Source: Vineibacter terrae
GTDB lineage: Bacteria > Pseudomonadota > Alphaproteobacteria > Reyranellales > Reyranellaceae
Assembly (NCBI RefSeq): GCF_008039615.1
Contig: NZ_VDUZ01000011.1
Span: forward strand, 124,001-188,000
DNA: 64,000 bases
Direction: 5' to 3'
The position numbers were made by a program, and so were the translations under genes. Below are positions 1 through 64,000 of the stretch, in pieces (position 1 is the first letter of the stretch; each line of letters starts with the position of its first letter). The notes under the pieces were generated by a model. The model ran no database searches. It saw only the letters and a program-made list of their open reading frames with translations, and was not told the origin of the DNA.

Positions 1-58
1 TCTCCCGGAGGGCAGGGCTATCTCATATGGCACTATCGGCCGAACCGGCAGAAGACGA

Positions 59-364
59 ACCACAGAGGCACAGCGCAGCCTTTGGCCGCAACCAAATGCG
101 GGGAAAGCGCTTCATGGTGAGCACAGGTGAATGCTTCGCATTCACCGAGTCGAACCATGAAGCGGCGCACCACTGCCCGTGCGACGCCTTCATGGTTCGA
201 CAGGCTCACCATGAAGGCTACAAAAATCATCGCGGCGTGCGAAGATTTTTGAGGTCAGTAGTACAGAGACACAGAGTTCATGCAGAGGAAGACGCGACCG
301 CGCGCCGAAGGCGCGCAACCCTTCGTTCTCTGTGTTGTCTCTGTGCCTCTGTGTCTCTGTGGTT
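59..364. repeat. Cluster of hairpin-forming intergenic repeats
   Basis: No convincing gene lies in the first 423 bases. Instead there are three nested inverted repeats. One hairpin spans about 109-173 (outer arms GCTTCATGGT/ACCATGAAGC, inner arms around GTGAATGC). A second spans 186-218 (arms GCCTTCATGGT/ACCATGAAGGC). A third, larger one has arms ACAGAGACACAGAG at 263-276 and CTCTGTGTCTCTGT at 347-360. These look like dispersed intergenic repeats of the REP type. Short open frames across them have repetitive, non-protein-like translations. Confidence 0.7.
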
Positions 365-423
365 AGCTTTCATGGCGCTATAAGCGATCGCCCTGCGCGT
401 CCCGGGCTCGCGGCTGAGGCGGC

Positions 424-1071
424 TCACAGGCCCGCGCGCGTGAACGTCACATGCGTGATGCCGCTGGGCGAGGCGGTTGCCTCGACCTTGTAGTCCTTCT
501 CCAGGCTCTCCAGGCCGTCCCACAGGCGCACGCCGCGCCCGAGCAGGACCGGGACCACCACGATATGCATGTGGTCGACGAGCCCGGCGGCAATGAAGTC
601 ACGGACCACGGTGGGACCGCCGCCGATGCGTACATCCAGGCCGTTCGCGGCGTCGCGGGCGGCCGCGAGCGCCTCGGCAGGCGAGGCATCGATGAAGTGG
701 AAAGTCGTGCCGCCCTTCATCGCGATCGGCGGGCGCGGGTGATGGGTCAGCACGAAGACCGGTGTGTGGAAGGGCGGGTTGGGCCCCCACCAGCCTTTCC
801 ATGCCGGGTCCTCGTGCCATCCGGGAGGACCGAACTTCCCGGCACCCATGATCTCGGCGCCGATCCCCGGGGCGAACAGGCGCACGAAGGCGTCATCGAC
901 GCCGCCGGTGCCGCCTTGCTGGCCGAACATCTGGCGGCCCCCGCGGGTCCCGAGCATCCATTCGTGCAACCTGTGGCCGGCGTGGCCGAACGGTGCCTCG
1001 AGGCTTAGCCCTTCGCCGGTGCCGAAGCCGTCGAGCGAGACGCAGAAATGTTGGATGCGTGTGAGCGGCAT
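424..1071 (-). CDS. Dihydrofolate reductase/RibD-like family protein
   Basis: A 215-residue protein of the RibD C-terminal/dihydrofolate-reductase-like superfamily, in which NADPH-dependent reductases share a Rossmann-like fold. Visible signatures are the N-terminal FCVSLDGF strand, the GAGKFGP segment (the family's usual GRxTY/GRxM region, about residue 75), and the cofactor-loop motif RIGGGPTVVRDFIAAGLVDHM near residues 145-165, followed by VVVPVLLGRGVRLW. Length matches single-domain members. It stands alone between repeat-rich intergenic regions. The substrate is unknown; such stand-alone proteins are often annotated as deaminases/reductases without proof of a role in riboflavin synthesis. 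Confidence 0.85.
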   Translation of the reverse strand: MPLTRIQHFCVSLDGFGTGEGLSLEAPFGHAGHRLHEWMLGTRGGRQMFGQQGGTGGVDDAFVRLFAPGIGAEIMGAGKFGPPGWHEDPAWKGWWGPNPPFHTPVFVLTHHPRPPIAMKGGTTFHFIDASPAEALAAARDAANGLDVRIGGGPTVVRDFIAAGLVDHMHIVVVPVLLGRGVRLWDGLESLEKDYKVEATASPSGITHVTFTRAGL

Positions 1072-1150
1072 GGTCGGTGTTTCTCCTTCTGTTGGTCAGG
1101 ATACGTGGGATCGGCTCGGTCATGGCACAACGATGGCGGCCCAGCAGGGC

Positions 1151-1270
1151 ATTCGCATATGCCCCTACCGTCATCCCGAGCGTAGCGAGGGATCTCCCGC
1201 GAATACCGCACCGTGCGCCGTGCCGCAGGAGGTCCCTCGCTGGCGCTCGGGATGACAGCGATATGCGAAT
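1151..1270. repeat. Long palindromic intergenic repeat (GTCATCCCGAG type)
   Basis: The outer arms ATTCGCATAT (1151-1160) and ATATGCGAAT (1261-1270) and the inner arms GTCATCCCGAGCG (from 1170) and CGCTCGGGATGAC (to 1256) form an extended inverted repeat. The unit resembles dispersed palindromes seen in many alphaproteobacterial genomes. It fills most of the gap between the divergent genes at 424-1071 and 1435-2223; I see no gene in the rest of that gap. Confidence 0.75.
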
Positions 1271-1434
1271 CGTGGTCTCGGCTCTGGGCGTGAGCCGCCG
1301 CGGGTGTCGTCTGTCTCCCTTTACGGCAGTTCTGGACAGGTGGGAGCAGTGGGGGGATATCATGAGGTATGCAGGGGAGCGAGTGACTGTACTTCCGTCG
1401 TAGCAATGTTTCCACGACAGGCAGGAGTTCAGCC

Positions 1435-2223
1435 ATGGCTGGGGGACCAGTTCGTTTCGAAGACGGCGCCACGTATGAAGAAGTGATGGGAGTCTGGAGC
1501 CGTCTTGCGGGGGATGAGTTTCTCGATTGGTTGTCCCCGCCATCCGGTTTGAAATGGATCGACATCGGTTGCGGCAATGGTGCGTTTACGGAGCTGCTCA
1601 TCGAGCGATGCGGTCCCGTTGAGGTGCACGGCGTTGATCCTTCGGACGGTCAGCTTGCGTATGCACGCACGCGACCTGCGGCTCGCGTGGCGACGTTTCA
1701 GAACGGTGACGCCATGGCGCTGCCGTTCGCTGAGGCCGCGTTCGATGCGGCCGTCATGGCGCTGGTCATCGTGTTCGTGTCGGATCCCGCGAAGGGCATG
1801 GCCGAGATGGTCCGCGTGGTCCGCCCGGGCGGCCTGATCGCGACGTATGTCTGGGACATGATCGATGGTGGATTTCCCCTGGATCCCATTCTCGAAGAGA
1901 TGCGCGCGATGGGCATCGCCCATCCGCGTCCGCCTCAAGCAGGCAAGTCGCGAATGGAGGCGCTCGAGGATTTGTGGCGGCAGGCGGGATTGGAGGCCAT
2001 CGAGACCCGGGAGATTTCGGTGCAGCGGACGTTCCCGGCATTTGACGACTTCTGGAATATCAACAGCAAGGCATCCACGGTCGGTGCCGCAATTTCCGCG
2101 ATGGCCGCGCAGGACGCGCTTGCTCTCAAGGAACGGGTGCGCCGGCGCCTGTCGGCAGCGAACGGTGGTGGCGTCACATACGGCGCGCGCGCGAATGCGA
2201 TAAAGGGCCGCAAGCCGAAGTAG
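1435..2223 (+). CDS. Class I SAM-dependent methyltransferase
   Basis: A 262-residue methyltransferase of the UbiE/COQ5-like type. The Rossmann motif I is IDIGCGNGAF (about residues 42-51), followed by an acidic residue in VHGVDPSD (motif II), then GDAMALPFAEAAFDA (motif III) and VRPGGLIATYVWD (motif post-III). It should transfer a methyl group from S-adenosylmethionine to a small molecule; the acceptor cannot be told from sequence. The ATG at 1435 is preceded by GGCAGGAG. The gene is monocistronic, followed by a dispersed repeat. Confidence 0.85.
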   Translation: MAGGPVRFEDGATYEEVMGVWSRLAGDEFLDWLSPPSGLKWIDIGCGNGAFTELLIERCGPVEVHGVDPSDGQLAYARTRPAARVATFQNGDAMALPFAEAAFDAAVMALVIVFVSDPAKGMAEMVRVVRPGGLIATYVWDMIDGGFPLDPILEEMRAMGIAHPRPPQAGKSRMEALEDLWRQAGLEAIETREISVQRTFPAFDDFWNINSKASTVGAAISAMAAQDALALKERVRRRLSAANGGGVTYGARANAIKGRKPK

Positions 2224-2303
2224 GGGCGACAAGACTGGATCGGAGGTCTCCGCCCACTCACCGTTTCTCGCCGCGGATCGCCGCCAACACCGCGTTGGCC
2301 TTG

Positions 2304-2392
2304 AACTTTCCCGGGCCGTCCCTCTGCCCGACGTTTGCGCCGGCACCTCATCCGGGATAGAGGCTGTCATCGACTGACCCGCCGCCGGCATG
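2304..2392. repeat. Dispersed repeat, copy 1
   Basis: A stretch of about 90 bases that recurs with roughly 80-85 percent identity at 4433-4525. Shared blocks include CCTCTGCCCGA, CTCATCCG and GGCTGTCATCGACTGACCCG. Both copies lie downstream of a gene stop and upstream of the next gene. Its role is unknown; it could be a small mobile or REP-type intergenic unit. Confidence 0.7.
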
Positions 2393-2435
2393 ACGGTACG
2401 GGACAAGGCTTGACGGGACACGACGCGGGACAGAT

Positions 2436-2738
2436 ATGAACGGCCAGAACGACGACTACGTCTATGACGAGGCAACCGGCGAATGGCGGCCTGCTTCCGA
2501 GATTGCTGCGGAGAAAGCCAAGGCCGCTGAGGTTTGCGACGCGTCCGGCAACGTTCTCGCCAACGGCGACTCCGTGATCCTGATCAAGGATCTCAAGGTC
2601 AAGGGCGCCGGCGAAACGCTCAAGAGGGGGACGGTCATCAGGTCGATCCGGCTCACGGACAACCCGGAAGAGATCGACTGCCGGCATGAGACGATCAAAG
2701 GCCTGGTCCTGCGCACCGAGTTCGTGCGCAAGCGCTGA
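2436..2738 (+). CDS. PhnA-domain protein (short form)
   Basis: A 100-residue protein whose second half (about residues 32-100) is the PhnA domain: VCDASGNVLANGDSV, then LIKDLKVKG, KRGTVIRSIRL and a terminal GLVLRTEFVRK. The N-terminal zinc-ribbon found in full-length PhnA (about 110 residues in E. coli) is absent; residues 1-30 instead read YVYDEATGEWRPASE. PhnA-domain proteins are named after an alkylphosphonate operon, but that role is not established for these short proteins. The gene converges with the glutathione S-transferase at 2746. Confidence 0.85.
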   Translation: MNGQNDDYVYDEATGEWRPASEIAAEKAKAAEVCDASGNVLANGDSVILIKDLKVKGAGETLKRGTVIRSIRLTDNPEEIDCRHETIKGLVLRTEFVRKR

Positions 2739-2745
2739 TCAGGCA

Positions 2746-3396
2746 TCAGGCGGTCGACGCGGCGGTGAAGACCGCCAATTGAGCATCGAACGCACGTTTG
2801 AAGGCTGGCCGCGCTTCGCCGCGAGCGACATAGGCGGCGAGGTTCGGATATTCGTCCAGCATGCCCGATCCTTTCAGCCTTTGCAGCACCGTCACCATCA
2901 GGAGGTCGCCGGCGCTGAAGGCGCCGTCGAGCCAGTCGGCATCGCCAAGGCGATCGGAAAGTTGGCCCAGATGGTCGCGGACACGCGCCTCGACCATGCG
3001 CTGGCGCTCGTCGAACCAGGTCTTGTCGCGCTCCAGTAGCGTGGCCATCGTGCGTTCGACGATCGGCGGCTCCACCGTGTTGAGCGCGGCAAACATCCAT
3101 GCGATCGCCCGCGTCCGGGAATTCGCATCCGCAGGCAGCAGGCCCGCATGGCGCTGCGCGATATGGAGCACGATCGCGCCGGACTCGAACAGGGCGAGAT
3201 CGCCTTCTTCATAGGTCGGAATCTGCCCGAAAGGATGAAGCGCCCGATGCGCCGGCTCCTTCATCTCACCAAACGAAAGAAGACGAACGTCGTAAGGCTG
3301 GCCCACTTCCTCAAGCGCCCAGCGGACGCGCATGTCACGCGCCAGCCCCTTGCCGCGATCCGGCGACCGTTCAAAGGCGGTGATGGTGGGGGTCAT
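2746..3396 (-). CDS. Glutathione S-transferase family protein
   Basis: A 216-residue two-domain GST. The N-terminal thioredoxin-like domain carries RVRWALEEVGQPYDVRLL, then the cis-proline region HPFGQIPTYEEGDLALFESGAIVLHIAQRH, which includes the E-S pair that binds the gamma-glutamyl group. The helical C-terminal domain includes WLDGAFSAGDLLMVTVLQRL (N-capping box region) and ends in EARPAFKRAFDAQLA. I chose the ATG at 3396 (MTPTITAFE), which has GGAG upstream; the frame stays open to an ATG at 3474, but that extension (PRHEKDHRKHAHH) does not look like GST. The substrate is unknown. Confidence 0.9.
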   Translation of the reverse strand: MTPTITAFERSPDRGKGLARDMRVRWALEEVGQPYDVRLLSFGEMKEPAHRALHPFGQIPTYEEGDLALFESGAIVLHIAQRHAGLLPADANSRTRAIAWMFAALNTVEPPIVERTMATLLERDKTWFDERQRMVEARVRDHLGQLSDRLGDADWLDGAFSAGDLLMVTVLQRLKGSGMLDEYPNLAAYVARGEARPAFKRAFDAQLAVFTAASTA

Positions 3397-3872
3397 TTGA
3401 AGGCTCCGTGTGATCGCATGATGCTGTCGAGGGTGATGTGCGTGTTTGCGGTGATCTTTCTCATGGCGAGGCATCCGTTCTTACGGTTTGCCTCCGGAGG
3501 ACGAACGACCGGCGCGGATCCCGACAACTGACCTCGTTTTCTTTGGCCATGGGATTTCGCGATCTAACCCACCGCCAGCCCAGCTCGACGTTTCCGGGCC
3601 GGCATCGGTGTTCAATGGCGCCAATCGTGCACTGAAGCAGCAGGGAAGGCCTGCCCTCCATAGAATCGTGCTTGCGCCCGGCCATTGGCGCTACCGTCGA
3701 AAGTAGCAGCGGCGTGGCGCTCGAGATCTGGCCAATCGCCGCGCGTTAGGTCCAAACGGTGCTGGTCTCGGGGTCGCGTGTGAGCCTCTCCTGCGGGCGC
3801 ATGGGCACCCGGTCCTGCTGGCGGAACTCGGCGACTGACCCGACACGGTCGCCTTGTACTGGCCTGCACATA
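3397..3872. other. Intergenic stretch without recognised gene
   Basis: About 475 bases between the GST gene and the toxin operator. Several short open frames cross it on both strands, but none has recognisable motifs, a good ribosome-binding site, or a protein-like translation. It may be remnant DNA of the accessory patch that starts here. Confidence 0.5.
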
Positions 3873-3890
3873 TGTAACTTATATGTTACA
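3873..3890. promoter_or_regulatory. Inverted repeat, likely toxin-antitoxin operator
   Basis: TGTAAC at 3873-3878 and GTTACA at 3885-3890 are perfect 6-bp arms around an AT-only spacer, ending 8 bases before the ATG of the broken toxin. Type II toxin-antitoxin operons are usually autorepressed at such sites, so this probably is the retained operator of the HigA-like antitoxin downstream. Confidence 0.6.
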
Positions 3891-3898
3891 GTGTGCCG

Positions 3899-4030
3899 AT
3901 GGTCGAGCTTCGCCAGATCGACGAATTCACCGCGTGGGAATGCGCTCATCATTCTTCTGTGCGGAGGGGGGACGAGCGGACGCAGGACAGGGGCTTCAAG
4001 CGGACGCGGCAGCTGGCAGGGCAATATTGA
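3899..4030 (+). pseudogene. Remnant of a RelE/HigB-type addiction-module toxin
   Basis: The reading frame opens MVELRQIDEFTAW, the usual N-terminus of killer proteins of about 95-105 residues in the RelE/ParE superfamily, then passes directly into GDERTQDRGFKRTRQLAGQY, the usual C-terminus. The central RNase fold, roughly 45-50 residues, is missing. The piece just before the C-terminal part reads NALIILLCGG only in another frame (around 3940-3965), so a frameshift in a G-run adds to the internal deletion. The product cannot be an active RNase. It lies just ahead of an intact antitoxin, the order seen in HI1419/HI1420-type modules. Confidence 0.75.
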
Positions 4031-4041
4031 GAGGATTGGCT

Positions 4042-4332
4042 ATGGCAAAGCGCAAGACGCGGTCGCTGGATCCGGCCGAGCTGCTGACGAGCCCCGAGGC
4101 TGTTGCGGTATTCCTGACGGATGCGCTTGAAACCGGTGATCCTGCATTTGTCGCAGCTGCGCTCGGCGTCGTGGCGCGTGCGAAGGGCATGACAGAAATG
4201 GCGCGTGAAACCGGCGTTAGCCGGGAGAGCTTGTACCGGGCGCTGAGCGAGGGAGGCAATCCCGAGTTTGCGACCGTCCTGAAGGTCGTCAAGGCCCTTG
4301 GAATGCAGCTGCGGGCCACGCCGGCGTCGTGA
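4042..4332 (+). CDS. HigA-like addiction-module antidote protein
   Basis: A 96-residue helix-turn-helix antitoxin matching the HI1420-type antidote family: SPEAVAVFLTDALETGDPAFVAAALGVVARAKGMTEMA, then the HTH TGVSRESLYRALSEGGNPEFATVLKVVKALGMQL. The ATG at 4042 (MAKRKTRSLDP) fits the family start and follows GAGAGGATTGG; the same frame is open further upstream, but that part overlaps the toxin remnant. It would normally bind its toxin and repress its own promoter. With the partner destroyed it is an orphan that may survive as a repressor or as protection against related toxins. Confidence 0.85.
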   Translation: MAKRKTRSLDPAELLTSPEAVAVFLTDALETGDPAFVAAALGVVARAKGMTEMARETGVSRESLYRALSEGGNPEFATVLKVVKALGMQLRATPAS

Positions 4333-4432
4333 CAGCTCGAGGGCGTGCCAGCCGTGGCGATTGTCCGGTCATGCTCTCTCCTGATAGCGGCCGCATTGGC
4401 CGCTCAGCCAAAAAATCCACTTCTCCCTGTCC

Positions 4433-4525
4433 AAACTTCCCAGGCCGCCCCTCTGCCCGATGCTCGCGTCGGCTCCTCATCCGACGGACAGGCTGTCATC
4501 GACTGACCCGCCGCTGCTGGTGTGA
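4433..4525. repeat. Dispersed repeat, copy 2
   Basis: Second copy of the unit at 2304-2392, in the same orientation, sharing CTCTGCCCGA, CTCATCCG and GGCTGTCATCGACTGACCCGCCG. It fills the gap between the orphan antitoxin and the vapBC operon. No gene is visible in it. Confidence 0.7.
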
Positions 4526-4567
4526 CAGGGCCGTTCGCTACCTTGCTCTCCGGCGGCTCACTGGATA

Positions 4568-4582
4568 TATTACCGGTTAATA
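4568..4582. promoter_or_regulatory. Palindrome upstream of vapB, likely operator
   Basis: TATTACCGGTTAATA is a 15-bp palindrome with one mismatched pair, ending 14 bases before the antitoxin ATG at 4597. Autoregulation by the VapBC complex at such a site is typical of the family; the binding itself is inferred. Confidence 0.5.
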
Positions 4583-4596
4583 GGCTGGAGGTGCTC

Positions 4597-4896
4597 ATGG
4601 GAAGCTCGCAAAGACGCGCCATCCGGAACTACCGGTCTCGCTTGAGCCAAAAAGGCTTGGCGCGCTTTGAAGTGCTCGGGCGCGATACGGATCGAGATCT
4701 CATCCGCTCATTGGCTCGCCGTCTTGCGGAGGACAGCACCGATGCATCCAGGTTGCGCGCAATTGTCGGCCAGGCTGTCGCTGGTGAGCCGCCCAGGAAG
4801 GGAGGTATCCTCGCTGCGCTTCGCAGGTCGCCGCTCGTCGGTGCAGACCTCGATTTTGCCCGCCCGCGTGAAGAGGGGCGCAACGTCGAGCTGTGA
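4597..4896 (+). CDS. VapB-type antitoxin of a vapBC pair
   Basis: A 99-residue protein: GSSQRRAIRNYRSRLSQKGLA, then ARFEVLGRDTDRDLIRSLARRLAED, which has the strand-helix-helix look of a ribbon-helix-helix DNA-binding domain, followed by a basic C-terminal half ending RKGGILAALRRSPLVGADLDF, typical of the toxin-binding tail of antitoxins. The ATG at 4597 is preceded by GGCTGGAGG; the upstream in-frame ATG at 4522 lies inside the dispersed repeat. It overlaps the toxin start by 4 bases (GTGA), implying translational coupling. Confidence 0.8.
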   Translation: MGSSQRRAIRNYRSRLSQKGLARFEVLGRDTDRDLIRSLARRLAEDSTDASRLRAIVGQAVAGEPPRKGGILAALRRSPLVGADLDFARPREEGRNVEL

Positions 4897-5282
4897 CGCG
4901 CTATCTTCTCGATACCAACATCATCAGCAATGTCGTCAAGCCTAACCCGTCCGAGTTGCTCCTAACTTGGCTGGCGGCTCAGCGCGACGAGGATCTTTTC
5001 ATCGCATCCCTAACGGTCGCGGAAATTCGGCGTGGTATCCTTGAGAAATCCCGCGGCAAGAAGCGCGATGCTCTCGATGCTTGGTTTGCCGGGCCGGAGG
5101 GACCGCAGGCGCTCTTCGCGGGTCGCATCTTCCCCTTCGACGACAAGGCCGGACTGATCTGGGCGCTGCTGATGGCGGAAGGGAAGTCTATTGGCCGACC
5201 CCGTAGTGGGCTCGACATGATTATTGCTGCTGTCGCCGGTGCCAATGATTGCGTGTTCGGTCCGCACGCGGCGAAATTCTGA
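4893..5282 (+). CDS. vapC: VapC-type PIN-domain toxin, C-terminus replaced
   Basis: A PIN-domain ribonuclease of 129 residues starting at a GTG that overlaps vapB. Three of the four acidic positions are visible: D7 in LLDTN, E44 in TVAEIRRG and D108 in GLDMIIAAVA. The family then normally shows a TRNxxDF-like strand carrying the fourth metal-binding position. Here the protein reads GANDCV and then FGPHAAKF, encoded antisense to the start of the broken ATPase gene (5255-5353). The natural C-terminus has therefore been lost at the rearrangement breakpoint near 5254, and activity is doubtful. The intact antitoxin upstream still makes it safe to keep. Confidence 0.8.
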   Translation: MTRYLLDTNIISNVVKPNPSELLLTWLAAQRDEDLFIASLTVAEIRRGILEKSRGKKRDALDAWFAGPEGPQALFAGRIFPFDDKAGLIWALLMAEGKSIGRPRSGLDMIIAAVAGANDCVFGPHAAKF

Positions 5283-5353
5283 CCCTTGAGATCAAGGGTC
5301 AGCTCACGGATGCCGCGGAATTCCTTAATGTGTATCTTGTCAATCCAGATCAT
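5255..5353 (-). pseudogene. Detached first 33 codons of an AAA ATPase gene
   Basis: On the minus strand an ATG at 5353 starts MIWIDKIHIKEFRGIREL and continues to AACGPN, the beta-strand and start of the P-loop of a RecF/SMC-like ATPase. After GPN the frame runs into the antisense of vapC. The rest of the same P-loop (NGTGKSGIVDA) begins on the opposite strand at 5772. The two pieces join exactly to FAACGPNGTGKSG, so this is one gene split by inversion. Confidence 0.8.
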
Positions 5354-5559
5354 GAAGCATCCGGAAAGAGTGCGACGCGAACGGCTGGTTCGGCGAAGAT
5401 GCCATCTTCGAGCACCACCTTGCGGAGCCTTTGCGCCACTTCGCCGAGACCTTCCTCCTTTTCCAAGGCAGCGAAGAACTCGTCAAGAATATTGGCGGCG
5501 ACGGACTTTACGTTTGCTGGTGGCTTTATCGCCTCATCCTTGTCTGCTGTTGTACTCAA
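5350..5559 (-). CDS. Small helical protein upstream of the split ATPase
   Basis: About 69 residues from a TTG at 5559 (STTADKDEAIKPPANVKSV), which has GAGGGG just upstream; the frame is open to an ATG at 5592. The middle (AANILDEFFAALEKEEGLGEVAQRLRKVVLED) is predicted helical and acidic, and it ends VRVALFPDAS. Its stop overlaps the detached ATPase ATG by 4 bases, so the two were translationally coupled. The arrangement resembles the small protein before the ATPase at 54259-54486, although I see no clear sequence similarity. Function unknown. Confidence 0.6.
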   Translation of the reverse strand: MSTTADKDEAIKPPANVKSVAANILDEFFAALEKEEGLGEVAQRLRKVVLEDGIFAEPAVRVALFPDAS

Positions 5560-5771
5560 GTGCTGTCCCCTCAATACATCCAATTGTAGCATAATGTGGG
5601 GTTGGCGTCAGGAGCGGATTTCGCGCGTTCACAAGCGAAAGCAGATCATCAAGTATGTCCGATAGATTGTGGGAAACCAAGGCAGCGGTATTGACGCTGT
5701 TCTGGCGCCCCTTTTTCGAGGGGGTCGTTGGTCGCAAACAATGCACAAAGTCGTAGATCGCCCGAGGAGCA
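5534..5771 (-). pseudogene. C-terminal fragment of an unidentified gene inside the inverted segment
   Basis: A minus-strand frame runs from the breakpoint near 5771 (RAIYDFVHCLRPTTPSKKG) to a stop at 5534, ending ALEYNSRQG. About 79 codons look protein-like and overlap the start of the small gene, as the end of an upstream operon gene would. Beyond 5771 the frame merely continues as antisense of the ATPase. The family is not recognised, and it could be an accidental frame. Confidence 0.35.
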
Positions 5772-8129
5772 AACGGTACCGGCAAGAGCGGCATCGTCGA
5801 TGCAATAGAATTCGCCCTGACGGGCAACATCTCCCGCCTCGCAGGTGCGGGCACTGGCGGACTTTCGGTGAAGGCACATGGTCCGCATGTCGACAGCCGC
5901 AACAAGCCGGAAGCCGCTTCGGTCACCCTGGACGTCACTATCCCGGCCCTTGGCAACAAGAAAGCCCAGATCTGCCGCACCGTGAAATCCGTGAGCGCGC
6001 CCGAGATCAAGCCTACCGACAAGGACGTCCTTGCCGCCTTTGAGAGCGTTAATCTTCATCCTGAATTCGTGCTCTCGCGTCGCGAATTGATCCGCTACGT
6101 CCTTTCTGAACCAGGCCAGCGATCAAAGGAGGTTCAGTCCCTTCTCCGTCTGGACGACATCGAGAAGCTGCGCGGCGTCCTACAGAAGATCGTGAACGCT
6201 TGCACCAAGGAGCTTCCCGGGCTGAAGCAAGCTGAGAATGACGCGGTCAAGAATCTCCTGGCCGTTCTCGATACGGCGCAGCTCAACAAGACATCCGTCC
6301 TCGACGCGGTCAATCCGCGACGGGAACTGCTTGGCCTCGCACCGCTCACTGATCTGGACGCTAATACCTCGGTCAAGGACGGCCTGACAACCACCACCAG
6401 CGCACCTACCCGCGTCCCGAAAATTCAAGCAACGGCCGACTTGGCCACGCTCCGGGAAGCGCTCCAAGCGCTTCAGGCCGACAAGTTCAAAGAGGCATGC
6501 TCGACCGCTGATGCCAATGCCGCTGAACTTGGCAAGGATGCTGACAGCCTCAACGGCCTGTCGCGCGAGGCGCTTCTAAAATCGGCCTTGGAGCTTTACG
6601 ATGGCACGGCTTGCCCGATCTGTGACACGCCTTTCGCGCCCGACGACTTTCAGGGACATCTGGCCGGAAAGCTCGCTCACCTCGACGATGTGAGCAAGCG
6701 GCGTGCCGCACTTGAGGCCGAGTGCAAGCCGATTCTCGACAGTCTGCATGCCGCTGGCACCGCATTGAACACGTTGATCGATCACGCCGGTCTATTCACG
6801 CCGAAGATCGACGCCTCCGCCCTGATCGATTTCCGAGCTGTCCTTCGCGGGCGATTTCAGCAACTTAAGAAGCTGCTGCCCCTCGACGATACCCGCACGG
6901 TCCTCACAGCGGCTTACGCCATCTCGGACTTGGGGCCATCGCTTACTGCGCTGGCCGCGGCGATCGCCGCGATTCCGGAACCGACCAAGCAGGACGCCGC
7001 CCGCGATTTTCTTATTTTAGCACAAGAGCGGCTCGAGCACTATCGCACAACACGTCTGAAGCTTGCGGCAGGCAAGCTTCGCGCCGATCGGGGCACCAAG
7101 GTCTTGAACACCTACGGCACCGTGACGACCGCGGCGCTGGAAAAGATCTACAAGGACGTCGAGACCGCATTTGCGAGCTACTATCGGAAGATCAACGAGG
7201 AGGACGAAAATACGTTCACCGCGAAGCTCATGCCCTCGATCGGCAAGCTCGGCTTCGATGTGGACTTCTATGGGCGCGGACATTTTCCACCGGGCGCGTA
7301 CCATAGCGAGGGTCATCAGGACGGCATGGGTCTGTGCCTCTACCTCGCGCTCATGAACCACCTGCTCGGGGTGAATTTCACCTTTGCGGTCCTGGATGAC
7401 GTGCTGATGTCCGTGGACTCTGGCCACAGACGCCAAGTCTGCACTCTCCTTAAGGAGATGTTTCCAAACACGCAGTTCATCTTCACAACGCATGACGAAA
7501 TCTGGCTGCGGCACATGAAGTCTGAAGGCCTCATCAAAGGCCGGAATTTCGCACATTTTCGCACCTGGACCGTCGACTTTGGCCCGACCGAATGGGACGA
7601 TCGCGATGTGTGGGCCGAGCTAGACGGCTATCTGGAGAAGAACGACGTGCGCGCCGCCGCGGCGCTGCTCCGCCACTATCTTGAGCATTTTGCGAAAGAA
7701 GCGTGCGATCGTTTGCGTGCCAACGTGGAGTTCCGTGGTGATGCACAGTTCGTGCTCGGCGACCTCCTTCCGAGCGCCACCAGCATGCTCGGAGACCTGT
7801 TCAAGAAGTCGAAGGTCGCAGCCAACTCTTGGAATCAGAAGGAGGTCGTTGAGCGCATCACGGCGATCGAGACCGCCTTCTCCGAGGCCAAAGTCAAAAC
7901 CGGCTTCGAAAACTGGCAGATTAATACGGCAGTCCATTTCAATGAATGGGCGAATTTCAAGAAGGAGGACTTCACGCCTGTGGTGACCGCCTTCCGTGGG
8001 TTCACGGGCGCTTTCGCATGCAAGACCTGTAGCGAGATGTATTTCGTTGCGCCGGACCGAGGGAAAAAAGAAGCACTACGGTGTGGATGTGGGACGCTTA
8101 ACCTCAACCTTCTCCAGAAAGGCGGATAG
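5772..8129 (+). pseudogene. Main body of a Zn-hook AAA (RecF/SMC-like) ATPase, start detached
   Basis: The frame begins inside the P-loop (NGTGKSGIVDAIEFALTGN) with no start codon ahead of it; the first usable ATG is at 5868, past the Walker A motif. Restored with the inverted piece, the protein would be about 817 residues. It shows a CPIC hook at about residue 313 of the restored protein, in a helical region, an ABC-type distal segment (HSEGHQDGMGLCLYLAL), Walker B FAVLDDVLMSVD near 570-580, FIFTTHDE (H-loop), and a C-terminal CKTC...CGCG zinc ribbon. This layout is typical of defence-associated ATPases. As it stands, nucleotide binding should be lost. Confidence 0.75.
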
Positions 8130-8732
8130 CCTACCTCTAGCAGAATGGGAGCGGTGACGACCTATTCTGTTTTGTCGGGCAATTTGTCGATAGCCATTGC
8201 GCGCATTCGAGGTGGTTCTGCCAAAAACGATAGGTGCGTAGCTCTTCGGCGATCGGATCCCGGTGCAACACGATTCGCGTCACCTCACGCACTCGGCCTT
8301 GGCATCGAGAAGGCACAGATAGCTCACGAAAAGCCGCTCGTCATAAGCGGTATGTCGTTGCCGGTCAGCGCTAAGCCGCCGCCGGGCTTGACGGGCGCCG
8401 GTCGATGCCGCCGAGGCCGTTGCTTCGGTTGCGAACGCCGGATCGCGGTTGCTGTCGTCAAGCAACGCCTGTCTCAACCATCAACCCGGACGTCATGGAG
8501 AGCATCGTCATGGCGATTGGCATGCCGCGTGTCTCGTGTCCCGCATCGCCACCGGCATTCCTGGCGCTTGCTGGCAAACGCCACAAACCATGCAGGTCAT
8601 TGATATCGGAAGGGAAAAGCGTTTTTGGTATTTCTGGCAGCCGCCCCGCGGCGCATTGTCGACAATTCGACTCCGAGGAGGATCAGCGACCCGCCATCCT
8701 GCGCCACGCGGGCGCGGCGAGCAGGGGGCCTG
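8130..8732. other. Gap without recognised gene
   Basis: About 600 bases after the ATPase stop. Open frames such as 8145-8603 (plus) and 8280-8477 (minus) lack recognisable motifs and have compositions like random GC-rich DNA. No RNA gene or clear repeat was seen. This probably is the right edge of the decayed accessory patch. Confidence 0.5.
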
Positions 8733-9050
8733 TCATCCGCCCTTGCGGTCCGGCGGGTCGATGCTTGCGTCGTCGTCCCGTCCGCTGCGGCTGCTGTAGA
8801 ACACCAGCGCCATCAGGCCGACCGCGAGGGCGACCGTGAAGACGATCCCGAGGATCAGGGGGGTGGTCGCCGCCGGATCAAGGTCGAGCGAGCCGACCGC
8901 GACCCAGCTGAGCACGGCGATCGCCACGATCCCGGCGACGCAGGCGATCGAGAAACGAATGATCCAGCGCAATCCGGCCTCCGCATCCACGTCGGCGGCC
9001 GGCAGCCTACCATCTTTCCTTGATCGCGGGGGGATTGCTGATAGGTTCAT
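8733..9050 (-). CDS. Small two-helix membrane protein
   Basis: A 105-residue protein from the ATG at 9050 (MNLSAIPPRSRKDG). Two hydrophobic segments are visible: roughly residues 32-54 (IIRFSIACVAGIVAIAVLSW) and 66-90 (PLILGIVFTVALAVGLMALVF), followed by a charged tail (SSRSGRDDDASIDPPDRKGG). It is an inner-membrane protein with no recognised domain. It is divergent from the TetR gene, and their start codons sit in one palindrome, so it may be a target of that repressor. Confidence 0.65.
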   Translation of the reverse strand: MNLSAIPPRSRKDGRLPAADVDAEAGLRWIIRFSIACVAGIVAIAVLSWVAVGSLDLDPAATTPLILGIVFTVALAVGLMALVFYSSRSGRDDDASIDPPDRKGG

Positions 9051-9080
9051 GGTTGACCAACAAGTAAGTGACCATGAACC
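9044..9080. promoter_or_regulatory. Palindrome spanning both divergent start codons
   Basis: GGTTCATGGT (9044-9053) and ACCATGAACC (9071-9080) are perfect 10-bp arms, 17 bases apart, and each contains the start codon of one of the divergent genes. Between them lies TTGACCAACAAGTAAG, which has imperfect dyad symmetry of the TetR-operator kind. A TetR repressor bound here could block both genes. Confidence 0.5.
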
Positions 9081-9784
9081 CAACTTCGCAGCCGGCGGTG
9101 CGGCGCACCCAGGGGGATCGCCGCGCCGAGTCCGATCGGCGGATCCTCGGCGCCGCCATGCGGCTGATCGCGCGCAACGGTGCCGCCGGCACGACGCTGG
9201 CCGACATCGGTGTCGCCGCCGGCTACAGCCGCGGCCTGCCCAGCGAGCGCTTCGGGACCAAGGGCGCCCTGCTGGACAGCCTCATCAGCCGCACGGAGGA
9301 GGCGTTCCAGGAGCAGCTCGCGATCGATGTCGGCGGCAAGACCGGCCTGGCGGCCGTGGCAGCCCGCATCGAAGCCCACCTCAACGGCGCGGCGCGCAGC
9401 CCCGATGCCGTGCGCGCGCTCTATCTGCTCTACATGGAATCGCTGACCGTCGCGCCCGAGCTGCATGGGCACATAGCCGAGCTCGGCCGCGCCTACCGTG
9501 CCGGCTTCGTGCGCCATCTGCGCGAGGCGCGGCAGGCCGGCGAGATCGATGCCCGCATCGACGTGCAGGACCACGCGACGGTCATCCTCGGCGCGCTGCG
9601 CGGCATGATCACGCTATGGCTGATCGATCCCGCGGCGATCGACCTGCCCGCCGCCAAGGCTGTGCTGGTCGCCATGGTGCATCGCGGCCTGGCGCCGCCG
9701 CACGCGAGCGGGCAGCGCAAGCAGCCGGCCCGCGCCTTGCGGGATGCGCCCAAGCGCCGGCGCGCAAGAAGCGCGCGCGCCTGA
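9074..9784 (+). CDS. TetR/AcrR family transcriptional regulator
   Basis: About 236 residues. The N-terminal TetR DNA-binding domain is clear: RRILGAAMRLIARNGAAGTTLADIGVAAGYSRGLPSERFGTKGALL, with the HTH at about residues 40-62. The rest is a helical ligand-binding domain with a basic tail (RDAPKRRRARSARA). The ATG at 9074 lies in a palindrome; a GTG at 9068 is the alternative start. It is divergent from a small membrane protein and 44 bases ahead of a Bug-type receptor gene, so it may control the receptor and carboxyltransferase genes. Ligand unknown. Confidence 0.85.
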   Translation: MNPTSQPAVRRTQGDRRAESDRRILGAAMRLIARNGAAGTTLADIGVAAGYSRGLPSERFGTKGALLDSLISRTEEAFQEQLAIDVGGKTGLAAVAARIEAHLNGAARSPDAVRALYLLYMESLTVAPELHGHIAELGRAYRAGFVRHLREARQAGEIDARIDVQDHATVILGALRGMITLWLIDPAAIDLPAAKAVLVAMVHRGLAPPHASGQRKQPARALRDAPKRRRARSARA

Positions 9785-9827
9785 GGCCGCTTGGGCGCGC
9801 CCCATCGTCTTTCAGGAGGGAATTGTG

Positions 9828-10802
9828 ATGAAACGTCGAGGTCTTCTCGCGGCAACCGCCGCGCTTCCGGTGTTGTGGGCGGCGCCCCTGCGCGCCACGC
9901 CGCTGCCGGACACCAACCTGCGGGTGATCTTCGGGTATCCGCCCGGCGGCGCCGGCGATTTCATTGCCCGGCTGGTGTCGGAGCATGCCGCCAAGACGCT
10001 GGGGCGCAACGTGATCGTCGTCAACCAGCCCGGCGCGACCGGCCTGGTGGCGATCGACGCCCTGCGCCGGGCGGCGCCCGACGGCACCACCATCGCCATG
10101 GTGCCGATGACCGGCGCGGTGCTGCTGCCGATGGTCAACAGCCGCGCCAGGTTCGACTTCATGACCGACGTCGATCCGGTCGCGCATTGTGTCAGCTACT
10201 CATTGGGCTTTGCGGTGGCGCCCAACACCGGCGTCAAGACATGGCCCGATTTCCTGGCCTGGGCGCGCGCCAACCCGACCAAGCTGCTGTATGGCGGCTC
10301 GGGCCTGGGCAGCATCTCGCACCTGTTCGGCGCCATGATGAAGCAGGTCCTCGGTGTCGACCTGCAATACGTGCCTTTCAAGGGCGGCGCCGAGCTCAAC
10401 AGCGCGGTCATGGGCGGCCACGTGCCGCTGGCGATCGGCGTGACGTCGGATTTCGCCGAGCCGCACAAGGCCGGGCGCATGCAGGTCCTGGCCGTGTCCT
10501 CCGGCCAGCGCGACGTGTCGCTGCCCGATGTCCAGACCTTCGTCGAGCTGGGCCACAAGGATCTGGTGAGCGAGCCGTGGTTCGGGTTCTTCGCGCCGCC
10601 CGGCACGCCCGAGCCGCTGCGCGCCGCATGGAACGGAGCCATCAACGCAGCCCTGACGGATCCGGCCGTGCGCGACCGCATGATCCGCACCGGCTTCATG
10701 GTCGGCGGCGGCAGCGGCGAGGCGCTGCGCGAGCGGATGGCCGGCGACAAGGCGCGCTGGCAGCCGGTGGTGACGGCTTCAGGCGTGAAGATGGATGGGT
10801 GA
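9828..10802 (+). CDS. Tripartite tricarboxylate transporter (Bug family) substrate-binding protein
   Basis: A 324-residue periplasmic receptor. The ATG at 9828 follows AGGAGGG and opens a signal peptide (MKRRGLLAATAALPVLWAAP) with an Arg pair, possibly Tat-type. The mature part shows the Bug pattern: VIFGYPPGGAGDFIARL, VVNQPGATGLVAIDAL, the PDGTTIAMV strand and QYVPFKGGAELNSAVMGGHV. Bug proteins bind carboxylates in the periplasm and normally hand them to TctAB permeases, but no tctAB genes are nearby. It ends within an apparent two-gene unit with the carboxyltransferase. Confidence 0.9.
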   Translation: MKRRGLLAATAALPVLWAAPLRATPLPDTNLRVIFGYPPGGAGDFIARLVSEHAAKTLGRNVIVVNQPGATGLVAIDALRRAAPDGTTIAMVPMTGAVLLPMVNSRARFDFMTDVDPVAHCVSYSLGFAVAPNTGVKTWPDFLAWARANPTKLLYGGSGLGSISHLFGAMMKQVLGVDLQYVPFKGGAELNSAVMGGHVPLAIGVTSDFAEPHKAGRMQVLAVSSGQRDVSLPDVQTFVELGHKDLVSEPWFGFFAPPGTPEPLRAAWNGAINAALTDPAVRDRMIRTGFMVGGGSGEALRERMAGDKARWQPVVTASGVKMDG

Positions 10803-10812
10803 GGAGAGGTCC

Positions 10813-12345
10813 GTGAGCTTCGACTCCAAACTGGCCGAGTTCCGGCATCGGCGCGACAAGGCCCTGGCCATGGGCTCGGCCCGCCATCTGGCGGCGCGCA
10901 AGGCGCAGGGCATCCTCAATGCCCGGGAACGCGTCGCGCATCTCGTGGCGCCGGGCAGCTTCGAGGAGTTCGGCCTGTTCGCGACAGGCTTGAACCCCGC
11001 CATGCGCGAGCGCACCCCGACCGATGCCGCCGTCTGCGGCTTCGGCAGCGTCGATGGCCGGCTGATGGGCATCAACTCGGCCGACTTCTCGACGATGGCG
11101 GCGTCGTCGGGACGGGTCCAGATCAAGAAGTACAATCACATCCGCGATCTGTGCATCGCCAACGGCCATCCCCTGATCAACCTGATGGAATGCGGCGGCG
11201 GCCGCATCCCCGACGTGATGGGCGCCTCGGGCATCGGCGCCGGCGGCGAGTCCGGCCGCTACTTCCGGCCGCGCATCGTGCCCACGGCGGCGGGCGTGCT
11301 CGGCGCGACCTACGGCCGCGGCGCCTTCGTGTGCGTGCTGTCCGACTTCACCGTGATGCGCCGCGGCGCGGTGATGGCGGTGTCGAGCCCCAATGTCACG
11401 TCGAGCTCCATCGCCGAGGCCGAGACACCCGAGGATCTCGGCGGCTGGCCGGTGCACAGCGAGGTCACCGGCCTGGCCGACCTGGTGGTCGACAGCGACG
11501 AGGAGGCGCTGGATGCGATCCGGCGCTTCCTGTCGTACCTGCCCGACCATCATCGCGCCGCGCCGCCGCGCGCCCCGGTGCCGGCCGGCGCCGACGATGC
11601 CGCAAGGCGCCTGCCGGACCTCGTGCCGGATGAGCGGCGCAAGACCTACGACGTGCGCCGCGCCATCGAGGCGATCGTCGACCCCGGCAGCTTCTTCGCG
11701 CTGAAGGAGCGCTTCGCGCGCGCCGCCGTCACCGGGCTGGCGCGGCTGGGTGGGCAGACGGTCGGCGTGATCGCGACCAACCCCCGCGTCAAGGGCGGCG
11801 CGCTCGATGCCGAGGCGTGCTCCAAGATCACCAGCTTCATCGTGCTGTGCGACAGCTTCAACGTGCCGCTGATCATGATGGCCGACACGCCGGGCTTCCT
11901 GATCGGCGGCGAAGCCGAGCGCCGCGGCATGGCGGGGCGGATCATGAACTTCCTCGCGGCGCTGGAGGAGGCGACGGTGCCCAAGCTGGCGCTGGTCCTG
12001 CGCAAGAGCTTCGGCCAGGCCTACATCAACATGGGCGGCGGCAAGGGCGACGAGACGGCGGCGTGGTTCTCGTCCGAGATCAGCTTCATGGACCCGCAGG
12101 TGGCGGTCAGCGTCGTCTTCGCCGGGCGCCAGGACGGCGACGGCAAGTCCCAGGAGCAGCTCATGGCGGAGGTGGCGGCGGACACGACGCCCTACAACCT
12201 CGCGGCGCCCTACCTGGCGCATGCCGTGATCGATCCGCGCGACACGCGCGCCTACCTGATATCGCGGCTGGCGATCCACGGCCGCGCGCTCACCGGCGGC
12301 ATCGGTGAGCACCGCCTCGCCAACTGGCCGCCGATGTCGTTCTGA
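10813..12345 (+). CDS. Acyl-CoA carboxylase beta subunit (carboxyltransferase)
   Basis: About 510 residues with N- and C-terminal crotonase-fold carboxyltransferase halves. Typical segments are KAQGILNARERVAHLVAPGSFEEFG, a central ADTPGFLIGGEAERRGM and ALVLRKSFGQAYINMGGG, the last close to the biotin/acyl-CoA sites of PccB/AccD-type subunits. I chose the GTG at 10813, with AGGAGAGG just upstream; an in-frame ATG at 10795 would overlap the receptor gene. No biotin carboxylase or biotin carrier is nearby, so either these lie elsewhere or the protein acts as a decarboxylase or transcarboxylase component. The acyl-CoA is unknown. Confidence 0.85.
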   Translation: MSFDSKLAEFRHRRDKALAMGSARHLAARKAQGILNARERVAHLVAPGSFEEFGLFATGLNPAMRERTPTDAAVCGFGSVDGRLMGINSADFSTMAASSGRVQIKKYNHIRDLCIANGHPLINLMECGGGRIPDVMGASGIGAGGESGRYFRPRIVPTAAGVLGATYGRGAFVCVLSDFTVMRRGAVMAVSSPNVTSSSIAEAETPEDLGGWPVHSEVTGLADLVVDSDEEALDAIRRFLSYLPDHHRAAPPRAPVPAGADDAARRLPDLVPDERRKTYDVRRAIEAIVDPGSFFALKERFARAAVTGLARLGGQTVGVIATNPRVKGGALDAEACSKITSFIVLCDSFNVPLIMMADTPGFLIGGEAERRGMAGRIMNFLAALEEATVPKLALVLRKSFGQAYINMGGGKGDETAAWFSSEISFMDPQVAVSVVFAGRQDGDGKSQEQLMAEVAADTTPYNLAAPYLAHAVIDPRDTRAYLISRLAIHGRALTGGIGEHRLANWPPMSF

Positions 12346-12351
12346 GCCTGG

Positions 12352-13566
12352 TCAGGCCGGCACGGGCTGCCGGCTCTGACGCGCCAGCAGCCACCAGCCG
12401 ATGGCGGCGTTGGCGATGTTCCAGGCGATGCCGTTGAGGAAGGCGGCGCGGTACGAGCCGGTCATGTCGAAGATCACGCCGCCCATCCAGCCGCCCAGCG
12501 CCATGCCGATGATGGTCGACGACATGGCGATGCCGACCCGCACGCCGGCTTCCTTGGCCGGGAAATATTCGCGCACGATCATGGCGTAGCTCGGCACCAG
12601 CCCGCCCTGGAACAGGCCGAACAGGGCGGATGCGACGTAGAGCGAGGTCAGCGTGTCGGAGACCGTGTAGAAGATCAGCGCGATGGTCTGCAGCACCGAG
12701 CCGAGCAGCAGGGTCACGACACCGCCGGCACGGTCGGAGATCCAGCCCGAGACGAGGCGGCTGATGATGCCGAAGCCCAGCATCAGCGACAGCATCTCCG
12801 CGCCGCGCGCCACGCCGTAGCCAAGGTCGGCGCAATAGGCCACGATGTGGACCTGCGGCATCGACATCGCGACGCAGCAGGCGAGGCCGGCGACGGCGAT
12901 CAGGGCCTGCAGGGCGCCCGGCGACAGCGCGATGGCGCGCCGGGGCGTCGCCGCCGTGGCGCCGGCCGACGCATCGGCATGGAACGGCGGCGGCCGGCGC
13001 AAGGTCAGCGCCAGCGGCAGCATGCTGAGGAGGCAGATCGCGCCGGCGCCGAAATAGGTGAGGCGCCAGCCGTGATCGCGCATGGCCAGACCGATCAGCG
13101 GCGGCCAGATGGCGCCCGCCAGGTAGTTGCCCGAGGCGCAGATCGCGACCGCGACGCCGCGGCGCTTCTCGAACCAGTGCGAGGCGTCGGCCACGAGCGG
13201 CGCGAAGGTGACGGCGGAGCCGAAGCCGATCAGCAGTCCCTGCGCCGCGGCGAACCAGCCGGCCGTTGGCGCCAGCCCGGCGCCGGCGAAGCCCAGCGCC
13301 AGCAGGATCGCGCTCAGGATCACGGCCGGCGTGATGCCCTTGGTGTCGACCAGCCAGCCCATGCAGACGCCGCCGGCGCAGAAGCCGAGCATGGTCGTGG
13401 TGTAGGCGAAGGAGATGTCGGCGCGCGACACGCCGAAATCGGCCTGCACCACCGGCAGCGCCACGACGATGCTCCACATGCCGATGCCGCCGAAGGTGCT
13501 GAGCGCCAGGCTGGCGACGAGACGCAGCCAAGCATATCCGGAATCAACGCCACGCACGTGTTGCAT
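12352..13566 (-). CDS. MFS transporter (monocarboxylate/oxalate-formate type)
   Basis: A 404-residue permease with about 12 hydrophobic segments. The loop 2-3 signature appears as GWLVDTKGITPAV, and after a central hydrophilic stretch (RRPPPFHADASAGATAATPRR) the second half repeats it as SGWISDRAGGVV. The WFEKRRGVAVAICASGNYLAGAIWPPL segment is typical of the oxalate/formate antiporter and MCT-like group. It ends convergently, 6 bases from the carboxyltransferase. Likely exports or imports an organic acid. Confidence 0.88.
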   Translation of the reverse strand: MQHVRGVDSGYAWLRLVASLALSTFGGIGMWSIVVALPVVQADFGVSRADISFAYTTTMLGFCAGGVCMGWLVDTKGITPAVILSAILLALGFAGAGLAPTAGWFAAAQGLLIGFGSAVTFAPLVADASHWFEKRRGVAVAICASGNYLAGAIWPPLIGLAMRDHGWRLTYFGAGAICLLSMLPLALTLRRPPPFHADASAGATAATPRRAIALSPGALQALIAVAGLACCVAMSMPQVHIVAYCADLGYGVARGAEMLSLMLGFGIISRLVSGWISDRAGGVVTLLLGSVLQTIALIFYTVSDTLTSLYVASALFGLFQGGLVPSYAMIVREYFPAKEAGVRVGIAMSSTIIGMALGGWMGGVIFDMTGSYRAAFLNGIAWNIANAAIGWWLLARQSRQPVPA

Positions 13567-13605
13567 GTGTCCGCAACCGATCAGGGAAGAGGGAAAAGAA
13601 GTGCG

Positions 13606-14463
13606 TCAGGCCAGGGCGGCTTCGCTCGCCGGGTCGCCGGCGATGCGGCTGTGCCACATCACGCGCGGCTGGGTCATGTCCCATGGCGTTGCCTGGTGCA
13701 GCAGGCAGCGATTGTCCCACACCACGGTATCGCCCGCCGTCCAGTGATGGTGGTAGATGCGCGGCGGCCGGCAGGCGAAGTCCACCAGCGACTGCAGCAG
13801 GCGGGTCGACTCGTCGGCATCCATGCCCGGGATGTTGTGGGCGTGGCGGCCGATCAGCAGCGACTTGCGGCCGGTTTCGGGATGCACCTTCACCAGCGGC
13901 CGCAGCGGCACGGGCCCGTCATGGAAGCCGTAGCCGCTATAGGCGCTGCTTTTGCTCGGCCGATGGTCGAGCTTGGCCTGGCTGTAGTAAAGCGAGTGAT
14001 AGGCGGAAAGGTTCTCGATCCTGGCGCGCAGGTCGCCGTCCAGGGCATCGTAGGCGGCCCGCATGTCGGCCCAGCCGGTCTGGCCGCCGGCGCCCGGCAC
14101 CACCTCGGCGCTGAACACCGCGCCCTTGGCCTGCACCGGCATGTAGGTGCTGTCGCAGTGCCAGCCCATGTTGCCCTTGAGCACCTTGATGACGTCGTCG
14201 TTCTCGGCCTCGGCGCGGACGCTGCCGTCAGCCCGGACGTTGCTGATCGGCGCCATCTCGAACTCCAGCGGCCCGAAGCGCTTGGCGAACGCGATCTGCG
14301 CCTCGCGGCTCAGATGCTGGCCGGGAAAGATCAGCAGCGCGTATTGCAGCCAGGCGTCGTGCAGCGCCCGCCAGGTGACGTCGTCCAGCGCGGCGACCTT
14401 CACGCCGCGCACCACGGCGCCGAACGTGGCGTCCAGCGGCTCGATGTCGAACGGACGCGCCAT
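13606..14463 (-). CDS. TauD/TfdA family 2-oxoglutarate-dependent dioxygenase
   Basis: A 285-residue Fe(II)/2OG oxygenase. The iron-binding HxD is in GWHCDSTYMP (about residues 100-110) and the distal His and 2OG-binding Arg are in LLHQATPWDMTQPRVMWHSRIAG near the C-terminus. The ATG at 14463 (MARPFDIEPLDATFGA) has GGAGGAAAC upstream; the frame is open to 14526 but without family similarity. Members hydroxylate substrates such as taurine, 2,4-D or alpha-ketoacids; the substrate here is unknown. It is the last gene of a leftward catabolic series. Confidence 0.9.
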   Translation of the reverse strand: MARPFDIEPLDATFGAVVRGVKVAALDDVTWRALHDAWLQYALLIFPGQHLSREAQIAFAKRFGPLEFEMAPISNVRADGSVRAEAENDDVIKVLKGNMGWHCDSTYMPVQAKGAVFSAEVVPGAGGQTGWADMRAAYDALDGDLRARIENLSAYHSLYYSQAKLDHRPSKSSAYSGYGFHDGPVPLRPLVKVHPETGRKSLLIGRHAHNIPGMDADESTRLLQSLVDFACRPPRIYHHHWTAGDTVVWDNRCLLHQATPWDMTQPRVMWHSRIAGDPASEAALA

Positions 14464-14609
14464 GTCGTTTCCTCCGGTCTCTTTCGAGACACGATGGATC
14501 ATCGGCGTTCGTGTCGCCACCCGCAATTGCGGGCTTCGGACTCATTGCATGCCCGCTATGCCGTGCGCAGTGAGCTGAACGCCTTCCCGCGGGGCTCGCC
14601 GGCAGCCGT

Positions 14610-15488
14610 CTACCCCTGTGTTTCCGCGTGGTCCCGCTCGAATGCCCAGACCTCTTCGAAGCCCATGAGTCGTGAGAAATCGGTGAACGGGTACAGGGGC
14701 TGGCCAAGTCCGGCGCTGGATCCGTCACGGCGCAGGGCTTCGTAGGCGGCGCGCAAGGCCTCGCCGGCGGCGAGAAAGCCGAGAGCCGGGAAAATGGCCA
14801 GGCGGTAGCCGAGCTCGATGAGCCGAGCCTTGGAAAGGATCGGCGTGCGGCCGCCTTCGACCATGTTGGCGAGCAGCGGCACGTCGAAGCTGGCGCCGAT
14901 GCGGGCCATCTCCACCTCGCTTTCGGGGCTTTCGATGAACAGGATGTCGGCTCCCGCCTTCTGGTACAGCGCGGCCCGGCGCAGCGCCTCGTCGAGGCCG
15001 AGCGAGGTGCGCGCGTCGGTGCGGGCGATGATGAGGAAATCGTCCGAGCGCCGGCTTTCGGCGGCCACGCCGATCTTGCGGACCATGGCTTCGGCCGCAA
15101 TCACACGGCGGCCCGGCGTGTGCCCGCATTTCTTGGGGAACTCCTGGTCCTCGAGCTGGATCGCCGCGGCACCGGCAGCCTCGTAGCCGCGCACGGTATG
15201 ACGGACATTGAGCAGACCCCCGTATCCGGTGTCGCCGTCGGCGATCAGCGGCGTTCGCGTCATCGCGGCGATCCGCTCGACGCGGCCAACCATGTCGCTG
15301 TACGTGGCGAGCCCGGCATCCGGCAGGCCCAGGTGCGAGGCGACGGTGCCGTAGCCCGTCATGTACAGGGCCGAAAATCCCATGCCGTCGGCGATCTTGG
15401 CCGAGATGAGATCGAAGACCCCCGGGGCGGAGACGAATGTGCCGCGCTGCAGCGTTTGGCGCAGCTGGGCTGGCTTTGGCAGGCTCAT
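14610..15488 (-). CDS. Isocitrate lyase/PEP mutase family protein
   Basis: A 292-residue TIM-barrel enzyme of the PEP mutase/isocitrate lyase superfamily. Key motifs are SAPGVFDLISAKIADGMGFSALYMTGYG, the metal-binding ADGDTGYGG (about residues 82-90), AAIQLEDQEFPKKCGH (loop with the catalytic Cys found in lyases) and IIARTDAR. Members include 2-methylisocitrate lyase, oxaloacetate decarboxylase and carboxyphosphonoenolpyruvate mutase. The KKCGH motif favours C-C lyase activity on a 2-alkylmalate-type acid. The start overlaps the end of the isochorismatase gene by 4 bases. Confidence 0.88.
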   Translation of the reverse strand: MSLPKPAQLRQTLQRGTFVSAPGVFDLISAKIADGMGFSALYMTGYGTVASHLGLPDAGLATYSDMVGRVERIAAMTRTPLIADGDTGYGGLLNVRHTVRGYEAAGAAAIQLEDQEFPKKCGHTPGRRVIAAEAMVRKIGVAAESRRSDDFLIIARTDARTSLGLDEALRRAALYQKAGADILFIESPESEVEMARIGASFDVPLLANMVEGGRTPILSKARLIELGYRLAIFPALGFLAAGEALRAAYEALRRDGSSAGLGQPLYPFTDFSRLMGFEEVWAFERDHAETQG

Positions 15489-16126
15489 CTGGTTGACAGT
15501 GCTTCGAGGTAGGACAGGGCTTCGCTCTCGCCGACGACGTCGGCGTACTTGCTCTCGAGGTCGAACAGGTTGGCTTCGTGCGGCCGCGCGTCGCGATCCC
15601 CGACGGCATCCCGGATCACGACCGGAATGAATCCATTCTGCATGGCGTCGACGGCCGTCGCCCGGACGCAGCCGCTGGTGGTCACGCCGGTGATGATCAC
15701 GGTGTCGATGGATGCGGCGGTCAACGACGCGGCGAGCGAGGTGCCGAAGAAGGCGCTCGCGTACTGCTTTGTGATGATGAGCTCACCGGGGGCGGGCTCG
15801 ATCCCGGCCGCGAAGGCGCCCAGGGCGGAGCCTTCCTCGAACACGGACAGCGCCTTGACCTTGCGGAAGAAGACGCCGCCATCGGCGCCGCCGGCCCGAT
15901 AGACGACGCGTGTGAACGCGATCAGGACGCCGGCCTGCCGCGCGGCGGCGAGCAGCCGCACCGACGACTGCCGTGCGGGCTCGACCGCGGGGGCATGCAG
16001 CGGCGAGCCGGGCTCGAAATAGGCCTGGACGAGGTCGACCAGGACCAGCGCCGGGCGGCGTCCGAATCCGAGCCGGCCGCGAAAGCCGGCCTTGGCATAG
16101 TCCTGCGCGAGATCGCTGTCGCTCAC
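15485..16126 (-). CDS. Isochorismatase-like cysteine hydrolase
   Basis: About 213 residues. The fold's catalytic triad is visible: Asp in ALVLVDLVQAYF, Lys in ELIITKQYASAFFGT and Cys in ITGVTTSGCVRATAVDAMQNGF. The nearest named relatives by motif are N-carbamoylsarcosine amidases, which cleave carbamoyl-amides. I took the GTG at 16126 (VSDSDLAQDY), with GGAGGAG about 7 bases upstream; the tandem GTG at 16129 is also possible. It is coupled to the PEP-mutase-type gene (ATGA overlap), so an amide-bearing acid may be processed by the two enzymes in turn. Confidence 0.85.
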   Translation of the reverse strand: MSDSDLAQDYAKAGFRGRLGFGRRPALVLVDLVQAYFEPGSPLHAPAVEPARQSSVRLLAAARQAGVLIAFTRVVYRAGGADGGVFFRKVKALSVFEEGSALGAFAAGIEPAPGELIITKQYASAFFGTSLAASLTAASIDTVIITGVTTSGCVRATAVDAMQNGFIPVVIRDAVGDRDARPHEANLFDLESKYADVVGESEALSYLEALSTR

Positions 16127-16151
16127 CACGCTTCTCCTCCGGTTGCAGCGC

Positions 16152-16895
16152 TCAATGGTCGAGCAGCAGGGAGCCCCATCCGGCCACCTTGTCGTCGATG
16201 CCCGACTCGCGCAGCGCATGCCAGTAGATCGCGGTGTTGATGGCCATCACGGGCTTGCCCAGCCAGACTTCGGCGAATCCTGCCAGCCGCGCCATCGCGA
16301 GGTTGGTCCCGACCTGGACGATGGCATCGACGCCGGGCCCGTCGACCTGCCGGATCGCTTCCGCGAGCCGGGCCTCGCTCACATGCGCGATCGATACCGG
16401 GCTGTCGCACTTGAGGCCGATGATCTTCGCCACCGAGAAGCCGCATTCCTCGAAGAAGCGCACGACGTTGCGATCGCCAACCGGCTGGTAAGGCGTGACG
16501 ACTCCCAGGCGCTTGGCGCCGTAGAGGCGCAGCGCCACCTGGCACGCATCGGCGCCCATCGAGACCGCGAGCCGGCTATGCTCCTCGAGCTCGCGCTTGA
16601 GCCTGCGGCTGGCTTCCAGCCCGTCCCAGAACGTCTCGGCCGAGATTCCGAGCACCAGGCGATCCGGCTCGCACGACATGATGCTGTCCACCGCCTCGGT
16701 CTGCGCCGCGCCGATCAGGCGGATGAGCTCGCTGAAATCGGCGTCGTTGCGCAACGGAATGTTCGGGATGCGGATCCGGCTGATGTGGTTCGTGACGCCG
16801 TGCGGGCGCATCGAATCGAATTCCGGCTGCACGCTCGTGTTCGTCGAGGGCACGAGGATGCCGAGCTTCTTCCGCCAGCCCAGCGAATCGGTCAT
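16152..16895 (-). CDS. Asp/Glu racemase superfamily protein (maleate isomerase/arylmalonate decarboxylase-like)
   Basis: A 247-residue protein starting LGWRKKLGILVPSTNTSVQPEFD, the usual opening of maleate cis-trans isomerases and arylmalonate decarboxylases. The two sites that carry catalytic Cys in this superfamily here read LVLGISAETFWDG (Ser85 region) and IVQVGTNLAMARLA, so neither Cys is present at the expected places. Further conserved parts are RLGVVTPYQPVGDRNVVRFFEECGF and GKPVMAINTAIYWHALR. Chemistry without the Cys pair is uncertain. It sits between the TRAP operon and the hydrolase genes, on the same strand. Confidence 0.8.
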   Translation of the reverse strand: MTDSLGWRKKLGILVPSTNTSVQPEFDSMRPHGVTNHISRIRIPNIPLRNDADFSELIRLIGAAQTEAVDSIMSCEPDRLVLGISAETFWDGLEASRRLKRELEEHSRLAVSMGADACQVALRLYGAKRLGVVTPYQPVGDRNVVRFFEECGFSVAKIIGLKCDSPVSIAHVSEARLAEAIRQVDGPGVDAIVQVGTNLAMARLAGFAEVWLGKPVMAINTAIYWHALRESGIDDKVAGWGSLLLDH

Positions 16896-16953
16896 GGCCT
16901 GTCTCCTTCGCCGGGCGCGGGCGGACTCCCGTCGCGCCCGGCCGGCATGGTGG

Positions 16954-18018
16954 TCAGTTGGGCGAGGCCTGCAGGTTCACGACCTTGCCGACGGTCGCAT
17001 TCCAGCGGGCCGTGCAGTCGGTCCCGCAACGCTTGGCCCATCGCGGCAGGACCGTCTTCAGCAGGGCTTCCTTGCGGAGCGCCAGGTCGCTTTCCGACAC
17101 GGTGCTGAGCGTCATCTTCGCTGCCGGCCCCTCCGAGCAAGGCGCGGTGCCGGTGTTGCAGGCGATGCCGAGGTCGTTCTCGCGCCGGTTCTGCTCCCAG
17201 ACGTCGGCTTCGAGGGTCTTGATCTGCGCCAGGAGGAAGGACTGCACGCCGGCCGGCAGCTTGTTCCAGAAGGCGAGGTTGGCAGCCTGGGCGCTGCTGC
17301 CCCAGTTGATAGGCAGCGGATGGAGGAACTTCGCCGACTCGAACCATTTGGCCTTGTAGCCGCCGAGCGTGCCCGTGATGGCGCAGTCGATCACACCGTT
17401 GGCCAGCGCCTGCTGGACCTCGCCGAAGGCCATGCTGACGCCGGAGCCGCCGAAATGCTCGATGAAGTCCGACTGCGACGCGCCGGAGGTACGGACGCGC
17501 TTGCCCTTGAGGTCGGCCAGGCCCCGGATCTGCTCGCGGCAATAGAGGACCTGCGCCTGGAACGACCACAACCCCAGGAGCTTCACCTTGAACTCCTTTT
17601 CGTAGTAGCGCTCCAGCTCCGGCCGGAACGCCTGTGTCACCTGGCTGAACACCTCGATGGTCGGCGAGACGCCGGCGAGGTCGGTGGCATCATTGATCGG
17701 CGCGTCGCCCGCCATATGGCCCATTTGGGCCGTCGCGATGTCGAAGAGGCCTTGCCGCAGCAGGCGGAAGACCTCGGGGCCCTTCAGCCCCATCTCGTTC
17801 CACGGCTTGATCTTCGCGGTCACGGCACCGTCCGAGGCGTCCGGGATCTTGTGGGTCCAGAACGGGGCCTCGAGATCCTTGTACTGGGTTGTGATACCGA
17901 GGTTGCCGACCACGTTGACGGTGGTCTTCGGCAGCGGATCGGCCGCCTGCGCGGCGAATGCAAGGCCCACCGACGCCACGGCGACAACGGCGATCCGTCC
18001 TCTCAACGAGCTGTTCAT
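16954..18018 (-). CDS. TRAP transporter substrate-binding protein (DctP family)
   Basis: A 354-residue periplasmic receptor with signal peptide MNSSLRGRIAVVAVASVGLAFAAQAADP. The DctP pattern is visible in GLFDIATAQMGHMAG, LADLKGKRVRTSGASQSDFIEHFGGSGVSMAFGEVQQALANGVIDCAITG, the region that includes the conserved substrate carboxylate-binding Arg. It is unusually Cys-rich near the C-terminus (ACNTGTAPC, RCGTDC), suggesting two disulfides. It follows dctM by 12 bases, giving a complete TRAP system in the order Q-M-P. Confidence 0.9.
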   Translation of the reverse strand: MNSSLRGRIAVVAVASVGLAFAAQAADPLPKTTVNVVGNLGITTQYKDLEAPFWTHKIPDASDGAVTAKIKPWNEMGLKGPEVFRLLRQGLFDIATAQMGHMAGDAPINDATDLAGVSPTIEVFSQVTQAFRPELERYYEKEFKVKLLGLWSFQAQVLYCREQIRGLADLKGKRVRTSGASQSDFIEHFGGSGVSMAFGEVQQALANGVIDCAITGTLGGYKAKWFESAKFLHPLPINWGSSAQAANLAFWNKLPAGVQSFLLAQIKTLEADVWEQNRRENDLGIACNTGTAPCSEGPAAKMTLSTVSESDLALRKEALLKTVLPRWAKRCGTDCTARWNATVGKVVNLQASPN

Positions 18019-18030
18019 GAGTGTCTCCCT

Positions 18031-19323
18031 TTATTTTCCGCTCAAGGCACGCGGCAGCCAGAGCGCAAGGTCCGGCGCCGCAATGAGAAGCCCGATCAGC
18101 GCCAGCATCATCAGGAGGAAGGGAGCCGACCCGCGCACGACGTCGCGAAATGGCCCCTGTCCGCGCACCGACTGCACGACGAAGAGATTCATGCCGATCG
18201 GCGGGGTGATCAGCGCCGCCTCGATCAGGATGACGAAGACCACGCCGAACCAGACCGGGCTGTAGCCGAGCTTGGTGATGATCGGCACGACGATGGGCGT
18301 CGTCGCGATCATCAAGGTCAATGTCTCGACGAAACAGCCGAGCACGAGGTAGGCCGCGATGATCACCAGGAGGACCGCGAGCGGCGACCAGTCCAGGCGT
18401 GTCATCGCCATCACCACCGCATCGGTGATGCCCAGGGTCGACATGACGAAATTGACGAAGAGCGCCGCGATGACGATCAGCATCACCATGGACGTGGTCC
18501 GCACCGTGCCCTCGAAGGCGCGCAGCAGCGCGGCCACGCTGAGCCGCCGGTTCGCCAGCGCCAGCAGAAGCGACGCGACGACCCCCAGCGAAGCGGCCTC
18601 GGTCGGGGTCGCCAGGCCGGCGTAGATCGAGCCGACGACAAGAAGGAACAGGAGCAGCGGCGGGCCGAGGCTGACGAGGCTGCGGATCCGCTCAAGCGTG
18701 CCGACGGGGAGCGACCGCTTTCCGCCGAGGGCCGGCCGCACCAGGCAGATCACCCAGACCGCCAGGGAAAACAGCCCCGCCAGGAGGAAGCCGGGAATGA
18801 ACGCCGCCAGGTACAGCTCGGGAACGGAGGTCTCCGACAGCATGCCGTAGATCACCATGTTGATGCTGGGCGGGATCAGGATCCCGAGCGTGCCGCCGGC
18901 GGCGATCGTGCCGAGGAAGAGCGCCGGGTTGTACCCGTGCCGCCGCATGTTCGGCATCGAGACGGTGCCGATCGTGGCGGCCGTGGCGACGCTCGATCCC
19001 GACGTGGCGGCGAAGATGGCGCTGGCGGCGATGTTCGTGTGCATCAGGCCGCCCGGCAGCTGGCCGACCCACCTGTCCAGGCCATCGTACATGCGCTCGG
19101 TGACGCCCGATCGCAGCAGGATCTCGCCGGTCAGGATGAACATCGGCACCGCGAGCAGGATGAAATCGCTGCTGGCAGCCCACATCAGCTCGCCCAGGGC
19201 CTTGAGCAGCGGGAAGGGGGAGTAGATCGACGACAGCGCCGCGCCCAGGAAGCCCAGCGCCGAGGCCACATGCAGGGCGCTACCGACCAGCACAAGCAGG
19301 AGGAGGACGGCAACCAGCAACAT
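18031..19323 (-). CDS. TRAP transporter large permease (DctM)
   Basis: A 430-residue membrane protein with about 12 hydrophobic segments. Typical DctM sequences are VPMFILTGEILLRSGVTERMYDGLD, ATSGSSVATAATIGTVSMPNM, GGTLGILIPPSINMVIYG and LITPPIGMNLFVVQSV. The ATG at 19323 overlaps the dctQ stop (TGATG). The minus-strand frame remains open far upstream through antisense of dctQ, but the M domain clearly starts here. It catalyses sodium-coupled uptake with the DctQ and DctP partners. Confidence 0.92.
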   Translation of the reverse strand: MLLVAVLLLLVLVGSALHVASALGFLGAALSSIYSPFPLLKALGELMWAASSDFILLAVPMFILTGEILLRSGVTERMYDGLDRWVGQLPGGLMHTNIAASAIFAATSGSSVATAATIGTVSMPNMRRHGYNPALFLGTIAAGGTLGILIPPSINMVIYGMLSETSVPELYLAAFIPGFLLAGLFSLAVWVICLVRPALGGKRSLPVGTLERIRSLVSLGPPLLLFLLVVGSIYAGLATPTEAASLGVVASLLLALANRRLSVAALLRAFEGTVRTTSMVMLIVIAALFVNFVMSTLGITDAVVMAMTRLDWSPLAVLLVIIAAYLVLGCFVETLTLMIATTPIVVPIITKLGYSPVWFGVVFVILIEAALITPPIGMNLFVVQSVRGQGPFRDVVRGSAPFLLMMLALIGLLIAAPDLALWLPRALSGK

Positions 19324-19925
19324 CACCGCGCCTCCGGCCGCTGCGCGTCGCGGCCGCGCTGGTGTGCCTCGGTGCTCGCCTCGATCTCCTCCTCGAGGCT
19401 GACAATGCCGACCTCGCGCTCCACGGCATCGAAGCGGCCGCGCGCGAGAAGGACGATGGTACGCCCCGCAAGCCATGTGGTCGTGATCAGGAACCAGATG
19501 AGCCCGGCGAGCCAGATGCCCTGCGGGATCACCAGCGGCACAGCCAGCGCCGAGTTTGAGCGCGCGCCCAGCGTCAGGCTCTCGGCGACCGTCTGGATGC
19601 CGAACCATGTCAGCGCGAACGCGACCGCAGCCAGCGACAGGATGGCGAGCAGGTCGAGCCCGCGGCGGACGCCGGCGGGTGCCAGGATGTAGAGCACTTC
19701 GATCCGGACATGAGCCTTGGTCGTCAGGGCGAAAGCGAAGCCGAGGGAGACGGTCGCGGCCAAGGCGTAGGTACTGAGCTCGAAGCTTTCGAAGATCGTC
19801 GATGCGAAGAGATTGCGTGCCACCACGTCGCACGTGATCAGCACAGCCGATGCCAGCATCAGCCCGCCCCCGATCCAGGCGAGCCACTGTGAACCGCGCG
19901 CCGTGAACGCCGGACGCTCGCTCAT
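19323..19925 (-). CDS. TRAP transporter small permease (DctQ)
   Basis: A 200-residue membrane protein with four hydrophobic segments. The DctQ signature is RNLFASTIFESFELSTYALAATVSLGFAFALTTKAHVRIEVLY. It has a longer than usual acidic and charged C-terminal tail (EREVGIVSLEEEIEASTEAHQRGRDAQRPEAR). It is the first gene of the TRAP operon, with GGGAGAAGG upstream and a TGTCCGGACA palindrome 12 bases ahead of the ATG. Confidence 0.9.
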   Translation of the reverse strand: MSERPAFTARGSQWLAWIGGGLMLASAVLITCDVVARNLFASTIFESFELSTYALAATVSLGFAFALTTKAHVRIEVLYILAPAGVRRGLDLLAILSLAAVAFALTWFGIQTVAESLTLGARSNSALAVPLVIPQGIWLAGLIWFLITTTWLAGRTIVLLARGRFDAVEREVGIVSLEEEIEASTEAHQRGRDAQRPEAR

Positions 19926-19936
19926 TGACCTTCTCC

Positions 19937-19948
19937 CTGTCCGGACAA
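19937..19948. promoter_or_regulatory. Operator-like palindrome, regulon site 1
   Basis: CTGTCCGGACAA has a perfect 10-bp core, TGTCCGGACA. It lies just upstream of dctQ and shares the motif with sites at 24657, 36718 and 39339. Confidence 0.65.
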
Positions 19949-20068
19949 ATTAGTGCTGCTTCCTGCCAGCATGATCTTCTCCCTGCGTGCCCGGTTCTTC
20001 GCGCCCGCAGGGGCGCTCCTGCAAGCAGCGCGCCAGCGCGTCGGCCAAGGCGCGGCGCCGTCCGCTGA

Positions 20069-20082
20069 TTTGTCCGCACAAA
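20069..20082. promoter_or_regulatory. Variant regulon site with one mismatch
   Basis: TTTGTCCGCACAAA differs from the perfect 14-bp palindrome at 36718-36731 by one base. It lies 120 bases upstream of site 1 in the gap between the TRAP operon and the cupin gene, and may be a secondary operator. Apart from the operator-like sites, the 393-base gap holds no gene that I can support. Confidence 0.5.
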
Positions 20083-20121
20083 AAACTGGAAGCAGATGAG
20101 CGGTCGTCGGCATCGGTGCAG

Positions 20122-20295
20122 ATTGTGTACAATGGAGAGGCATCAGGATATGGACATCCACGGCCTTGCGGCTGAAGCTGCCCGAATATCCGTCAGGACG
20201 CCACACAAAACAAGCCATTCTTCGATGGGGTTGGCCTGGTGGCCATCCTTGTTAGAAGTGCGATTGCAATCCTCGTTGCGCCTATTGTATACACT
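20122..20295. promoter_or_regulatory. Two ATTGT-N2-ACAAT-type sites upstream of the cupin gene
   Basis: ATTGT-GT-ACAAT at 20122-20133 and ATTGT-AT-ACACT at 20284-20295 share half-sites and spacing. The second lies 23 bases before the cupin ATG. Their form fits GntR-family operators (FadR/VanR-like). They differ from the TTGT-CCGG-ACAA sites by a shorter centre, suggesting a second regulator. Confidence 0.45.
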
Positions 20296-20318
20296 CGTGG
20301 AAACTGAAGGACACCACA

Positions 20319-20702
20319 ATGCCACAGACGCGCAGGCTCGAGCCGACGGACCGCACGTTCGCCAGCTCCTCGGATATCGCTCCCGAGACGATCACCGCCG
20401 TTGAAGGGGTCCGCGAGCAGGGCCACCTCGTTGTCAAGAAGCTGCTCGTGGGCGAGGAGATCCTCATGCTCGAGGTCTTCCGTGGAAAGGGCCTGATCGA
20501 CCCGGTCCACAAGCATATGGATCACGAGTCGATGGGCTATCTCATCAGCGGCAAGCTGCGGCTGGTGATCGGCGGCAAGGAGCTTGTCGCCGGTCCCGGC
20601 ACGGCCTGGGTGCACCCCGTCGGCGTCGACCATTTCAGCGAGGCGCTCGAGGAGTGCCATCAGCTCGAGATCAAGTCCCCGCCGATGAAGACCTGGACGT
20701 GA
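20319..20702 (+). CDS. Cupin-domain protein
   Basis: A 127-residue single-domain cupin. Motif 1 appears as DPVHKHMDHESMGYLISGKLRLVIGG (metal-binding His-His-Glu positions) and motif 2 as GTAWVHPVGVDHFSEAL (His). It follows a region with two ATTGT...ACA operator-like sites. It could be a sensor, dioxygenase or isomerase; no specific reaction can be assigned. The next gene on the same strand, 43 bases on, is a 2OG-Fe(II) oxygenase-like protein. Confidence 0.85.
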   Translation: MPQTRRLEPTDRTFASSSDIAPETITAVEGVREQGHLVVKKLLVGEEILMLEVFRGKGLIDPVHKHMDHESMGYLISGKLRLVIGGKELVAGPGTAWVHPVGVDHFSEALEECHQLEIKSPPMKTWT

Positions 20703-20745
20703 CGCCCACGTCCACCCCGGCAGGCGGTCGTCGCGAGAAGGTGCC

Positions 20746-21537
20746 ATGATGCGAATCCCGAAATGGTCCCGGACAGGAGAGCCCGATCTCAGCCGCGAGA
20801 CTCTTGCCGCGCTGCTTGCCGACGAGATTCCCGCGATCCGGATCCGCAACTTCGCGACCCGCGGGGAATGCGCTTCATTTGCCGAGGCGGTCCGGCGCGC
20901 CGGCCTGAAGTACTACAGCGTCGCGCGGCGTATCGGCTATATCGGCCTGGCGCAGTATGAGTACCGCTGGGACCGGCCCAAGGAGGACTATTTTAGAGAC
21001 GTGCCGGCTGCGGACGCGCGCAAGGACGCGGTGCAGCGCGAGTCGTTCGATGCCGTCCAGCGGCTGATCGACCGTCTGGCCGAGCACTATCCTGACGGAC
21101 GGGTCGGCATCGCCCAGGAGCCGCTGGGCCGCTATTACGCCGGCATCATTCGCCATGCCTCGGACGGGGTGGACCTGCACGCCGATTTCGCGCCGTTCAA
21201 CGCGCCGCACTACCTGGTCGGGACGATCGATGCGCAGCTCGGCTGGAACCTCTACGCCGAGGAGCTCGTCGCCGGCGGCGAGACAACCGTGCACCACGCA
21301 CCCTGGAGCCCGCCGCTGCGGGACGACGAGATCCCACAAAGCTACAACCTGCCGCGGGAGACCGTCGCCGGCGCCGAGACCTTCACCTTTGCGCCGAACG
21401 TCGGCGATGTCGTGATCTTCAACACGCGCAATCCGCACGAAATTGCCGGTGGCACGGCTGCTCCCGGGCGTGACCGCATCTCGATCGGCTCCTTCATCGG
21501 ACGCCTGCCCAATCGAGATCTCGTCATGTGGTCCTAG
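20746..21537 (+). CDS. 2OG-Fe(II) oxygenase-like protein
   Basis: A 263-residue protein of the 2-oxoglutarate/iron oxygenase fold. The HxD motif is in GVDLHADFAPF (about residues 143-152), the distal His in NTRNPHEIAGG (about 229) and a following Arg in GRDRISIGSFIG that would bind 2-oxoglutarate. The family resembles uncharacterised prolyl-4-hydroxylase-like oxygenases. An ATGATG start follows AAGGTGCC. It lies between the cupin and the FCD regulator on the same strand. Confidence 0.75.
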   Translation: MMRIPKWSRTGEPDLSRETLAALLADEIPAIRIRNFATRGECASFAEAVRRAGLKYYSVARRIGYIGLAQYEYRWDRPKEDYFRDVPAADARKDAVQRESFDAVQRLIDRLAEHYPDGRVGIAQEPLGRYYAGIIRHASDGVDLHADFAPFNAPHYLVGTIDAQLGWNLYAEELVAGGETTVHHAPWSPPLRDDEIPQSYNLPRETVAGAETFTFAPNVGDVVIFNTRNPHEIAGGTAAPGRDRISIGSFIGRLPNRDLVMWS

Positions 21538-21549
21538 GCAAGGGGGCGC

Positions 21550-22344
21550 GTGGCGGTGGCGTTTCCAGGCGGACATGACGCCCGTCGGCGCGTCGGACGC
21601 GGATCCTCAGGAAATGCGGACGCGCACAAAGGGCCGGTCGTTGCCAGGGTGTACGCGATGATCCGTGCCGACATCATCGCCGGACGGCACCCGGCAGGGG
21701 GGCATTTGCGCGAGGAGCAGTTGGCCGAGGCGATCGGCGTCAGCCGGACGCCGGTGCGCGAGGCGCTGCGTCGGCTGGCGGCCGAAGGGCTGATCAAATT
21801 CGTGCCCAACCACGGCGCGTTCGTCAATTCCTGGTCCGCCGACGACCTGCGCAAGATTTTCGACCTGCGGGCGCTGCTGGAAAGCACGGCGGCCGGCCAG
21901 GCGGCGCCGCGCATGACGCCCCAGGCGATCGATCGGCTGCGCGAGCTGGCGGCGGGGATGGTCGAGCTTGCCGACCACCGCGCCGAGGGATATCTCGAGC
22001 GGATCTCCGATCTCAACCGCGCCTTCCACGATATCATCATGAAGACGGCGGACAACGAGCGCCTCTCGGGCAGCGTGGTACGCACCATCGAGTTTCCGAT
22101 CGTGCACCGCACGTTTCAACGCTACCGCCCGGCCGATCTGCGTCGAAGCCTCAATCACCATTGGGAGCTGATCGACGCGTTCGAGGCGCGGGACGCCGAG
22201 TGGGCCTCGGCCGTGATGCGCGCGCATGTGCTGGCCGCCAAGCATGTCATGTTGTCCAGATCGCCGTCTGCCGGGGAGGGGGATGCCGCGGCGGCGCCGC
22301 GCCCGCCCGCTCGACGCGTCAAGCGGCCGACGGGCCGGCTATGA
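21550..22344 (+). CDS. GntR family regulator, FCD subfamily
   Basis: A 264-residue FadR-type regulator. The winged HTH reads IIAGRHPAGGHLREEQLAEAIGVSRTPVREALRRLAAEGLIKFVPNHGAFV (about residues 42-92). The FCD domain follows: RKIFDLRALLESTAAGQAA, the metal-site Asp/His in LNRAFHDIIMKTADN, and HHWELIDAFEARDAEWASAVMRAHV with the last two conserved His. Such proteins sense organic acids. It is 12 bases behind the oxygenase and lies upstream of the MmgE/PrpD gene. It may bind the ATTGT-N2-ACAAT or TTGTCCGGACAA sites. Confidence 0.9.
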   Translation: MAVAFPGGHDARRRVGRGSSGNADAHKGPVVARVYAMIRADIIAGRHPAGGHLREEQLAEAIGVSRTPVREALRRLAAEGLIKFVPNHGAFVNSWSADDLRKIFDLRALLESTAAGQAAPRMTPQAIDRLRELAAGMVELADHRAEGYLERISDLNRAFHDIIMKTADNERLSGSVVRTIEFPIVHRTFQRYRPADLRRSLNHHWELIDAFEARDAEWASAVMRAHVLAAKHVMLSRSPSAGEGDAAAAPRPPARRVKRPTGRL

Positions 22345-22409
22345 TCGGCAGCATCGGTGCATCAGCGTGCGCCCGATGCACCCGTCACCTCGCCTTGATG
22401 TGAGTAGCC

Positions 22410-23765
22410 ATGGCCGCCACCGAACGTCTGCTGCATCACATCACGACGCTGCGATACGAGGACATTCCTGCCGCCGCCATCGAAGCGGCCAAGGCGCTGA
22501 CCCTCGACACGCTGGCCGTCTGCGTCGCCGGAAGCACGTCGCCGCATGCCGGGGCCATTGCCGCATGCGCGGCGGGCTGGGGCGCCGGCGAGGAGGCGCA
22601 CGTGCTGGGGACCGGCAAGGCGCTGCCGGCGCCTGCCGCCGCCCTGGTCAACGCCTTCCAGGCGCACAGCCAGGAGTGGGACTGCGTCCACGAGCCGGCC
22701 GTCGTGCATTCGCTCGCCACGATCCAATCGGCGGTTCTTGCCGCTGCCGAGCGGCGCGGCGGGCTCTGCGGTCGCGAGTTCCTGCTCGCGCTCGCCGCTG
22801 GCGTCGATGCCTCCGCGACGATCGGCATGAGCTCGCGCTCCCGCCTGAAATTCTTCCGCCCGGCGACGGCGGGCACGCTGGGCGTCGCCGCGGCGCTCGG
22901 CAAGCTCGAACGCTTCGATGTCGCCACGCTGCGCGATGCCTTGGGCCTTGCCTTCAGCCAGGCGGCCGGGACGATGCAGGCGCATGTCGAGGGCAAGCCG
23001 ACATTGGCGCTGCAGGTCGGGATGGCGACCCGAGCCGGCATGAATGCCGCCGATCTGGCGGCGGCCGGAGTTCCCGGGCCGCACGACATGCTTGAAGGGC
23101 CGTTTGGCTTCTTCGAGGTGATGGAAGGCGAGTGGGATGTTGCGCCGTTCGATGCGCTGGGACGGATCTCGCGCATTGCCGAGGTGAGCATCAAGCCCTT
23201 CCCGACGGGGCGCGCGACACATGCCGGCATCGACGGCATCCAGAGGCTGGTCGCGGCGGAGCGGATCGAGGCTGCCGAGGTGGAGCGCTTGACGCTCGAG
23301 GCACCGCCGCTCATCCACCAACTGGTCGGGCGTCCCTGGCGCGAGGCGATGACCGCCAGCTATGCCCGGCTGTGCTTCCCGTTCGTCGGCGCGGTGGCGC
23401 TGACCTGCGGCACGGTCGACGCTTCCGACTTCCAGCCTGGACGGCTTGCCGACCCGGCGCTGCGCGCCCTGGCCGAACGGATCGAGGTGGCCATCGACGC
23501 AAATCCCGATCCGAATGCGCTGGTGCCCCAGACCGTGCGTGCGCACCTGCGATCGGGGGTGGTGCGCGAGGCGCGGGTCGACCATATGCTCGGCAGCCCT
23601 GTCAATCCCCTCACCGCGGCACAGCGCGAAGACAAGGTCCGCCGCGCCTGGCGGCAGTCGGCACGTCCTCTCGATGCCGAAGCCGTCGAACGCGTCATTG
23701 CGCTCGCTGGCCGGCTGGAGGAGCTGGACGATATACGGCTGCTCGGTCGGCTGGCCGTGCCATGA
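22410..23765 (+). CDS. MmgE/PrpD family protein
   Basis: A 451-residue member of the family that contains 2-methylcitrate dehydratase (PrpD) and cis-aconitate decarboxylase. Matching segments are EAAKALTLDTLAVCVAGS, AFQAHSQEWDCVHEPAVVHS (family DDTH-like region), MSSRSRLKFFRPATAGTLGVAAALGK, ALGLAFSQAAGTMQAHVEGKPTLALQVGMATRAG and FPTGRATHAGIDGI. The usual DD(T/V)H motif is altered to WDCVH. The exact hydro-lyase or decarboxylase activity cannot be told. It lies between two GntR regulators. Confidence 0.88.
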   Translation: MAATERLLHHITTLRYEDIPAAAIEAAKALTLDTLAVCVAGSTSPHAGAIAACAAGWGAGEEAHVLGTGKALPAPAAALVNAFQAHSQEWDCVHEPAVVHSLATIQSAVLAAAERRGGLCGREFLLALAAGVDASATIGMSSRSRLKFFRPATAGTLGVAAALGKLERFDVATLRDALGLAFSQAAGTMQAHVEGKPTLALQVGMATRAGMNAADLAAAGVPGPHDMLEGPFGFFEVMEGEWDVAPFDALGRISRIAEVSIKPFPTGRATHAGIDGIQRLVAAERIEAAEVERLTLEAPPLIHQLVGRPWREAMTASYARLCFPFVGAVALTCGTVDASDFQPGRLADPALRALAERIEVAIDANPDPNALVPQTVRAHLRSGVVREARVDHMLGSPVNPLTAAQREDKVRRAWRQSARPLDAEAVERVIALAGRLEELDDIRLLGRLAVP

Positions 23766-23782
23766 CCGCGCCTCGCATCCTG

Positions 23783-24574
23783 TCAGCCTGATCTGTTGAT
23801 CGTCATGGCGTAGCTGAAGCGCTCGCCGGGGTGGATGCTGTCCGAGACCTCCAGCAGGCGGTCGTCCGAATCGTAGTAGAGCCGCAGCGTGCGCAGCGCC
23901 GGACCGCTGGCCTTTGCCTTCAGGTGGAGCGCCTCGTCCCGCCCCAGGGGCACGGCGAAGATGCGCTGCTCGACGCGAGCGACACTGACGCCGTGGTGCT
24001 CTTCGATGAGCTTGTAGATAGCGTCCGCGCGGTTGCTCAGGCGTCGCGCGACGTCGTCGAAATCCGGGTTGACGTAGACCCGTGTGAGGCAGACCGGCAC
24101 CTCGTCATCTCGCCGGTAGCGGATGCCGATGCCAAACAGCCACCGCTGGCCGAGGCCCATGGGTATCTCGCGCGCAAGAGCTCGATCCACCTCGATGGTT
24201 CCCGTGTACACGAGACGGAGCTCGGTGTCGGTGGCGTACTGCAGCAGCGCATCGAGCGATCCCAGCGTCTGGGTATAAGGCACGCGCCGCTGGGTCGCGA
24301 CCACGGTCGTTCCGGCACGCGGACGGCGCGTGACCAGACCGGCATCGCGCAGCTGCCGCAACGCTTCGCGAGCGGTGAACCTGCTGATGCCGTAGCGCTC
24401 GCACAGCTCATGCTCGGTCGGTAGCGTCGATCCCACGGGATGCCGGCCGGCGGCGATCGCAGCCATGAGCGCGTTCGCGACGGTGACATAGCGAGGTTCC
24501 GCCGGCAGCCGGGGGGGCGCGCCTTTGCGCGGCTTGGTCTTCGCGGGCGAGTGCCGCGCTGTCTTTCTGGCCAT
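23783..24574 (-). CDS. GntR family regulator, HutC/UTRA subfamily
   Basis: A 263-residue protein with an N-terminal winged HTH (GSTLPTEHELCERYGISRFTAREALRQLRDAGLVTRRPRAGTTV, about residues 47-92) and a C-terminal UTRA ligand-binding domain ending GERFSYAMTINRSG. The N-terminus is basic (ARKTARHSPAKTKPRKGAPP). It is divergent from the aldolase-led operon; the TTGTCCGGACAA site overlapping that operon's promoter lies about 83 bases from its start codon, making this protein a leading candidate for the regulon's repressor. Confidence 0.88.
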   Translation of the reverse strand: MARKTARHSPAKTKPRKGAPPRLPAEPRYVTVANALMAAIAAGRHPVGSTLPTEHELCERYGISRFTAREALRQLRDAGLVTRRPRAGTTVVATQRRVPYTQTLGSLDALLQYATDTELRLVYTGTIEVDRALAREIPMGLGQRWLFGIGIRYRRDDEVPVCLTRVYVNPDFDDVARRLSNRADAIYKLIEEHHGVSVARVEQRIFAVPLGRDEALHLKAKASGPALRTLRLYYDSDDRLLEVSDSIHPGERFSYAMTINRSG

Positions 24575-24631
24575 GCGCGCTTATACGTCATGCGCGGCGT
24601 GCGCGGAATTGCGCGTGTGTCCTCACAAACC

Positions 24632-24668
24632 TTGACACGCAATCTGGCTGTCAATATTGTCCGGACAA
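24632..24668 (+). promoter_or_regulatory. Promoter overlapped by regulon site 2
   Basis: TTGACA (24632-24637), a 17-base spacer, and TATTGT (24655-24660) form a near-consensus sigma-70 promoter. The palindrome TTGTCCGGACAA (24657-24668) overlaps the -10 element, as expected for repression. The predicted transcription start falls at or just before the ATG at 24669, so the message may be leaderless. Confidence 0.7.
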
Positions 24669-25541
24669 ATGAATACGTGCACCGCCAACCTGCCCCGGGT
24701 GATCGCGGCCCGCAGCCTGCTGTTCGCGCCTGCGTCCAGGCCGGGCCTTCTCGACAAAGCGCTTGCGGCCGGCGCCGACATCGTGTGCGCCGATCTTGAG
24801 GACGCGGTCGCCCCGGACGCGAAGGACGCGGCGCGGTCTGCCGGCGTGGCGTTCATCTCCGCGCCGCATGTGTCATCGGCGCCGCGGCGCGCGGTGAGGA
24901 TAAACTCGCTGCGCTGCCGGACCGGATTGCACGACATGCTTGCGCTGCAGGATACCGCACCGGCGGCCGCAACCATCTGCCTCCCCAAGGTGGAAAGCGG
25001 CGAGGAAGTTCGCTGGGCGGCAGACCTGTTGCGTGCCGCGCCGGGCACGCGCCTTGCGGCATTCATCGAGACGGCGCAGGGCCTGGAGCGAGCGTTCGAG
25101 ATCGCGCGGTCCTCGCCGCGGCTCGACTTTCTCGTGTTCGGCGCGGTCGATTTCTGTGCCGACATGAATATGCCGCTGGAGGACGAGGCGCTGGCTTATG
25201 CACGCGGGCGCCTGGCCCACGCGGCGCGCGCCGGCGGAATTGACCTGCTGGACGTCCCCTGCGTGGATTTCTCGAACCGCGCCGAGGTCGAGCGCCAGGC
25301 GCGGCTCGCCCGGCGGCTCGGCTTCAGCGGCAAGACGGCAATTCATCCCGGCAATGTCGGCATCATCAATGCGGTGTTCTCGGCAACGCAGGCGGAAATC
25401 GAGGAGGCGAAAGCCATTGTCGCGGCCTTCGAGGGCTCGCGGGGCGGCGTCACCACCTGGCGGGGGAAGCTCGTCGAGGAGCCGGTCGTCAAGCGCATGG
25501 TGAAGCTGCTCCAGGCCCATGCCGGCGCCGGTCGCGGGTAG
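24669..25541 (+). CDS. HpcH/HpaI aldolase/citrate lyase (CitE-like) family protein
   Basis: A 290-residue CitE-like lyase. Motifs are ARSLLFAPASRPGLLDKAL, ADIVCADLEDAVAPDAKD (Mg-binding acidic residues), VRINSLRC, ICLPKVESGEEVRW, AAFIETAQGLERAFEIA and FGAVDFCADM. The C-terminal KTAIHPGNVGIINAVFSAT matches (S)-citramalyl-CoA and malyl-CoA lyases, which cleave 3-hydroxyacyl-CoA esters to acetyl-CoA plus an oxoacid. The ATG at 24669 directly follows the operator; no ribosome-binding site is visible. It heads the run of MaoC, acyl-CoA dehydrogenase and CoA-transferase genes. Confidence 0.9.
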   Translation: MNTCTANLPRVIAARSLLFAPASRPGLLDKALAAGADIVCADLEDAVAPDAKDAARSAGVAFISAPHVSSAPRRAVRINSLRCRTGLHDMLALQDTAPAAATICLPKVESGEEVRWAADLLRAAPGTRLAAFIETAQGLERAFEIARSSPRLDFLVFGAVDFCADMNMPLEDEALAYARGRLAHAARAGGIDLLDVPCVDFSNRAEVERQARLARRLGFSGKTAIHPGNVGIINAVFSATQAEIEEAKAIVAAFEGSRGGVTTWRGKLVEEPVVKRMVKLLQAHAGAGRG

Positions 25542-25570
25542 CGGCTCTGTATTGTGAGAGGAGGGAAGAG

Positions 25571-26089
25571 ATGGTCGTGACTGCGAAGAAGGTCGGCGAC
25601 AACCGGTATCGCGAGAGCTTCGGCCGGTACTACGAGGATTTCGTCGTCGGCGACATCTACGAGCACCGACCGGCGCGCACGATCTCCGAGACCGACAACA
25701 CGTGGTTCACGCTGCTGACGATGAACACGCACCCGATGCACTTCGACGCGGAATATGCCAGGCACAGCGAGTTTGGCCGCTGCATCGTCTGCTCGCCGCT
25801 GACCGTGGCGCTGATGGTCGGCATGAGCGTCACGGACGTGAGCCAGAAGGCGATCGCCAACCTCGGGTGGCGCGAGATCAAGCTCACGCATCCGCTGTTC
25901 GCGGGCGACACCCTGCGGTCGGAATCCGAGGTGCTGGAGAAGCGCGAAAGCGGCTCGCGGCCGCAAGCCGGGCTCGTGACGGTGCAGACACGCGGCTTCA
26001 ATCAGGAAGGCACGCTCGTCTGCGTCTTCGACCGCACCATCCTCGTGGGCAAGCGCGGCTTCGACGCCGAAGCCAACGCCAACTACTGA
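25571..26089 (+). CDS. MaoC family (R)-hydratase
   Basis: A 172-residue hot-dog-fold hydratase. The hydratase signature appears in FTLLTMNTHPMHFDAEYARHSEFG (about residues 45-68), with the conserved Asn/His pair replacing the more common Asp-x4-His. Other parts are YEDFVVGDIYEHRPARTISETDN at the N-terminus and LGWREIKLTHPLFAGDTLRSESEVL. Family members hydrate enoyl-CoA, itaconyl-CoA or mesaconyl-CoA. GAGGAGGGAAGAG precedes the ATG. The place next to a CitE-like lyase and CaiB transferases supports a CoA-ester hydration step. Confidence 0.9.
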   Translation: MVVTAKKVGDNRYRESFGRYYEDFVVGDIYEHRPARTISETDNTWFTLLTMNTHPMHFDAEYARHSEFGRCIVCSPLTVALMVGMSVTDVSQKAIANLGWREIKLTHPLFAGDTLRSESEVLEKRESGSRPQAGLVTVQTRGFNQEGTLVCVFDRTILVGKRGFDAEANANY

Positions 26090-26104
26090 TGCAAGGAGGC
26101 AGGC

Positions 26105-27262
26105 ATGGGATCCGGGCCTGAGGGCGCATCCGACGAAGCGCTCCTTGACACGATCGAGAAATGGCTCGAGCGCGACGTGCGCCCGCATGTGCTCAAGCTC
26201 GATCATGCGGATGAGTATCCGTTCGAGATGGTCGAGCAGATGAAGGAGCTCGGCCTCTTCGGCGCGACGATCGCGCCGGAGCACGGCGGGCTCGGCCTCT
26301 CGGCCACGACCTACGCCAAGATCGTTGAGAAGATCTCCGAGACATGGATGTCGCTGAGCGGCATCTTCAACAGCCACCTCATCATGGCGGCGTGCGTCGA
26401 GCGCAACGGCACCGCGGAGCAGAAGGCCTACTACCTTCCGAAGTTCGCCTCAGGCGAGATTCGCGGCGGGCTCGCCCTCACCGAGCCCAATGCCGGGACC
26501 GACCTTCAGGCGATTCGCACCCGTGCGGTACGCAGCGGCAACGGCTACGTCATCAACGGAACGAAGACGTGGATCTCCAACGGCATCCATGGCACCTGCT
26601 TCGCGCTGCTGGTGAAGACGGACCCCGACGCGAGCCCGCGGCACAAGGGCATGTCCTGCTTCGTCGCCGAGAAGGGCCCGGGCTTCTCGGTGTCGAAGAA
26701 GTTCGAGAAGCTGGGCTACAAGGGCATCGACAGCGCCGAGCTGGTCTTCGAGGACTATCAGATCTCCGGTGAGCAGCTGCTGGGCGGCCACGAAGGGCGC
26801 GGCATGCAGGCCGTGCTGGGGGGGCTGGAGCTGGGGCGAATCAATGTCGCGGCGCGGGGCTGTGGGATCGCCAGCGCCGCCCTGAAGGACGCGGTCCACT
26901 ATTCCCAGATCCGCCAAACGTTCAGCAAGCCGATCTGCGAGCATCAGGCGATCCAGCTCAAGCTCGGCGAGATGGCGACCCGGCTGCAGGCCGCGCGCCT
27001 GCTCACCTACGATGCGGCCCGCGCCTACGACCGCAAGGAGCGCTGCGACATGGAAGCGGGGATGGCCAAGTACTTCGCCTCGGAAGCAGCGGTCGAGAAT
27101 GCGATGGAGTCGATGCGGATCCACGGCGGCTACGGCTACTCCAAGGAGTATCACGTGGAGCGCTATCTGCGCGACGCGCCGCTGATGTGCATCGGCGAGG
27201 GGACCAACGAGATCCAGCGCATCATCATTGCGAAGCAGCTGATCGAGCGCAATCCTGCGTGA
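26105..27262 (+). CDS. Acyl-CoA dehydrogenase
   Basis: A 385-residue FAD enzyme of the acyl-CoA dehydrogenase family. The flavin and substrate segments LALTEPNAGTDLQAIRT and GTKTWISNGIHGTCFALLVK lie in the middle domain; the C-terminal domain has SMRIHGGYGYSKEYHVERYLRDA and the catalytic Glu in IGEGTNEIQRIII (about residue 365). It would oxidise an acyl-CoA to the enoyl-CoA, passing electrons to ETF. It is 15 bases from maoC and 24 from the CoA-transferase gene, in one operon. Confidence 0.92.
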   Translation: MGSGPEGASDEALLDTIEKWLERDVRPHVLKLDHADEYPFEMVEQMKELGLFGATIAPEHGGLGLSATTYAKIVEKISETWMSLSGIFNSHLIMAACVERNGTAEQKAYYLPKFASGEIRGGLALTEPNAGTDLQAIRTRAVRSGNGYVINGTKTWISNGIHGTCFALLVKTDPDASPRHKGMSCFVAEKGPGFSVSKKFEKLGYKGIDSAELVFEDYQISGEQLLGGHEGRGMQAVLGGLELGRINVAARGCGIASAALKDAVHYSQIRQTFSKPICEHQAIQLKLGEMATRLQAARLLTYDAARAYDRKERCDMEAGMAKYFASEAAVENAMESMRIHGGYGYSKEYHVERYLRDAPLMCIGEGTNEIQRIIIAKQLIERNPA

Positions 27263-27286
27263 CGGACGGCCGGGAGGGACGGGGCG

Positions 27287-28486
27287 ATGAAGCCACTGCA
27301 GGGCATCCGCGTGCTGGCCGTGGAGCAATATGGTGCCGGCCCCTATGGCACCATGCACATGGCGGATCTCGGCGCGGACGTGATCAAGATCGAGCCGCCG
27401 CCGCGTCCGGGCACCCCGGCCGGGGACAACGCCCGCCATTCCGGTCCGCACTTTCTGGGAGCCGACGACAGCCAGTTCTTCCAGACATTCAATCGCAGCA
27501 AGCGCAGCGTGATGCTCGATATCCGCCATCCGGACGGGCGGGCGGTGCTGCGCCGGCTGGCGGCGAAGGCAGACGCGGTCGTCAACAACCTGCGCGGCGA
27601 TCAGCCCGGAAAGCTGGGCATCACGTATGACGCGTTGAGCGACGTCAATGCGCGACTGGTCTGCGGCCACCTGTCGGGCTACGGCCGCAGCGGCCCGCGC
27701 GCCGATTGGCCGGCCTATGACTATCTGCTGCAGGCCGAGGCCGGCTACCTCGATCTCACCGGCGATCCGGGCGGTGGGCCGACGCGCATGGGCCTGTCGA
27801 TCATCGACTTCATGACCGGGGTGACGACCGCGTTTGCCGTGACAGCGGCGCTGCTGGGGGCGTTCCGCAGCGGCAAGGGGTGCGACGTCGATGTGACGCT
27901 CTATGATGTCGCAATGCACCAGCTTACCTATCCGGCGGCGTGGTACGTCAACGAAGGCCACGTGACGGGAAGGAGGCCACGATCAGGACATCCGTCGGTC
28001 GTCCCCTGCGAGCTGTTCCCGACCGCCGACGGCTGGATCTTCGTCATGTGCATCACGCCGAGGTTCTGGGCGTCGCTGTGCGAGGCGATCGGGCGGCCGG
28101 AGCTGACGCGGGATGCGCGCTTTGTCGGCTTCCCCGAGCGCTTCGCCAACCGCGATGCGCTGGCCGGCATCCTTGATGGCGAGTTCCGGCGCGCCGGCAG
28201 TGAAGAGTGGCTGAGCCGCCTTGCCGGCAAGGTGCCGGTGGCGCGGGTGCTGACGATGAGCGAAGCGCTCGACAATCCGTACTTCCGCGAGGCCGGCGGG
28301 CTCCTGACGATGCCGCATCCGGCGCGCGGCGCGGTGCAGGTCGTCGCCAGCCCGATCCGGATCGACGGGGCGAGGCCGGGCGGGGAGGCATGCCGGGCCC
28401 TGGGTGCCGACACGGACGCGGTCCTGGAGGAAGCGGGCCTCGGGGCGATGGAGATCGCCGGCCTGCGCGCCCAAGGAGTGATCTGA
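27287..28486 (+). CDS. CaiB/BaiF family CoA-transferase (first copy)
   Basis: A 399-residue family III CoA-transferase. It opens MKPLQGIRVLAVEQYGAGPYGTMHMADLGADVIKIEPP, and the catalytic Asp is D174 in LSIIDFMTGVTTAF. Later parts include GHPSVVPCELFPTADGWIFVMCITPRFWASLCEAIG. Such enzymes exchange CoA between acids through a mixed anhydride on the Asp. It is followed directly by a second copy. In itaconate and mesaconate pathways a protein of this family activates the acid with succinyl-CoA; that role is inferred from context. Confidence 0.92.
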   Translation: MKPLQGIRVLAVEQYGAGPYGTMHMADLGADVIKIEPPPRPGTPAGDNARHSGPHFLGADDSQFFQTFNRSKRSVMLDIRHPDGRAVLRRLAAKADAVVNNLRGDQPGKLGITYDALSDVNARLVCGHLSGYGRSGPRADWPAYDYLLQAEAGYLDLTGDPGGGPTRMGLSIIDFMTGVTTAFAVTAALLGAFRSGKGCDVDVTLYDVAMHQLTYPAAWYVNEGHVTGRRPRSGHPSVVPCELFPTADGWIFVMCITPRFWASLCEAIGRPELTRDARFVGFPERFANRDALAGILDGEFRRAGSEEWLSRLAGKVPVARVLTMSEALDNPYFREAGGLLTMPHPARGAVQVVASPIRIDGARPGGEACRALGADTDAVLEEAGLGAMEIAGLRAQGVI

Positions 28487-29644
28487 ATGAAGCTCGAGGG
28501 CATCCGCGTCATCGATCTGTCGCTGTTCCTGCCGGGGCCGCATCTGACGATGATGATGGCCGACCATGGCGCCGAGGTGATCAAGGTCGAGCCGCCGGGC
28601 GAGGGCGAGCCGGTGCGGCACCTCGGCTATCGCGCGGGCGGTGAAAGCGTGTGGTTCCGCAACACGCATCGCGGCAAGAAGAGCGTCGTCGTCGACCTGA
28701 AGACCGCTGAAGGCCGCGAGGCGCTGCTGGCGCTGGCGCAGACCGCGGACGTCGTGGTCGAGGCGTTCCGGCCGGGTGTCGTCAAGCGGCTTGGCGTCGA
28801 CTATGAGGCTGTTGAGGCCAGGAACCCGCGCATCGTCTACGCCTCGATCGCCGCCTTCGGCCAGAGCGGCCCTGAGCGCGATCGACCGACACACGATCTC
28901 GGCATGGAAGCGCTGGCAGGAGTGCTGAGCTTGAACCTCGGCCAGGACGGCAAGCCCACCCATCCGCATATCCCGATCGCTGACGCGACGGGCTCGCTGA
29001 TGGCGCTTGCCGGCATCCTGATGGCGCTCTACCGCCGCGAGAAGACGGGCCGCGGCGACTACATCGACATCTCGATGCATGATACGACGATGTGCTGGCT
29101 GCCCAACAACACCGGCGCGGTGTTCGCCGAGGGCCGCCCGCCCGTCGTCAAGGATGAGCGCTCCTGGGGTGGCCATTCGTTCTACAACGTGTACCAGACC
29201 AGCGACGCCCATCACGTCGTGCTGTCCGGCGTCGAGGACAAGTTCGTGCACAACCTCCTGACGGCGCTGGATCGAGAGGATCTCATCCCGGTCGCGACAC
29301 AGCCACCGGGCCCGGTCCACGCCCCGGTCAAGGCATTCCTCGCCGAACGGTTCGCGACGCGCACGCGCGCCCAATGGGAGAGCTGGTTTGCCGGCCGCGA
29401 CGTCTGCTTCGCGCCGGTCCTCGACCTCAACGAAGCCTTTCAGCAGCCCCAGGTCGGCGCGCGCGGGATGCTGATCCGGGACGACGACGGCAACCTGCAC
29501 ATCGGCAACCCCATCAAGTTCAGGCACGAGCCGCCCCGCATCGATACGCGCCTGCCGAAGCTCGGCGAGCACACGCAGGCGCTGCTGGCGACGCGGCCGC
29601 CGCCGGTCGACCGGGATGGCCCGCCGGCGAGAGGTCCGCAATGA
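28487..29644 (+). CDS. CaiB/BaiF family CoA-transferase (second copy)
   Basis: A 385-residue family III CoA-transferase beginning MKLEGIRVIDLSLFLPGPHLTMMMADHGAEVIKVEPP. The catalytic Asp is D166 in IPIADATGSLMAL. The sequence diverges well from the first copy, so the two probably use different acids or form a heteromer. It starts immediately after the first copy's stop, with CAAGGAG as ribosome-binding site, and overlaps the next gene by 4 bases. Confidence 0.92.
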   Translation: MKLEGIRVIDLSLFLPGPHLTMMMADHGAEVIKVEPPGEGEPVRHLGYRAGGESVWFRNTHRGKKSVVVDLKTAEGREALLALAQTADVVVEAFRPGVVKRLGVDYEAVEARNPRIVYASIAAFGQSGPERDRPTHDLGMEALAGVLSLNLGQDGKPTHPHIPIADATGSLMALAGILMALYRREKTGRGDYIDISMHDTTMCWLPNNTGAVFAEGRPPVVKDERSWGGHSFYNVYQTSDAHHVVLSGVEDKFVHNLLTALDREDLIPVATQPPGPVHAPVKAFLAERFATRTRAQWESWFAGRDVCFAPVLDLNEAFQQPQVGARGMLIRDDDGNLHIGNPIKFRHEPPRIDTRLPKLGEHTQALLATRPPPVDRDGPPARGPQ

Positions 29645-30987
29645 ATGACGATCGGCCCACCGGACTGACCCGTAGCCTCGCCGGCTTGCTGCGGCGCCCG
29701 ATTGTGGCGGCGGACCGCCGCCGTGCCGCGCTGCATGTCCTGGACTGGCTCGGCTGCGCGGCGGCCGGGGCGAAGACGCCGCCCGGGCTCGCCATGATCG
29801 CCTACGGTCGCACCCTGGCGGCCGGAAGCTGCCGCGCCGTCGGCGGCCTCTCGCTCGCGAGCCGGGATGCGGCGATCGTCAACGGCGCCGTCGGCAACGT
29901 GCTCGAGATGGATGATTTCTACCGGACGGCGCTCGTCCACCCCGGCCCGGTCGTGGTGCCGGCGGCGCTGGCGGTGGCGCAGGAGACCGGCGCCACGGGC
30001 GAGGCGCTGCTCGATGCGCTGGTGCGCGGCTTCGAGGTCATGATCCGCGTCGGCCGCAGTGTCGGGCCGACGCACTACAAGCATTTCCACAACACCGCGA
30101 CATGCGGCGTCTTCGGCAGCGCCGCGGCGGCAGGCTCGCTGCTCGGCCTCGACGAGGCGCAGATGGTCGACGCGCTGGGCAATGCCGGGACCCAGGCATC
30201 CGGGCTCTGGCAATGCCGGCTTGAGGATACGATGAGCAAGCAGCTGCACAACGGGCGGGCGGCGCAGGCCGGCCTGATCGCCGCGCAGCTCGCGACGCAT
30301 GGCTTCACCGGAGCGGAGCATATTCTCGAAGGGCCGCTCGGCTTCTACAGCGGCATGTGCCCCGATGCGGAACCGGCGTTGCTTCTGGCGGAGCCCGACG
30401 CGCCGTGGCTGCTGCACGGCGCCAGCTTCAAGCCATGGCCAGCCTGCCGGCATGCCCACCCGACCATCGACGCCGTGCTCGCTGCCCGCGAGGCCGTCGA
30501 CATCGGCAGGGTGCGCCGGATAATCGTCGAGACCTATCGCGACGCGATCGGCGTGTGCGACCGGCCGACCCCGCGGACGGCGGTCGAAGCGAAGTTCAGC
30601 TTGCAGCATGCAAGCGCTGTCGTGCTGCTGCGGGGCAGGCCGGATCTGGCGGATTTCGATGCGCCTGCCGCCGCCGACCCTGACATCGCGACGCTGCGCG
30701 CCAAGGTCGAGCTGCACGAAAGCGAAGCCTACACGCGCGCCTATCCGGCGCATTTCGGCGCGTCGTTGCGAATCGAGCTTGAGGACGGCGAGGTCGTGAC
30801 GCGCGATATTGCCGACGCGCTGGGCGATCCCGAGAACCCTCTGCCTGAGGCGGCGCTGCGTGCCAAGGCGCAGATGCTGCTGGCCAGCGCCGGCTACCCC
30901 CGGCACACGGTGGACGACATGCTCGACGCCGCCGTCGCGCTGGAGCGTGGCGGTGGCGTCGATGCCCTGATGCGTTGCCTCGCCTGA
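29641..30987 (+). CDS. MmgE/PrpD family protein (second copy)
   Basis: A 448-residue MmgE/PrpD protein starting at an ATG that overlaps the CoA-transferase stop (ATGA). Family segments are LHVLDWLGCAAAGAKTPPG, GAVGNVLEMDDFYRTALVHPGPVVVPAALAVAQ, containing the conserved acidic-acidic pair followed by His, and SFKPWPACRHAHPTIDAVL. It differs from the copy at 22410. Relatives act as 2-methylcitrate dehydratase, cis-aconitate decarboxylase or iminodisuccinate epimerase; the substrate here is unknown. Confidence 0.88.
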   Translation: MNDDRPTGLTRSLAGLLRRPIVAADRRRAALHVLDWLGCAAAGAKTPPGLAMIAYGRTLAAGSCRAVGGLSLASRDAAIVNGAVGNVLEMDDFYRTALVHPGPVVVPAALAVAQETGATGEALLDALVRGFEVMIRVGRSVGPTHYKHFHNTATCGVFGSAAAAGSLLGLDEAQMVDALGNAGTQASGLWQCRLEDTMSKQLHNGRAAQAGLIAAQLATHGFTGAEHILEGPLGFYSGMCPDAEPALLLAEPDAPWLLHGASFKPWPACRHAHPTIDAVLAAREAVDIGRVRRIIVETYRDAIGVCDRPTPRTAVEAKFSLQHASAVVLLRGRPDLADFDAPAAADPDIATLRAKVELHESEAYTRAYPAHFGASLRIELEDGEVVTRDIADALGDPENPLPEAALRAKAQMLLASAGYPRHTVDDMLDAAVALERGGGVDALMRCLA

Positions 30988-31006
30988 CCGGAAAGGTTCC
31001 CCGTCC

Positions 31007-32401
31007 ATGGAGCGACTCAACTATTTCGACGCAGCGGACCTGCCCGCCATTCGCCGCGACTACCCCCTGGGACCGGAGTTTCTGCGCCGCTTTCGAGGCA
31101 TGAGCCGGGACGAGCTGCGCAGCATCCAGAACCGCCGCTTCCTCGAGGTGATGGCCTTCGCCTGGAAGGTGCCGTTCTATCAGCGCCTGTGGGGCAAGGC
31201 CGGCATCGTGCCCGGCGACGTGCGGGGCATCGACGACATCGCGAGGCTGCCGGCCTATTCGAAGTCGGACCTGATGGACTCCGTCGACCGCTACCCGCCG
31301 ATCGGGGATTTCCACGGCCTGGATGCGCACCCCGCCGATCGCCGGCCGCCGCTGGTCTTCCAGACGACCAGCGGCACGACGGGAAAGCCGCAGCCCCTGC
31401 TGTTCGGACCCAGGAGCCGCGAGATCCAGAACATCCTTCTCGCCCGCAACTACCTGCTGCAAGGCATGCGGCCGACCGACGTCGTCCACTCGGTCTACGG
31501 CTTCGGCATGGTCAATGGCGGCCACTACATCCGCGAGACGATCGTGCACTGGGTCGGTGCCCAGCTTCTGAGCGCCGGCACCGGGGTGGAGACACGCTCG
31601 GCGCAGCAGGTCGCCCTCATGCGCGATTTCGGCGCCACCGTGCTGACCGGGTTCGGCGATTTCGTGAAGCGCCTCGCCGACATCGCGCGCGAGAACGGCA
31701 TCGAGCCCGGCCGGGACATCCGCCTGCGGATGATCACCGGGCACCTCGGTCCTGAAGGCCGCGACCCGATGAGCCAGGCCTGGGGCGGCTGCGATGTCTA
31801 CGACTGGTACGGCGTCGGCGATACCGGCATCATCGCCGGCGAGGGGCCTGACCAGAGCGGCATGTACGTGATGGAGGACGCGCAATATCTCGAGCTCGTC
31901 CATCCCGATACCGGCGCGCTGGTGGGACCGGAGGAGCCGGGCGACATGGTCTGCACCTGCCTGTTCAAGGACGACGTCTTCCCGATCATCCGCTTCAACA
32001 CCCATGATGTCACCGAGGAGGTCACCGGCGACTCGCCGCTGGGCCTGCCGTTCCGCCGCATCCTGGGCTTCCGCGGCCGCAGCGACAACATGGTCAAGCT
32101 GCGCGGGATCAACGTCTATCCCACGGGAATCGGCAGCCTGCTGGCCACCGAGCGCCCGGAGTTCACGGGTGAGTATGTCTGCGAGGTCGGGCGCAGCGGC
32201 AGCCGCGAGGAGATGACCGTGCGGGCGGAGGTGCGCGGTGACATCGACGATGCGCTGCGCCAAGCCTACGAAGCGCTGCTGCGCGCGCGGCTTGGCGTCG
32301 AGATCAAGGTCGTGCTCGAGCTGCCCGGTGGACTTGCGGAGCTTACCGGGATCGAGACGCGACAGAAGCCGATCCGCCTGATCGACAGGCGAAAGCCTTG
32401 A
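31007..32401 (+). CDS. Phenylacetate-CoA ligase (PaaK) family AMP-forming ligase
   Basis: A 464-residue adenylate-forming ligase of PaaK type. The N-terminus has FLEVMAFAWKVPFYQRLWGKAGI; the P-loop is FQTTSGTTGKPQPLLFG (about residues 119-135); YDWYGVGDTGIIAGEGP carries the motif used in adenine/acyl binding, and GFRGRSDNMVKLRGINVYPTGI is the hinge of the C-terminal domain. It should activate a carboxylic acid with ATP and CoA. The TTG or ATG start of the amidase overlaps its stop. Confidence 0.88.
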   Translation: MERLNYFDAADLPAIRRDYPLGPEFLRRFRGMSRDELRSIQNRRFLEVMAFAWKVPFYQRLWGKAGIVPGDVRGIDDIARLPAYSKSDLMDSVDRYPPIGDFHGLDAHPADRRPPLVFQTTSGTTGKPQPLLFGPRSREIQNILLARNYLLQGMRPTDVVHSVYGFGMVNGGHYIRETIVHWVGAQLLSAGTGVETRSAQQVALMRDFGATVLTGFGDFVKRLADIARENGIEPGRDIRLRMITGHLGPEGRDPMSQAWGGCDVYDWYGVGDTGIIAGEGPDQSGMYVMEDAQYLELVHPDTGALVGPEEPGDMVCTCLFKDDVFPIIRFNTHDVTEEVTGDSPLGLPFRRILGFRGRSDNMVKLRGINVYPTGIGSLLATERPEFTGEYVCEVGRSGSREEMTVRAEVRGDIDDALRQAYEALLRARLGVEIKVVLELPGGLAELTGIETRQKPIRLIDRRKP

Positions 32402-33783
32402 CGGCGCCGATGGCGGACCCGTCCGAGCTGGGGATCGCAGCGCTGACGGCGGCCTTCACCAAGGGCAGCCTCGATCCCGTCGCCGCGACCGAATCGTGCC
32501 TGGCGCGCATTGCTGCGCAGGACGCCCACCTGCGCAGCTTCATCACCGTCGCCGCCGAAGGCGCACGGCGCGAGGCGGAACGGAGCCGCCGGCGCTGGGC
32601 CGCCGGAACCCCGCTGGGTCCCCTGGACGGCGTGCCTCTCGCGGTGAAGGACAACATCGATGCCGCGGGCCTTCCGTGCACCGCCGGGACCGCTGCCTTC
32701 GCCACCCATATGCCGGCCGCGGACGCGCCGGTGGTCGCCTGCCTGCGGCGGGCCGGGGCGGTGCTGCTCGGCAAGCTCAATATGCACGAGGGCGCCCTCG
32801 GCGCGACCACGGACAACGCGGTCTACGGCCGCTGCATGAACCCGCTGAAGCCCGGCTACACGCCGGGCGGCTCCAGCGGCGGGTCCGCCGCGGCGGTGGC
32901 GGCGCGGCTCTGTGCTGCCGCGTTGGGCACCGACACGATGGGCTCGGTGCGCGTGCCGGCTGCCTATTGCGGCGTGTACGGGTTCAAGCCCACGAACGGG
33001 GCCATCGCCACCGACGGCGTGGTGCCGCTCAGCACCACGCTGGATTGTGTCGGCCCTCTGGCCCGCTCAGCGGCGGATCTGGCGGTCGTGGCGCGTGCCC
33101 TGCTCGTGGACATGCCGCGGACGTTCATCGCCATGCCCGCGCACGACACGCTGGCGGGAGTGCGGGTCGGCGTGCCGCGGCAGCTCGAGGAGATCGACCT
33201 GTGCGTCGCGGTCGGCGCCGGCTTCGCCGGCGTCCTCGACCGGCTGCGTGCGGCCGGTGCCATCGTTGTCCCGGTCGATCTTCCGGCATGGCAGCCGGGA
33301 CCGGCGCGCCGTGCGGGGCTCCTGGTGTGCGAGGCCGAGGCGGCCGACTACTACGGTGCGCGGCTGGGGCCCGGCCTGGCGGGCGTGTCGGACACGTTCG
33401 CGTCGATGCTGCGCTATGCCGAACGGGCGGGGCTGTCGCGTGTCGTCGCGGCTTACCGCACGATCGAGCAGGTGCGCGCCGCCTGCTTCCGGGCATTCGC
33501 CGCGGTGGACGCGCTGGTCCTGCCGACCACGCCCCAGCCGAGCTTCCCGCATGGCGCGGCAGCGCCGGCCAGCCAGGCCGACTGCACGGCGCTGGCCAAT
33601 TTCGCGCGTGCGCCGGCGGTATCCCTGCCCATCGCGGCCGACCCGCTGCCTGTCGGCGTGCAGCTGATGGCGGCACCGGGGGATGACCTGCGTCTGCTGG
33701 CCCTGGCGTCGCTGGTCGACCGGGCAGTCGAGCCGCTGCGAGCTGCCGCGGCTACTCGAAGCGAGGCCGACGCTTCTCCATGA
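32398..33783 (+). CDS. Amidase (amidase-signature family)
   Basis: A 461-residue Ser-Ser-Lys hydrolase. The catalytic Lys is K84 in PLAVKDNIDAAG; the cis-Ser is in PGGSSGGSAAAVAA (about 157-170) and the nucleophile is S183 in TDTMGSVRVPAAYCG. It starts at a TTG overlapping the ligase stop (TTGA); an ATG lies at 32410. It would hydrolyse an amide to free a carboxylate, possibly the substrate of the neighbouring ligase. Its last 32 bases overlap the end of the convergent enoyl-CoA hydratase gene. Confidence 0.9.
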   Translation: MTAPMADPSELGIAALTAAFTKGSLDPVAATESCLARIAAQDAHLRSFITVAAEGARREAERSRRRWAAGTPLGPLDGVPLAVKDNIDAAGLPCTAGTAAFATHMPAADAPVVACLRRAGAVLLGKLNMHEGALGATTDNAVYGRCMNPLKPGYTPGGSSGGSAAAVAARLCAAALGTDTMGSVRVPAAYCGVYGFKPTNGAIATDGVVPLSTTLDCVGPLARSAADLAVVARALLVDMPRTFIAMPAHDTLAGVRVGVPRQLEEIDLCVAVGAGFAGVLDRLRAAGAIVVPVDLPAWQPGPARRAGLLVCEAEAADYYGARLGPGLAGVSDTFASMLRYAERAGLSRVVAAYRTIEQVRAACFRAFAAVDALVLPTTPQPSFPHGAAAPASQADCTALANFARAPAVSLPIAADPLPVGVQLMAAPGDDLRLLALASLVDRAVEPLRAAAATRSEADASP

Positions 33784-34585
33784 AGGCGGCGTAGCCTTCC
33801 TTGAAATCGCGGCTCTGGAAGCTGCCTTCAAAGAGGTCGTCAAGCTCGGCTTCCGGCCGCGGGCAAAGCCCGGCGATGGCATTGATGGTCGCCTTGGCGA
33901 TGACGAGCGATTGGTGTGCGTTCGCCAGCAGCAGGGCTGCGTACGCGGCCGCCTCGGCCTCGAGCGCCGACGGCGGGAACACGCGGTCGACGAGGGCCCA
34001 CTGCGCCGCCTCGGCGGCCGACAGCAGCCGGCCGCTGAAGAGAATGTCCTTGGCCCGGCTGGGGCCGACGAGGGCGACAAGCCGGCGGGTATCAGGCACG
34101 CTGTAGGCGGCGCCCAGCTTGCTGGGGGTGATGCCGAAGCGCGCATCGGCGGCGGCGAAGCGCAGGTCGCAGGCCAGCGCCAGCCCGCAGCCGCCCCCCA
34201 CGCATGCCCCGTGCACGACCGCCAGGGTCGGCTTGGCCAGCATTTCGACGGCCAGTTGCGCTTCGCGAACCGCGGCGTTGTAGCGGCGTGTCGCCTCGGC
34301 GTCGCCGAACACGGTCGGGAACTCCTCGATGTCGGCGCCGCCGGAGAAGGCCGCGGTGCCGGCGCCGCGCAGCACGACGAGCCTGATCGCGGGGTCTTCG
34401 CCGAGCTGGCGCAACGTCGCCGGCAGCGCCTCCCAGATCTGCGCCGTGAGCGCATTGCGCTTCGCCGGGCGGTTGATCACGACGTGGGCGATCGCGCCGT
34501 CGCGTATGCAGGCGAGGGGCTGTGGCGGCAGGGCCGCGGTGCCCTCGCTGCGCCATAGGCGCAGCGTGTCGGCGGTGGTGGTCAT
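33752..34585 (-). CDS. Enoyl-CoA hydratase/isomerase (crotonase) family protein
   Basis: A 277-residue crotonase-fold enzyme. The oxyanion-hole segments are VVLRGAGTAAFSGGADIEEF (first) and AVVHGACVGGGCGLALACDLRFAAADARFGITPSKLG (second). The position equivalent to Glu144 of crotonase reads SKLGAAYS and the second Glu is not obvious, so the reaction may be other than hydration. The true start is the ATG at 34585 (MTTTADTLRLW); the frame is open much further upstream through antisense of other genes. It is 11 bases downstream of the TRAP permease gene. Confidence 0.9.
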   Translation of the reverse strand: MTTTADTLRLWRSEGTAALPPQPLACIRDGAIAHVVINRPAKRNALTAQIWEALPATLRQLGEDPAIRLVVLRGAGTAAFSGGADIEEFPTVFGDAEATRRYNAAVREAQLAVEMLAKPTLAVVHGACVGGGCGLALACDLRFAAADARFGITPSKLGAAYSVPDTRRLVALVGPSRAKDILFSGRLLSAAEAAQWALVDRVFPPSALEAEAAAYAALLLANAHQSLVIAKATINAIAGLCPRPEAELDDLFEGSFQSRDFKEGYAAFMEKRRPRFE

Positions 34586-34596
34586 GGCGGGGCGGC

Positions 34597-36660
34597 TCAC
34601 TCGAGGTGGCGGGTCAGGAACAGCGCGATCTCGGGGAACAGGCAGAGCACCACGACCGTGAGGAACATGGCGCCCAGGAAGGGCAGGGCACCCACGGCGA
34701 TGGTGCGCATCGCGACACCCTTGCCGATGCCCTGCAGCACGAACAGGTTCATGCCCATGGGCGGATGGATCAGCCCCACCTCCGCCATGATCACCAGCAC
34801 GACGCCGAACCAGATCGGGTCGAATCCCAGCGCCTGGATCACGGGGAAGACCACCGGCAGGGTCAGCACCAGCATCGAGATCGAGTCGAGAAAGGCGCCG
34901 AGCACGATGTAGACCAGCACGATGATCAGGAACACCAGCCAGCGATGCACCTCGGCGTCGACCGCTGCGGCCATCAGCTTCTGCGAGATCTTCAGGTAGT
35001 CGAAGCCGAACGTGATGATGTTGGCGCCGACGACGATGAGGAAGATGAAGGAGGTGACGACGACAGTCTCCAGCAGCGCCGCACTGATGACGCTGCGGTC
35101 GAGGCGGTGGCGGCCCCAGCAGATCGCGAAGGCGAGGAACGCGCCCAGCGCGCCGGTTTCGCTGGCGGTGGCAAGGCCGGCGTAGAGCGACACGATGATG
35201 AGCAGGATGAGCAGCACGACCAGGCCGGAATCGATGGCGCTGTCGCGGGTCAGGTCGATCTTCGTGCCCCTCGGCAGCGCCGGCGCCGCCGCCGGGTACG
35301 TCAGCGCCCAGGCCAGGATGACCATCATGAAGAAGAGCGTCATCAGCAGGCCGGGCAGGATGCCGGCAATGAACAGCTTGGCGACCGGCACGCCCACCGA
35401 GGTGGCATAGATGATCATCGGCACGCTGGGCGGGATCAGGATGCCCAGGGTGCCGCCGGCGGCCACGGTGCCGTAGCTCAGCTTCTCGCTGTAGCCGCGC
35501 CGGATCATCTCCGGGCACGCGACCGTGCCCACCGTCGCGGCGGTGGCGACGCTCGATCCGGAGACCGCGGCGAAGACGGCGCATCCGGCCGTGGCGGCAT
35601 GCGCGAGCCCGCCCGGCAGGCGGGCCAGCAGCTTCGCCATCACCGAGAACAGCTCGTTGCTCAGGCCGCTGCGCACCAGGAAGGCGCCCATCAGCACATA
35701 AAGCGGCACCGCCGTGAGGGAGAAGCTGTTGACGCCGCTCCAGGCGCGGTCGGGCAGCGTGATGGGAAAGGGCGCCGGGGTCAGGAAGTACACCGCCAGC
35801 ATCCCGACCAGGGCCAGGGCGAAGGCGATCCGCACGCCGATCGCCAGGAAGAAGACGATCCCGACGAAGAGCATCGCCGTCAGGAAGCCTGCGCCGAGGC
35901 TCTTGCCGAAGACGAAGAGCGCGATCGATGCCGCCGCGATGGCCAGGACGCTTGCCCCTACCCGCGGGCCGCCGGCGAGGAACGCGCCGGCGGTCACGGC
36001 CAGGAGGATGGCGATGCTGCCGAGGTCGAAGCGGGTGCCGGGCAGGACCGGGGGGTGCGTGCCGAAGGCGACGAGGAGCGCTGCGACGGCGGCGAAGATG
36101 GCATAGGGTGCCAGCCGCTGCCATCGCGGCCGGTGCGGCGAGAGGCGGTCGATCTCCGCGACCAGCGCGGCTGCCAGCAGGCACAGGCCGATCGCGATCG
36201 GCGCTTTCGGCATCCACGACGGCGTGAGCAGCAGGCTGAAGATGCGGGCGCCGTTCTGGTAGTCGGAGATCACCATCAGGACCGACTGCCATCCCGCGAT
36301 CCCGACATAGAGCAGGCCCAGCCAGGCGGTGATGATGCCCAGGTCGCGCGCCGCCTCGGGCCGCAGCCGGGCGAGGATCACGCTGACCCGCACGTTGCCG
36401 TCGGCCAGGTGCGTGTACGCCGCGCCGAAGAAGATGGTCGCGATCAGCACGTAGGTGCTGACCTCGGTGGCCCAGGTGGTCGGGGAGTTGAGGAAGTAGC
36501 GGACGCAGACGTCGTAGACGGTCGCGACCGTCATGAAGACCACGCCAAGCGCCGCCAGCCACGCGAACAGGCTCGCCACCATGACGACGGCCCGCCCCGG
36601 CTCGAGGTAGCCGGCGGCGCGCAGGGGCATCGACTGCCCGGCGGCTTGCGCTTCGCTCAT
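34597..36660 (-). CDS. TRAP transporter fused permease (DctQ-DctM)
   Basis: About 687 residues. The first 170 residues form a DctQ part (VRYFLNSPTTWATEVSTYVLIATIFFGAAYTHLADGNVRVSVILARL). After extra hydrophobic segments comes the DctM part, with AAVSGSSVATAATVGTVACPEM, GGTLGILIPPSVPMIIYA and LIHPPMGMNLFVLQGI. The ATG at 36660 (MSEAQAAGQ) has a GGGAG upstream; another ATG at 36690 lies nearer the shared operator. It is divergent from its receptor gene at 36746, with the TTTGTCCGGACAAA palindrome between. Confidence 0.88.
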   Translation of the reverse strand: MSEAQAAGQSMPLRAAGYLEPGRAVVMVASLFAWLAALGVVFMTVATVYDVCVRYFLNSPTTWATEVSTYVLIATIFFGAAYTHLADGNVRVSVILARLRPEAARDLGIITAWLGLLYVGIAGWQSVLMVISDYQNGARIFSLLLTPSWMPKAPIAIGLCLLAAALVAEIDRLSPHRPRWQRLAPYAIFAAVAALLVAFGTHPPVLPGTRFDLGSIAILLAVTAGAFLAGGPRVGASVLAIAAASIALFVFGKSLGAGFLTAMLFVGIVFFLAIGVRIAFALALVGMLAVYFLTPAPFPITLPDRAWSGVNSFSLTAVPLYVLMGAFLVRSGLSNELFSVMAKLLARLPGGLAHAATAGCAVFAAVSGSSVATAATVGTVACPEMIRRGYSEKLSYGTVAAGGTLGILIPPSVPMIIYATSVGVPVAKLFIAGILPGLLMTLFFMMVILAWALTYPAAAPALPRGTKIDLTRDSAIDSGLVVLLILLIIVSLYAGLATASETGALGAFLAFAICWGRHRLDRSVISAALLETVVVTSFIFLIVVGANIITFGFDYLKISQKLMAAAVDAEVHRWLVFLIIVLVYIVLGAFLDSISMLVLTLPVVFPVIQALGFDPIWFGVVLVIMAEVGLIHPPMGMNLFVLQGIGKGVAMRTIAVGALPFLGAMFLTVVVLCLFPEIALFLTRHLE

Positions 36661-36717
36661 CGTTCGGCCTGGCTCCCGCTGAAAACGCACTTGACAGAAG
36701 GTATGCCTTTATGAAGA

Positions 36718-36731
36718 TTTGTCCGGACAAA
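36718..36731. promoter_or_regulatory. Perfect operator palindrome, regulon site 3
   Basis: TTTGTCCGGACAAA is a perfect 14-bp palindrome between the divergent TRAP permease (start 36660) and receptor (start 36746) genes. TTGACA at 36691-36696 could be the -35 of the rightward promoter. It is the best-preserved copy of the regulon motif. Confidence 0.7.
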
Positions 36732-36745
36732 AGCAAGGAGTGATC

Positions 36746-37756
36746 ATGCGCTTGCTCTCGCTGGTCCTGGGCCTCGCCATCGCCACCGGCACGTCCTTTG
36801 CGGCCGCCGCGCAGCAGGTCACGTGGACCGCCGGCTTCGTCAATGCCGTCGGCAGCAGCTATGTCGAGACCGTCAAGACGGTGCCGGCGCGGATCGAGGC
36901 CGCGACCAAGGGCCGCCTCAAGATCGAGCTCTATGACACGCTGGTGGCCGGCCCGGAGCAGCCGGCGGCCGTGCGCGACGGCCGGCTCGACCTGTCGTTC
37001 GCGGTCAGTCCTTGGCTCAGCGCCGAGGCGCCGTACATGAATTTCGGCCATCTGCCTGGCCTGCTGACCGACGTCGCGATGTACCAGAAGATGCTCGACC
37101 CGCTGCTGCGCGAGGAGATGGCCAGGATCTGGAAGGCCAAGTACAAGGCCATCCAGCTCATGACCGGCGTGTTCGAGGAGCAATGCATCATCACCCGGTC
37201 GGCTCCGATCCGCACGGTGTCGGATTTCGCCGGCAAGAAGGTGCGGGTCCACAATACCGAGGCCGCCGCGCTGATGAGCAAGCTCGGGGCGGCGCCGACC
37301 CCGGTTCCGTTCCCGGAGATCGTGCCGGCCCTGCAGCGGGGCATCGTCGACATCGTCATGACCTCGGTCGGCACCGCCCACGGCTTCGGCTTCCAGACGG
37401 TGGCCAAGCATCTGAGCCTGTGGAAGATCGGCACGGTCGTGCCGTGGTCGCTGGTCGTCAACGAAGCGGCCTGGGCCAAGCTGCCGGATGACCTCAAGCC
37501 GATCGTGCAGGCCGAGCTGCGCAAGATTGAGGATGAGCATTTCGCCAGGCACGCGGCCTTCAACCGCGAGGCCATCGCCAAGCTCGTTGCCGGCGGCATG
37601 ATCGTCTACGAGGCGCCGCCGGAAGAGCTGGCCAAGGTCTTCGCGAAGGAGAACGTGGCCGCGGTCTTCGACAGCTGGTACGCGCTGAACGACCGGGCCG
37701 GCACCGATGGCCGCGGCCTCGTGAAGAAGATCGAGGCGCTCAAGTCGAAGATGTGA
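36746..37756 (+). CDS. TRAP transporter substrate-binding protein (DctP family)
   Basis: A 336-residue receptor with signal peptide MRLLSLVLGLAIATGTSFAAAAQQ; the ATG at 36746 follows AAGGAG. DctP features are TKGRLKIELYDTLVAGPEQPAAVRDGRLDLSFAV, VSDFAGKKVRVHNTEAAALMSKLGAAPTPVPFPEIVPALQRGIVDIVM (with the conserved Arg of the binding site) and WSLVVNEAAWAKLPDDLKPIVQAEL. Its partner is the fused permease encoded divergently. Substrate is probably a carboxylic acid. Confidence 0.92.
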   Translation: MRLLSLVLGLAIATGTSFAAAAQQVTWTAGFVNAVGSSYVETVKTVPARIEAATKGRLKIELYDTLVAGPEQPAAVRDGRLDLSFAVSPWLSAEAPYMNFGHLPGLLTDVAMYQKMLDPLLREEMARIWKAKYKAIQLMTGVFEEQCIITRSAPIRTVSDFAGKKVRVHNTEAAALMSKLGAAPTPVPFPEIVPALQRGIVDIVMTSVGTAHGFGFQTVAKHLSLWKIGTVVPWSLVVNEAAWAKLPDDLKPIVQAELRKIEDEHFARHAAFNREAIAKLVAGGMIVYEAPPEELAKVFAKENVAAVFDSWYALNDRAGTDGRGLVKKIEALKSKM

Positions 37757-37799
37757 CGGCACACGGGCGATCGGCATCCGGCGGCGATACGAGGAGACG

Positions 37800-38408
37800 A
37801 TGGATATTCAGGATTTGCGGCCGGCGTTGGCGATGATCGATCGGGCGGGGGAGGCGGCGCTGGAAGCCGCCGGCCCCGAGGTGGCGATCCGGGCCCTGGC
37901 CGGCGCCTGCTTCGAGCTGCTGGGCGACCGCGAGGCCCATGCGCGACCGGGCGCGCTGAAGGACGGCGAGCGGCAGTTCATGGTGGCCGGCGCCTTCTTC
38001 GTGACGCCGGATGCGCGCTACCACATGCTGGTGGGCAACGTGAACTTTCCGCCCGAGCAGCAGCGGCTGATGGTGCCGATCGATGGCGGACATCCGGGCT
38101 GGGTCTACGCCAACCGCAGCAAGCTGATCCTCAGGAACACGGACGAGCACGGCGCCTTCCGGCAGTATCTCAAGACGTCGCGCATGGGGTCGGCGATCTT
38201 CGCGCCGATCGTCTGGCAAGGCGCGTTCCTGGGCCAGCTCATCATGGCCGCGCAGGCGCGCTTCACGATGCGCGACGAGGACCTTGCCGTCCTGGTGGCC
38301 TGCTCCCGGGTGGCCGCCGGCGTGTGGATTGCCCATGGCGGGCCGGCATGGCTTGACGCCAGCTATCCGCCAAGGAACGGGTTCTATGTCGACAGGGAAG
38401 GCATGTAG
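37800..38408 (+). CDS. GAF-domain protein
   Basis: A 202-residue protein with a single GAF-like domain: VAIRALAGACFELLGDREAH, then FMVAGAFFVTPDARYHMLVGNVNFPPEQQRLMVPIDGGHPGWVYANRSKLILRNT and SRMGSAIFAPIVWQGAFLGQLIMAAQ. The fold is used for small-molecule sensing. No output domain is attached. GAGGAGACG precedes the ATG. Lying 43 bases after the TRAP receptor gene, it may sense or bind a related metabolite. Confidence 0.75.
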   Translation: MDIQDLRPALAMIDRAGEAALEAAGPEVAIRALAGACFELLGDREAHARPGALKDGERQFMVAGAFFVTPDARYHMLVGNVNFPPEQQRLMVPIDGGHPGWVYANRSKLILRNTDEHGAFRQYLKTSRMGSAIFAPIVWQGAFLGQLIMAAQARFTMRDEDLAVLVACSRVAAGVWIAHGGPAWLDASYPPRNGFYVDREGM

Positions 38409-38455
38409 CGACCGGCCGGGTGGACGTTGTGCACGTCCGCCCGGATCGGGTGGCC

Positions 38456-39322
38456 TCACAGCGGATTGAGCGCGGCGAAATGCTGGGCGATGGCAAGCCG
38501 CGACGTGACCCAGACGTCCTTGCGCGAGGCGACGTGCTGCATGAACTTCGCCAGCGCGCCGATCCGGCCGGGGCGGCCGATGATCCGCAGATGCACGCCC
38601 AGGGACATGATCCTGGGCTGCGCAGCGCCTTCCTCGTAGAGCTGGTCGAAGCTGTCGACGGCGTACTCGAGCCACTGGGCCGGCGAGTAGGCGGGCGCCA
38701 CCCACATCTTCATGTCGTTGGTGTCGATCGCGTACGGGACGATGACGATCCCCCGCTGGGCGCCACCGACGTCGACGAGATCCCACCGCGGCACATCGTC
38801 CCCGAAATCGTCCATGTGGTAGAAGTAGCCCTCCTCGATCAGCAGCCGGCGCGTGTTCTCGGTGAAGAGGTAGCGGGACAGCCATCCCAGGGGACGCGCG
38901 CCCGTGGTGGCGCGCAGGCTTTCGGTCGCCTGGCGGATGAAGGCGCGCTCGCGTTCCTCCTTGAACGAGAACTGGTGCACCCAGCGATGGCCATGGCTGC
39001 AGACCTCATGGCCGCCCGCGGCGATGGCCCGCGCCAGATCGGGCGCCTTCTCGAGCGCCACCGCCGCCGCGGTGAACGTGCACGTGAAGCCGTATTGGTC
39101 GAGCAGGCGCATCACCCGCGGCGCGCCGGCGGTGATGCCGTACAGGTAGTTGCTCTCGTTGGCGTAGTTGCGAACCGGGATCTTCAGCGAGACTCCGAGC
39201 TCGTCGACCGGCTCAGGTCCCTTGTCGCCGGCTGAAATGTTCTGCTCTGCGCCTTCCTCGACGTTGACGACGAACGACATCGCGATGCGACGGTCCTGCG
39301 GCAGCGAGAAGCGAACCCCCAT
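38456..39322 (-). CDS. Polysaccharide deacetylase family protein (allantoinase PuuE-like)
   Basis: A 288-residue NodB-fold protein. The motif SFVVNVEEGAEQNISAGD replaces the usual catalytic TFDDG-like motif with Asn-x-Glu-Glu, as in the PuuE allantoinase/peptidoglycan-deacetylase-like subgroup. Metal-binding His is in HEVCSHGHRWVHQ (about residues 104-116). Further conserved pieces are GWLSRYLFTENTRRLLIEEGYFYHMDDFGDDVPRW and IMSLGVHLRIIGRPGRI. The ATG at 39322 has AGGAG 9 bases upstream and the regulon palindrome just beyond. The substrate may be an amide or ureide; untested. Confidence 0.85.
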   Translation of the reverse strand: MGVRFSLPQDRRIAMSFVVNVEEGAEQNISAGDKGPEPVDELGVSLKIPVRNYANESNYLYGITAGAPRVMRLLDQYGFTCTFTAAAVALEKAPDLARAIAAGGHEVCSHGHRWVHQFSFKEERERAFIRQATESLRATTGARPLGWLSRYLFTENTRRLLIEEGYFYHMDDFGDDVPRWDLVDVGGAQRGIVIVPYAIDTNDMKMWVAPAYSPAQWLEYAVDSFDQLYEEGAAQPRIMSLGVHLRIIGRPGRIGALAKFMQHVASRKDVWVTSRLAIAQHFAALNPL

Positions 39323-39338
39323 GATCGAGAACTCCTAA

Positions 39339-39350
39339 ATGTCCGGACAA
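39339..39350. promoter_or_regulatory. Operator-like palindrome, regulon site 4
   Basis: ATGTCCGGACAA, core TGTCCGGACA, sits 17 bases upstream of the deacetylase-family ATG, next to the AT-rich TATTTTAT on the coding strand. It matches sites 1-3. Confidence 0.65.
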
Positions 39351-39409
39351 ATAAAATAGCGGCCGCGGGAGCCACCGTCAACGCAGCGCAGCCGCGCCTT
39401 TCGTCGTCG

Positions 39410-40120
39410 TCAAACCATCGCGACGCGATACCGCAGCCAGACGATCCCGCCGGACAGGGTTTCGCTCGCGACAAGGTCGAGCTTGCAGCGGGCGCCCAGG
39501 GTGTCGGCCTCGGCGCCGTCGATGTCGAACACGGCCTGCGTTCCCCTGAGGCCGTCGACGGCCGGAACGACCAGCAGGCTGAGCTCGTCGATCACGCCGG
39601 CCCGCAGCATGGAGCCGTTGATGCCGCCGCCGCCTTCCACCAGCAGGCGCTCGATGCCGAACAGCGCCCGCAGCTTGCCGAGCAATAGCGGAAAGTCGAC
39701 AGTATCGGCGCCGGCGAAGACGTATGACTGGCCGCCCGCCTGCAAGGCCAGCAGGTGGCTGTCCGGCACCACTTCGGTCAGCGCCACGATGACGTGATCG
39801 CCTTCGATCTCGTTGCGCGCGCCCCAGTCGAGCCGGCCGCTGGCGTCGAGCGCGATCGCGAAGCTGGCGGCATCCTTGCGCGCCACGTGGTCGGTGCGCG
39901 CCACCGGCGCGCCGGCTTCGGGCGTGCGCGCGAGCGGCGCCGCACTGTCGGCGTAGCCCTGCATCGTGACGCGGCCGCACATCCAGGCGTCGCCGGCCAG
40001 CCGGTTGTGAACGGCCTCGTAGTGCCGGTCGGGCGGCGCCGTCTTCCAGCGCCGGGACCTGATCCGGCCGTCCACCGAGCTGGTCATGTGGCAGATCACG
40101 TAGGGCCGATCCGATGGCAT
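39410..40120 (-). CDS. RibD-C/dihydrofolate-reductase-like protein
   Basis: A 236-residue pyrimidine-reductase-like protein. It opens PYVICHMTSSVDGRI, with NRLAGDAWMCGRVTMQGY in the substrate region and IERLLVEGGGGINGSMLRAGVIDELSLLVVPAVDG as the NADPH/catalytic signature. The ATG at 40120 follows GGAAAGGAGTCC; a second in-frame ATG lies at 40150. No riboflavin genes are nearby, so the true substrate is unknown. It is distinct from the relative at 424-1071. Confidence 0.85.
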   Translation of the reverse strand: MPSDRPYVICHMTSSVDGRIRSRRWKTAPPDRHYEAVHNRLAGDAWMCGRVTMQGYADSAAPLARTPEAGAPVARTDHVARKDAASFAIALDASGRLDWGARNEIEGDHVIVALTEVVPDSHLLALQAGGQSYVFAGADTVDFPLLLGKLRALFGIERLLVEGGGGINGSMLRAGVIDELSLLVVPAVDGLRGTQAVFDIDGAEADTLGARCKLDLVASETLSGGIVWLRYRVAMV

Positions 40121-40252
40121 GACGGACTCCTTTCCTGGGTGGGCCGGCACGACGGCAGGCGGACGCGGCGCATCGTCCGCCGGGCGGCGGTCGAAAAGGC
40201 ATGAAAGGCGGTCAATCGGCGGCGCGTCGGCAGCGGTGCGAGGCTTGTCCGG

Positions 40253-40326
40253 TGGCTGGGGGACTAGGATTCGAACCTAGACTAACGGGGTCAGAACCCG
40301 TCGTTCTACCGTTAAACTATCCCCCA
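40253..40326 (-). tRNA. tRNA-Gln (anticodon CUG)
   Basis: On the minus strand the sequence opens TGGGGGATAGTTTAACGG, has the anticodon arm ACGGG-TTCTGAC-CCCGT giving anticodon CTG, the T arm CTAGG-TTCGAAT-CCTAG, and acceptor TCCCCCA-G followed by an encoded CCA at 40253-40255. The 5' UGGGG start is typical of glutamine tRNAs. All four stems pair. It reads CAG codons. Confidence 0.95.
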
Positions 40327-40467
40327 CCGGGATGGCCGGGCTGCCGGCAGGCGATGATGTAGCGGCGTCGGCCGGCCTTGGCAAGGGTTGCGCTGCGGGT
40401 TCCACCCTCCTGATTCTGCTCGCCGATTGCCCCCCGCTTGGGTACGATCCCGAAGGGAGAGGCCAAT

Positions 40468-41556
40468 ATGACGGAGGCGGGGACCGGTGTCGGCGGCTGG
40501 CGGTGTGGGCGTTTCGCGCACACATTCGCTGCGATCGACCTCGGCACGAACAACTGCCGTTTGCTGGTGGCGCGCGCGTCAGCCACCGGATTTGACGTGC
40601 TCGACTCCTATTCCCGTCCCGTCCGCCTCGGCGAGGGCATCGCGGCCCACGAGACGCTGTGCAGCGGCGCGATCGACCGCACCCTGGATGCGCTGGAGGC
40701 CTGCGCCGGCAAGATACGCAAGGCCGGCGTCACGCGCTCGCGCCATATCGCCACGGAGGCCTGCCGCCGGGCCCTGAACGGCGCCGATTTCCTGGCCCGG
40801 GTGCAGGCCCGCACCGGGCTCACGTTCCGGATCATCACCCCGCAGGAGGAGGCGCGCCTGGCGCTCGCCAGCTGCGAGTCGCTGATCGACCGGCGTGCCA
40901 CCCATGTCTTGCTGGTCGATATCGGCGGCGGCTCGACCGACGTCGTCTGGGTCGCCGCCCGGCCGCGCGAGGACGGGCCCTGCGGCGTCGCGCTCACGAT
41001 CCTCGACACCGTCTCGGTGCCCTGGGGCGTCGTCACCCTGACCGAGTCGCGGCTGGCCGGGCAGTCGCGGCGCGAGCCGCTGGCCGCGGGCGTCTACGAG
41101 CAGATGGTGGCGCAGATCATGGAGGCCTTGGCGCCGTTCTGCCGTCGCAACGCCGTGCGTGCGCGGGCCGCGGCGGGCGGCGTGCAGATGATCGGCGCCT
41201 CGGGCACGGTCACCACCATGGCGGCCTACGGCATGGGCCTGAAGCGCTACCACCGGGCAACGGTCGACGGCACCAGCATCGAGCGTGACACCATCCTGCG
41301 GCTGGGCGCGCAGCTGGCGCGCATGTCGGTGGCCGAGCTGGCGGAGCTGCCCTGCATCGGCTGGGAGCGCGCCGAGCTCGCCCTGGCCGGCGGCGCCATC
41401 CTGGAAGCGGTATGCCGGCAATGGCCGGTCAACAGGGTCGTGGTCGCCGATCGCGGCCTGCGCGAAGGCGTGCTGGTCGACCTCATGCGCGAGGCCGACC
41501 GCGAATGCGATCCTTTGACGCGGCGCCTGGAAGAGACGGCGGCGACCACTTCGTGA
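40468..41556 (+). CDS. Ppx/GppA-family phosphatase
   Basis: A 362-residue ASKHA-fold protein. The nucleotide-binding motifs are AAIDLGTNNCRLLVA (phosphate 1), VLLVDIGGGSTDVVW (phosphate 2) and MIGASGTVTTMAAYGMGL. It lacks the C-terminal HD-like domain of long GppA/Ppx proteins, like the short alphaproteobacterial form. It should hydrolyse exopolyphosphate or pppGpp. The ATG at 40468 follows GGGAGAGG. It is 15 bases upstream of rlmE, an association common in alphaproteobacteria. Confidence 0.9.
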   Translation: MTEAGTGVGGWRCGRFAHTFAAIDLGTNNCRLLVARASATGFDVLDSYSRPVRLGEGIAAHETLCSGAIDRTLDALEACAGKIRKAGVTRSRHIATEACRRALNGADFLARVQARTGLTFRIITPQEEARLALASCESLIDRRATHVLLVDIGGGSTDVVWVAARPREDGPCGVALTILDTVSVPWGVVTLTESRLAGQSRREPLAAGVYEQMVAQIMEALAPFCRRNAVRARAAAGGVQMIGASGTVTTMAAYGMGLKRYHRATVDGTSIERDTILRLGAQLARMSVAELAELPCIGWERAELALAGGAILEAVCRQWPVNRVVVADRGLREGVLVDLMREADRECDPLTRRLEETAATTS

Positions 41557-41571
41557 TTCGTTAGCAGCATC

Positions 41572-42291
41572 ATGGCCAGGGACAAAGGCGGGAGCCGCTC
41601 CACGCGGGGTGGCGGTGTCACGGGGCGCCGCGAGGCGGCGGTGCGGGTCAAGACGGCGCGCGGGCGCACCGTCTCGTCGGCGCGTTGGCTGGAGCGCCAG
41701 CTGAACGACCCCTACGTGCATGAGGCCAAGCGGCTGGGCTATCGCTCGCGCGCCGCCTTCAAGCTCAGCGAGATCGACGACCAGTTCCGCTTCCTGCGGC
41801 CGGGCGCCGCGGTCGTCGACCTGGGCTGCGCGCCCGGCGGCTGGTGCCAGGTGGCGGTGCAGCGCATCCGTCCCCTGGAGACCGGCGGGCGCATCGTCGG
41901 CATCGACCTGACGCCAGTCGAGCCGATCGCAGGCGTCACCCTGCTGCACCAGGATTTCATGAGCGACGAGGCGCCGGCGCGCCTGAAGGAGGCCCTGGGC
42001 GGGCCGGCGGATGCCGTGCTGAGCGACATGGCGGCGCCGGCCACCGGCCATCCCCAGACCGACCACCTGCGCATCATGGGCCTGGCCGAGGCGGCGCACG
42101 ACTTCGCGCGCGAGGTGCTGAAGCCCGGCGGCGCTTTCGTCGCCAAGGTGCTGCGCGGCGGCACCGAGCGCGCGCTGCTGGAGCAGCTGAAGCGCGATTT
42201 CAGGGTGGTGAAGCACGTCAAGCCGCCGGCAAGCCGGGCCGACTCGGCCGAGATGTTCGTCGTCGCGACCGGCTTCCGTGGCGGCGAGTGA
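41572..42291 (+). CDS. rlmE: 23S rRNA (uridine-2552-2'-O)-methyltransferase RlmE (FtsJ)
   Basis: A 239-residue RrmJ/FtsJ methyltransferase. Visible are the substrate-binding [16 protein letters not shown] with the first catalytic Lys, motif [17 protein letters not shown], the catalytic Asp in [17 protein letters not shown] and the Lys in [13 protein letters not shown], completing the K-D-K-E tetrad. An N-terminal basic extension (about 30 residues) is typical of alphaproteobacterial forms. It modifies the A loop of 23S rRNA late in 50S assembly. Confidence 0.93.
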
Positions 42292-42306
42292 AACCGGAGG
42301 AGCAAC

Positions 42307-42810
42307 GTGACGATCTCGATGTATGCGGCGAGCGTGCCGGTCTTCAAGCGCCAGCTCGGCGCCCTGGGCAAAATCCTGGACAAGGCGGCCGCCCATGCTG
42401 CGGCCCGGAAGATCGCCGATTCTGTACTGCTGCAGACCCGGCTCTATCCCGATATGTTCCCGCTGGCGCGTCAGGTGCAGATCGCGGCCGACTTCGCCAA
42501 GAGCACGCCGGCGCGCCTGGCCGGCGTCGAGTTCCCCAAATACGAGGACAACGAGACGACGCTGGCCGAGCTCAAGGCGCGCATCGACCGCACCCTTGCC
42601 TACGTCGATACATTCAAGCCGGCGCAATTCGAGGGCAGCGAGGAGCGCGAGATCACCCTGCCGATCGCCGGCAATCCCCTGACGCTCAAGGGCGAGGTCT
42701 TCCTGCTGCACTTCGCGATGCCCAACTTCTATTTCCACAACACCACGGCCTACGGCATCCTGCGGCTGTGCGGCGTGGAGCTGGGCAAGCGCGACTTCAT
42801 CGACCTATGA
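42307..42810 (+). CDS. DUF1993 family protein
   Basis: A 167-residue protein of the DUF1993 family, a DinB-like four-helix fold. It begins MTISMYAASVPVFKRQLGALGKILDKA and shows LYPDMFPLARQVQIAADFAK, ELKARIDRTLAYVDTF and the C-terminal MPNFYFHNTTAYGILRLCGVELGKRDFIDL, all characteristic. Its function is unknown. It overlaps the next methyltransferase by 4 bases. Confidence 0.9.
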   Translation: MTISMYAASVPVFKRQLGALGKILDKAAAHAAARKIADSVLLQTRLYPDMFPLARQVQIAADFAKSTPARLAGVEFPKYEDNETTLAELKARIDRTLAYVDTFKPAQFEGSEEREITLPIAGNPLTLKGEVFLLHFAMPNFYFHNTTAYGILRLCGVELGKRDFIDL

Positions 42811-43619
42811 CCGACCCGCACGTCATCGCGTTCTACGATCGCCATCCGATCAGCGCCGACCAGATCCTGGCCAAGGTCGGCGGCGCGCCCTCCGGCGCCG
42901 CCGATCTGTGGCCGCACGATCAGGACCACTATGGCGGGCTCGAGGCCAACGCGGCGCTGGCGCAGCGGGCCGCGATCGGGCCGGGCACGCGCGTGCTGGA
43001 CCTGTGCGCCGGGCTGTGCGGGCCGGCCAGGCACAATGCCGCCACCCTGGGCTGCAGCGTGGTGGCGCTGGAGCTCAACGCCCAGCGCGCATCAGGCGCC
43101 CGCAGGCTCAACGCCCTGGTCGGCTTCGACCGGCGCATTGCCGTGGTGCAAGGCGATGCCACCCGGCCGCCGTTCGGCGATGGCGCCTTCGACGTGGTGT
43201 GGAGCCAGGAGGCGTTCCTCCATATCGCCGACAAGACAGGGCTGCTGGCCGGCGCGCGACGGGTGCTGAAGCCGGGCGGACGGCTGGCATTCACCGACTG
43301 GACCGCCGGGCCCGCATTGACCGATGCCGACCGCCGGCTGATGGACGAGGGCATCGCCGCCAAGGCGATCCACAGCCCCGCCGAGTACGAGGGGCTGCTG
43401 ACAGGGGCCGGGTTCGCCGAGATCCGCCGCGAGGACCTGTCGGCGGCATGGCGGTCGATCCTGCAGGCCCGGCTCGAGATGTACCGGCATCTGCGGGACG
43501 AGGCGCAGCGCGCCACCGGCGCCGACCCGCACGCCGATTACGTGCGCTTCTACGAGCGCTTCGTGGCCCTGGTGGCGGGCGGCGCCCTGGGCGGTGCCCG
43601 CTTCGTCGCCGTCGCCTGA
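42807..43619 (+). CDS. SAM-dependent methyltransferase (UbiE/SSMT-like)
   Basis: A 270-residue methyltransferase. It opens DPHVIAFYDRHPISADQIL, followed by LWPHDQDHYGGLEANAALAQRA, a pattern seen in sarcosine/glycine- and phosphoethanolamine-type methyltransferases. Motif I is RVLDLCAGLCGPARHNA, motif III FDVVWSQEAFLHIADK, and post-III VLKPGGRLAFTDWT. The ATG at 42807 overlaps the DUF1993 stop, so the two are coupled. Acceptor unknown. Confidence 0.85.
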   Translation: MTDPHVIAFYDRHPISADQILAKVGGAPSGAADLWPHDQDHYGGLEANAALAQRAAIGPGTRVLDLCAGLCGPARHNAATLGCSVVALELNAQRASGARRLNALVGFDRRIAVVQGDATRPPFGDGAFDVVWSQEAFLHIADKTGLLAGARRVLKPGGRLAFTDWTAGPALTDADRRLMDEGIAAKAIHSPAEYEGLLTGAGFAEIRREDLSAAWRSILQARLEMYRHLRDEAQRATGADPHADYVRFYERFVALVAGGALGGARFVAVA

Positions 43620-43642
43620 CGCTTTGTTGCCGCCACGCGGGC

Positions 43643-43664
43643 GTCGGCGCAATAAAGCGCCGAC
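43643..43664. other. Hairpin between the methyltransferase and guaB
   Basis: GTCGGCGC-AATAAA-GCGCCGAC is a perfect 8-bp stem with a 6-base loop, 24 bases after the methyltransferase stop. No run of T follows on either strand, so it is not a clear intrinsic terminator; it could be a factor-dependent terminator or mRNA 3'-end stabiliser. Confidence 0.5.
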
Positions 43665-43695
43665 GGTCGCGCGCAAGGGGGCGTGCGACGCATAG

Positions 43696-45264
<1,569 letters not shown>

Positions 45265-45401
45265 GACAAGGTGACAACGGCTCAACCGGACAGCGCGCCT
45301 TCTGGCGCGCTCAAGCATATGCTCGTGGAACCCGGCAACGGCAAGAAAAGCGCGGCAGGCGCCGCATGGTCTGGTCGCAGCGGCCTGGAGCGGGTGCGGC
45401 C

Positions 45402-46724
45402 ATGACCCCGGGCGCGCGGCTGGCGACGGCGATCGAGATCCTGGGCGAGGTGCTGGCCCATCCCAACCGGCCGGCGGATGCCGTGGTCGGCGACTACCTG
45501 CGGCAGCGCAAGTTCATCGGCGGCGGCGACCGGCGGGCCATCTCCGAGCGGGTCTACGGCGTGCTGCGCCGCCGGGCTCAGATCGAATGGTGGCTGGAGC
45601 ATGCCCGCCACACCGGCGAGGTGTCGCCGCGCATGCGGGTATTCGCCGACGGCGTGCTGACCGACGGCCTTATCGTCGAGCGCATGGAGAAGACCATCGA
45701 TGCCGGCCGCTACCGGCCGGCGTCGCTCACCGATGCCGAGCGCGCGACCCTGAAGCGGCTGGAGGGCCATACGCTGGACCATCCGGCGCAGTCGCGCGCC
45801 ACGCGGCTGAACGTGCCGGCCTGGGTCGAGCCGTATCTCGATACCGCCTTCGGCGCCAATTTCGAGCGCGAGGTGGCGGCCCTGTCCGAGCCGGCGCCGG
45901 TCGACCTGCGCGTCAACCCGCTGAAGGGCGGCCGCGCCGAGGCGCGGGCGGCGCTGGCCGAGGAGGGGATCGAAGTCCACAACACCAAGCTCTCGCCGCT
46001 GGGCCTGCGGCTCAAGGCGCGCGCCTCGGTCGTGGCGACGCAGCCTTTCCGCGACGGCCTGATCGAGGTGCAGGACGAGGGCTCCCAGCTGGTCGGCCTG
46101 CTGGTGGGCGCCAGGCCCGGCATGCAGGTGGTCGATTTCTGCGCCGGGGCCGGCGGCAAGACGCTGGCGATCGCGGCCAGCATGGAGAACAAGGGCCGGG
46201 TCGTGGCCTGCGACGTGTCTTCCTTCCGGCTGGAGCGCTCGGCCCAGCGCCTGCGCCGCGCCGGCGTGCACAACGCCGAGCGCCGCACCCTCGACGCCGA
46301 GGGCCGCAAATGGCTGAAGCGCCATGCCGGCAAGTTCGACCGCGTGCTGGTCGACGCGCCCTGCACCGGCATCGGCACCTGGCGCCGCAATCCCGACGCG
46401 CGCTGGACGCTGAAGCCCGAGGACATCGCCGAGCTGCCGCCCAAGCAGGGTGAGATCCTGGCCACGGCCGCGAAGCTGGTGAAGCCGGGCGGCCGCCTGG
46501 TCTACGCCACCTGCTCGCTGCTGCCGGTCGAGAACGAGGCGCAGGTCGCCGACTTCCTGGCCGCCCACCCCGATTTCGCCGCGGTGCCGATCGCCGATGC
46601 CTGGCAGCAGAACGTGGGCACGGCGTTTCCGGACGGCGCGGCGTCGGGCGACTGGCTGCGGCTGACGCCGGCGCGACACCACACCGACGGCTTCTTCGTC
46701 GCCGTGCTCGAGCGCAAGGCCTGA
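45402..46724 (+). CDS. 16S rRNA (cytosine-5-) methyltransferase, RsmB-like
   Basis: A 440-residue RNA m5C methyltransferase. An NusB-like N-terminal domain (residues 1-150) is followed by the PUA-like region and the Rossmann domain: motif I VVDFCAGAGGKTLAIAA, then VLVDAPCTGIGTWRRNPD with the release Cys, and LVYATCSLLPVENEAQVADFLA with the catalytic Cys. The ATG at 45402 (MTPGARLATAIE) is preferred over 45366. The likely target is C967 of 16S rRNA, inferred from family. Confidence 0.88.
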   Translation: MTPGARLATAIEILGEVLAHPNRPADAVVGDYLRQRKFIGGGDRRAISERVYGVLRRRAQIEWWLEHARHTGEVSPRMRVFADGVLTDGLIVERMEKTIDAGRYRPASLTDAERATLKRLEGHTLDHPAQSRATRLNVPAWVEPYLDTAFGANFEREVAALSEPAPVDLRVNPLKGGRAEARAALAEEGIEVHNTKLSPLGLRLKARASVVATQPFRDGLIEVQDEGSQLVGLLVGARPGMQVVDFCAGAGGKTLAIAASMENKGRVVACDVSSFRLERSAQRLRRAGVHNAERRTLDAEGRKWLKRHAGKFDRVLVDAPCTGIGTWRRNPDARWTLKPEDIAELPPKQGEILATAAKLVKPGGRLVYATCSLLPVENEAQVADFLAAHPDFAAVPIADAWQQNVGTAFPDGAASGDWLRLTPARHHTDGFFVAVLERKA

Positions 46725-46726
46725 CC

Positions 46727-47266
46727 ATGCGCGTGCGCCCGGCCCGCCCCGACGACGCCGCGATCCTGGCACGCATCTACGTCGCCGCCTGGCGCGATGC
46801 CTATGCCGGCATCCTGCCCGACGCGCTGCTGGTGGGCATGTCCGACGTGCGCCACGCAGCGGCCTGGCAGCACGAGCTGGCGGCGCGCGACCACCAGAGC
46901 GAAACGCTGGTGGCCGAGGACGAGGACGGCGTGCTGGGCCTGGTCACGATCGGGCCGGCGCGGCGCGTCTCGCGCGCCCAGCTCGAGGGCGGCGAGATCT
47001 ACCGCCTCTATGTCGCGCCCGAGCGCCAGGGCGAGGGCGCCGGCAAGATGCTGCTGATGGCCAGCTTCGACTGGCTGATCAACCGCGAGGTTGATGCCGT
47101 GATCGTCTGGGTGCTGGCCGAGAACCCGTCGCGCTTCTTCTACGAGGCGATGGGCGGCACCCGCCTGGGCGAGAAGAGCGACCATGTCGGTGGCGCCAAG
47201 GTGCGCGAGATCGCCTACGGCTGGACCGATCTCGTGGCCGCCCTCGACAAGCTGGCGGCGCGATGA
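46727..47266 (+). CDS. GNAT family N-acetyltransferase
   Basis: A 179-residue acetyltransferase starting [32 protein letters not shown]. The acetyl-CoA loop is in [27 protein letters not shown] (about residues 88-114), matching the Q/RxxGxG/A motif, and [20 protein letters not shown] closes the fold. It starts 2 bases after the rsmB-like stop. The acceptor amine is unknown; the position before guaA is not informative. Confidence 0.9.
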
Positions 47267-47281
47267 TGACGACGTCATTTC

Positions 47282-47407
47282 CCTCCCCAGCTTTGCTGGG
47301 GAGGTGCCCCGAAGGGGCGGAGGGGAGCCGACGTGGTCTCAGCTTCATAGACCACGAAGGCTCCCCATCCGGCCTTCGGCCACCTTCCCCACGCAAGCGT
47401 GGGGAAG
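47282..47407. repeat. Triple-hairpin dispersed repeat between GNAT gene and guaA
   Basis: Three stem-loops follow each other: CCTCCCCAGC-TTT-GCTGGGGAGG (47282-47304), GTGGTCT...AGACCAC (47333-47355), and CTTCCCCACGC...GTGGGGAAG (47384-47407), with a small GCCCCGAAGGGGC in between. The unit is of a type widely scattered in alphaproteobacterial genomes. It precedes guaA closely and would be in its leader if transcription comes from upstream. Confidence 0.75.
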
Positions 47408-47432
47408 GAAAAGGAACAAGGAGCCCCTCCGC

Positions 47433-48983
47433 ATGACCGACCGCATCCTGATCGTCGACTTCGGCTCGCAGGTGACGCAGCTCATCGCGCGGCGCGTGCG
47501 CGAGGCGGGCGTCTATTGCGAGATCCATCCCTTCAACGCGCTCGACGACGCCAGGCTCAAGGCCTTCGACGCCAAGGGCATCATCCTGTCGGGCGGACCG
47601 GCGTCGGTCACCGAAACGGGCACGCCGCGGGTGCCGCAGGCGGCCTTCACCCAGGGCGTGCCGGTGCTGGGCATCTGCTACGGCGAGCAGGCGATGGCGG
47701 CGCAGCTGGGCGGCGCCGTCGAGGGCGGCCATCACCGCGAGTTCGGCCGCGCCGAGGTCGAGGTCAAGGAGCCCAGCGCCCTGTTCGACGGCGTCTGGAA
47801 GCCGGGCGACCGCAAGCCGGTATGGATGAGCCACGGCGATCGCGTCACGCGTCTGCCGCCGGGCTTCCGGGTCGTGGCCACCAGCCAGAACGCGCCCTTC
47901 GCCGCCGTGGCCGACGAGGCGCGCCGGTTCTACGGCGTGCAGTTCCACCCCGAGGTCATGCACACGCCTGACGGCGCCAAGCTGCTGCGCAACTTCGCGC
48001 TCAACATCGCCGGCTGCGCCGGCGACTGGACCATGGGCGCCTTCAGGCAGCGCGCCATCGCCGCGATCCGCGAGCAGGTCGGCAAGGCGCGGGTGATCTG
48101 CGGCCTGTCGGGCGGTGTCGACTCCTCGGTGGTGGCGGTGCTGCTGCACGAGGCGATCGGCGAGCAGCTGCAATGCGTGTTCGTCGACCACGGGCTCTTG
48201 CGGCTGGGCGAAGCCGAGCAGGTGGTGCGGATGTTCCGCGACCACTACAACATCCCGCTGATCCATCGCGATGCCTCGGACCTGTTCCTCAAGGAGCTGG
48301 CCGGCGTCACCGACCCCGAGCAGAAGCGCAAGACCATCGGCCGCCTGTTCATCGATGTCTTCGAGGCGGAGGCCAAGAAGGTCGGCGACGCCCAGTTCCT
48401 GGCCCAGGGCACGCTCTACCCCGACGTGATCGAGTCGGTGTCGTTCACCGGCGGACCGTCGGTGACGATCAAGAGCCATCACAATGTCGGCGGCCTGCCC
48501 GAGCGCATGCATCTGAAGCTGGTCGAGCCGCTGCGCGAGCTGTTCAAGGACGAGGTGCGCGCGCTGGGCCGCGAGCTGGGCATGCCGGCCGACATGGTGA
48601 ACCGCCACCCGTTCCCCGGGCCCGGCCTGGCGATCCGCATCCCCGGCGACATCACCCGGGAGAAGCTCGACCTGCTGCGCCAGGTCGATGCCGTCTACCT
48701 CGACGAGATCCGCAAATCAGCGCTGTACGACGATATCTGGCAGGCCTTCGCGGTGCTGCTGCCGGTGCGGACCGTGGGCGTGATGGGCGACGGCCGCACC
48801 TACGACCAGGCCTGCGCGCTGCGCGCCGTGACCTCGACCGACGGCATGACGGCCGACTACTACCCGTTCCCGCACGAGTTCCTGGGCCGAGTGGCGACGC
48901 GCATCATAAACGAGGTGCGCGGGATCAACCGGGTGACGTACGACATCACGAGCAAGCCGCCGGGGACGATCGAGTGGGAATGA
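47433..48983 (+). CDS. guaA: GMP synthase (glutamine-hydrolysing)
   Basis: A 516-residue GMP synthetase. The class I amidotransferase domain has catalytic C82 in [15 protein letters not shown] and His-Glu in FHPEVMHT. The ATP-pyrophosphatase domain has the PP-loop [15 protein letters not shown], and the C-terminal dimerisation domain ends [18 protein letters not shown], the conserved family end. It aminates XMP to GMP. Its 3' end is where the integrase-bearing island begins; the full-length C-terminus is kept, as expected when an island restores the gene on integration. Confidence 0.97.
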
Positions 48984-49097
48984 TTTTTGCCCATCCGGGC
49001 GTATCCAAAAATACGCCACGATGCGCATAAGTGACTGAAATATATAAATAAGTATCTCAAAATCTTTCAGCGTCTATCGCTGGGCTAGCCTCCGGAA

Positions 49098-49374
49098 TGA
49101 CGGTATGGCTGACGGTATGGCGCATCTTGTCTCAGCCGAAAATCGCATATACCGTCAGGGCCAAGAGAGATGCTGACGGTATATTTTTTGGCATAATGCT
49201 CTGTAAAAACAGGGAAAATACCAAATCAGAAGGGCCATTTTTGGCCTGACGGTATAATTGGGCGCTCTCCGGTATATTTTGTCCAGTCTGGAGGGTGTGG
49301 ATGTTGACAGACGCCGCCATTAAGGCCCTGAAACCGAAAGAAAAATTATACAAGATCGTGGACCGTGACGGTAT
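49098..49374. repeat. Repeated TGACGGTAT sites around the integrase start
   Basis: TGACGGTAT occurs at 49098, 49110, 49174, 49247 and 49366 in direct orientation and once inverted (ATACCGTCA, 49149-49157); a partial CGGTATATTTT lies at 49270. Spacing is irregular. Such short repeats next to an integrase fit arm-type binding sites or operators for the integrase or AlpA protein. Apart from these, the 317-base gap after guaA has a GGCGTAT...ATACGCC hairpin (48998-49017) without a T-run and no gene. Confidence 0.7.
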
Positions 49375-50557
49375 GTATGTCGTGGTCCAGCCATCGGGCG
49401 CGATCGTCTTCCGCCTGGACTACCGACTGAACGGCCGCCGGGAGACGTTGACGCTGGGGCGCTACGGTCCCGCTGGGCTCTCCCTGGCTCGGGCGCGTGA
49501 GAAATTGGTCGATGCTCGGCGCGCCATTTCGGAGGGCCGCTCGCCGGCGCAGGAGAAGCAGCGCGAGAAGCGTCGCCTCCAGGAGGCAAAGAGCTTCGGC
49601 CAGTTCGGTGAGCGCTGGCTTCAGGAAGCACGAATGGCGGACAGCACGCGCGCCATGCGTCGATCAATCTTCGAGCGTGACATTCTTCCGGCGTTTCGCA
49701 ACCGGCTACTGCCGGAGATCCTGCCGGAGGATCTGCGCGGGCTGTGCGCGAAGGTGAAGGAGCGTGGAGCTCCGGCAACGGCGGTCCACGTCAGGGACAT
49801 CGTGAAGCTGGTCTTCGCCTTCGCCATCCTGCATGGCGAGAAGGTCGCCAACCCGGCCGACGAAGTTGGCCCGGCGTCGATCGCGACCTTCGTGCCGAAG
49901 GACCGATCCCTGTCTCCGGCGGAGATCCGCATCATGCTCGGCCAGATCGAGCATGTGGCGACGCTCCCGACGATCCGGCTCGGGATAAAGCTGATCCTGC
50001 TGTCGATGGTGCGAAAGAGCGAATTGCAGGACGCGGTTTGGGATGAGGTCGATTTCGAGAACGCCGTCTGGTCGATCCCCAAGGAGCGGATGAAGCGATC
50101 GAAAGCGCACAATGTCTATCTGTCTCAGCAGATGCTCGACATCTTCATCGCTCTCAAGACCTGCGCCGGCAATTCTAAGTACGTCCTGCCGTCGCGCTAC
50201 GACGCTGACGCCCCGATGTCACGCGCGACCTTCAACCGGATCACGACGGCGGTGGTGGAGCGTGCCAAGAAGGAGGGGCTGCCGCTGGAGTCCTTTACGG
50301 TCCATGATCTCCGGCGAACCGGCTCAACCCTGCTGAACGAGCTGGGCTTCAACAGCGACTGGATCGAGAAGTGTTTGGCGCACGAAGACGGGCGATCGTC
50401 GCGGGGCATCTACAACAAGGCTGAGTATGAGCATCAGCGCCGGCACATGATGCAGGAATGGTCCAACCTGGTGGATGCCTGGGTCGCTGGCCAGAAATAC
50501 ACGCCGACCCTTTATCCTCCGACGATGGATCTACTCACGCCTGAGCCCGATGTTTGA
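49301..50557 (+). CDS. Tyrosine-type site-specific integrase (P4 family)
   Basis: A 418-residue phage-type integrase. The N-terminal arm-binding domain (LTDAAIKALKPKEKLYKIVDRDGMYVVV...RLNGRRETLTLGRYG) is the DUF4102 type seen in P4-like islands, followed by a core-binding domain. Catalytic residues are R238 (MVRKSEL), H335 and R338 (VHDLRRTGS) and Y371 (GIYNKAEY), so it looks functional. The ATG at 49301 has GGAGG at a 6-base spacing; the GTG at 49295 is too close to it. Its last 23 bases overlap the convergent alpA-like gene. Confidence 0.92.
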   Translation: MLTDAAIKALKPKEKLYKIVDRDGMYVVVQPSGAIVFRLDYRLNGRRETLTLGRYGPAGLSLARAREKLVDARRAISEGRSPAQEKQREKRRLQEAKSFGQFGERWLQEARMADSTRAMRRSIFERDILPAFRNRLLPEILPEDLRGLCAKVKERGAPATAVHVRDIVKLVFAFAILHGEKVANPADEVGPASIATFVPKDRSLSPAEIRIMLGQIEHVATLPTIRLGIKLILLSMVRKSELQDAVWDEVDFENAVWSIPKERMKRSKAHNVYLSQQMLDIFIALKTCAGNSKYVLPSRYDADAPMSRATFNRITTAVVERAKKEGLPLESFTVHDLRRTGSTLLNELGFNSDWIEKCLAHEDGRSSRGIYNKAEYEHQRRHMMQEWSNLVDAWVAGQKYTPTLYPPTMDLLTPEPDV

Positions 50558-50819
50558 TGGGGCGGGTCTTGCGGAGTTGGACGTCGGGGATGGGCGCGCG
50601 CTTCACGGCCTTGGCGCGTGAAGCGCGGCGCCGTCCTTCCAACCAGGCTTCGATCTCGGAAAGATCCCAGACTACGCAGCGGGACGTGAGATAGAAGCGC
50701 TGGGGAAATTCACCGCGCTGTTCCATGTCATAAATCGTCGTGTCGGCGAGAGGGACCATTTCCCGGAGTTGGTGCCTCCGGATAGTCCGCTTAACGACGG
50801 TTTCGGCTTGCTGCTTCAT
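50535..50819 (-). CDS. AlpA-family transcriptional regulator/excisionase
   Basis: A 94-residue protein with an AlpA/MerR-like winged helix: IRRHQLREMVPLADTTIYDMEQRGEFPQRFYLTSRCVVWDLSEIEAWLEGRR (about residues 13-64), where VVWDLSEIEAWL is the family signature. A basic tail follows. AlpA proteins activate or direct excision of P4-type islands. It is encoded convergently to the integrase, with overlapping 3' ends. Confidence 0.88.
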   Translation of the reverse strand: MKQQAETVVKRTIRRHQLREMVPLADTTIYDMEQRGEFPQRFYLTSRCVVWDLSEIEAWLEGRRRASRAKAVKRAPIPDVQLRKTRPIKHRAQA

Positions 50820-51004
50820 CTGAAAAATCCCTCATCCGTCTGCCTGCATGGATAGAAGGCGATAGATGATGCGGAATGGAAGCATGAATCGGAGAGCGTA
50901 GAGGTGCGTCGTGTTCTGGCGTGCAAATCGGACAAGGCGCATGAAACCTGTGCCTCAGGGCGATTTCAGGTTAGGCGTCATAGTTGACGCATTGGTGACT
51001 TATT

Positions 51005-51760
51005 TTAAGCGGTGCTCAACAGCACGGGGCGAGCAATCTTCGGCCTGCGTTGGCCTGCTGCCATAGATAAATTCTGGTCCTTGGCAATCACGCGCAGACT
51101 CGCCGCTGCGTGATGGAACACCCGAAAAGCGTCGGCCACGGCGGGGTCAACGAATGTAGTGGTTGTCTGATTATCTTGCGGGCGCGTTAGGACGCCAGAT
51201 GGAATGGCTTGGTGCCATTGGCGAGCGGCTTTGAATGATTGCACCAATGCGCCGAAGGTGGGGTATGCATGGTCGACGTGGGCGTCGTCGACTGAAACCA
51301 GCTTTCCCGAAATTTCGCAGGGCACACAGCCGTCGGCGTCACCATGCTTTGCAAAGAATTCGCGTTTTGCGGCATGGAGATCGGCCATGACAGCAGCTCT
51401 GCAGGCGTCAGAGAACTCTTGCGCCTCTGGCTTCGGCGTACCCTTGACCGCCCAAATGAAGCTGAAGTCGGTTTCAGTGCCGTCGACACGAATCACCCAA
51501 AACCCCTTCGTCGCACCGCCTGAACTGAAGTTCATGCGGACGTCGAAATAATCGACGCCGCAGCCGATTTTGGAATCTTCCTCAGCGTGTGCGGCATCGA
51601 AGCGCTCAAGGAGCGCCATGAGGTCGGCGTGATCCTGTGCGTCATCAATAGGTGTGCGAAGCGGATGGCGGTCGCGAATCTCTCTGAAATGCTGCTCCGC
51701 CGCTTTCTGCGTTTTCCATTCTCTTCCGTTGGAAAGTGTGATCGTCTTCGCCATTGCCAC
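51005..51760 (-). CDS. DUF3223 (DCL family) protein with HNH-like motif
   Basis: About 251 residues. The N-terminal half is a DUF3223-type domain: QKAAEQHFREIRDRHPLRTPIDDAQDHADLMALLERF, then KIGCGVDYFDVRMN and KGFWVIRVDGTETDFSF. The C-terminal part has CVPCEISGKLVSVDDAHVDHAYPTFGALV, in which Cys-x2-Cys, and Asp-His after a gap, resemble an HNH nuclease core. The GTG at 51760 follows the ATPase stop immediately; an ATG lies at 51754. It is the last gene of a three-gene operon and a plausible nuclease effector for the ATPase. Confidence 0.75.
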   Translation of the reverse strand: MAMAKTITLSNGREWKTQKAAEQHFREIRDRHPLRTPIDDAQDHADLMALLERFDAAHAEEDSKIGCGVDYFDVRMNFSSGGATKGFWVIRVDGTETDFSFIWAVKGTPKPEAQEFSDACRAAVMADLHAAKREFFAKHGDADGCVPCEISGKLVSVDDAHVDHAYPTFGALVQSFKAARQWHQAIPSGVLTRPQDNQTTTTFVDPAVADAFRVFHHAAASLRVIAKDQNLSMAAGQRRPKIARPVLLSTA

Positions 51761-54262
51761 TCATCTCTGCCCGAGGTTCCGGTACCACTTCCGTTCGGGA
51801 GGGGTCTTCGACGTGTCATCGTAGCGGAAGCATTCAGCAAGATCGTCCACGGATTGCAGCACGCCGAGCAGCACATGGGCGTTGATCGGCGTGCCACCGC
51901 CGGTCTCATAGTGACTGACGTAGTTGGCGATGATCGCCGGCACATGCTGGTTGCGGAAATCCGACTTCTGCTGCGCGGACAGCACGAGCTTCCCGCAGCC
52001 GTCATAGAGGTCAATGGCTGCCGAGATGGCGTCGATGGCATTGCCGACCGTCTTATTGTCGCTTCGTATAGCGTAGTCTGGCGGCACCGGAATTTTCAGC
52101 TTGGAGATGATCTGCGACAACTTGAACTCTAGGTACTGCCGCACGAACGGCTGTCCGATATCCACTTGCCCGGCCAGAAGATGCGTTGTCGCAAGGGTTT
52201 TGAGTCGGTTCGCGTCGAGTTGGCTTGCGTACACGTTCCCCGTGGGGGCTGCACCTTGCAGGCGCTGGTGGTGCCAGCCCACCTGTTCGCTTGCCGTCTT
52301 GTCAAAATATTTCTCCAGCAGCGTGTCGTGGCTGAGCACGATGAATTGCAGGCCGTCGGCCGCCGCTGAAGCCTGCAACTTGGTGCGCAAGGCCTCCATC
52401 AAAGCAAACTGGTGGCCGCCGTCGAAGCTGGAGGTGATGTCGTCGAGCACCATGAAGCGTGCGGGACCGCTCTGCTTAACCGCCGCAGCAAAAAAGATCG
52501 CCCCGGCAATGGCGTTCCGATAGCTCTCCGACAGGACGGCGCGCGCTGAGATGCCAGCCTCGCCGTAAAAGTTCTCCAGCTTCAGATCCACGTCCTGGCT
52601 GTCCGACGACCGCTCCAGCTTGGGCCGCATGTCTACACCACCTCGCACCAGGCCCCGGAACAGCTCCTGATAGCTTGCCTCGATCGCGTTGATGCGCTGG
52701 GTCGCCAGCCGGCTCTCCGCCTCGCCCACGGCCTTGGCTGCGGTACTGATGAAGGTCTGCCACCGCTCCCGCCACTTCTTGTGCGTCCGCCAGATGCCCG
52801 CGTCCTTCGCCGCTGTCCGGTGTCCAAGGATGGCTTCGCGAAAGCGGCTTCCGGCTTCAAGCTGCTGGGTCAGCGCGACGAGGGATGGGGAAAGTTCCGC
52901 TTGAAGCTCCTGTTCCCGCTTCTGCGCGGTCTCAAGGGTGGTCTTTCGCTCCTCTTCGAGCTGCTGCGCGCTATCGACCGCTTCACGCAAACGACCTTCG
53001 GTCAGGCGGCCTTCGCTCGCCAACTGCCGGATGTTCGCCCGGTGCTTCTTGTCGTCCGCGATGGTCAGGGCGGCGCAGCCTTCCAGCTTGTTGAGCCAAT
53101 CTAGCCAGACGCTGGCGGTCACGACTTGCTTGAGGTCTTCACCCAGTTGGTCCGCTTCCCGGTAACGCTCAAGCAATCGCTCCATCCGCGCGGCGATGGG
53201 CTCTTCAATCCGCGTGTCACACACGGGGCATTGGTGGGGATCGCTCCAGTCCGCCTCTGCCACCGCGCCCTTGGCTGCCTCGAAAAGGTCCTGTCGGCTT
53301 TTGCTACCAGCAAGCGCGACCGCCGCGTCATGGCGGCGTGCCAGGTCGAGTAGCATCGCGATGTCGGCCGCCACCTCAGAAGCGGGTGCGCTTTGGGCAA
53401 GGGCTTCGATATTCCGCAGCACCTTTTGATATTCGGCTTTGGCCGGGCCGCCTTCCGCCGCGACGATGGCTGCGCGCGCGGCGTCCATATCCACCGTCAG
53501 TATGTTTTTTCCGGCGAAGGCGCGCGCGAGAGTCGGAACGGCCGCCAGTGCGGCCGTCACTTCCGCGATCCGCTGCTCTTCGGCCGAGAGGTCCTGTATA
53601 GCGGTTCCCGTCACGGCCTCAAACGCCGACAACGCCGCGGCCCGACAATCCCGTACGAGCCTTTCGGCAGCATCCAGCTTCGCCTTCAAGGCGGCCATCT
53701 GGAAATCGGTGTTGAAGGCGCGTGTGTTGCTCGCCTGATCGAACCGTTGGTGGAGGTGCGCGAAGCGGGCCAGCCCGATGAGGGAGGAGAAGGTGCGCCC
53801 ACGATCGAGGGGTGTATCGTCGATGAAACGCGCGAACTTGGTGTAGTCTACGACCGTGAAGTCTTCGGCCAAAGAGGCGAGAAACGCTTCGGGATCGGCA
53901 TGTCCTGTCGGGCTCGTCACGGTACGCTGCCCTGCGGCCGTGCGCTGGACAACGATTTCGACCGCCGCCGTGCCGTCGTCCGGTTTAAATTCCAGCGTGA
54001 TAGAGCCGACCCCGCCCGTATGGAAGCGGTTCACGTAGTATGTCTCGGGCCGCTCGCTCCGCTGGAGCCCGTCGAGCTTGGGTAGCTTGCCGAAGATGGC
54101 GTAGCTGATGGCCTCGAAGAGCGAGGTCTTGCCGATGCCGTTCTGGGCATAGATGGAATTGACCGCGTCGGGCTTGAAGCGAAGGGTTAGCGGATCTCCC
54201 TCGTTCTTGATGCCCCGAAACCCTTCGACGCTGAGCTTGGTCAGATAGTAGCGGGGCATCAC
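51761..54262 (-). CDS. Zn-hook RecF/SMC-like AAA ATPase
   Basis: An 833-residue ATPase. The start YYLTKLSVEGFRGI leads to the P-loop AQNGIGKTSLFEA (residues 39-51), whose first Gly is replaced by Ala. Two coiled-coil-like regions flank a hook C345-PV-C348 (CPVCDTRIEEP). The distal half has ISARAVLSESYRNAIAGAIFFAA (signature-like), Walker B FMVLDDITSSFD (about 600) and FIVLSHDTLLEKYF. The start overlaps the small upstream gene by 4 bases. The fold suggests a DNA-sensing or loading ATPase of a defence system, similar in layout to the split ATPase at 5772-8129. Confidence 0.82.
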   Translation of the reverse strand: MMPRYYLTKLSVEGFRGIKNEGDPLTLRFKPDAVNSIYAQNGIGKTSLFEAISYAIFGKLPKLDGLQRSERPETYYVNRFHTGGVGSITLEFKPDDGTAAVEIVVQRTAAGQRTVTSPTGHADPEAFLASLAEDFTVVDYTKFARFIDDTPLDRGRTFSSLIGLARFAHLHQRFDQASNTRAFNTDFQMAALKAKLDAAERLVRDCRAAALSAFEAVTGTAIQDLSAEEQRIAEVTAALAAVPTLARAFAGKNILTVDMDAARAAIVAAEGGPAKAEYQKVLRNIEALAQSAPASEVAADIAMLLDLARRHDAAVALAGSKSRQDLFEAAKGAVAEADWSDPHQCPVCDTRIEEPIAARMERLLERYREADQLGEDLKQVVTASVWLDWLNKLEGCAALTIADDKKHRANIRQLASEGRLTEGRLREAVDSAQQLEEERKTTLETAQKREQELQAELSPSLVALTQQLEAGSRFREAILGHRTAAKDAGIWRTHKKWRERWQTFISTAAKAVGEAESRLATQRINAIEASYQELFRGLVRGGVDMRPKLERSSDSQDVDLKLENFYGEAGISARAVLSESYRNAIAGAIFFAAAVKQSGPARFMVLDDITSSFDGGHQFALMEALRTKLQASAAADGLQFIVLSHDTLLEKYFDKTASEQVGWHHQRLQGAAPTGNVYASQLDANRLKTLATTHLLAGQVDIGQPFVRQYLEFKLSQIISKLKIPVPPDYAIRSDNKTVGNAIDAISAAIDLYDGCGKLVLSAQQKSDFRNQHVPAIIANYVSHYETGGGTPINAHVLLGVLQSVDDLAECFRYDDTSKTPPERKWYRNLGQR

Positions 54263-54486
54263 ACATCCCCCGCAGCGTCTATGTCCGCCTGCGCGGCAAC
54301 CTCCAGCGCCTCTAGGACCTTCTGATTGAAGTCCCGCCGCGCATTGTTGTCGCCGGTCTCCAGGACTGTGAGATTATCGAAGAGGATTTTGGCGCATTCG
54401 GCATCTACCGCCTCCAGGTGCGCTTTCAGCCTTTCGATATTCTTCTGCCAATCCTCGCCGATCGCGAAATCGAAAGAGTTCTGCAT
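54259..54486 (-). CDS. Small acidic protein, first gene of the ATPase operon
   Basis: A 75-residue acidic, helical protein: MQNSFDFAIGEDWQKNIERL, then AECAKILFDNLTVLETGDNNARRDFNQKVLEALEVAAQADIDAAGDV. No family recognised. Its stop overlaps the ATPase ATG by 4 bases (ATGA type), and GGGAGGCGG lies upstream of its start. A small gene in front of an SMC-like ATPase also occurs at 5350-5559. It could be a regulatory subunit or an inhibitor of the ATPase. Confidence 0.7.
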   Translation of the reverse strand: MQNSFDFAIGEDWQKNIERLKAHLEAVDAECAKILFDNLTVLETGDNNARRDFNQKVLEALEVAAQADIDAAGDV

Positions 54487-54577
54487 GCCGCCTCCCGAGC
54501 TTGGCCTCGCTGTCAGTCGGGATCATCGTCAGCCCCAAGCTGCGCGCTATCTCTCCGATTGACCTAGCCCAAATTCA

Positions 54578-54594
54578 CGTATATAAAATATACG
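54578..54594. promoter_or_regulatory. Palindrome between the two divergent defence operons
   Basis: CGTATAT-AAA-ATATACG is a perfect 7-bp inverted repeat around AAA. It lies 92 bases from the small gene start (leftward) and 53 from the WYL gene start (rightward) in an AT-rich stretch. BrxR/CapW-type WYL regulators bind such palindromes at their own promoters, so this is the likely operator for both operons. Confidence 0.6.
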
Positions 54595-54646
54595 CAAAAG
54601 AGATTCAAGAGAGAATAGTTTCTATGCGTGTCTTGCGGAGAATGCA

Positions 54647-55510
54647 TTGATCTGGGGTGCCGGGCAGAGGCTCGAATTCATTGAGTTCCGCCTGTTTTGG
54701 GAGGGGGCGATCAATCGCGCCGACCTCGTAGAGTTTTTCGGCATATCGATCCCTCAGGCATCGAAGGACCTGGCGCTCTATCAGGAGCGAGCACCAGGGA
54801 ACATGGAGTACGACAAGCGCAGCAAGCGCTATGTCGCCGCCGAGCAATTCGTCCTGCGCTTCCTCGACCCTGACCCCTATGTGTATCTCGCGCAGCTTCG
54901 CGCGGTGACGGAAGGGGCAGTCCCTTCCCATGACTCATGGATCGCCGAGCTTCCGAGGGCTGACGTGGCCCTGACGCCTAAGCGGGACATCGACATTGGC
55001 GTCCTGCGCAAGGTTCTCGACGCGGTGCGCGAAGGCGCTTCGGTCGAGGTCTTCTACCAGTCGATGAACAAGGTGCGCCCGGATCCTATCTGGCGTCGGA
55101 TCACGCCCCACGCTTTTGGCTATGACGGTTTCCGCTGGCACGTCCGGGCCTATTGCCACCTTGAGCACAGGTTCAAAGATTTCCTGCTGCCGCGGATTCT
55201 GGAGGTTGGCGCGAAGGGAGAGCCGGGAGAGACCGGCGAACAGGATTGGCTCTGGAACAATTATTTCGACGTCGTCATCGGGCCGCATCCCGCGCTAACC
55301 GAGAGTCAGAAAAAGGTCGTCGCCAAGGATTATGGGCTGGATCACGGCAACGGCGTACTCTCAGTTCGCTATGCGATGCTCTTCTACGTTTTGAAGCGTC
55401 TTGGTTTGCTTGGTGATGCCGCAAAGCAGAGCGCCCATACGCAGCATATCGTTACAATAAACCGCAAGGAAACTGAGGCCGCGCTTGAGAAGGCGGAGCT
55501 TCGGCTATGA
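54647..55510 (+). CDS. WYL-domain transcriptional regulator (BrxR/CapW-like)
   Basis: A 287-residue regulator from a TTG at 54647. The N-terminal winged HTH is RLEFIEFRLFWEGAINRADLVEFFGISIPQASKDLALYQE (residues 8-47). The WYL domain spans about 125-205 with VEVFYQSMNKVRPDPIWRRITPHAFGYDGFRWHVRAYCHLEHRFKDFLLPRIL, including the conserved aromatic and Arg positions, and a C-terminal extension follows. BrxR/CapW proteins repress defence operons until infection. It heads the helicase operon and is divergent from the ATPase operon. Confidence 0.88.
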   Translation: MIWGAGQRLEFIEFRLFWEGAINRADLVEFFGISIPQASKDLALYQERAPGNMEYDKRSKRYVAAEQFVLRFLDPDPYVYLAQLRAVTEGAVPSHDSWIAELPRADVALTPKRDIDIGVLRKVLDAVREGASVEVFYQSMNKVRPDPIWRRITPHAFGYDGFRWHVRAYCHLEHRFKDFLLPRILEVGAKGEPGETGEQDWLWNNYFDVVIGPHPALTESQKKVVAKDYGLDHGNGVLSVRYAMLFYVLKRLGLLGDAAKQSAHTQHIVTINRKETEAALEKAELRL

Positions 55511-55532
55511 ACGAATCGGGGAGCGCCGACTG

Positions 55533-58500
55533 ATGGGGGCGAGGCTTGAGGAGATAAAGAACGGCGCATCGGTGCGGGGCGTCGCCTCGGCGCAGGCCGT
55601 GCATGTCATTTCGGTCGATTGGATTGGCGATCAGGCGGTCAACGTCGTTTACCGCGATCACAACGGCACGGTGGCAGAGGCTGTTCTTTACCGGGACGAC
55701 GAGCATCGTCTTGAAGTCGAGCAGAACGGGCGGCCCTGGTCGTTCGACGCCGATGGCGCGCTGCTGCGTCTGGTGACGGAAGCCAACCGCATCAAGCTGG
55801 CGCACTATTTTGACCCGTATCTGGCGATCCATACGAGTCTGGTCGATCCGCTGCCGCATCAAATCTCAGCGGTCTATGGCGAGATGCTGCCGCGCCAGCC
55901 GCTGCGCTTCCTCCTTGCCGATGATCCCGGCGCCGGCAAAACGATCATGGCCGGGCTATTGATGAAGGAGCTGATCGCCCGCAGCGATCTCGAGCGGTGC
56001 CTCGTCGTCGCTCCGGGCAGCCTGGTCGAGCAGTGGCAGGACGAACTCGGCCAGAAGTTCAATCTCGAATTCGACATCCTTTCCCGCGACATGATTGAGA
56101 ACTCGCGTTCGAGCAATCCGTTCAGCGACCGGGATCGGCTGATCGTCCGTCTCGACGTGCTTGCGCGCAATGAGGAGCTTCAAGAGAAGCTCATGAGCGC
56201 GCGCGAATGGGATCTGATTATCTGCGACGAAGCGCATCGCATGTCGGCCACCTATTTCGGCGGCGAAGTCAAATATACGCGCCGTTATCAGGTCGGTCAG
56301 AAGCTCGGCCAGATCTGCCGGCACCTATTGCTGATGTCGGCGACGCCGCACAACGGCAAGGAAGAGGATTTCCAACTTTTCATGGCGCTGCTCGACGGCG
56401 ATCGGTTCGAGGGCCGGTTTCGCGATGGCGTCCACTATGCCGACACCGAAGACATGATGCGGCGGCTGACCAAGGAGGAACTGCTCAAGTTCGACGGCCG
56501 GCCGCTCTTCCCGGAGCGGCGGGCGCGCACCGTCAAATATCAGCTATCGGCAGGGGAGGCTGCGCTCTACACCGCCGTCACCGAATATGTGCGCACCGAG
56601 ATGAACCGCGTGCAGCGGTTCGCCGAGGGTGACGGGAAGAAGCGCAACAATGTTGGCTTCGCCTTGCAGATTCTACAGCGACGCCTCGCGTCGTCACCGG
56701 CCGCTATCTACCAGTCGCTCAAGCGGCGCCGCGAGCGACTGGAAAATGAGCTGGGCGAGGCGCGCCTTGCCGCCAAGGGTCGCCGGGCCGGCATGGGCGA
56801 ACCGGCGGTCAACGCCGACATGCTGCGCAACATTGAGGAATATGGCCAGGAGGAGATCGACGAGCTTGAGGATCTGATCTCGACGGGAGCGACGACGGCC
56901 GAGACCGTTGAGCAACTCGCCCTGGAAGTCGAGACGCTGAAGGGCCTGGAAACGATGGCGCTCGGCGTGCTGCGCTCCGGCGTGGATACGAAGTGGAGCC
57001 AGCTCAATCGTATACTCGACGACGATCTCATGATCGACGCCGCCGGAAATCGCCGCAAGCTGATCATCTTCACCGAACCCAAGGACACGCTCCACTACCT
57101 GCTCGACAAGGTGCGGGCGCGGCTCGGCAATCCCGAGGCCGTGGAAGTGATCCATGGCGGAGTGTCGCGCGAAGAGCGGCGCAAGGTCGTTGAGCGGTTC
57201 ATGCAGGACAAGGACATGCTGGTCCTCATCGCCAACGATGCGGCCGGCGAAGGCGTGAACCTTCAGCGTGGCCACCTCATGGTCAATTACGACCTGCCGT
57301 GGAACCCGAACAAGATCGAGCAGCGGTTCGGGCGCATCCATCGCATCGGCCAGACCGAGGTCTGCCATCTATGGAACCTCGTCGCGGCCGATACGCGCGA
57401 GGGCGAGGTTTATGCGCGGCTTCTTGAAAAGCTTGAGGCGGCGCGCGAGGCGCTGGGCGGCCGTGTCTATGACGTGCTGGGCGAGTTGTTCGACGGCGTG
57501 GCGCTCAAGGACCTGCTGTTCGAAGCGATCCAGTATGGCGAGAAAGAAGAGGTCAAGGCGCGTCTGTTCCAACAGGTCGATGGCGCCGTCGATCAGGCGA
57601 ACCTGCTCGAACTGCTCCGTCGCCGGGCGCTGACCAACGACACCATGCCGGAGGCCAGGGTCGAGGAGCTGCGGCTGGAAATGGAACGCGCCGAGGCTCT
57701 GCGTCTTCAGCCGCACCACATCCAAAGCTTCTTCGTCGAGGCGTTCCAGCATCTGGGCGGCCGGGTCAAGCGCCGCGAGGAAGGGCGCTGGGAGATCAGC
57801 CATGTGCCGGTGCGCATCCGCGAGCGGGACCGCCAGATCGGGACTGGCGCGCCGATCCAGACGCAATATGAGCGGATCTGCTTCGAGAAGGACAAGATCA
57901 ATCAACAGCCGGTCGCCGCTTTCGTCTGCCCTGGCCATCCGCTGCTCGAAGCTGTGATCAGCCTGATCCGCGAGCAGTATGAGCAGATCATGCGGCAGGG
58001 CGCGATCCTGGTGGACGACACCGATGCTGGCGACGCGCTGTCGGCGATTTTCCTGTTGGAGCACACCGTCCAGGACGGTCGCGTCACCAGCGCCGGCAAG
58101 CCGCATGTGATTTCGCAGCGGCTCCAGTTCGCCGCCATTGATAAGGCCGGGAACGCCGTCAACGCTGGCATCGCACCGCATTTGAATCTGCGGCCCGCCA
58201 AGCCGGAGGAGATCGCCAGCGTGCGCGACCTTCTGGAGGAGAGCTGGCTGACCACTGATCTGGAAAAGACTGCGATCCGGTTTGCTACGGTCGAATTGGC
58301 CCAGGGCCATGTCGCAGAGGTCAAGGCGCGGCGCCTGCCTGAGATCGAAAAGGTCGAGCAGGAAGTTCGTGCGCGGCTCAAGAAGGAGATCAACTACTGG
58401 GACTCGCGCGCCTTCGAGCTGAAGGAAGAGGAGAGGGCCGGCAAGAAGACGCGGGTGAATTGGCAGAACGCCCAGCGCCGGGCCGAAGACCTTGCGGAGC

Positions 58501-59036
58501 GGCAGAAACGCCGCATGGACCAGCTCGAACGGGAACGGTTCATTTCGTCGCAGCCGCCGCGTGTGCGGGGCGGCATGGTCGTCATCCCGCGAGGGCTGCT
58601 GGAAGAGCGTCAGACGCCAAGCGTTCCGAACCGCTTCGCGGAAGATCCCGCCGCACGTCGGCAGATCGAACTTGCGGCGATGGAAGCCGTCATGGCGGCC
58701 GAGCGTGCACTGGGTAACGAGCCGGCCGACGTCTCGGCCCAGAAGATCGGCTACGACATCGCTTCGCATGATCCGAGATCTGGGCATCTGCGCTTCATCG
58801 AGGTCAAGGGTCGCATCGACGGCGCGGACAGCGTGATGATCACGCGGCAGGAGGTCATCACCTCCCTGCACGAGCCGGAGAAATTCATCCTCGCGATCGT
58901 CTCCGTCAACGCCGGTTTCGCCCATGCGCCCCGCTATGTGCGCGGTCCACTCGTCGAGCGTGAGCCGTCCTTTCTGGAAACCGCGATCCAGTTTGACCTT
59001 CGACGCTTGCTGGAACGTGCAGAGGCGCCGTTATGA
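55533..59036 (+). CDS. SNF2-family helicase, DrmD-like
   Basis: A 1167-residue SF2 helicase. Motif I is LADDPGAGKTIMAG, motif II LIICDEAHRMS (DEAH), motif III LLMSATPHNGKEEDF, motif V LIANDAAGEGVNLQ and motif VI IEQRFGRIHRIGQTE. A long middle and C-terminal region with coiled coil (LAERQKRRMDQLERERFI) ends in a DUF3883-like domain (IGYDIASHDPRSGHLRFIEVKGRI), which resembles a nuclease fold. This is the architecture of the DISARM class 1 helicase DrmD and related MTase-linked helicases. The ATG at 55533 is preferred over 55485, which overlaps the WYL gene. Confidence 0.88.
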   Translation: MGARLEEIKNGASVRGVASAQAVHVISVDWIGDQAVNVVYRDHNGTVAEAVLYRDDEHRLEVEQNGRPWSFDADGALLRLVTEANRIKLAHYFDPYLAIHTSLVDPLPHQISAVYGEMLPRQPLRFLLADDPGAGKTIMAGLLMKELIARSDLERCLVVAPGSLVEQWQDELGQKFNLEFDILSRDMIENSRSSNPFSDRDRLIVRLDVLARNEELQEKLMSAREWDLIICDEAHRMSATYFGGEVKYTRRYQVGQKLGQICRHLLLMSATPHNGKEEDFQLFMALLDGDRFEGRFRDGVHYADTEDMMRRLTKEELLKFDGRPLFPERRARTVKYQLSAGEAALYTAVTEYVRTEMNRVQRFAEGDGKKRNNVGFALQILQRRLASSPAAIYQSLKRRRERLENELGEARLAAKGRRAGMGEPAVNADMLRNIEEYGQEEIDELEDLISTGATTAETVEQLALEVETLKGLETMALGVLRSGVDTKWSQLNRILDDDLMIDAAGNRRKLIIFTEPKDTLHYLLDKVRARLGNPEAVEVIHGGVSREERRKVVERFMQDKDMLVLIANDAAGEGVNLQRGHLMVNYDLPWNPNKIEQRFGRIHRIGQTEVCHLWNLVAADTREGEVYARLLEKLEAAREALGGRVYDVLGELFDGVALKDLLFEAIQYGEKEEVKARLFQQVDGAVDQANLLELLRRRALTNDTMPEARVEELRLEMERAEALRLQPHHIQSFFVEAFQHLGGRVKRREEGRWEISHVPVRIRERDRQIGTGAPIQTQYERICFEKDKINQQPVAAFVCPGHPLLEAVISLIREQYEQIMRQGAILVDDTDAGDALSAIFLLEHTVQDGRVTSAGKPHVISQRLQFAAIDKAGNAVNAGIAPHLNLRPAKPEEIASVRDLLEESWLTTDLEKTAIRFATVELAQGHVAEVKARRLPEIEKVEQEVRARLKKEINYWDSRAFELKEEERAGKKTRVNWQNAQRRAEDLAERQKRRMDQLERERFISSQPPRVRGGMVVIPRGLLEERQTPSVPNRFAEDPAARRQIELAAMEAVMAAERALGNEPADVSAQKIGYDIASHDPRSGHLRFIEVKGRIDGADSVMITRQEVITSLHEPEKFILAIVSVNAGFAHAPRYVRGPLVEREPSFLETAIQFDLRRLLERAEAPL

Positions 59037-62000
59037 CCGTGAACCGCCAGGTGGCGGCGCCCCCGGTCGCGTGGCCCGATTATTTCCAGCCGATCCAGGA
59101 ACGCGCCACCAAACGATGGGATCAGCTTGAGGCGGACCCGGAACTTGCCGGGCCATGGCACCAGCTCTTCAAGCAGGTGCAGAGCCCTCGCCATATCCTC
59201 TCCGAGTTGCTTCAGAATGCTGATGATGCCGGCGCCAGCGAAGCGCGTGTCTCGATTGAGAATGATCGCTTCGTGTTCGAGCACAACGGCGAAGACTTCA
59301 TCGAGGCTCACTTCGCGTCAATCTGCCGCTTCGGCTATTCCAATAAACGCGCGCTTCACACAATCGGGTTTCGAGGAATCGGGTTCAAGAGCACGTTCAG
59401 CCTGGGTGATCGCGTCGAGCTTTTCACGCCGACCCTGGCAGTCGCCTTCGAGCGCACGCGGTTCACCCAGCCGCATTGGATCGACAGCCGCAATCTGACG
59501 TCGGGGACCACGCGCGTCGAAGTAGCGATCGCCGACGCGCTGCTACGTCGTGAAGTCGAAAGGAACCTCGACGAATGGCTGAAGAGCCCGGTTTCACTGC
59601 TCTTTTTCAAAAAAATCCGCCGCCTGCGGATCGGCGACAGCGAGGTGCATTGGCAGAGCCTCGGACCCGGCCCCATCGCCGAGAGCGAATGGATGGCCTT
59701 GGATGAGAAGGCGGACAATCCCTTCTTGTTGGTGCGATCGGGCGAGGAAGCCTTTCCGGCTGAGGCGCTCGACGAGATCCGCAAGGAGCGGATGCTGGGG
59801 GCTGAGGACAGTGGTGATTTCCCGCCCTGCCGTATCGAGATCGTGCTGGGCGCGAAAGGCAGGCTCTATGTCGTGCTGCCGACCGGGGTCGAAACGACGC
59901 TTCCCTTCGCCTGCAACGCGCCCTTCATCCAGGATCCGGCGCGTCTCAAGATCAAGGACCCGGAGACCTCGCCGACCAATCGCTGGCTTCTGAATCGGGC
60001 CGGCGAACTCGCCGCGAGCGCGATGATGGAGTGGCTGGAGCGGACCAGGACCGGCGCGCAGGATCGGGCGGACGCCTATGGCCTGCTGCCCGACGTTGAC
60101 CGAGAGGCGACGACGCTCGAAGGGGCATGTGGTGCGATCGTCGAGCTGGCGTTTGATGCTGCTATCGATGGCCGACCGATGCTGTTGACCGAAGAGGGGC
60201 AGCTTGTTGGCGCCAAGAGCGCAATCGCCGTCCCGCGGCCGATATTCGACATCTGGCCGGCGGACCAGGCCATGGCGTTGCTCGACGTCAAGGCCCGCCC
60301 GGCGTTGTGCCAGTATGTATCGTCCAAGGATCGGACCAAGCTCGTCCATTGGGGGCTGGTCGAGGAGTTCTCGAAGGCCGACCTGCTGGAGCGCCTGCGC
60401 AGCAATCATCTCCCTCGGCCCTCGACCTGGCGGCATCTGCTGAACCTGTGGTCCTACATCGCTCCCGAGGTCACGGGCTGGCAGTGCCATGATGCCGATA
60501 GCCTGCGGATTGTGCCCGTTCAGGGCAAGGAGGTGCTCTACGCGGCGTCGGAGATCGTTCGGCTTGGCGAGAAGAAGTTGCTCCAGTCGGAGGGAGACTG
60601 GGAGTTCCTCGCCAGCCACCTGATCGTCCTCAATCAGAACTGGACCCGCTTCCTCGCCGAGCAGCGTCGCGACAAGGGAGAGGGGGAGAGCCGCAACGAT
60701 CCGGTCGAGGCGGCATTCGCGGTGCTGGAGGAGATCGGCCTCGACGGGACGAGCGACGTCAACGCAGTGATCGAGCGCGTCGCCGCCGATTATTTCGGCT
60801 CCGGTCAGCCGAAGCTCGCCGAGTGCGTCCAGCTTGCCCAGATCGCCGCCAAGCTGGGCGTCACGATCGGCGACGCCTTCCGATATGCCTGCGCCGATCT
60901 GAAGCTTCGGCCGATCGGCAAGGGGGTGTTGTTCGACGAGAATGGCGCGTTGGAGGAGTTGTTGCCGGAGTCCGTCCGAAAGACGCAGCTCCTGCATGGC
61001 GATTATGTGGCGAGCTTCAAATCCTGCACGCGGGAAGATTGGCAGCGCTGGGTGTCGTCGGGCCGTTCGGGGCTTCAGACGATGGCGCCGCTCGCTCAGA
61101 AGCGGACCAGCATTTACGGACGTCAGCGCGCCGTTGCGGAGGCGCAGGCGCGCGGGCAGCGCCAGCCGCTTTATTATGCCTATGTCACGGATAGCTTCGT
61201 TCTTGATGATTGGGACTTCCCAGCCGACTATTGGCGGCACTGGGAGTCGTTGTCGAAAGCCGATCCCGGTATTTGGGCCAAGGTCGTCGGGAAGGTCCTG
61301 GAGCAGCGCGACGCCTATTGGTCACGGGCTTCGAGCGCTCGCCTGTCGCAGGTGGCGACCACCGGATCGACGCGATCGGTCAGCTCGGAGCCGTTGCTGG
61401 CGGATTGGCTGCTGAAACTGCGGGCCAAGCCCTGCCTTCCTGACACCCGCAACATGATCCAGCTCTCGGCGGAACTGGTGCGCAGGACGCCGGAGACGGA
61501 GGCGCTGATCGACGTTGAGCCCTTCGTGCACGGGCTGCTCGACCGGGAAACGACGCGCCCGCTGCTCGATCTTCTCGGTGTCCGCAGCGCGCCTAGCGGC
61601 CCGGGGCGCCTGCTCGACCGGCTGCGCGCCCTGGCGAAATCCGACCGGGCGCCGGCGCATGAGGTCGAGAAATGGTATCGCCGCCTGGATCAGATGCTCG
61701 ACGGTTGCTCGACCGCTGATGCGCAGAACATCAGGAACGCGTTCAAGGTCGAGAAGCTGATCCTCGCCCAGGACGGGACATGGGCAACGACCGGCGGCAT
61801 CTTCCTGGCCGGGGATGAGGAGGATGTTCCCGGCGCCGCGGTCGTGCGCGCGTCCGTGCTCGACCTCAGCCTCTGGCGTCGTATCGGTGTCGCCGACCGC
61901 CCGTCCGCGGACCTCGCGCTGCAATGGCTCGGAACCCTGGCCTCAGGGAAGGTTCTGTCGGCCGACGACGCCCGGCGGGCTCGCACCTTGCTGGTCCGCT

Positions 62001-63262
62001 ACCCGACTCGGATTTGGGAGGAGTGCGGGCACTGGCTAAACCTCGTGGCCGAATGGGCGCCGGTCGATACGCTCGCCTATGGCCTGAGCATGCAGACCCT
62101 GTTCCGCTGGAGCCATCTGCACGAATGGGTCAAGCGCAAAACCGCCGATTTTCAGCGGCTGTCGGCGGAGACCGTGCAGGCGCCGCCGTTCTCGACGTTG
62201 CCGGCCTTGTCGGACCTCGTCGAGGAACGGTTCAACCAACCGTCGCTGCTGGCCAGCATGGAAGACCGTCGCGCTTGGCTGACAGCGTTCGGAATGCAGC
62301 TCGGGCGCATAGAGCTTGCCGATGCCGCCGAGACCGAGCGCGTGCGGGCGCTGGCGGAAGCGATCGCGGAGACGAGCTGGGTCCAGACCCCCAAGCTGGA
62401 GGTTATTCCCTATCTCGACGGCGTGCCAGCCGGCATGGCCCGGCTCACTGACATTCTGTGGCTCGACCGCAAGCTGTTCGTCAGCCCGTTGTCGAAGGCT
62501 AAGCTCGCCAAGCGGGTACCCGAAGAGATCGGCAGAAGCCTGAGCGCGGATGTTCGCGCGGCGCTGTCCTATGCCTTCGAGCGTTCGCCCGAGGACATCA
62601 AGGAATATCTTGAGGAGAACTTCGCGCTCGGCTCTGAGCAAATCGTCGTCGCGCCGGCCGTCGAGGCCCAGCCCACAGCCGCTCGTAGCGATGATGATGC
62701 AGCCGACGACTCTGTCGAAGACATGCGCGACGATGGCGCGCCGGCCGAGGCGAACGATCTCCTCCTATCGGAGGAGGGCGAATCCGCCACGCAACCCAAA
62801 CAGGAGCTGCAGACCGGAGAGCCGGATCGTGAGCTGATCGAAACGGACATTGCGACCAGGCCCCGTGCCGCGCCGAAGCCCGCTCGCCCCAGCGTCATGG
62901 CTCGCTTCGCACTCGGCCAGGGTTACAAGGCGGACGGCGAGGATCGCTTCTTCCATGCGGACGGGGGCTGGATTAGCCGCGCCAACGGCACACGGTTCCC
63001 GTGGGAACGCCGCTCGGCGGGAGGCGAGATCCTGCGCCACTACTATCCCAAGGATCATTGCCTGGAGCACGAACCGCTCCAGCTTGAAGCCGATGTCTGG
63101 GGGCTGCTCGACCAGAAACCGGACCTCTATTCGTTCATTCTCATCAACCCCGAGGGAGATCCCGTTGAAATGACGGGCGTCCGCCTGCGCGCACTGCGCG
63201 ATGGAGGCGAACTGACCATTCACCCCGCAACGTACAGGCTTGTTTATGACCTCGACGACTAA
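59033..63262 (+). CDS. Large sacsin/Hsp90-type (GHKL) ATPase-domain protein
   Basis: A 1409-residue protein. The N-terminal GHKL ATPase of sacsin type is clear: [20 protein letters not shown] (residues 54-73, N box with E58, N62 and D64/D65) and [18 protein letters not shown] (109-126, G box), then [17 protein letters not shown]. The remaining 1200 residues have no recognised enzymatic motif; an acidic linker (about 1225-1270) precedes a C-terminal domain with [20 protein letters not shown]. It overlaps drmD-like and methylase genes. Such proteins occur in defence islands; the mechanism is unknown. Confidence 0.82.
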
Positions 63263-64000
63263 CACCAAGAAGAAATTGATCGAGGTTGCGATCCCGCTCG
63301 AAGCGATCAACGCTGCCTCCGCACGCGAGAAGTCGATCCGGCATGGGCATCCGTCAACGCTGCATCTGTGGTGGGCGCGGCGGCCGCTGGCAGCCTGCCG
63401 CGCCGTGCTGTTCGCCCAGCTTGTCGATGATCCGTCGAGCGACCTCGAAAAATTCCCCACGCATGAAGCACAGGAGGTGGAGCGCAAGCGCCTGTTCGGC
63501 ATCATCGCGGAACTGGTGAAGTGGGAGAACTCGACCAACGAGGAGGTGCTGGAGCGCGCCCGCGCCGAAATCCGCAAGAGTTGCGGCGGAGAGCTGCCGC
63601 CGGTTTATGACCCGTTCTCGGGCGGTGGGTCGATCCCGCTGGAGGCGCAGCGCCTCGGTCTGCCCGCCTATGGCTCGGACCTGAACCCGGTCGCGGTAAT
63701 GATCGGCAAGGCGATGATCGAGATCCCGCCGAAGTTCAAGGACAGGGACCCGATTCATCCCGGCGTGAAGGACCGGCAATTCTACCGCAACGCCGAGGGC
63801 CTAGCCGAGGACGTCAAATACTATGGCGAGTGGATGCGCGAGAAGGCGTGGGAGCGCATCGGGCATCTCTATCCGCAGGCGGACCTGCCCAAGCATTTGG
63901 GCGGCGGCAAAGCGACCGTCGTTGCCTGGATATGGGCGAGGACCGTTCCGAGCCCTGACCCTGCGTTTGCAGGTGTGCCGGTGCCGATTGCATCGAGTTT
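63246..64000 (+). CDS. DUF1156 adenine-specific DNA methyltransferase (partial, cut by window edge)
   Basis: The first 251 codons of a gene that runs off the window. It starts [46 protein letters not shown], the hallmark of DUF1156 proteins. The SAM-binding motif is [19 protein letters not shown] with [14 protein letters not shown] following, and the frame ends in [18 protein letters not shown]. The catalytic (D/N)PPY motif should lie beyond 64000. The ATG at 63246 overlaps the previous gene by 17 bases. It should mark host DNA by adenine methylation in the helicase-linked defence system. Confidence 0.88.

What the first reader, a model, noticed from the sequence alone, without database searches (positions are those of the whole stretch)
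54487..54646. One WYL regulator and one palindrome may control two divergent defence systems
CGTATAT-AAA-ATATACG lies in the 160-base gap between the ATPase operon and the WYL-led helicase operon. BrxR/CapW-type WYL proteins repress at palindromes upstream of their own gene. A single switch derepressing two unrelated systems at once would couple them functionally.
Basis: partly seen in the sequence, partly recalled or inferred. Interest (0 to 1): 0.6.

Follow-up and report, generated by a model that had tools for sequence, protein, structure and literature searches.

The report
Shared switch between two defence operons
The gap holds a conserved pair of binding sites for a CapW/BrxR-type repressor on top of overlapping back-to-back promoters, and in dozens of related bacteria the same switch sits between two anti-phage systems, of which the left one is swapped often and the right one sometimes, so one regulator probably controls two otherwise unrelated defences at once.

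Summary
The palindrome is real (54578-54594), but taken alone it is not beyond chance. It becomes significant by comparison. Box1 covers the -10 of a good rightward promoter and the predicted -10 of a leftward one. A leftward -35 (GTC[AC]A on the + strand) lies between the boxes in 72 of 79 loci (3.4% by chance); in the window it is degenerate (TTGAAT).

The regulator is CapW-like (PDB 7tb6, E=4e-58), followed by hmaA, a sacsin-like gene and hmaB. Among orthologues the right arm is Hma, BREX, type I RM or SbcCD-like; the divergent left arm is PD-(D/E)XK+UvrD, CBASS, Qat, TIR, short pAgo and others, with at least 20 changes on the regulator tree. The window's left arm (small protein, SMC-like ATPase, DUF3223) has a 90%-identical relative without WYL or boxes, so it was probably captured under this promoter.

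Dual control is supported comparatively; binding, repression and the window's leftward promoter remain untested.

The parts
54578..54594 (+). Operator box1, CGTATATAAAATATACG, covering the -10 elements of both predicted promoters
   Evidence: exact position; 23.9 bits, best site in the window with a motif from other genomes; conserved in orthologues
54612..54628 (-).
   Evidence: 17.2 bits, second best in the window; same 34-bp spacing in relatives
54559..54587 (+). Predicted rightward promoter TTGACC (54559-54564)-N17-TATAAA (54582-54587)
   Evidence: Sequence; TTGAC/TTGAT before box1 in 78 of 79 loci. The stricter consensus scan did not list it because position 6 of the -10 is A
54580..54608 (-). 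Predicted leftward promoter TTGAAT (54608-54603)-N17-TATATA (54585-54580); degenerate -35
   Evidence: Sequence; homologous -35 (GTC[AC]A on + strand) present in 72 of 79 loci against 3.4% by chance, not in the window
54647..55510 (+). CapW/BrxR-type regulator (winged HTH, WYL, C-terminal extension), 287 aa, TTG start
   Evidence: Pfam WYL; CapW 7tb6 E=4.4e-58 over residues 3-277, BrxR 7t8k 3e-32
55485..59036 (+). HmaA helicase with NOV_C (likely start ATG 55533)
   Evidence: PADLOC HmaA 1591 bits; Pfam
59033..63262 (+). Sacsin/HSP90-like ATPase (TmtA-like) embedded between hmaA and hmaB
   Evidence: PADLOC TmtA 192 bits; Pfam SACS just under its cut-off
63240..64000 (+). HmaB DNA methylase (DUF1156), runs past the window end
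   Evidence: PADLOC HmaB 350 bits; Pfam DUF1156; contig ends 940 bases after the window
54259..54486 (-). Small first gene of the leftward operon, 75 aa
   Evidence: homologues precede the same ATPase on three plasmids
51761..54262 (-). SMC/RecN-like AAA_23 ATPase, 833 aa
   Evidence: plasmid relatives 34-90% identical
51005..51760 (-). DUF3223 protein (PADLOC HamC2)
   Evidence: PADLOC HamC2 313 bits; Pfam DUF3223

Best explanation
The gap is a conserved bidirectional switch. A CapW-type WYL repressor dimer binds two inverted 17-bp boxes 34 bp apart. Box1 covers the -10 of the rightward promoter (regulator, hmaA, sacsin-like gene, hmaB) and the overlapping -10 of a leftward promoter (small protein, SMC-like ATPase, DUF3223). 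In an unstressed cell bound repressor keeps both operons and its own gene low. A signal of infection or DNA damage sensed by the WYL domain releases it and both operons rise together. In Alphaproteobacteria the switch is a hub: the left arm is exchanged often, the right arm sometimes, by recombination whose junction lies in or just upstream of the 5' end of the regulator gene. Shown here: the boxes, their spacing, the homology of the regulator, the exchange of arms. Inferred: binding, repression, the signal, and transcription of the left arm of this window from this promoter.
For: The two best motif places of 64 kb both lie in the gap, with a motif that excludes the window; background 0 of 2.52 million at 17 bits or more. 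Box spacing 32-34 bp in nearly all orthologues, and 34 bp in seven loci not used to build the motif, down to 45% regulator identity. Rightward -35 in 78/79, leftward -35 in 72/79 against 3.4% by chance. Three loci whose nearest left genes point towards the switch (L015, L050, L079) lack the leftward -35; Fisher p=0.001, not corrected for kinship. Leftward genes with a Shine-Dalgarno start within about 320 bp of box1 in nearly all; a DUF2188 leader is shared by Qat, CBASS, TIR and pAgo arms. Left arm changes at least 20 times and right arm at least 6 on the regulator tree. The window's ATPase unit is 90% identical to one on a Rhizobium plasmid that has no WYL and no boxes; homology stops inside the small ORF at about 54475, so its own upstream was left behind. 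CapW precedent: divergent orientation, palindrome on the -10, bidirectional repression measured (PMC9122588).
Against: The window's leftward promoter is weak by sequence (TTGAAT/TATATA, 8 of 12) and lacks the conserved GTC[AC]A. The 90 bp between box1 and the small ORF could hold an unrecognised promoter, although the consensus scan found none. Defence genes cluster anyway, so adjacency alone is not regulation. The spacer motif could be part of the operator rather than a -35. The loci are the best 80 of 476, related to one another, and almost all Alphaproteobacteria.
Confidence: 0.7

Rival explanations
1. The regulator controls only its own operon (WYL-Hma). The left operon merely landed next to it in a defence island and uses its own promoter within 54487-54577.
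For: The leftward -35 is degenerate in the window. The left operon is absent from all 80 other loci. Defence genes cluster in islands in general.
Against: The leftward -35 is conserved in 72/79 loci whatever the cargo. The ATPase unit came without its own upstream region. No promoter-like site was found in the gap by the strict scan. CapW repression is bidirectional in E. coli (PMC9122588).
Confidence: 0.18
2. The protein is not a plain repressor of both arms but drives them in opposite senses, or activates one, because RNA polymerase cannot use both orientations of an overlapping promoter at once.
For: The -10 elements overlap by 4 bp and predicted starts are about 21 bp apart, like bidirectional promoters where the two directions compete (PMC12825309). 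WYL activators exist (SiwR, PafBC, DriD; abstracts).
Against: The closest characterised relatives, CapW and BrxR, are repressors with sites on or near the promoter. Box2 lies downstream of the predicted rightward start, a repressor position.
Confidence: 0.1
3. The palindrome is a chance AT-rich repeat without regulatory meaning.
For: 7% of shuffled gaps hold an inverted repeat this good.
Against: Motif from other genomes, second box, fixed spacing and held-out loci.
Confidence: 0.02

Closest known systems
CapW of CBASS (PMC9122588; PDB 7tb5, 7tb6, 9c5g)
   Same: Homology over nearly the full length, S-x-x-Q-x-S DNA-contact residues kept, divergent orientation to an operon, palindrome on the -10, bidirectional repression in the precedent; the S. 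maltophilia promoter also has two imperfect palindromes.
   Different: There the regulator guards one CBASS system. Here the regulator's own strand carries a second system (Hma), and the divergent partner is exchanged among many kinds.
BrxR of BREX (PMC9122601, PMC9122589; PDB 7t8k, 7qfz)
   Same: WYL repressor upstream of and codirectional with a defence operon, binds inverted repeats near its own promoter; 29 of 347 homologues have defence systems on both sides.
   Different: Those authors focused on the downstream system; dual divergent control is not described in the passages read. Lower similarity than CapW.
Bidirectional promoters with a shared -10 (PMC12825309)
   Same: Overlapping -10 elements on opposite strands, starts about 20 bp apart.
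   Different: Described for E. coli regulators in the passages read; not for a shared switch of two immune systems.

Membership tests
CapW/BrxR WYL regulators | Winged HTH, WYL and C-terminal extension in one chain of about 290 aa | tested here: met
   Alignment to CapW 7tb6 over residues 3-277, E=4.4e-58; by sequence, no structure predicted
CapW/BrxR WYL regulators | DNA-contact residues Ser-x-x-Gln-x-Ser of CapW | tested here: met
   SIPQAS in the window; PQAS kept in all orthologues listed
CapW/BrxR WYL regulators | Palindromic operator on or near the promoter of its own operon | tested here: met
   Boxes 54578-54594 and 54612-54628
CapW/BrxR WYL regulators | Represses transcription; relieved on infection | not testable with these tools
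   Needs binding and expression experiments
CapW in the narrow sense | Divergent from a CBASS operon | tested here: not met
   The window's divergent operon is small protein-ATPase-DUF3223, not CBASS; some orthologues do face CBASS
Hma system | HmaA helicase, HmaB methylase, HmaC ATPase | tested here: inconclusive
   HmaA and HmaB found; the contig ends 940 bases after the window, so HmaC was not seen
Hachiman type II (HamC2) | HamC2 together with the other Ham genes | tested here: inconclusive
   HamC2/DUF3223 found, but none of the families listed for its SMC-like ATPase neighbour is a Ham model
Bidirectional promoter | Transcription in both directions from a shared -10 | not testable with these tools
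   Sequence layout fits; transcript starts not measured

The most novel reading that the evidence does not exclude
The regulator and its paired boxes form a plug-in control hub of Alphaproteobacteria: one ligand-sensing repressor couples two complete immune systems, and evolution swaps either arm while the switch stays, so that any captured operon (here an ATPase unit that left its own promoter behind) comes under the same infection signal at once.
Probability: 0.55. Interest if true: 0.78.

Novelty: new variant of a known kind. Interest (0 to 1): 0.63.

Why it matters
How bacteria coordinate several defence systems is an open question. A conserved switch that faces two systems, with exchangeable partners, makes co-regulation directly testable: one deletion and two transcript measurements would show whether unrelated defences are induced as a unit. 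It would also offer a way to find new defence systems: read the divergent arm next to this operator.

Tried and rejected
Palindrome alone as evidence: rejected, not beyond chance. The strict promoter scan found nothing, because it demands T at the last -10 position; the promoters were read by eye and by conservation. Loci L004 and L005 seemed to lack boxes, and L005 seemed to have swapped arms: both were artefacts of unreversed minus-strand loci and were withdrawn; L004 has a strong pair, L005 a weaker one. The same artefact means the rows for L004 and L005 should be ignored; they also entered the tree only if an open frame long enough was read, and carry no arm label there. A search for the leftward ATPase in 385 genomes of the class found only the window's own at E<=1e-30; plasmid relatives were found instead. 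Literature searches for the same arrangement, or for DUF2188 with CBASS and Qat, found no description in the held library. The third-best motif place (49336, inside the integrase gene) was judged background: 2 such sites in 2.5 million positions.

Full report
Observation. The palindrome is at 54578-54594 and the gap is 160 bases, 54487-54646. On its own an inverted repeat of this quality is expected in about 7% of shuffled gaps, so the palindrome by itself proves nothing.

What lies on each side. Rightwards: a 287-aa WYL regulator (54647-55510), then HmaA (55485-59036, likely start 55533), a 1409-aa sacsin-like ATPase, and HmaB, which runs off the window; the contig ends 940 bases later, so HmaC was not seen. 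Leftwards: a 75-aa protein, an 833-aa SMC/RecN-like ATPase and a DUF3223 protein, closely packed. The regulator's nearest solved relatives are CapW proteins (7tb6, E=4.4e-58; 7tb5; 9c5g), then BrxR (7t8k, 3e-32), aligned over nearly the full length. The CapW DNA-contact residues Ser-x-x-Gln-x-Ser are present as SIPQAS.

Comparative test. A scan of genome contigs gave 80 orthologues at 63-89% identity. A motif built from 57 non-redundant upstream regions, window excluded, has the consensus AGTATAAAAACTATACG. In the window its two best places are the palindrome (23.9 bits, + strand) and a second box at 54612-54628 (17.2 bits, - strand), both in the gap. Outside the operator regions, 2.52 million scored positions gave 6 sites at 10 bits or more and none at 17. 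When the best + and best - sites are taken independently, they are 32-34 bp apart in nearly all orthologues; the exceptions are L056, L064-L066 and L086. Seven loci from whole-genome searches that were not used for the motif (L098, L003, L099, L004, L101, L100, L108; 85 to 45% identity) have the pair at exactly 34 bp; several others at 41-50% identity have one box or none.

Promoters. Rightwards TTGACC-N17-TATAAA puts the -10 inside box1. TTGAC or TTGAT stands just before box1 in 78 of 79 loci. Between the boxes, 72 of 79 loci have GTCAA or GTCCA, that is TTGAC or TGGAC for leftward transcription, against 3.4% in shuffles. In the window the corresponding sequence is TTGAAT, with TATATA at 17 bases, again inside box1. 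The predicted starts, 54594 and 54573, are about 21 bp apart; published bidirectional promoters prefer 18, with 10 and 23 also common (PMC12825309). That the element is a -35 and not part of the operator is an inference. Three loci whose nearest left genes point towards the switch instead of away (L015 HTH protein, L050 methyltransferase, L079 UmuC-like polymerase) are among the few that lack it; Fisher p=0.001 without correction for kinship.

The arms. Left arms, read divergently, are PD-(D/E)XK plus UvrD (44 loci including L003), CBASS of several kinds (10), MBL-E1-JAB-patatin (7), Qat (5), TIR (3), a DEAD helicase (2), and single cases of short pAgo, SbcCD-like and PDC-M48-like. Right arms are Hma in most, BREX in 7, type I restriction in 1, SbcCD-like in 1. 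An SbcC-like protein is a right arm in L067 and a left arm in L074, 38% identical. On the regulator tree the left arm changes at least 20 times and the right arm at least 6. Pairs such as L041/L044 and L029/L031 are 91-98% identical from about codon 40 of the regulator into hmaA but unalignable upstream; L023/L032 keep the operator and differ further left. So exchange seems to occur by recombination close to the 5' end of the regulator gene or just upstream of it. Small leader genes often come first on the left: DUF2188 before Qat, CBASS, TIR and pAgo arms, and a 47-aa protein before others.

The window's left arm. It is absent from the 80 loci. A 90%-identical ATPase with a homologous small ORF sits on a Rhizobium plasmid without WYL or boxes nearby. 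DNA homology with the window begins at about 54475, inside the small ORF, and nothing upstream of its start is shared. The unit therefore seems to have been placed behind this switch without its own promoter.

Mechanism and prior knowledge. CapW is divergent from CBASS, binds palindromes on the -10 and represses in both directions in a reporter (PMC9122588). BrxR binds inverted repeats upstream of its own operon, and 29 of 347 homologues have defence systems on both sides (PMC9122601). The most likely mechanism is thus joint repression of both arms and joint release. What is new is that both sides carry separate systems and that the partners are exchanged while the switch stays. I found no description of this in the held library, which lacks most subscription papers.

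Limits. No binding or expression data. The leftward promoter of the window is weak. Loci are related and chosen as the best 80 of 476. Arm labels rest on similarity to representatives that were scanned against PADLOC and Pfam, not on a scan of every gene.

Noticed in passing
47184-50557: guaA is followed by a tyrosine integrase (49295-50557) at the edge of the defence region, as in islands inserted at the 3' end of guaA.
   Followed up: no
51761-54486 (-): The 75-aa protein and SMC-like ATPase form a two-gene unit seen on alphaproteobacterial plasmids (Rhizobium, Cereibacter) where no DUF3223 homologue was found nearby; PADLOC gives only weak LmuB and mad3 hits. It may be a separate, undescribed defence unit.
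   Followed up: partly
59033-63262: A sacsin/HSP90-like ATPase (TmtA-like) is embedded between hmaA and hmaB; about half of the Hma relatives lack it, suggesting a third cargo slot.
   Followed up: partly
L018 4561-7947, L065 3079-6474, L077 9096-14945: Arms of the hub that match no complete known system (a DEAD-type helicase, RNase H plus AAA, a 1950-aa protein with no PADLOC hit); candidates for new defence systems.
   Followed up: no
L041, L045, L051, L056, L064, L086 (left of box1): A 78-aa DUF2188 protein is the first divergent gene before unrelated systems; its role is unknown.
   Followed up: partly
49336-49352: Third-best motif place of the window (13.5 bits) inside the integrase gene; probably background.
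   Followed up: partly
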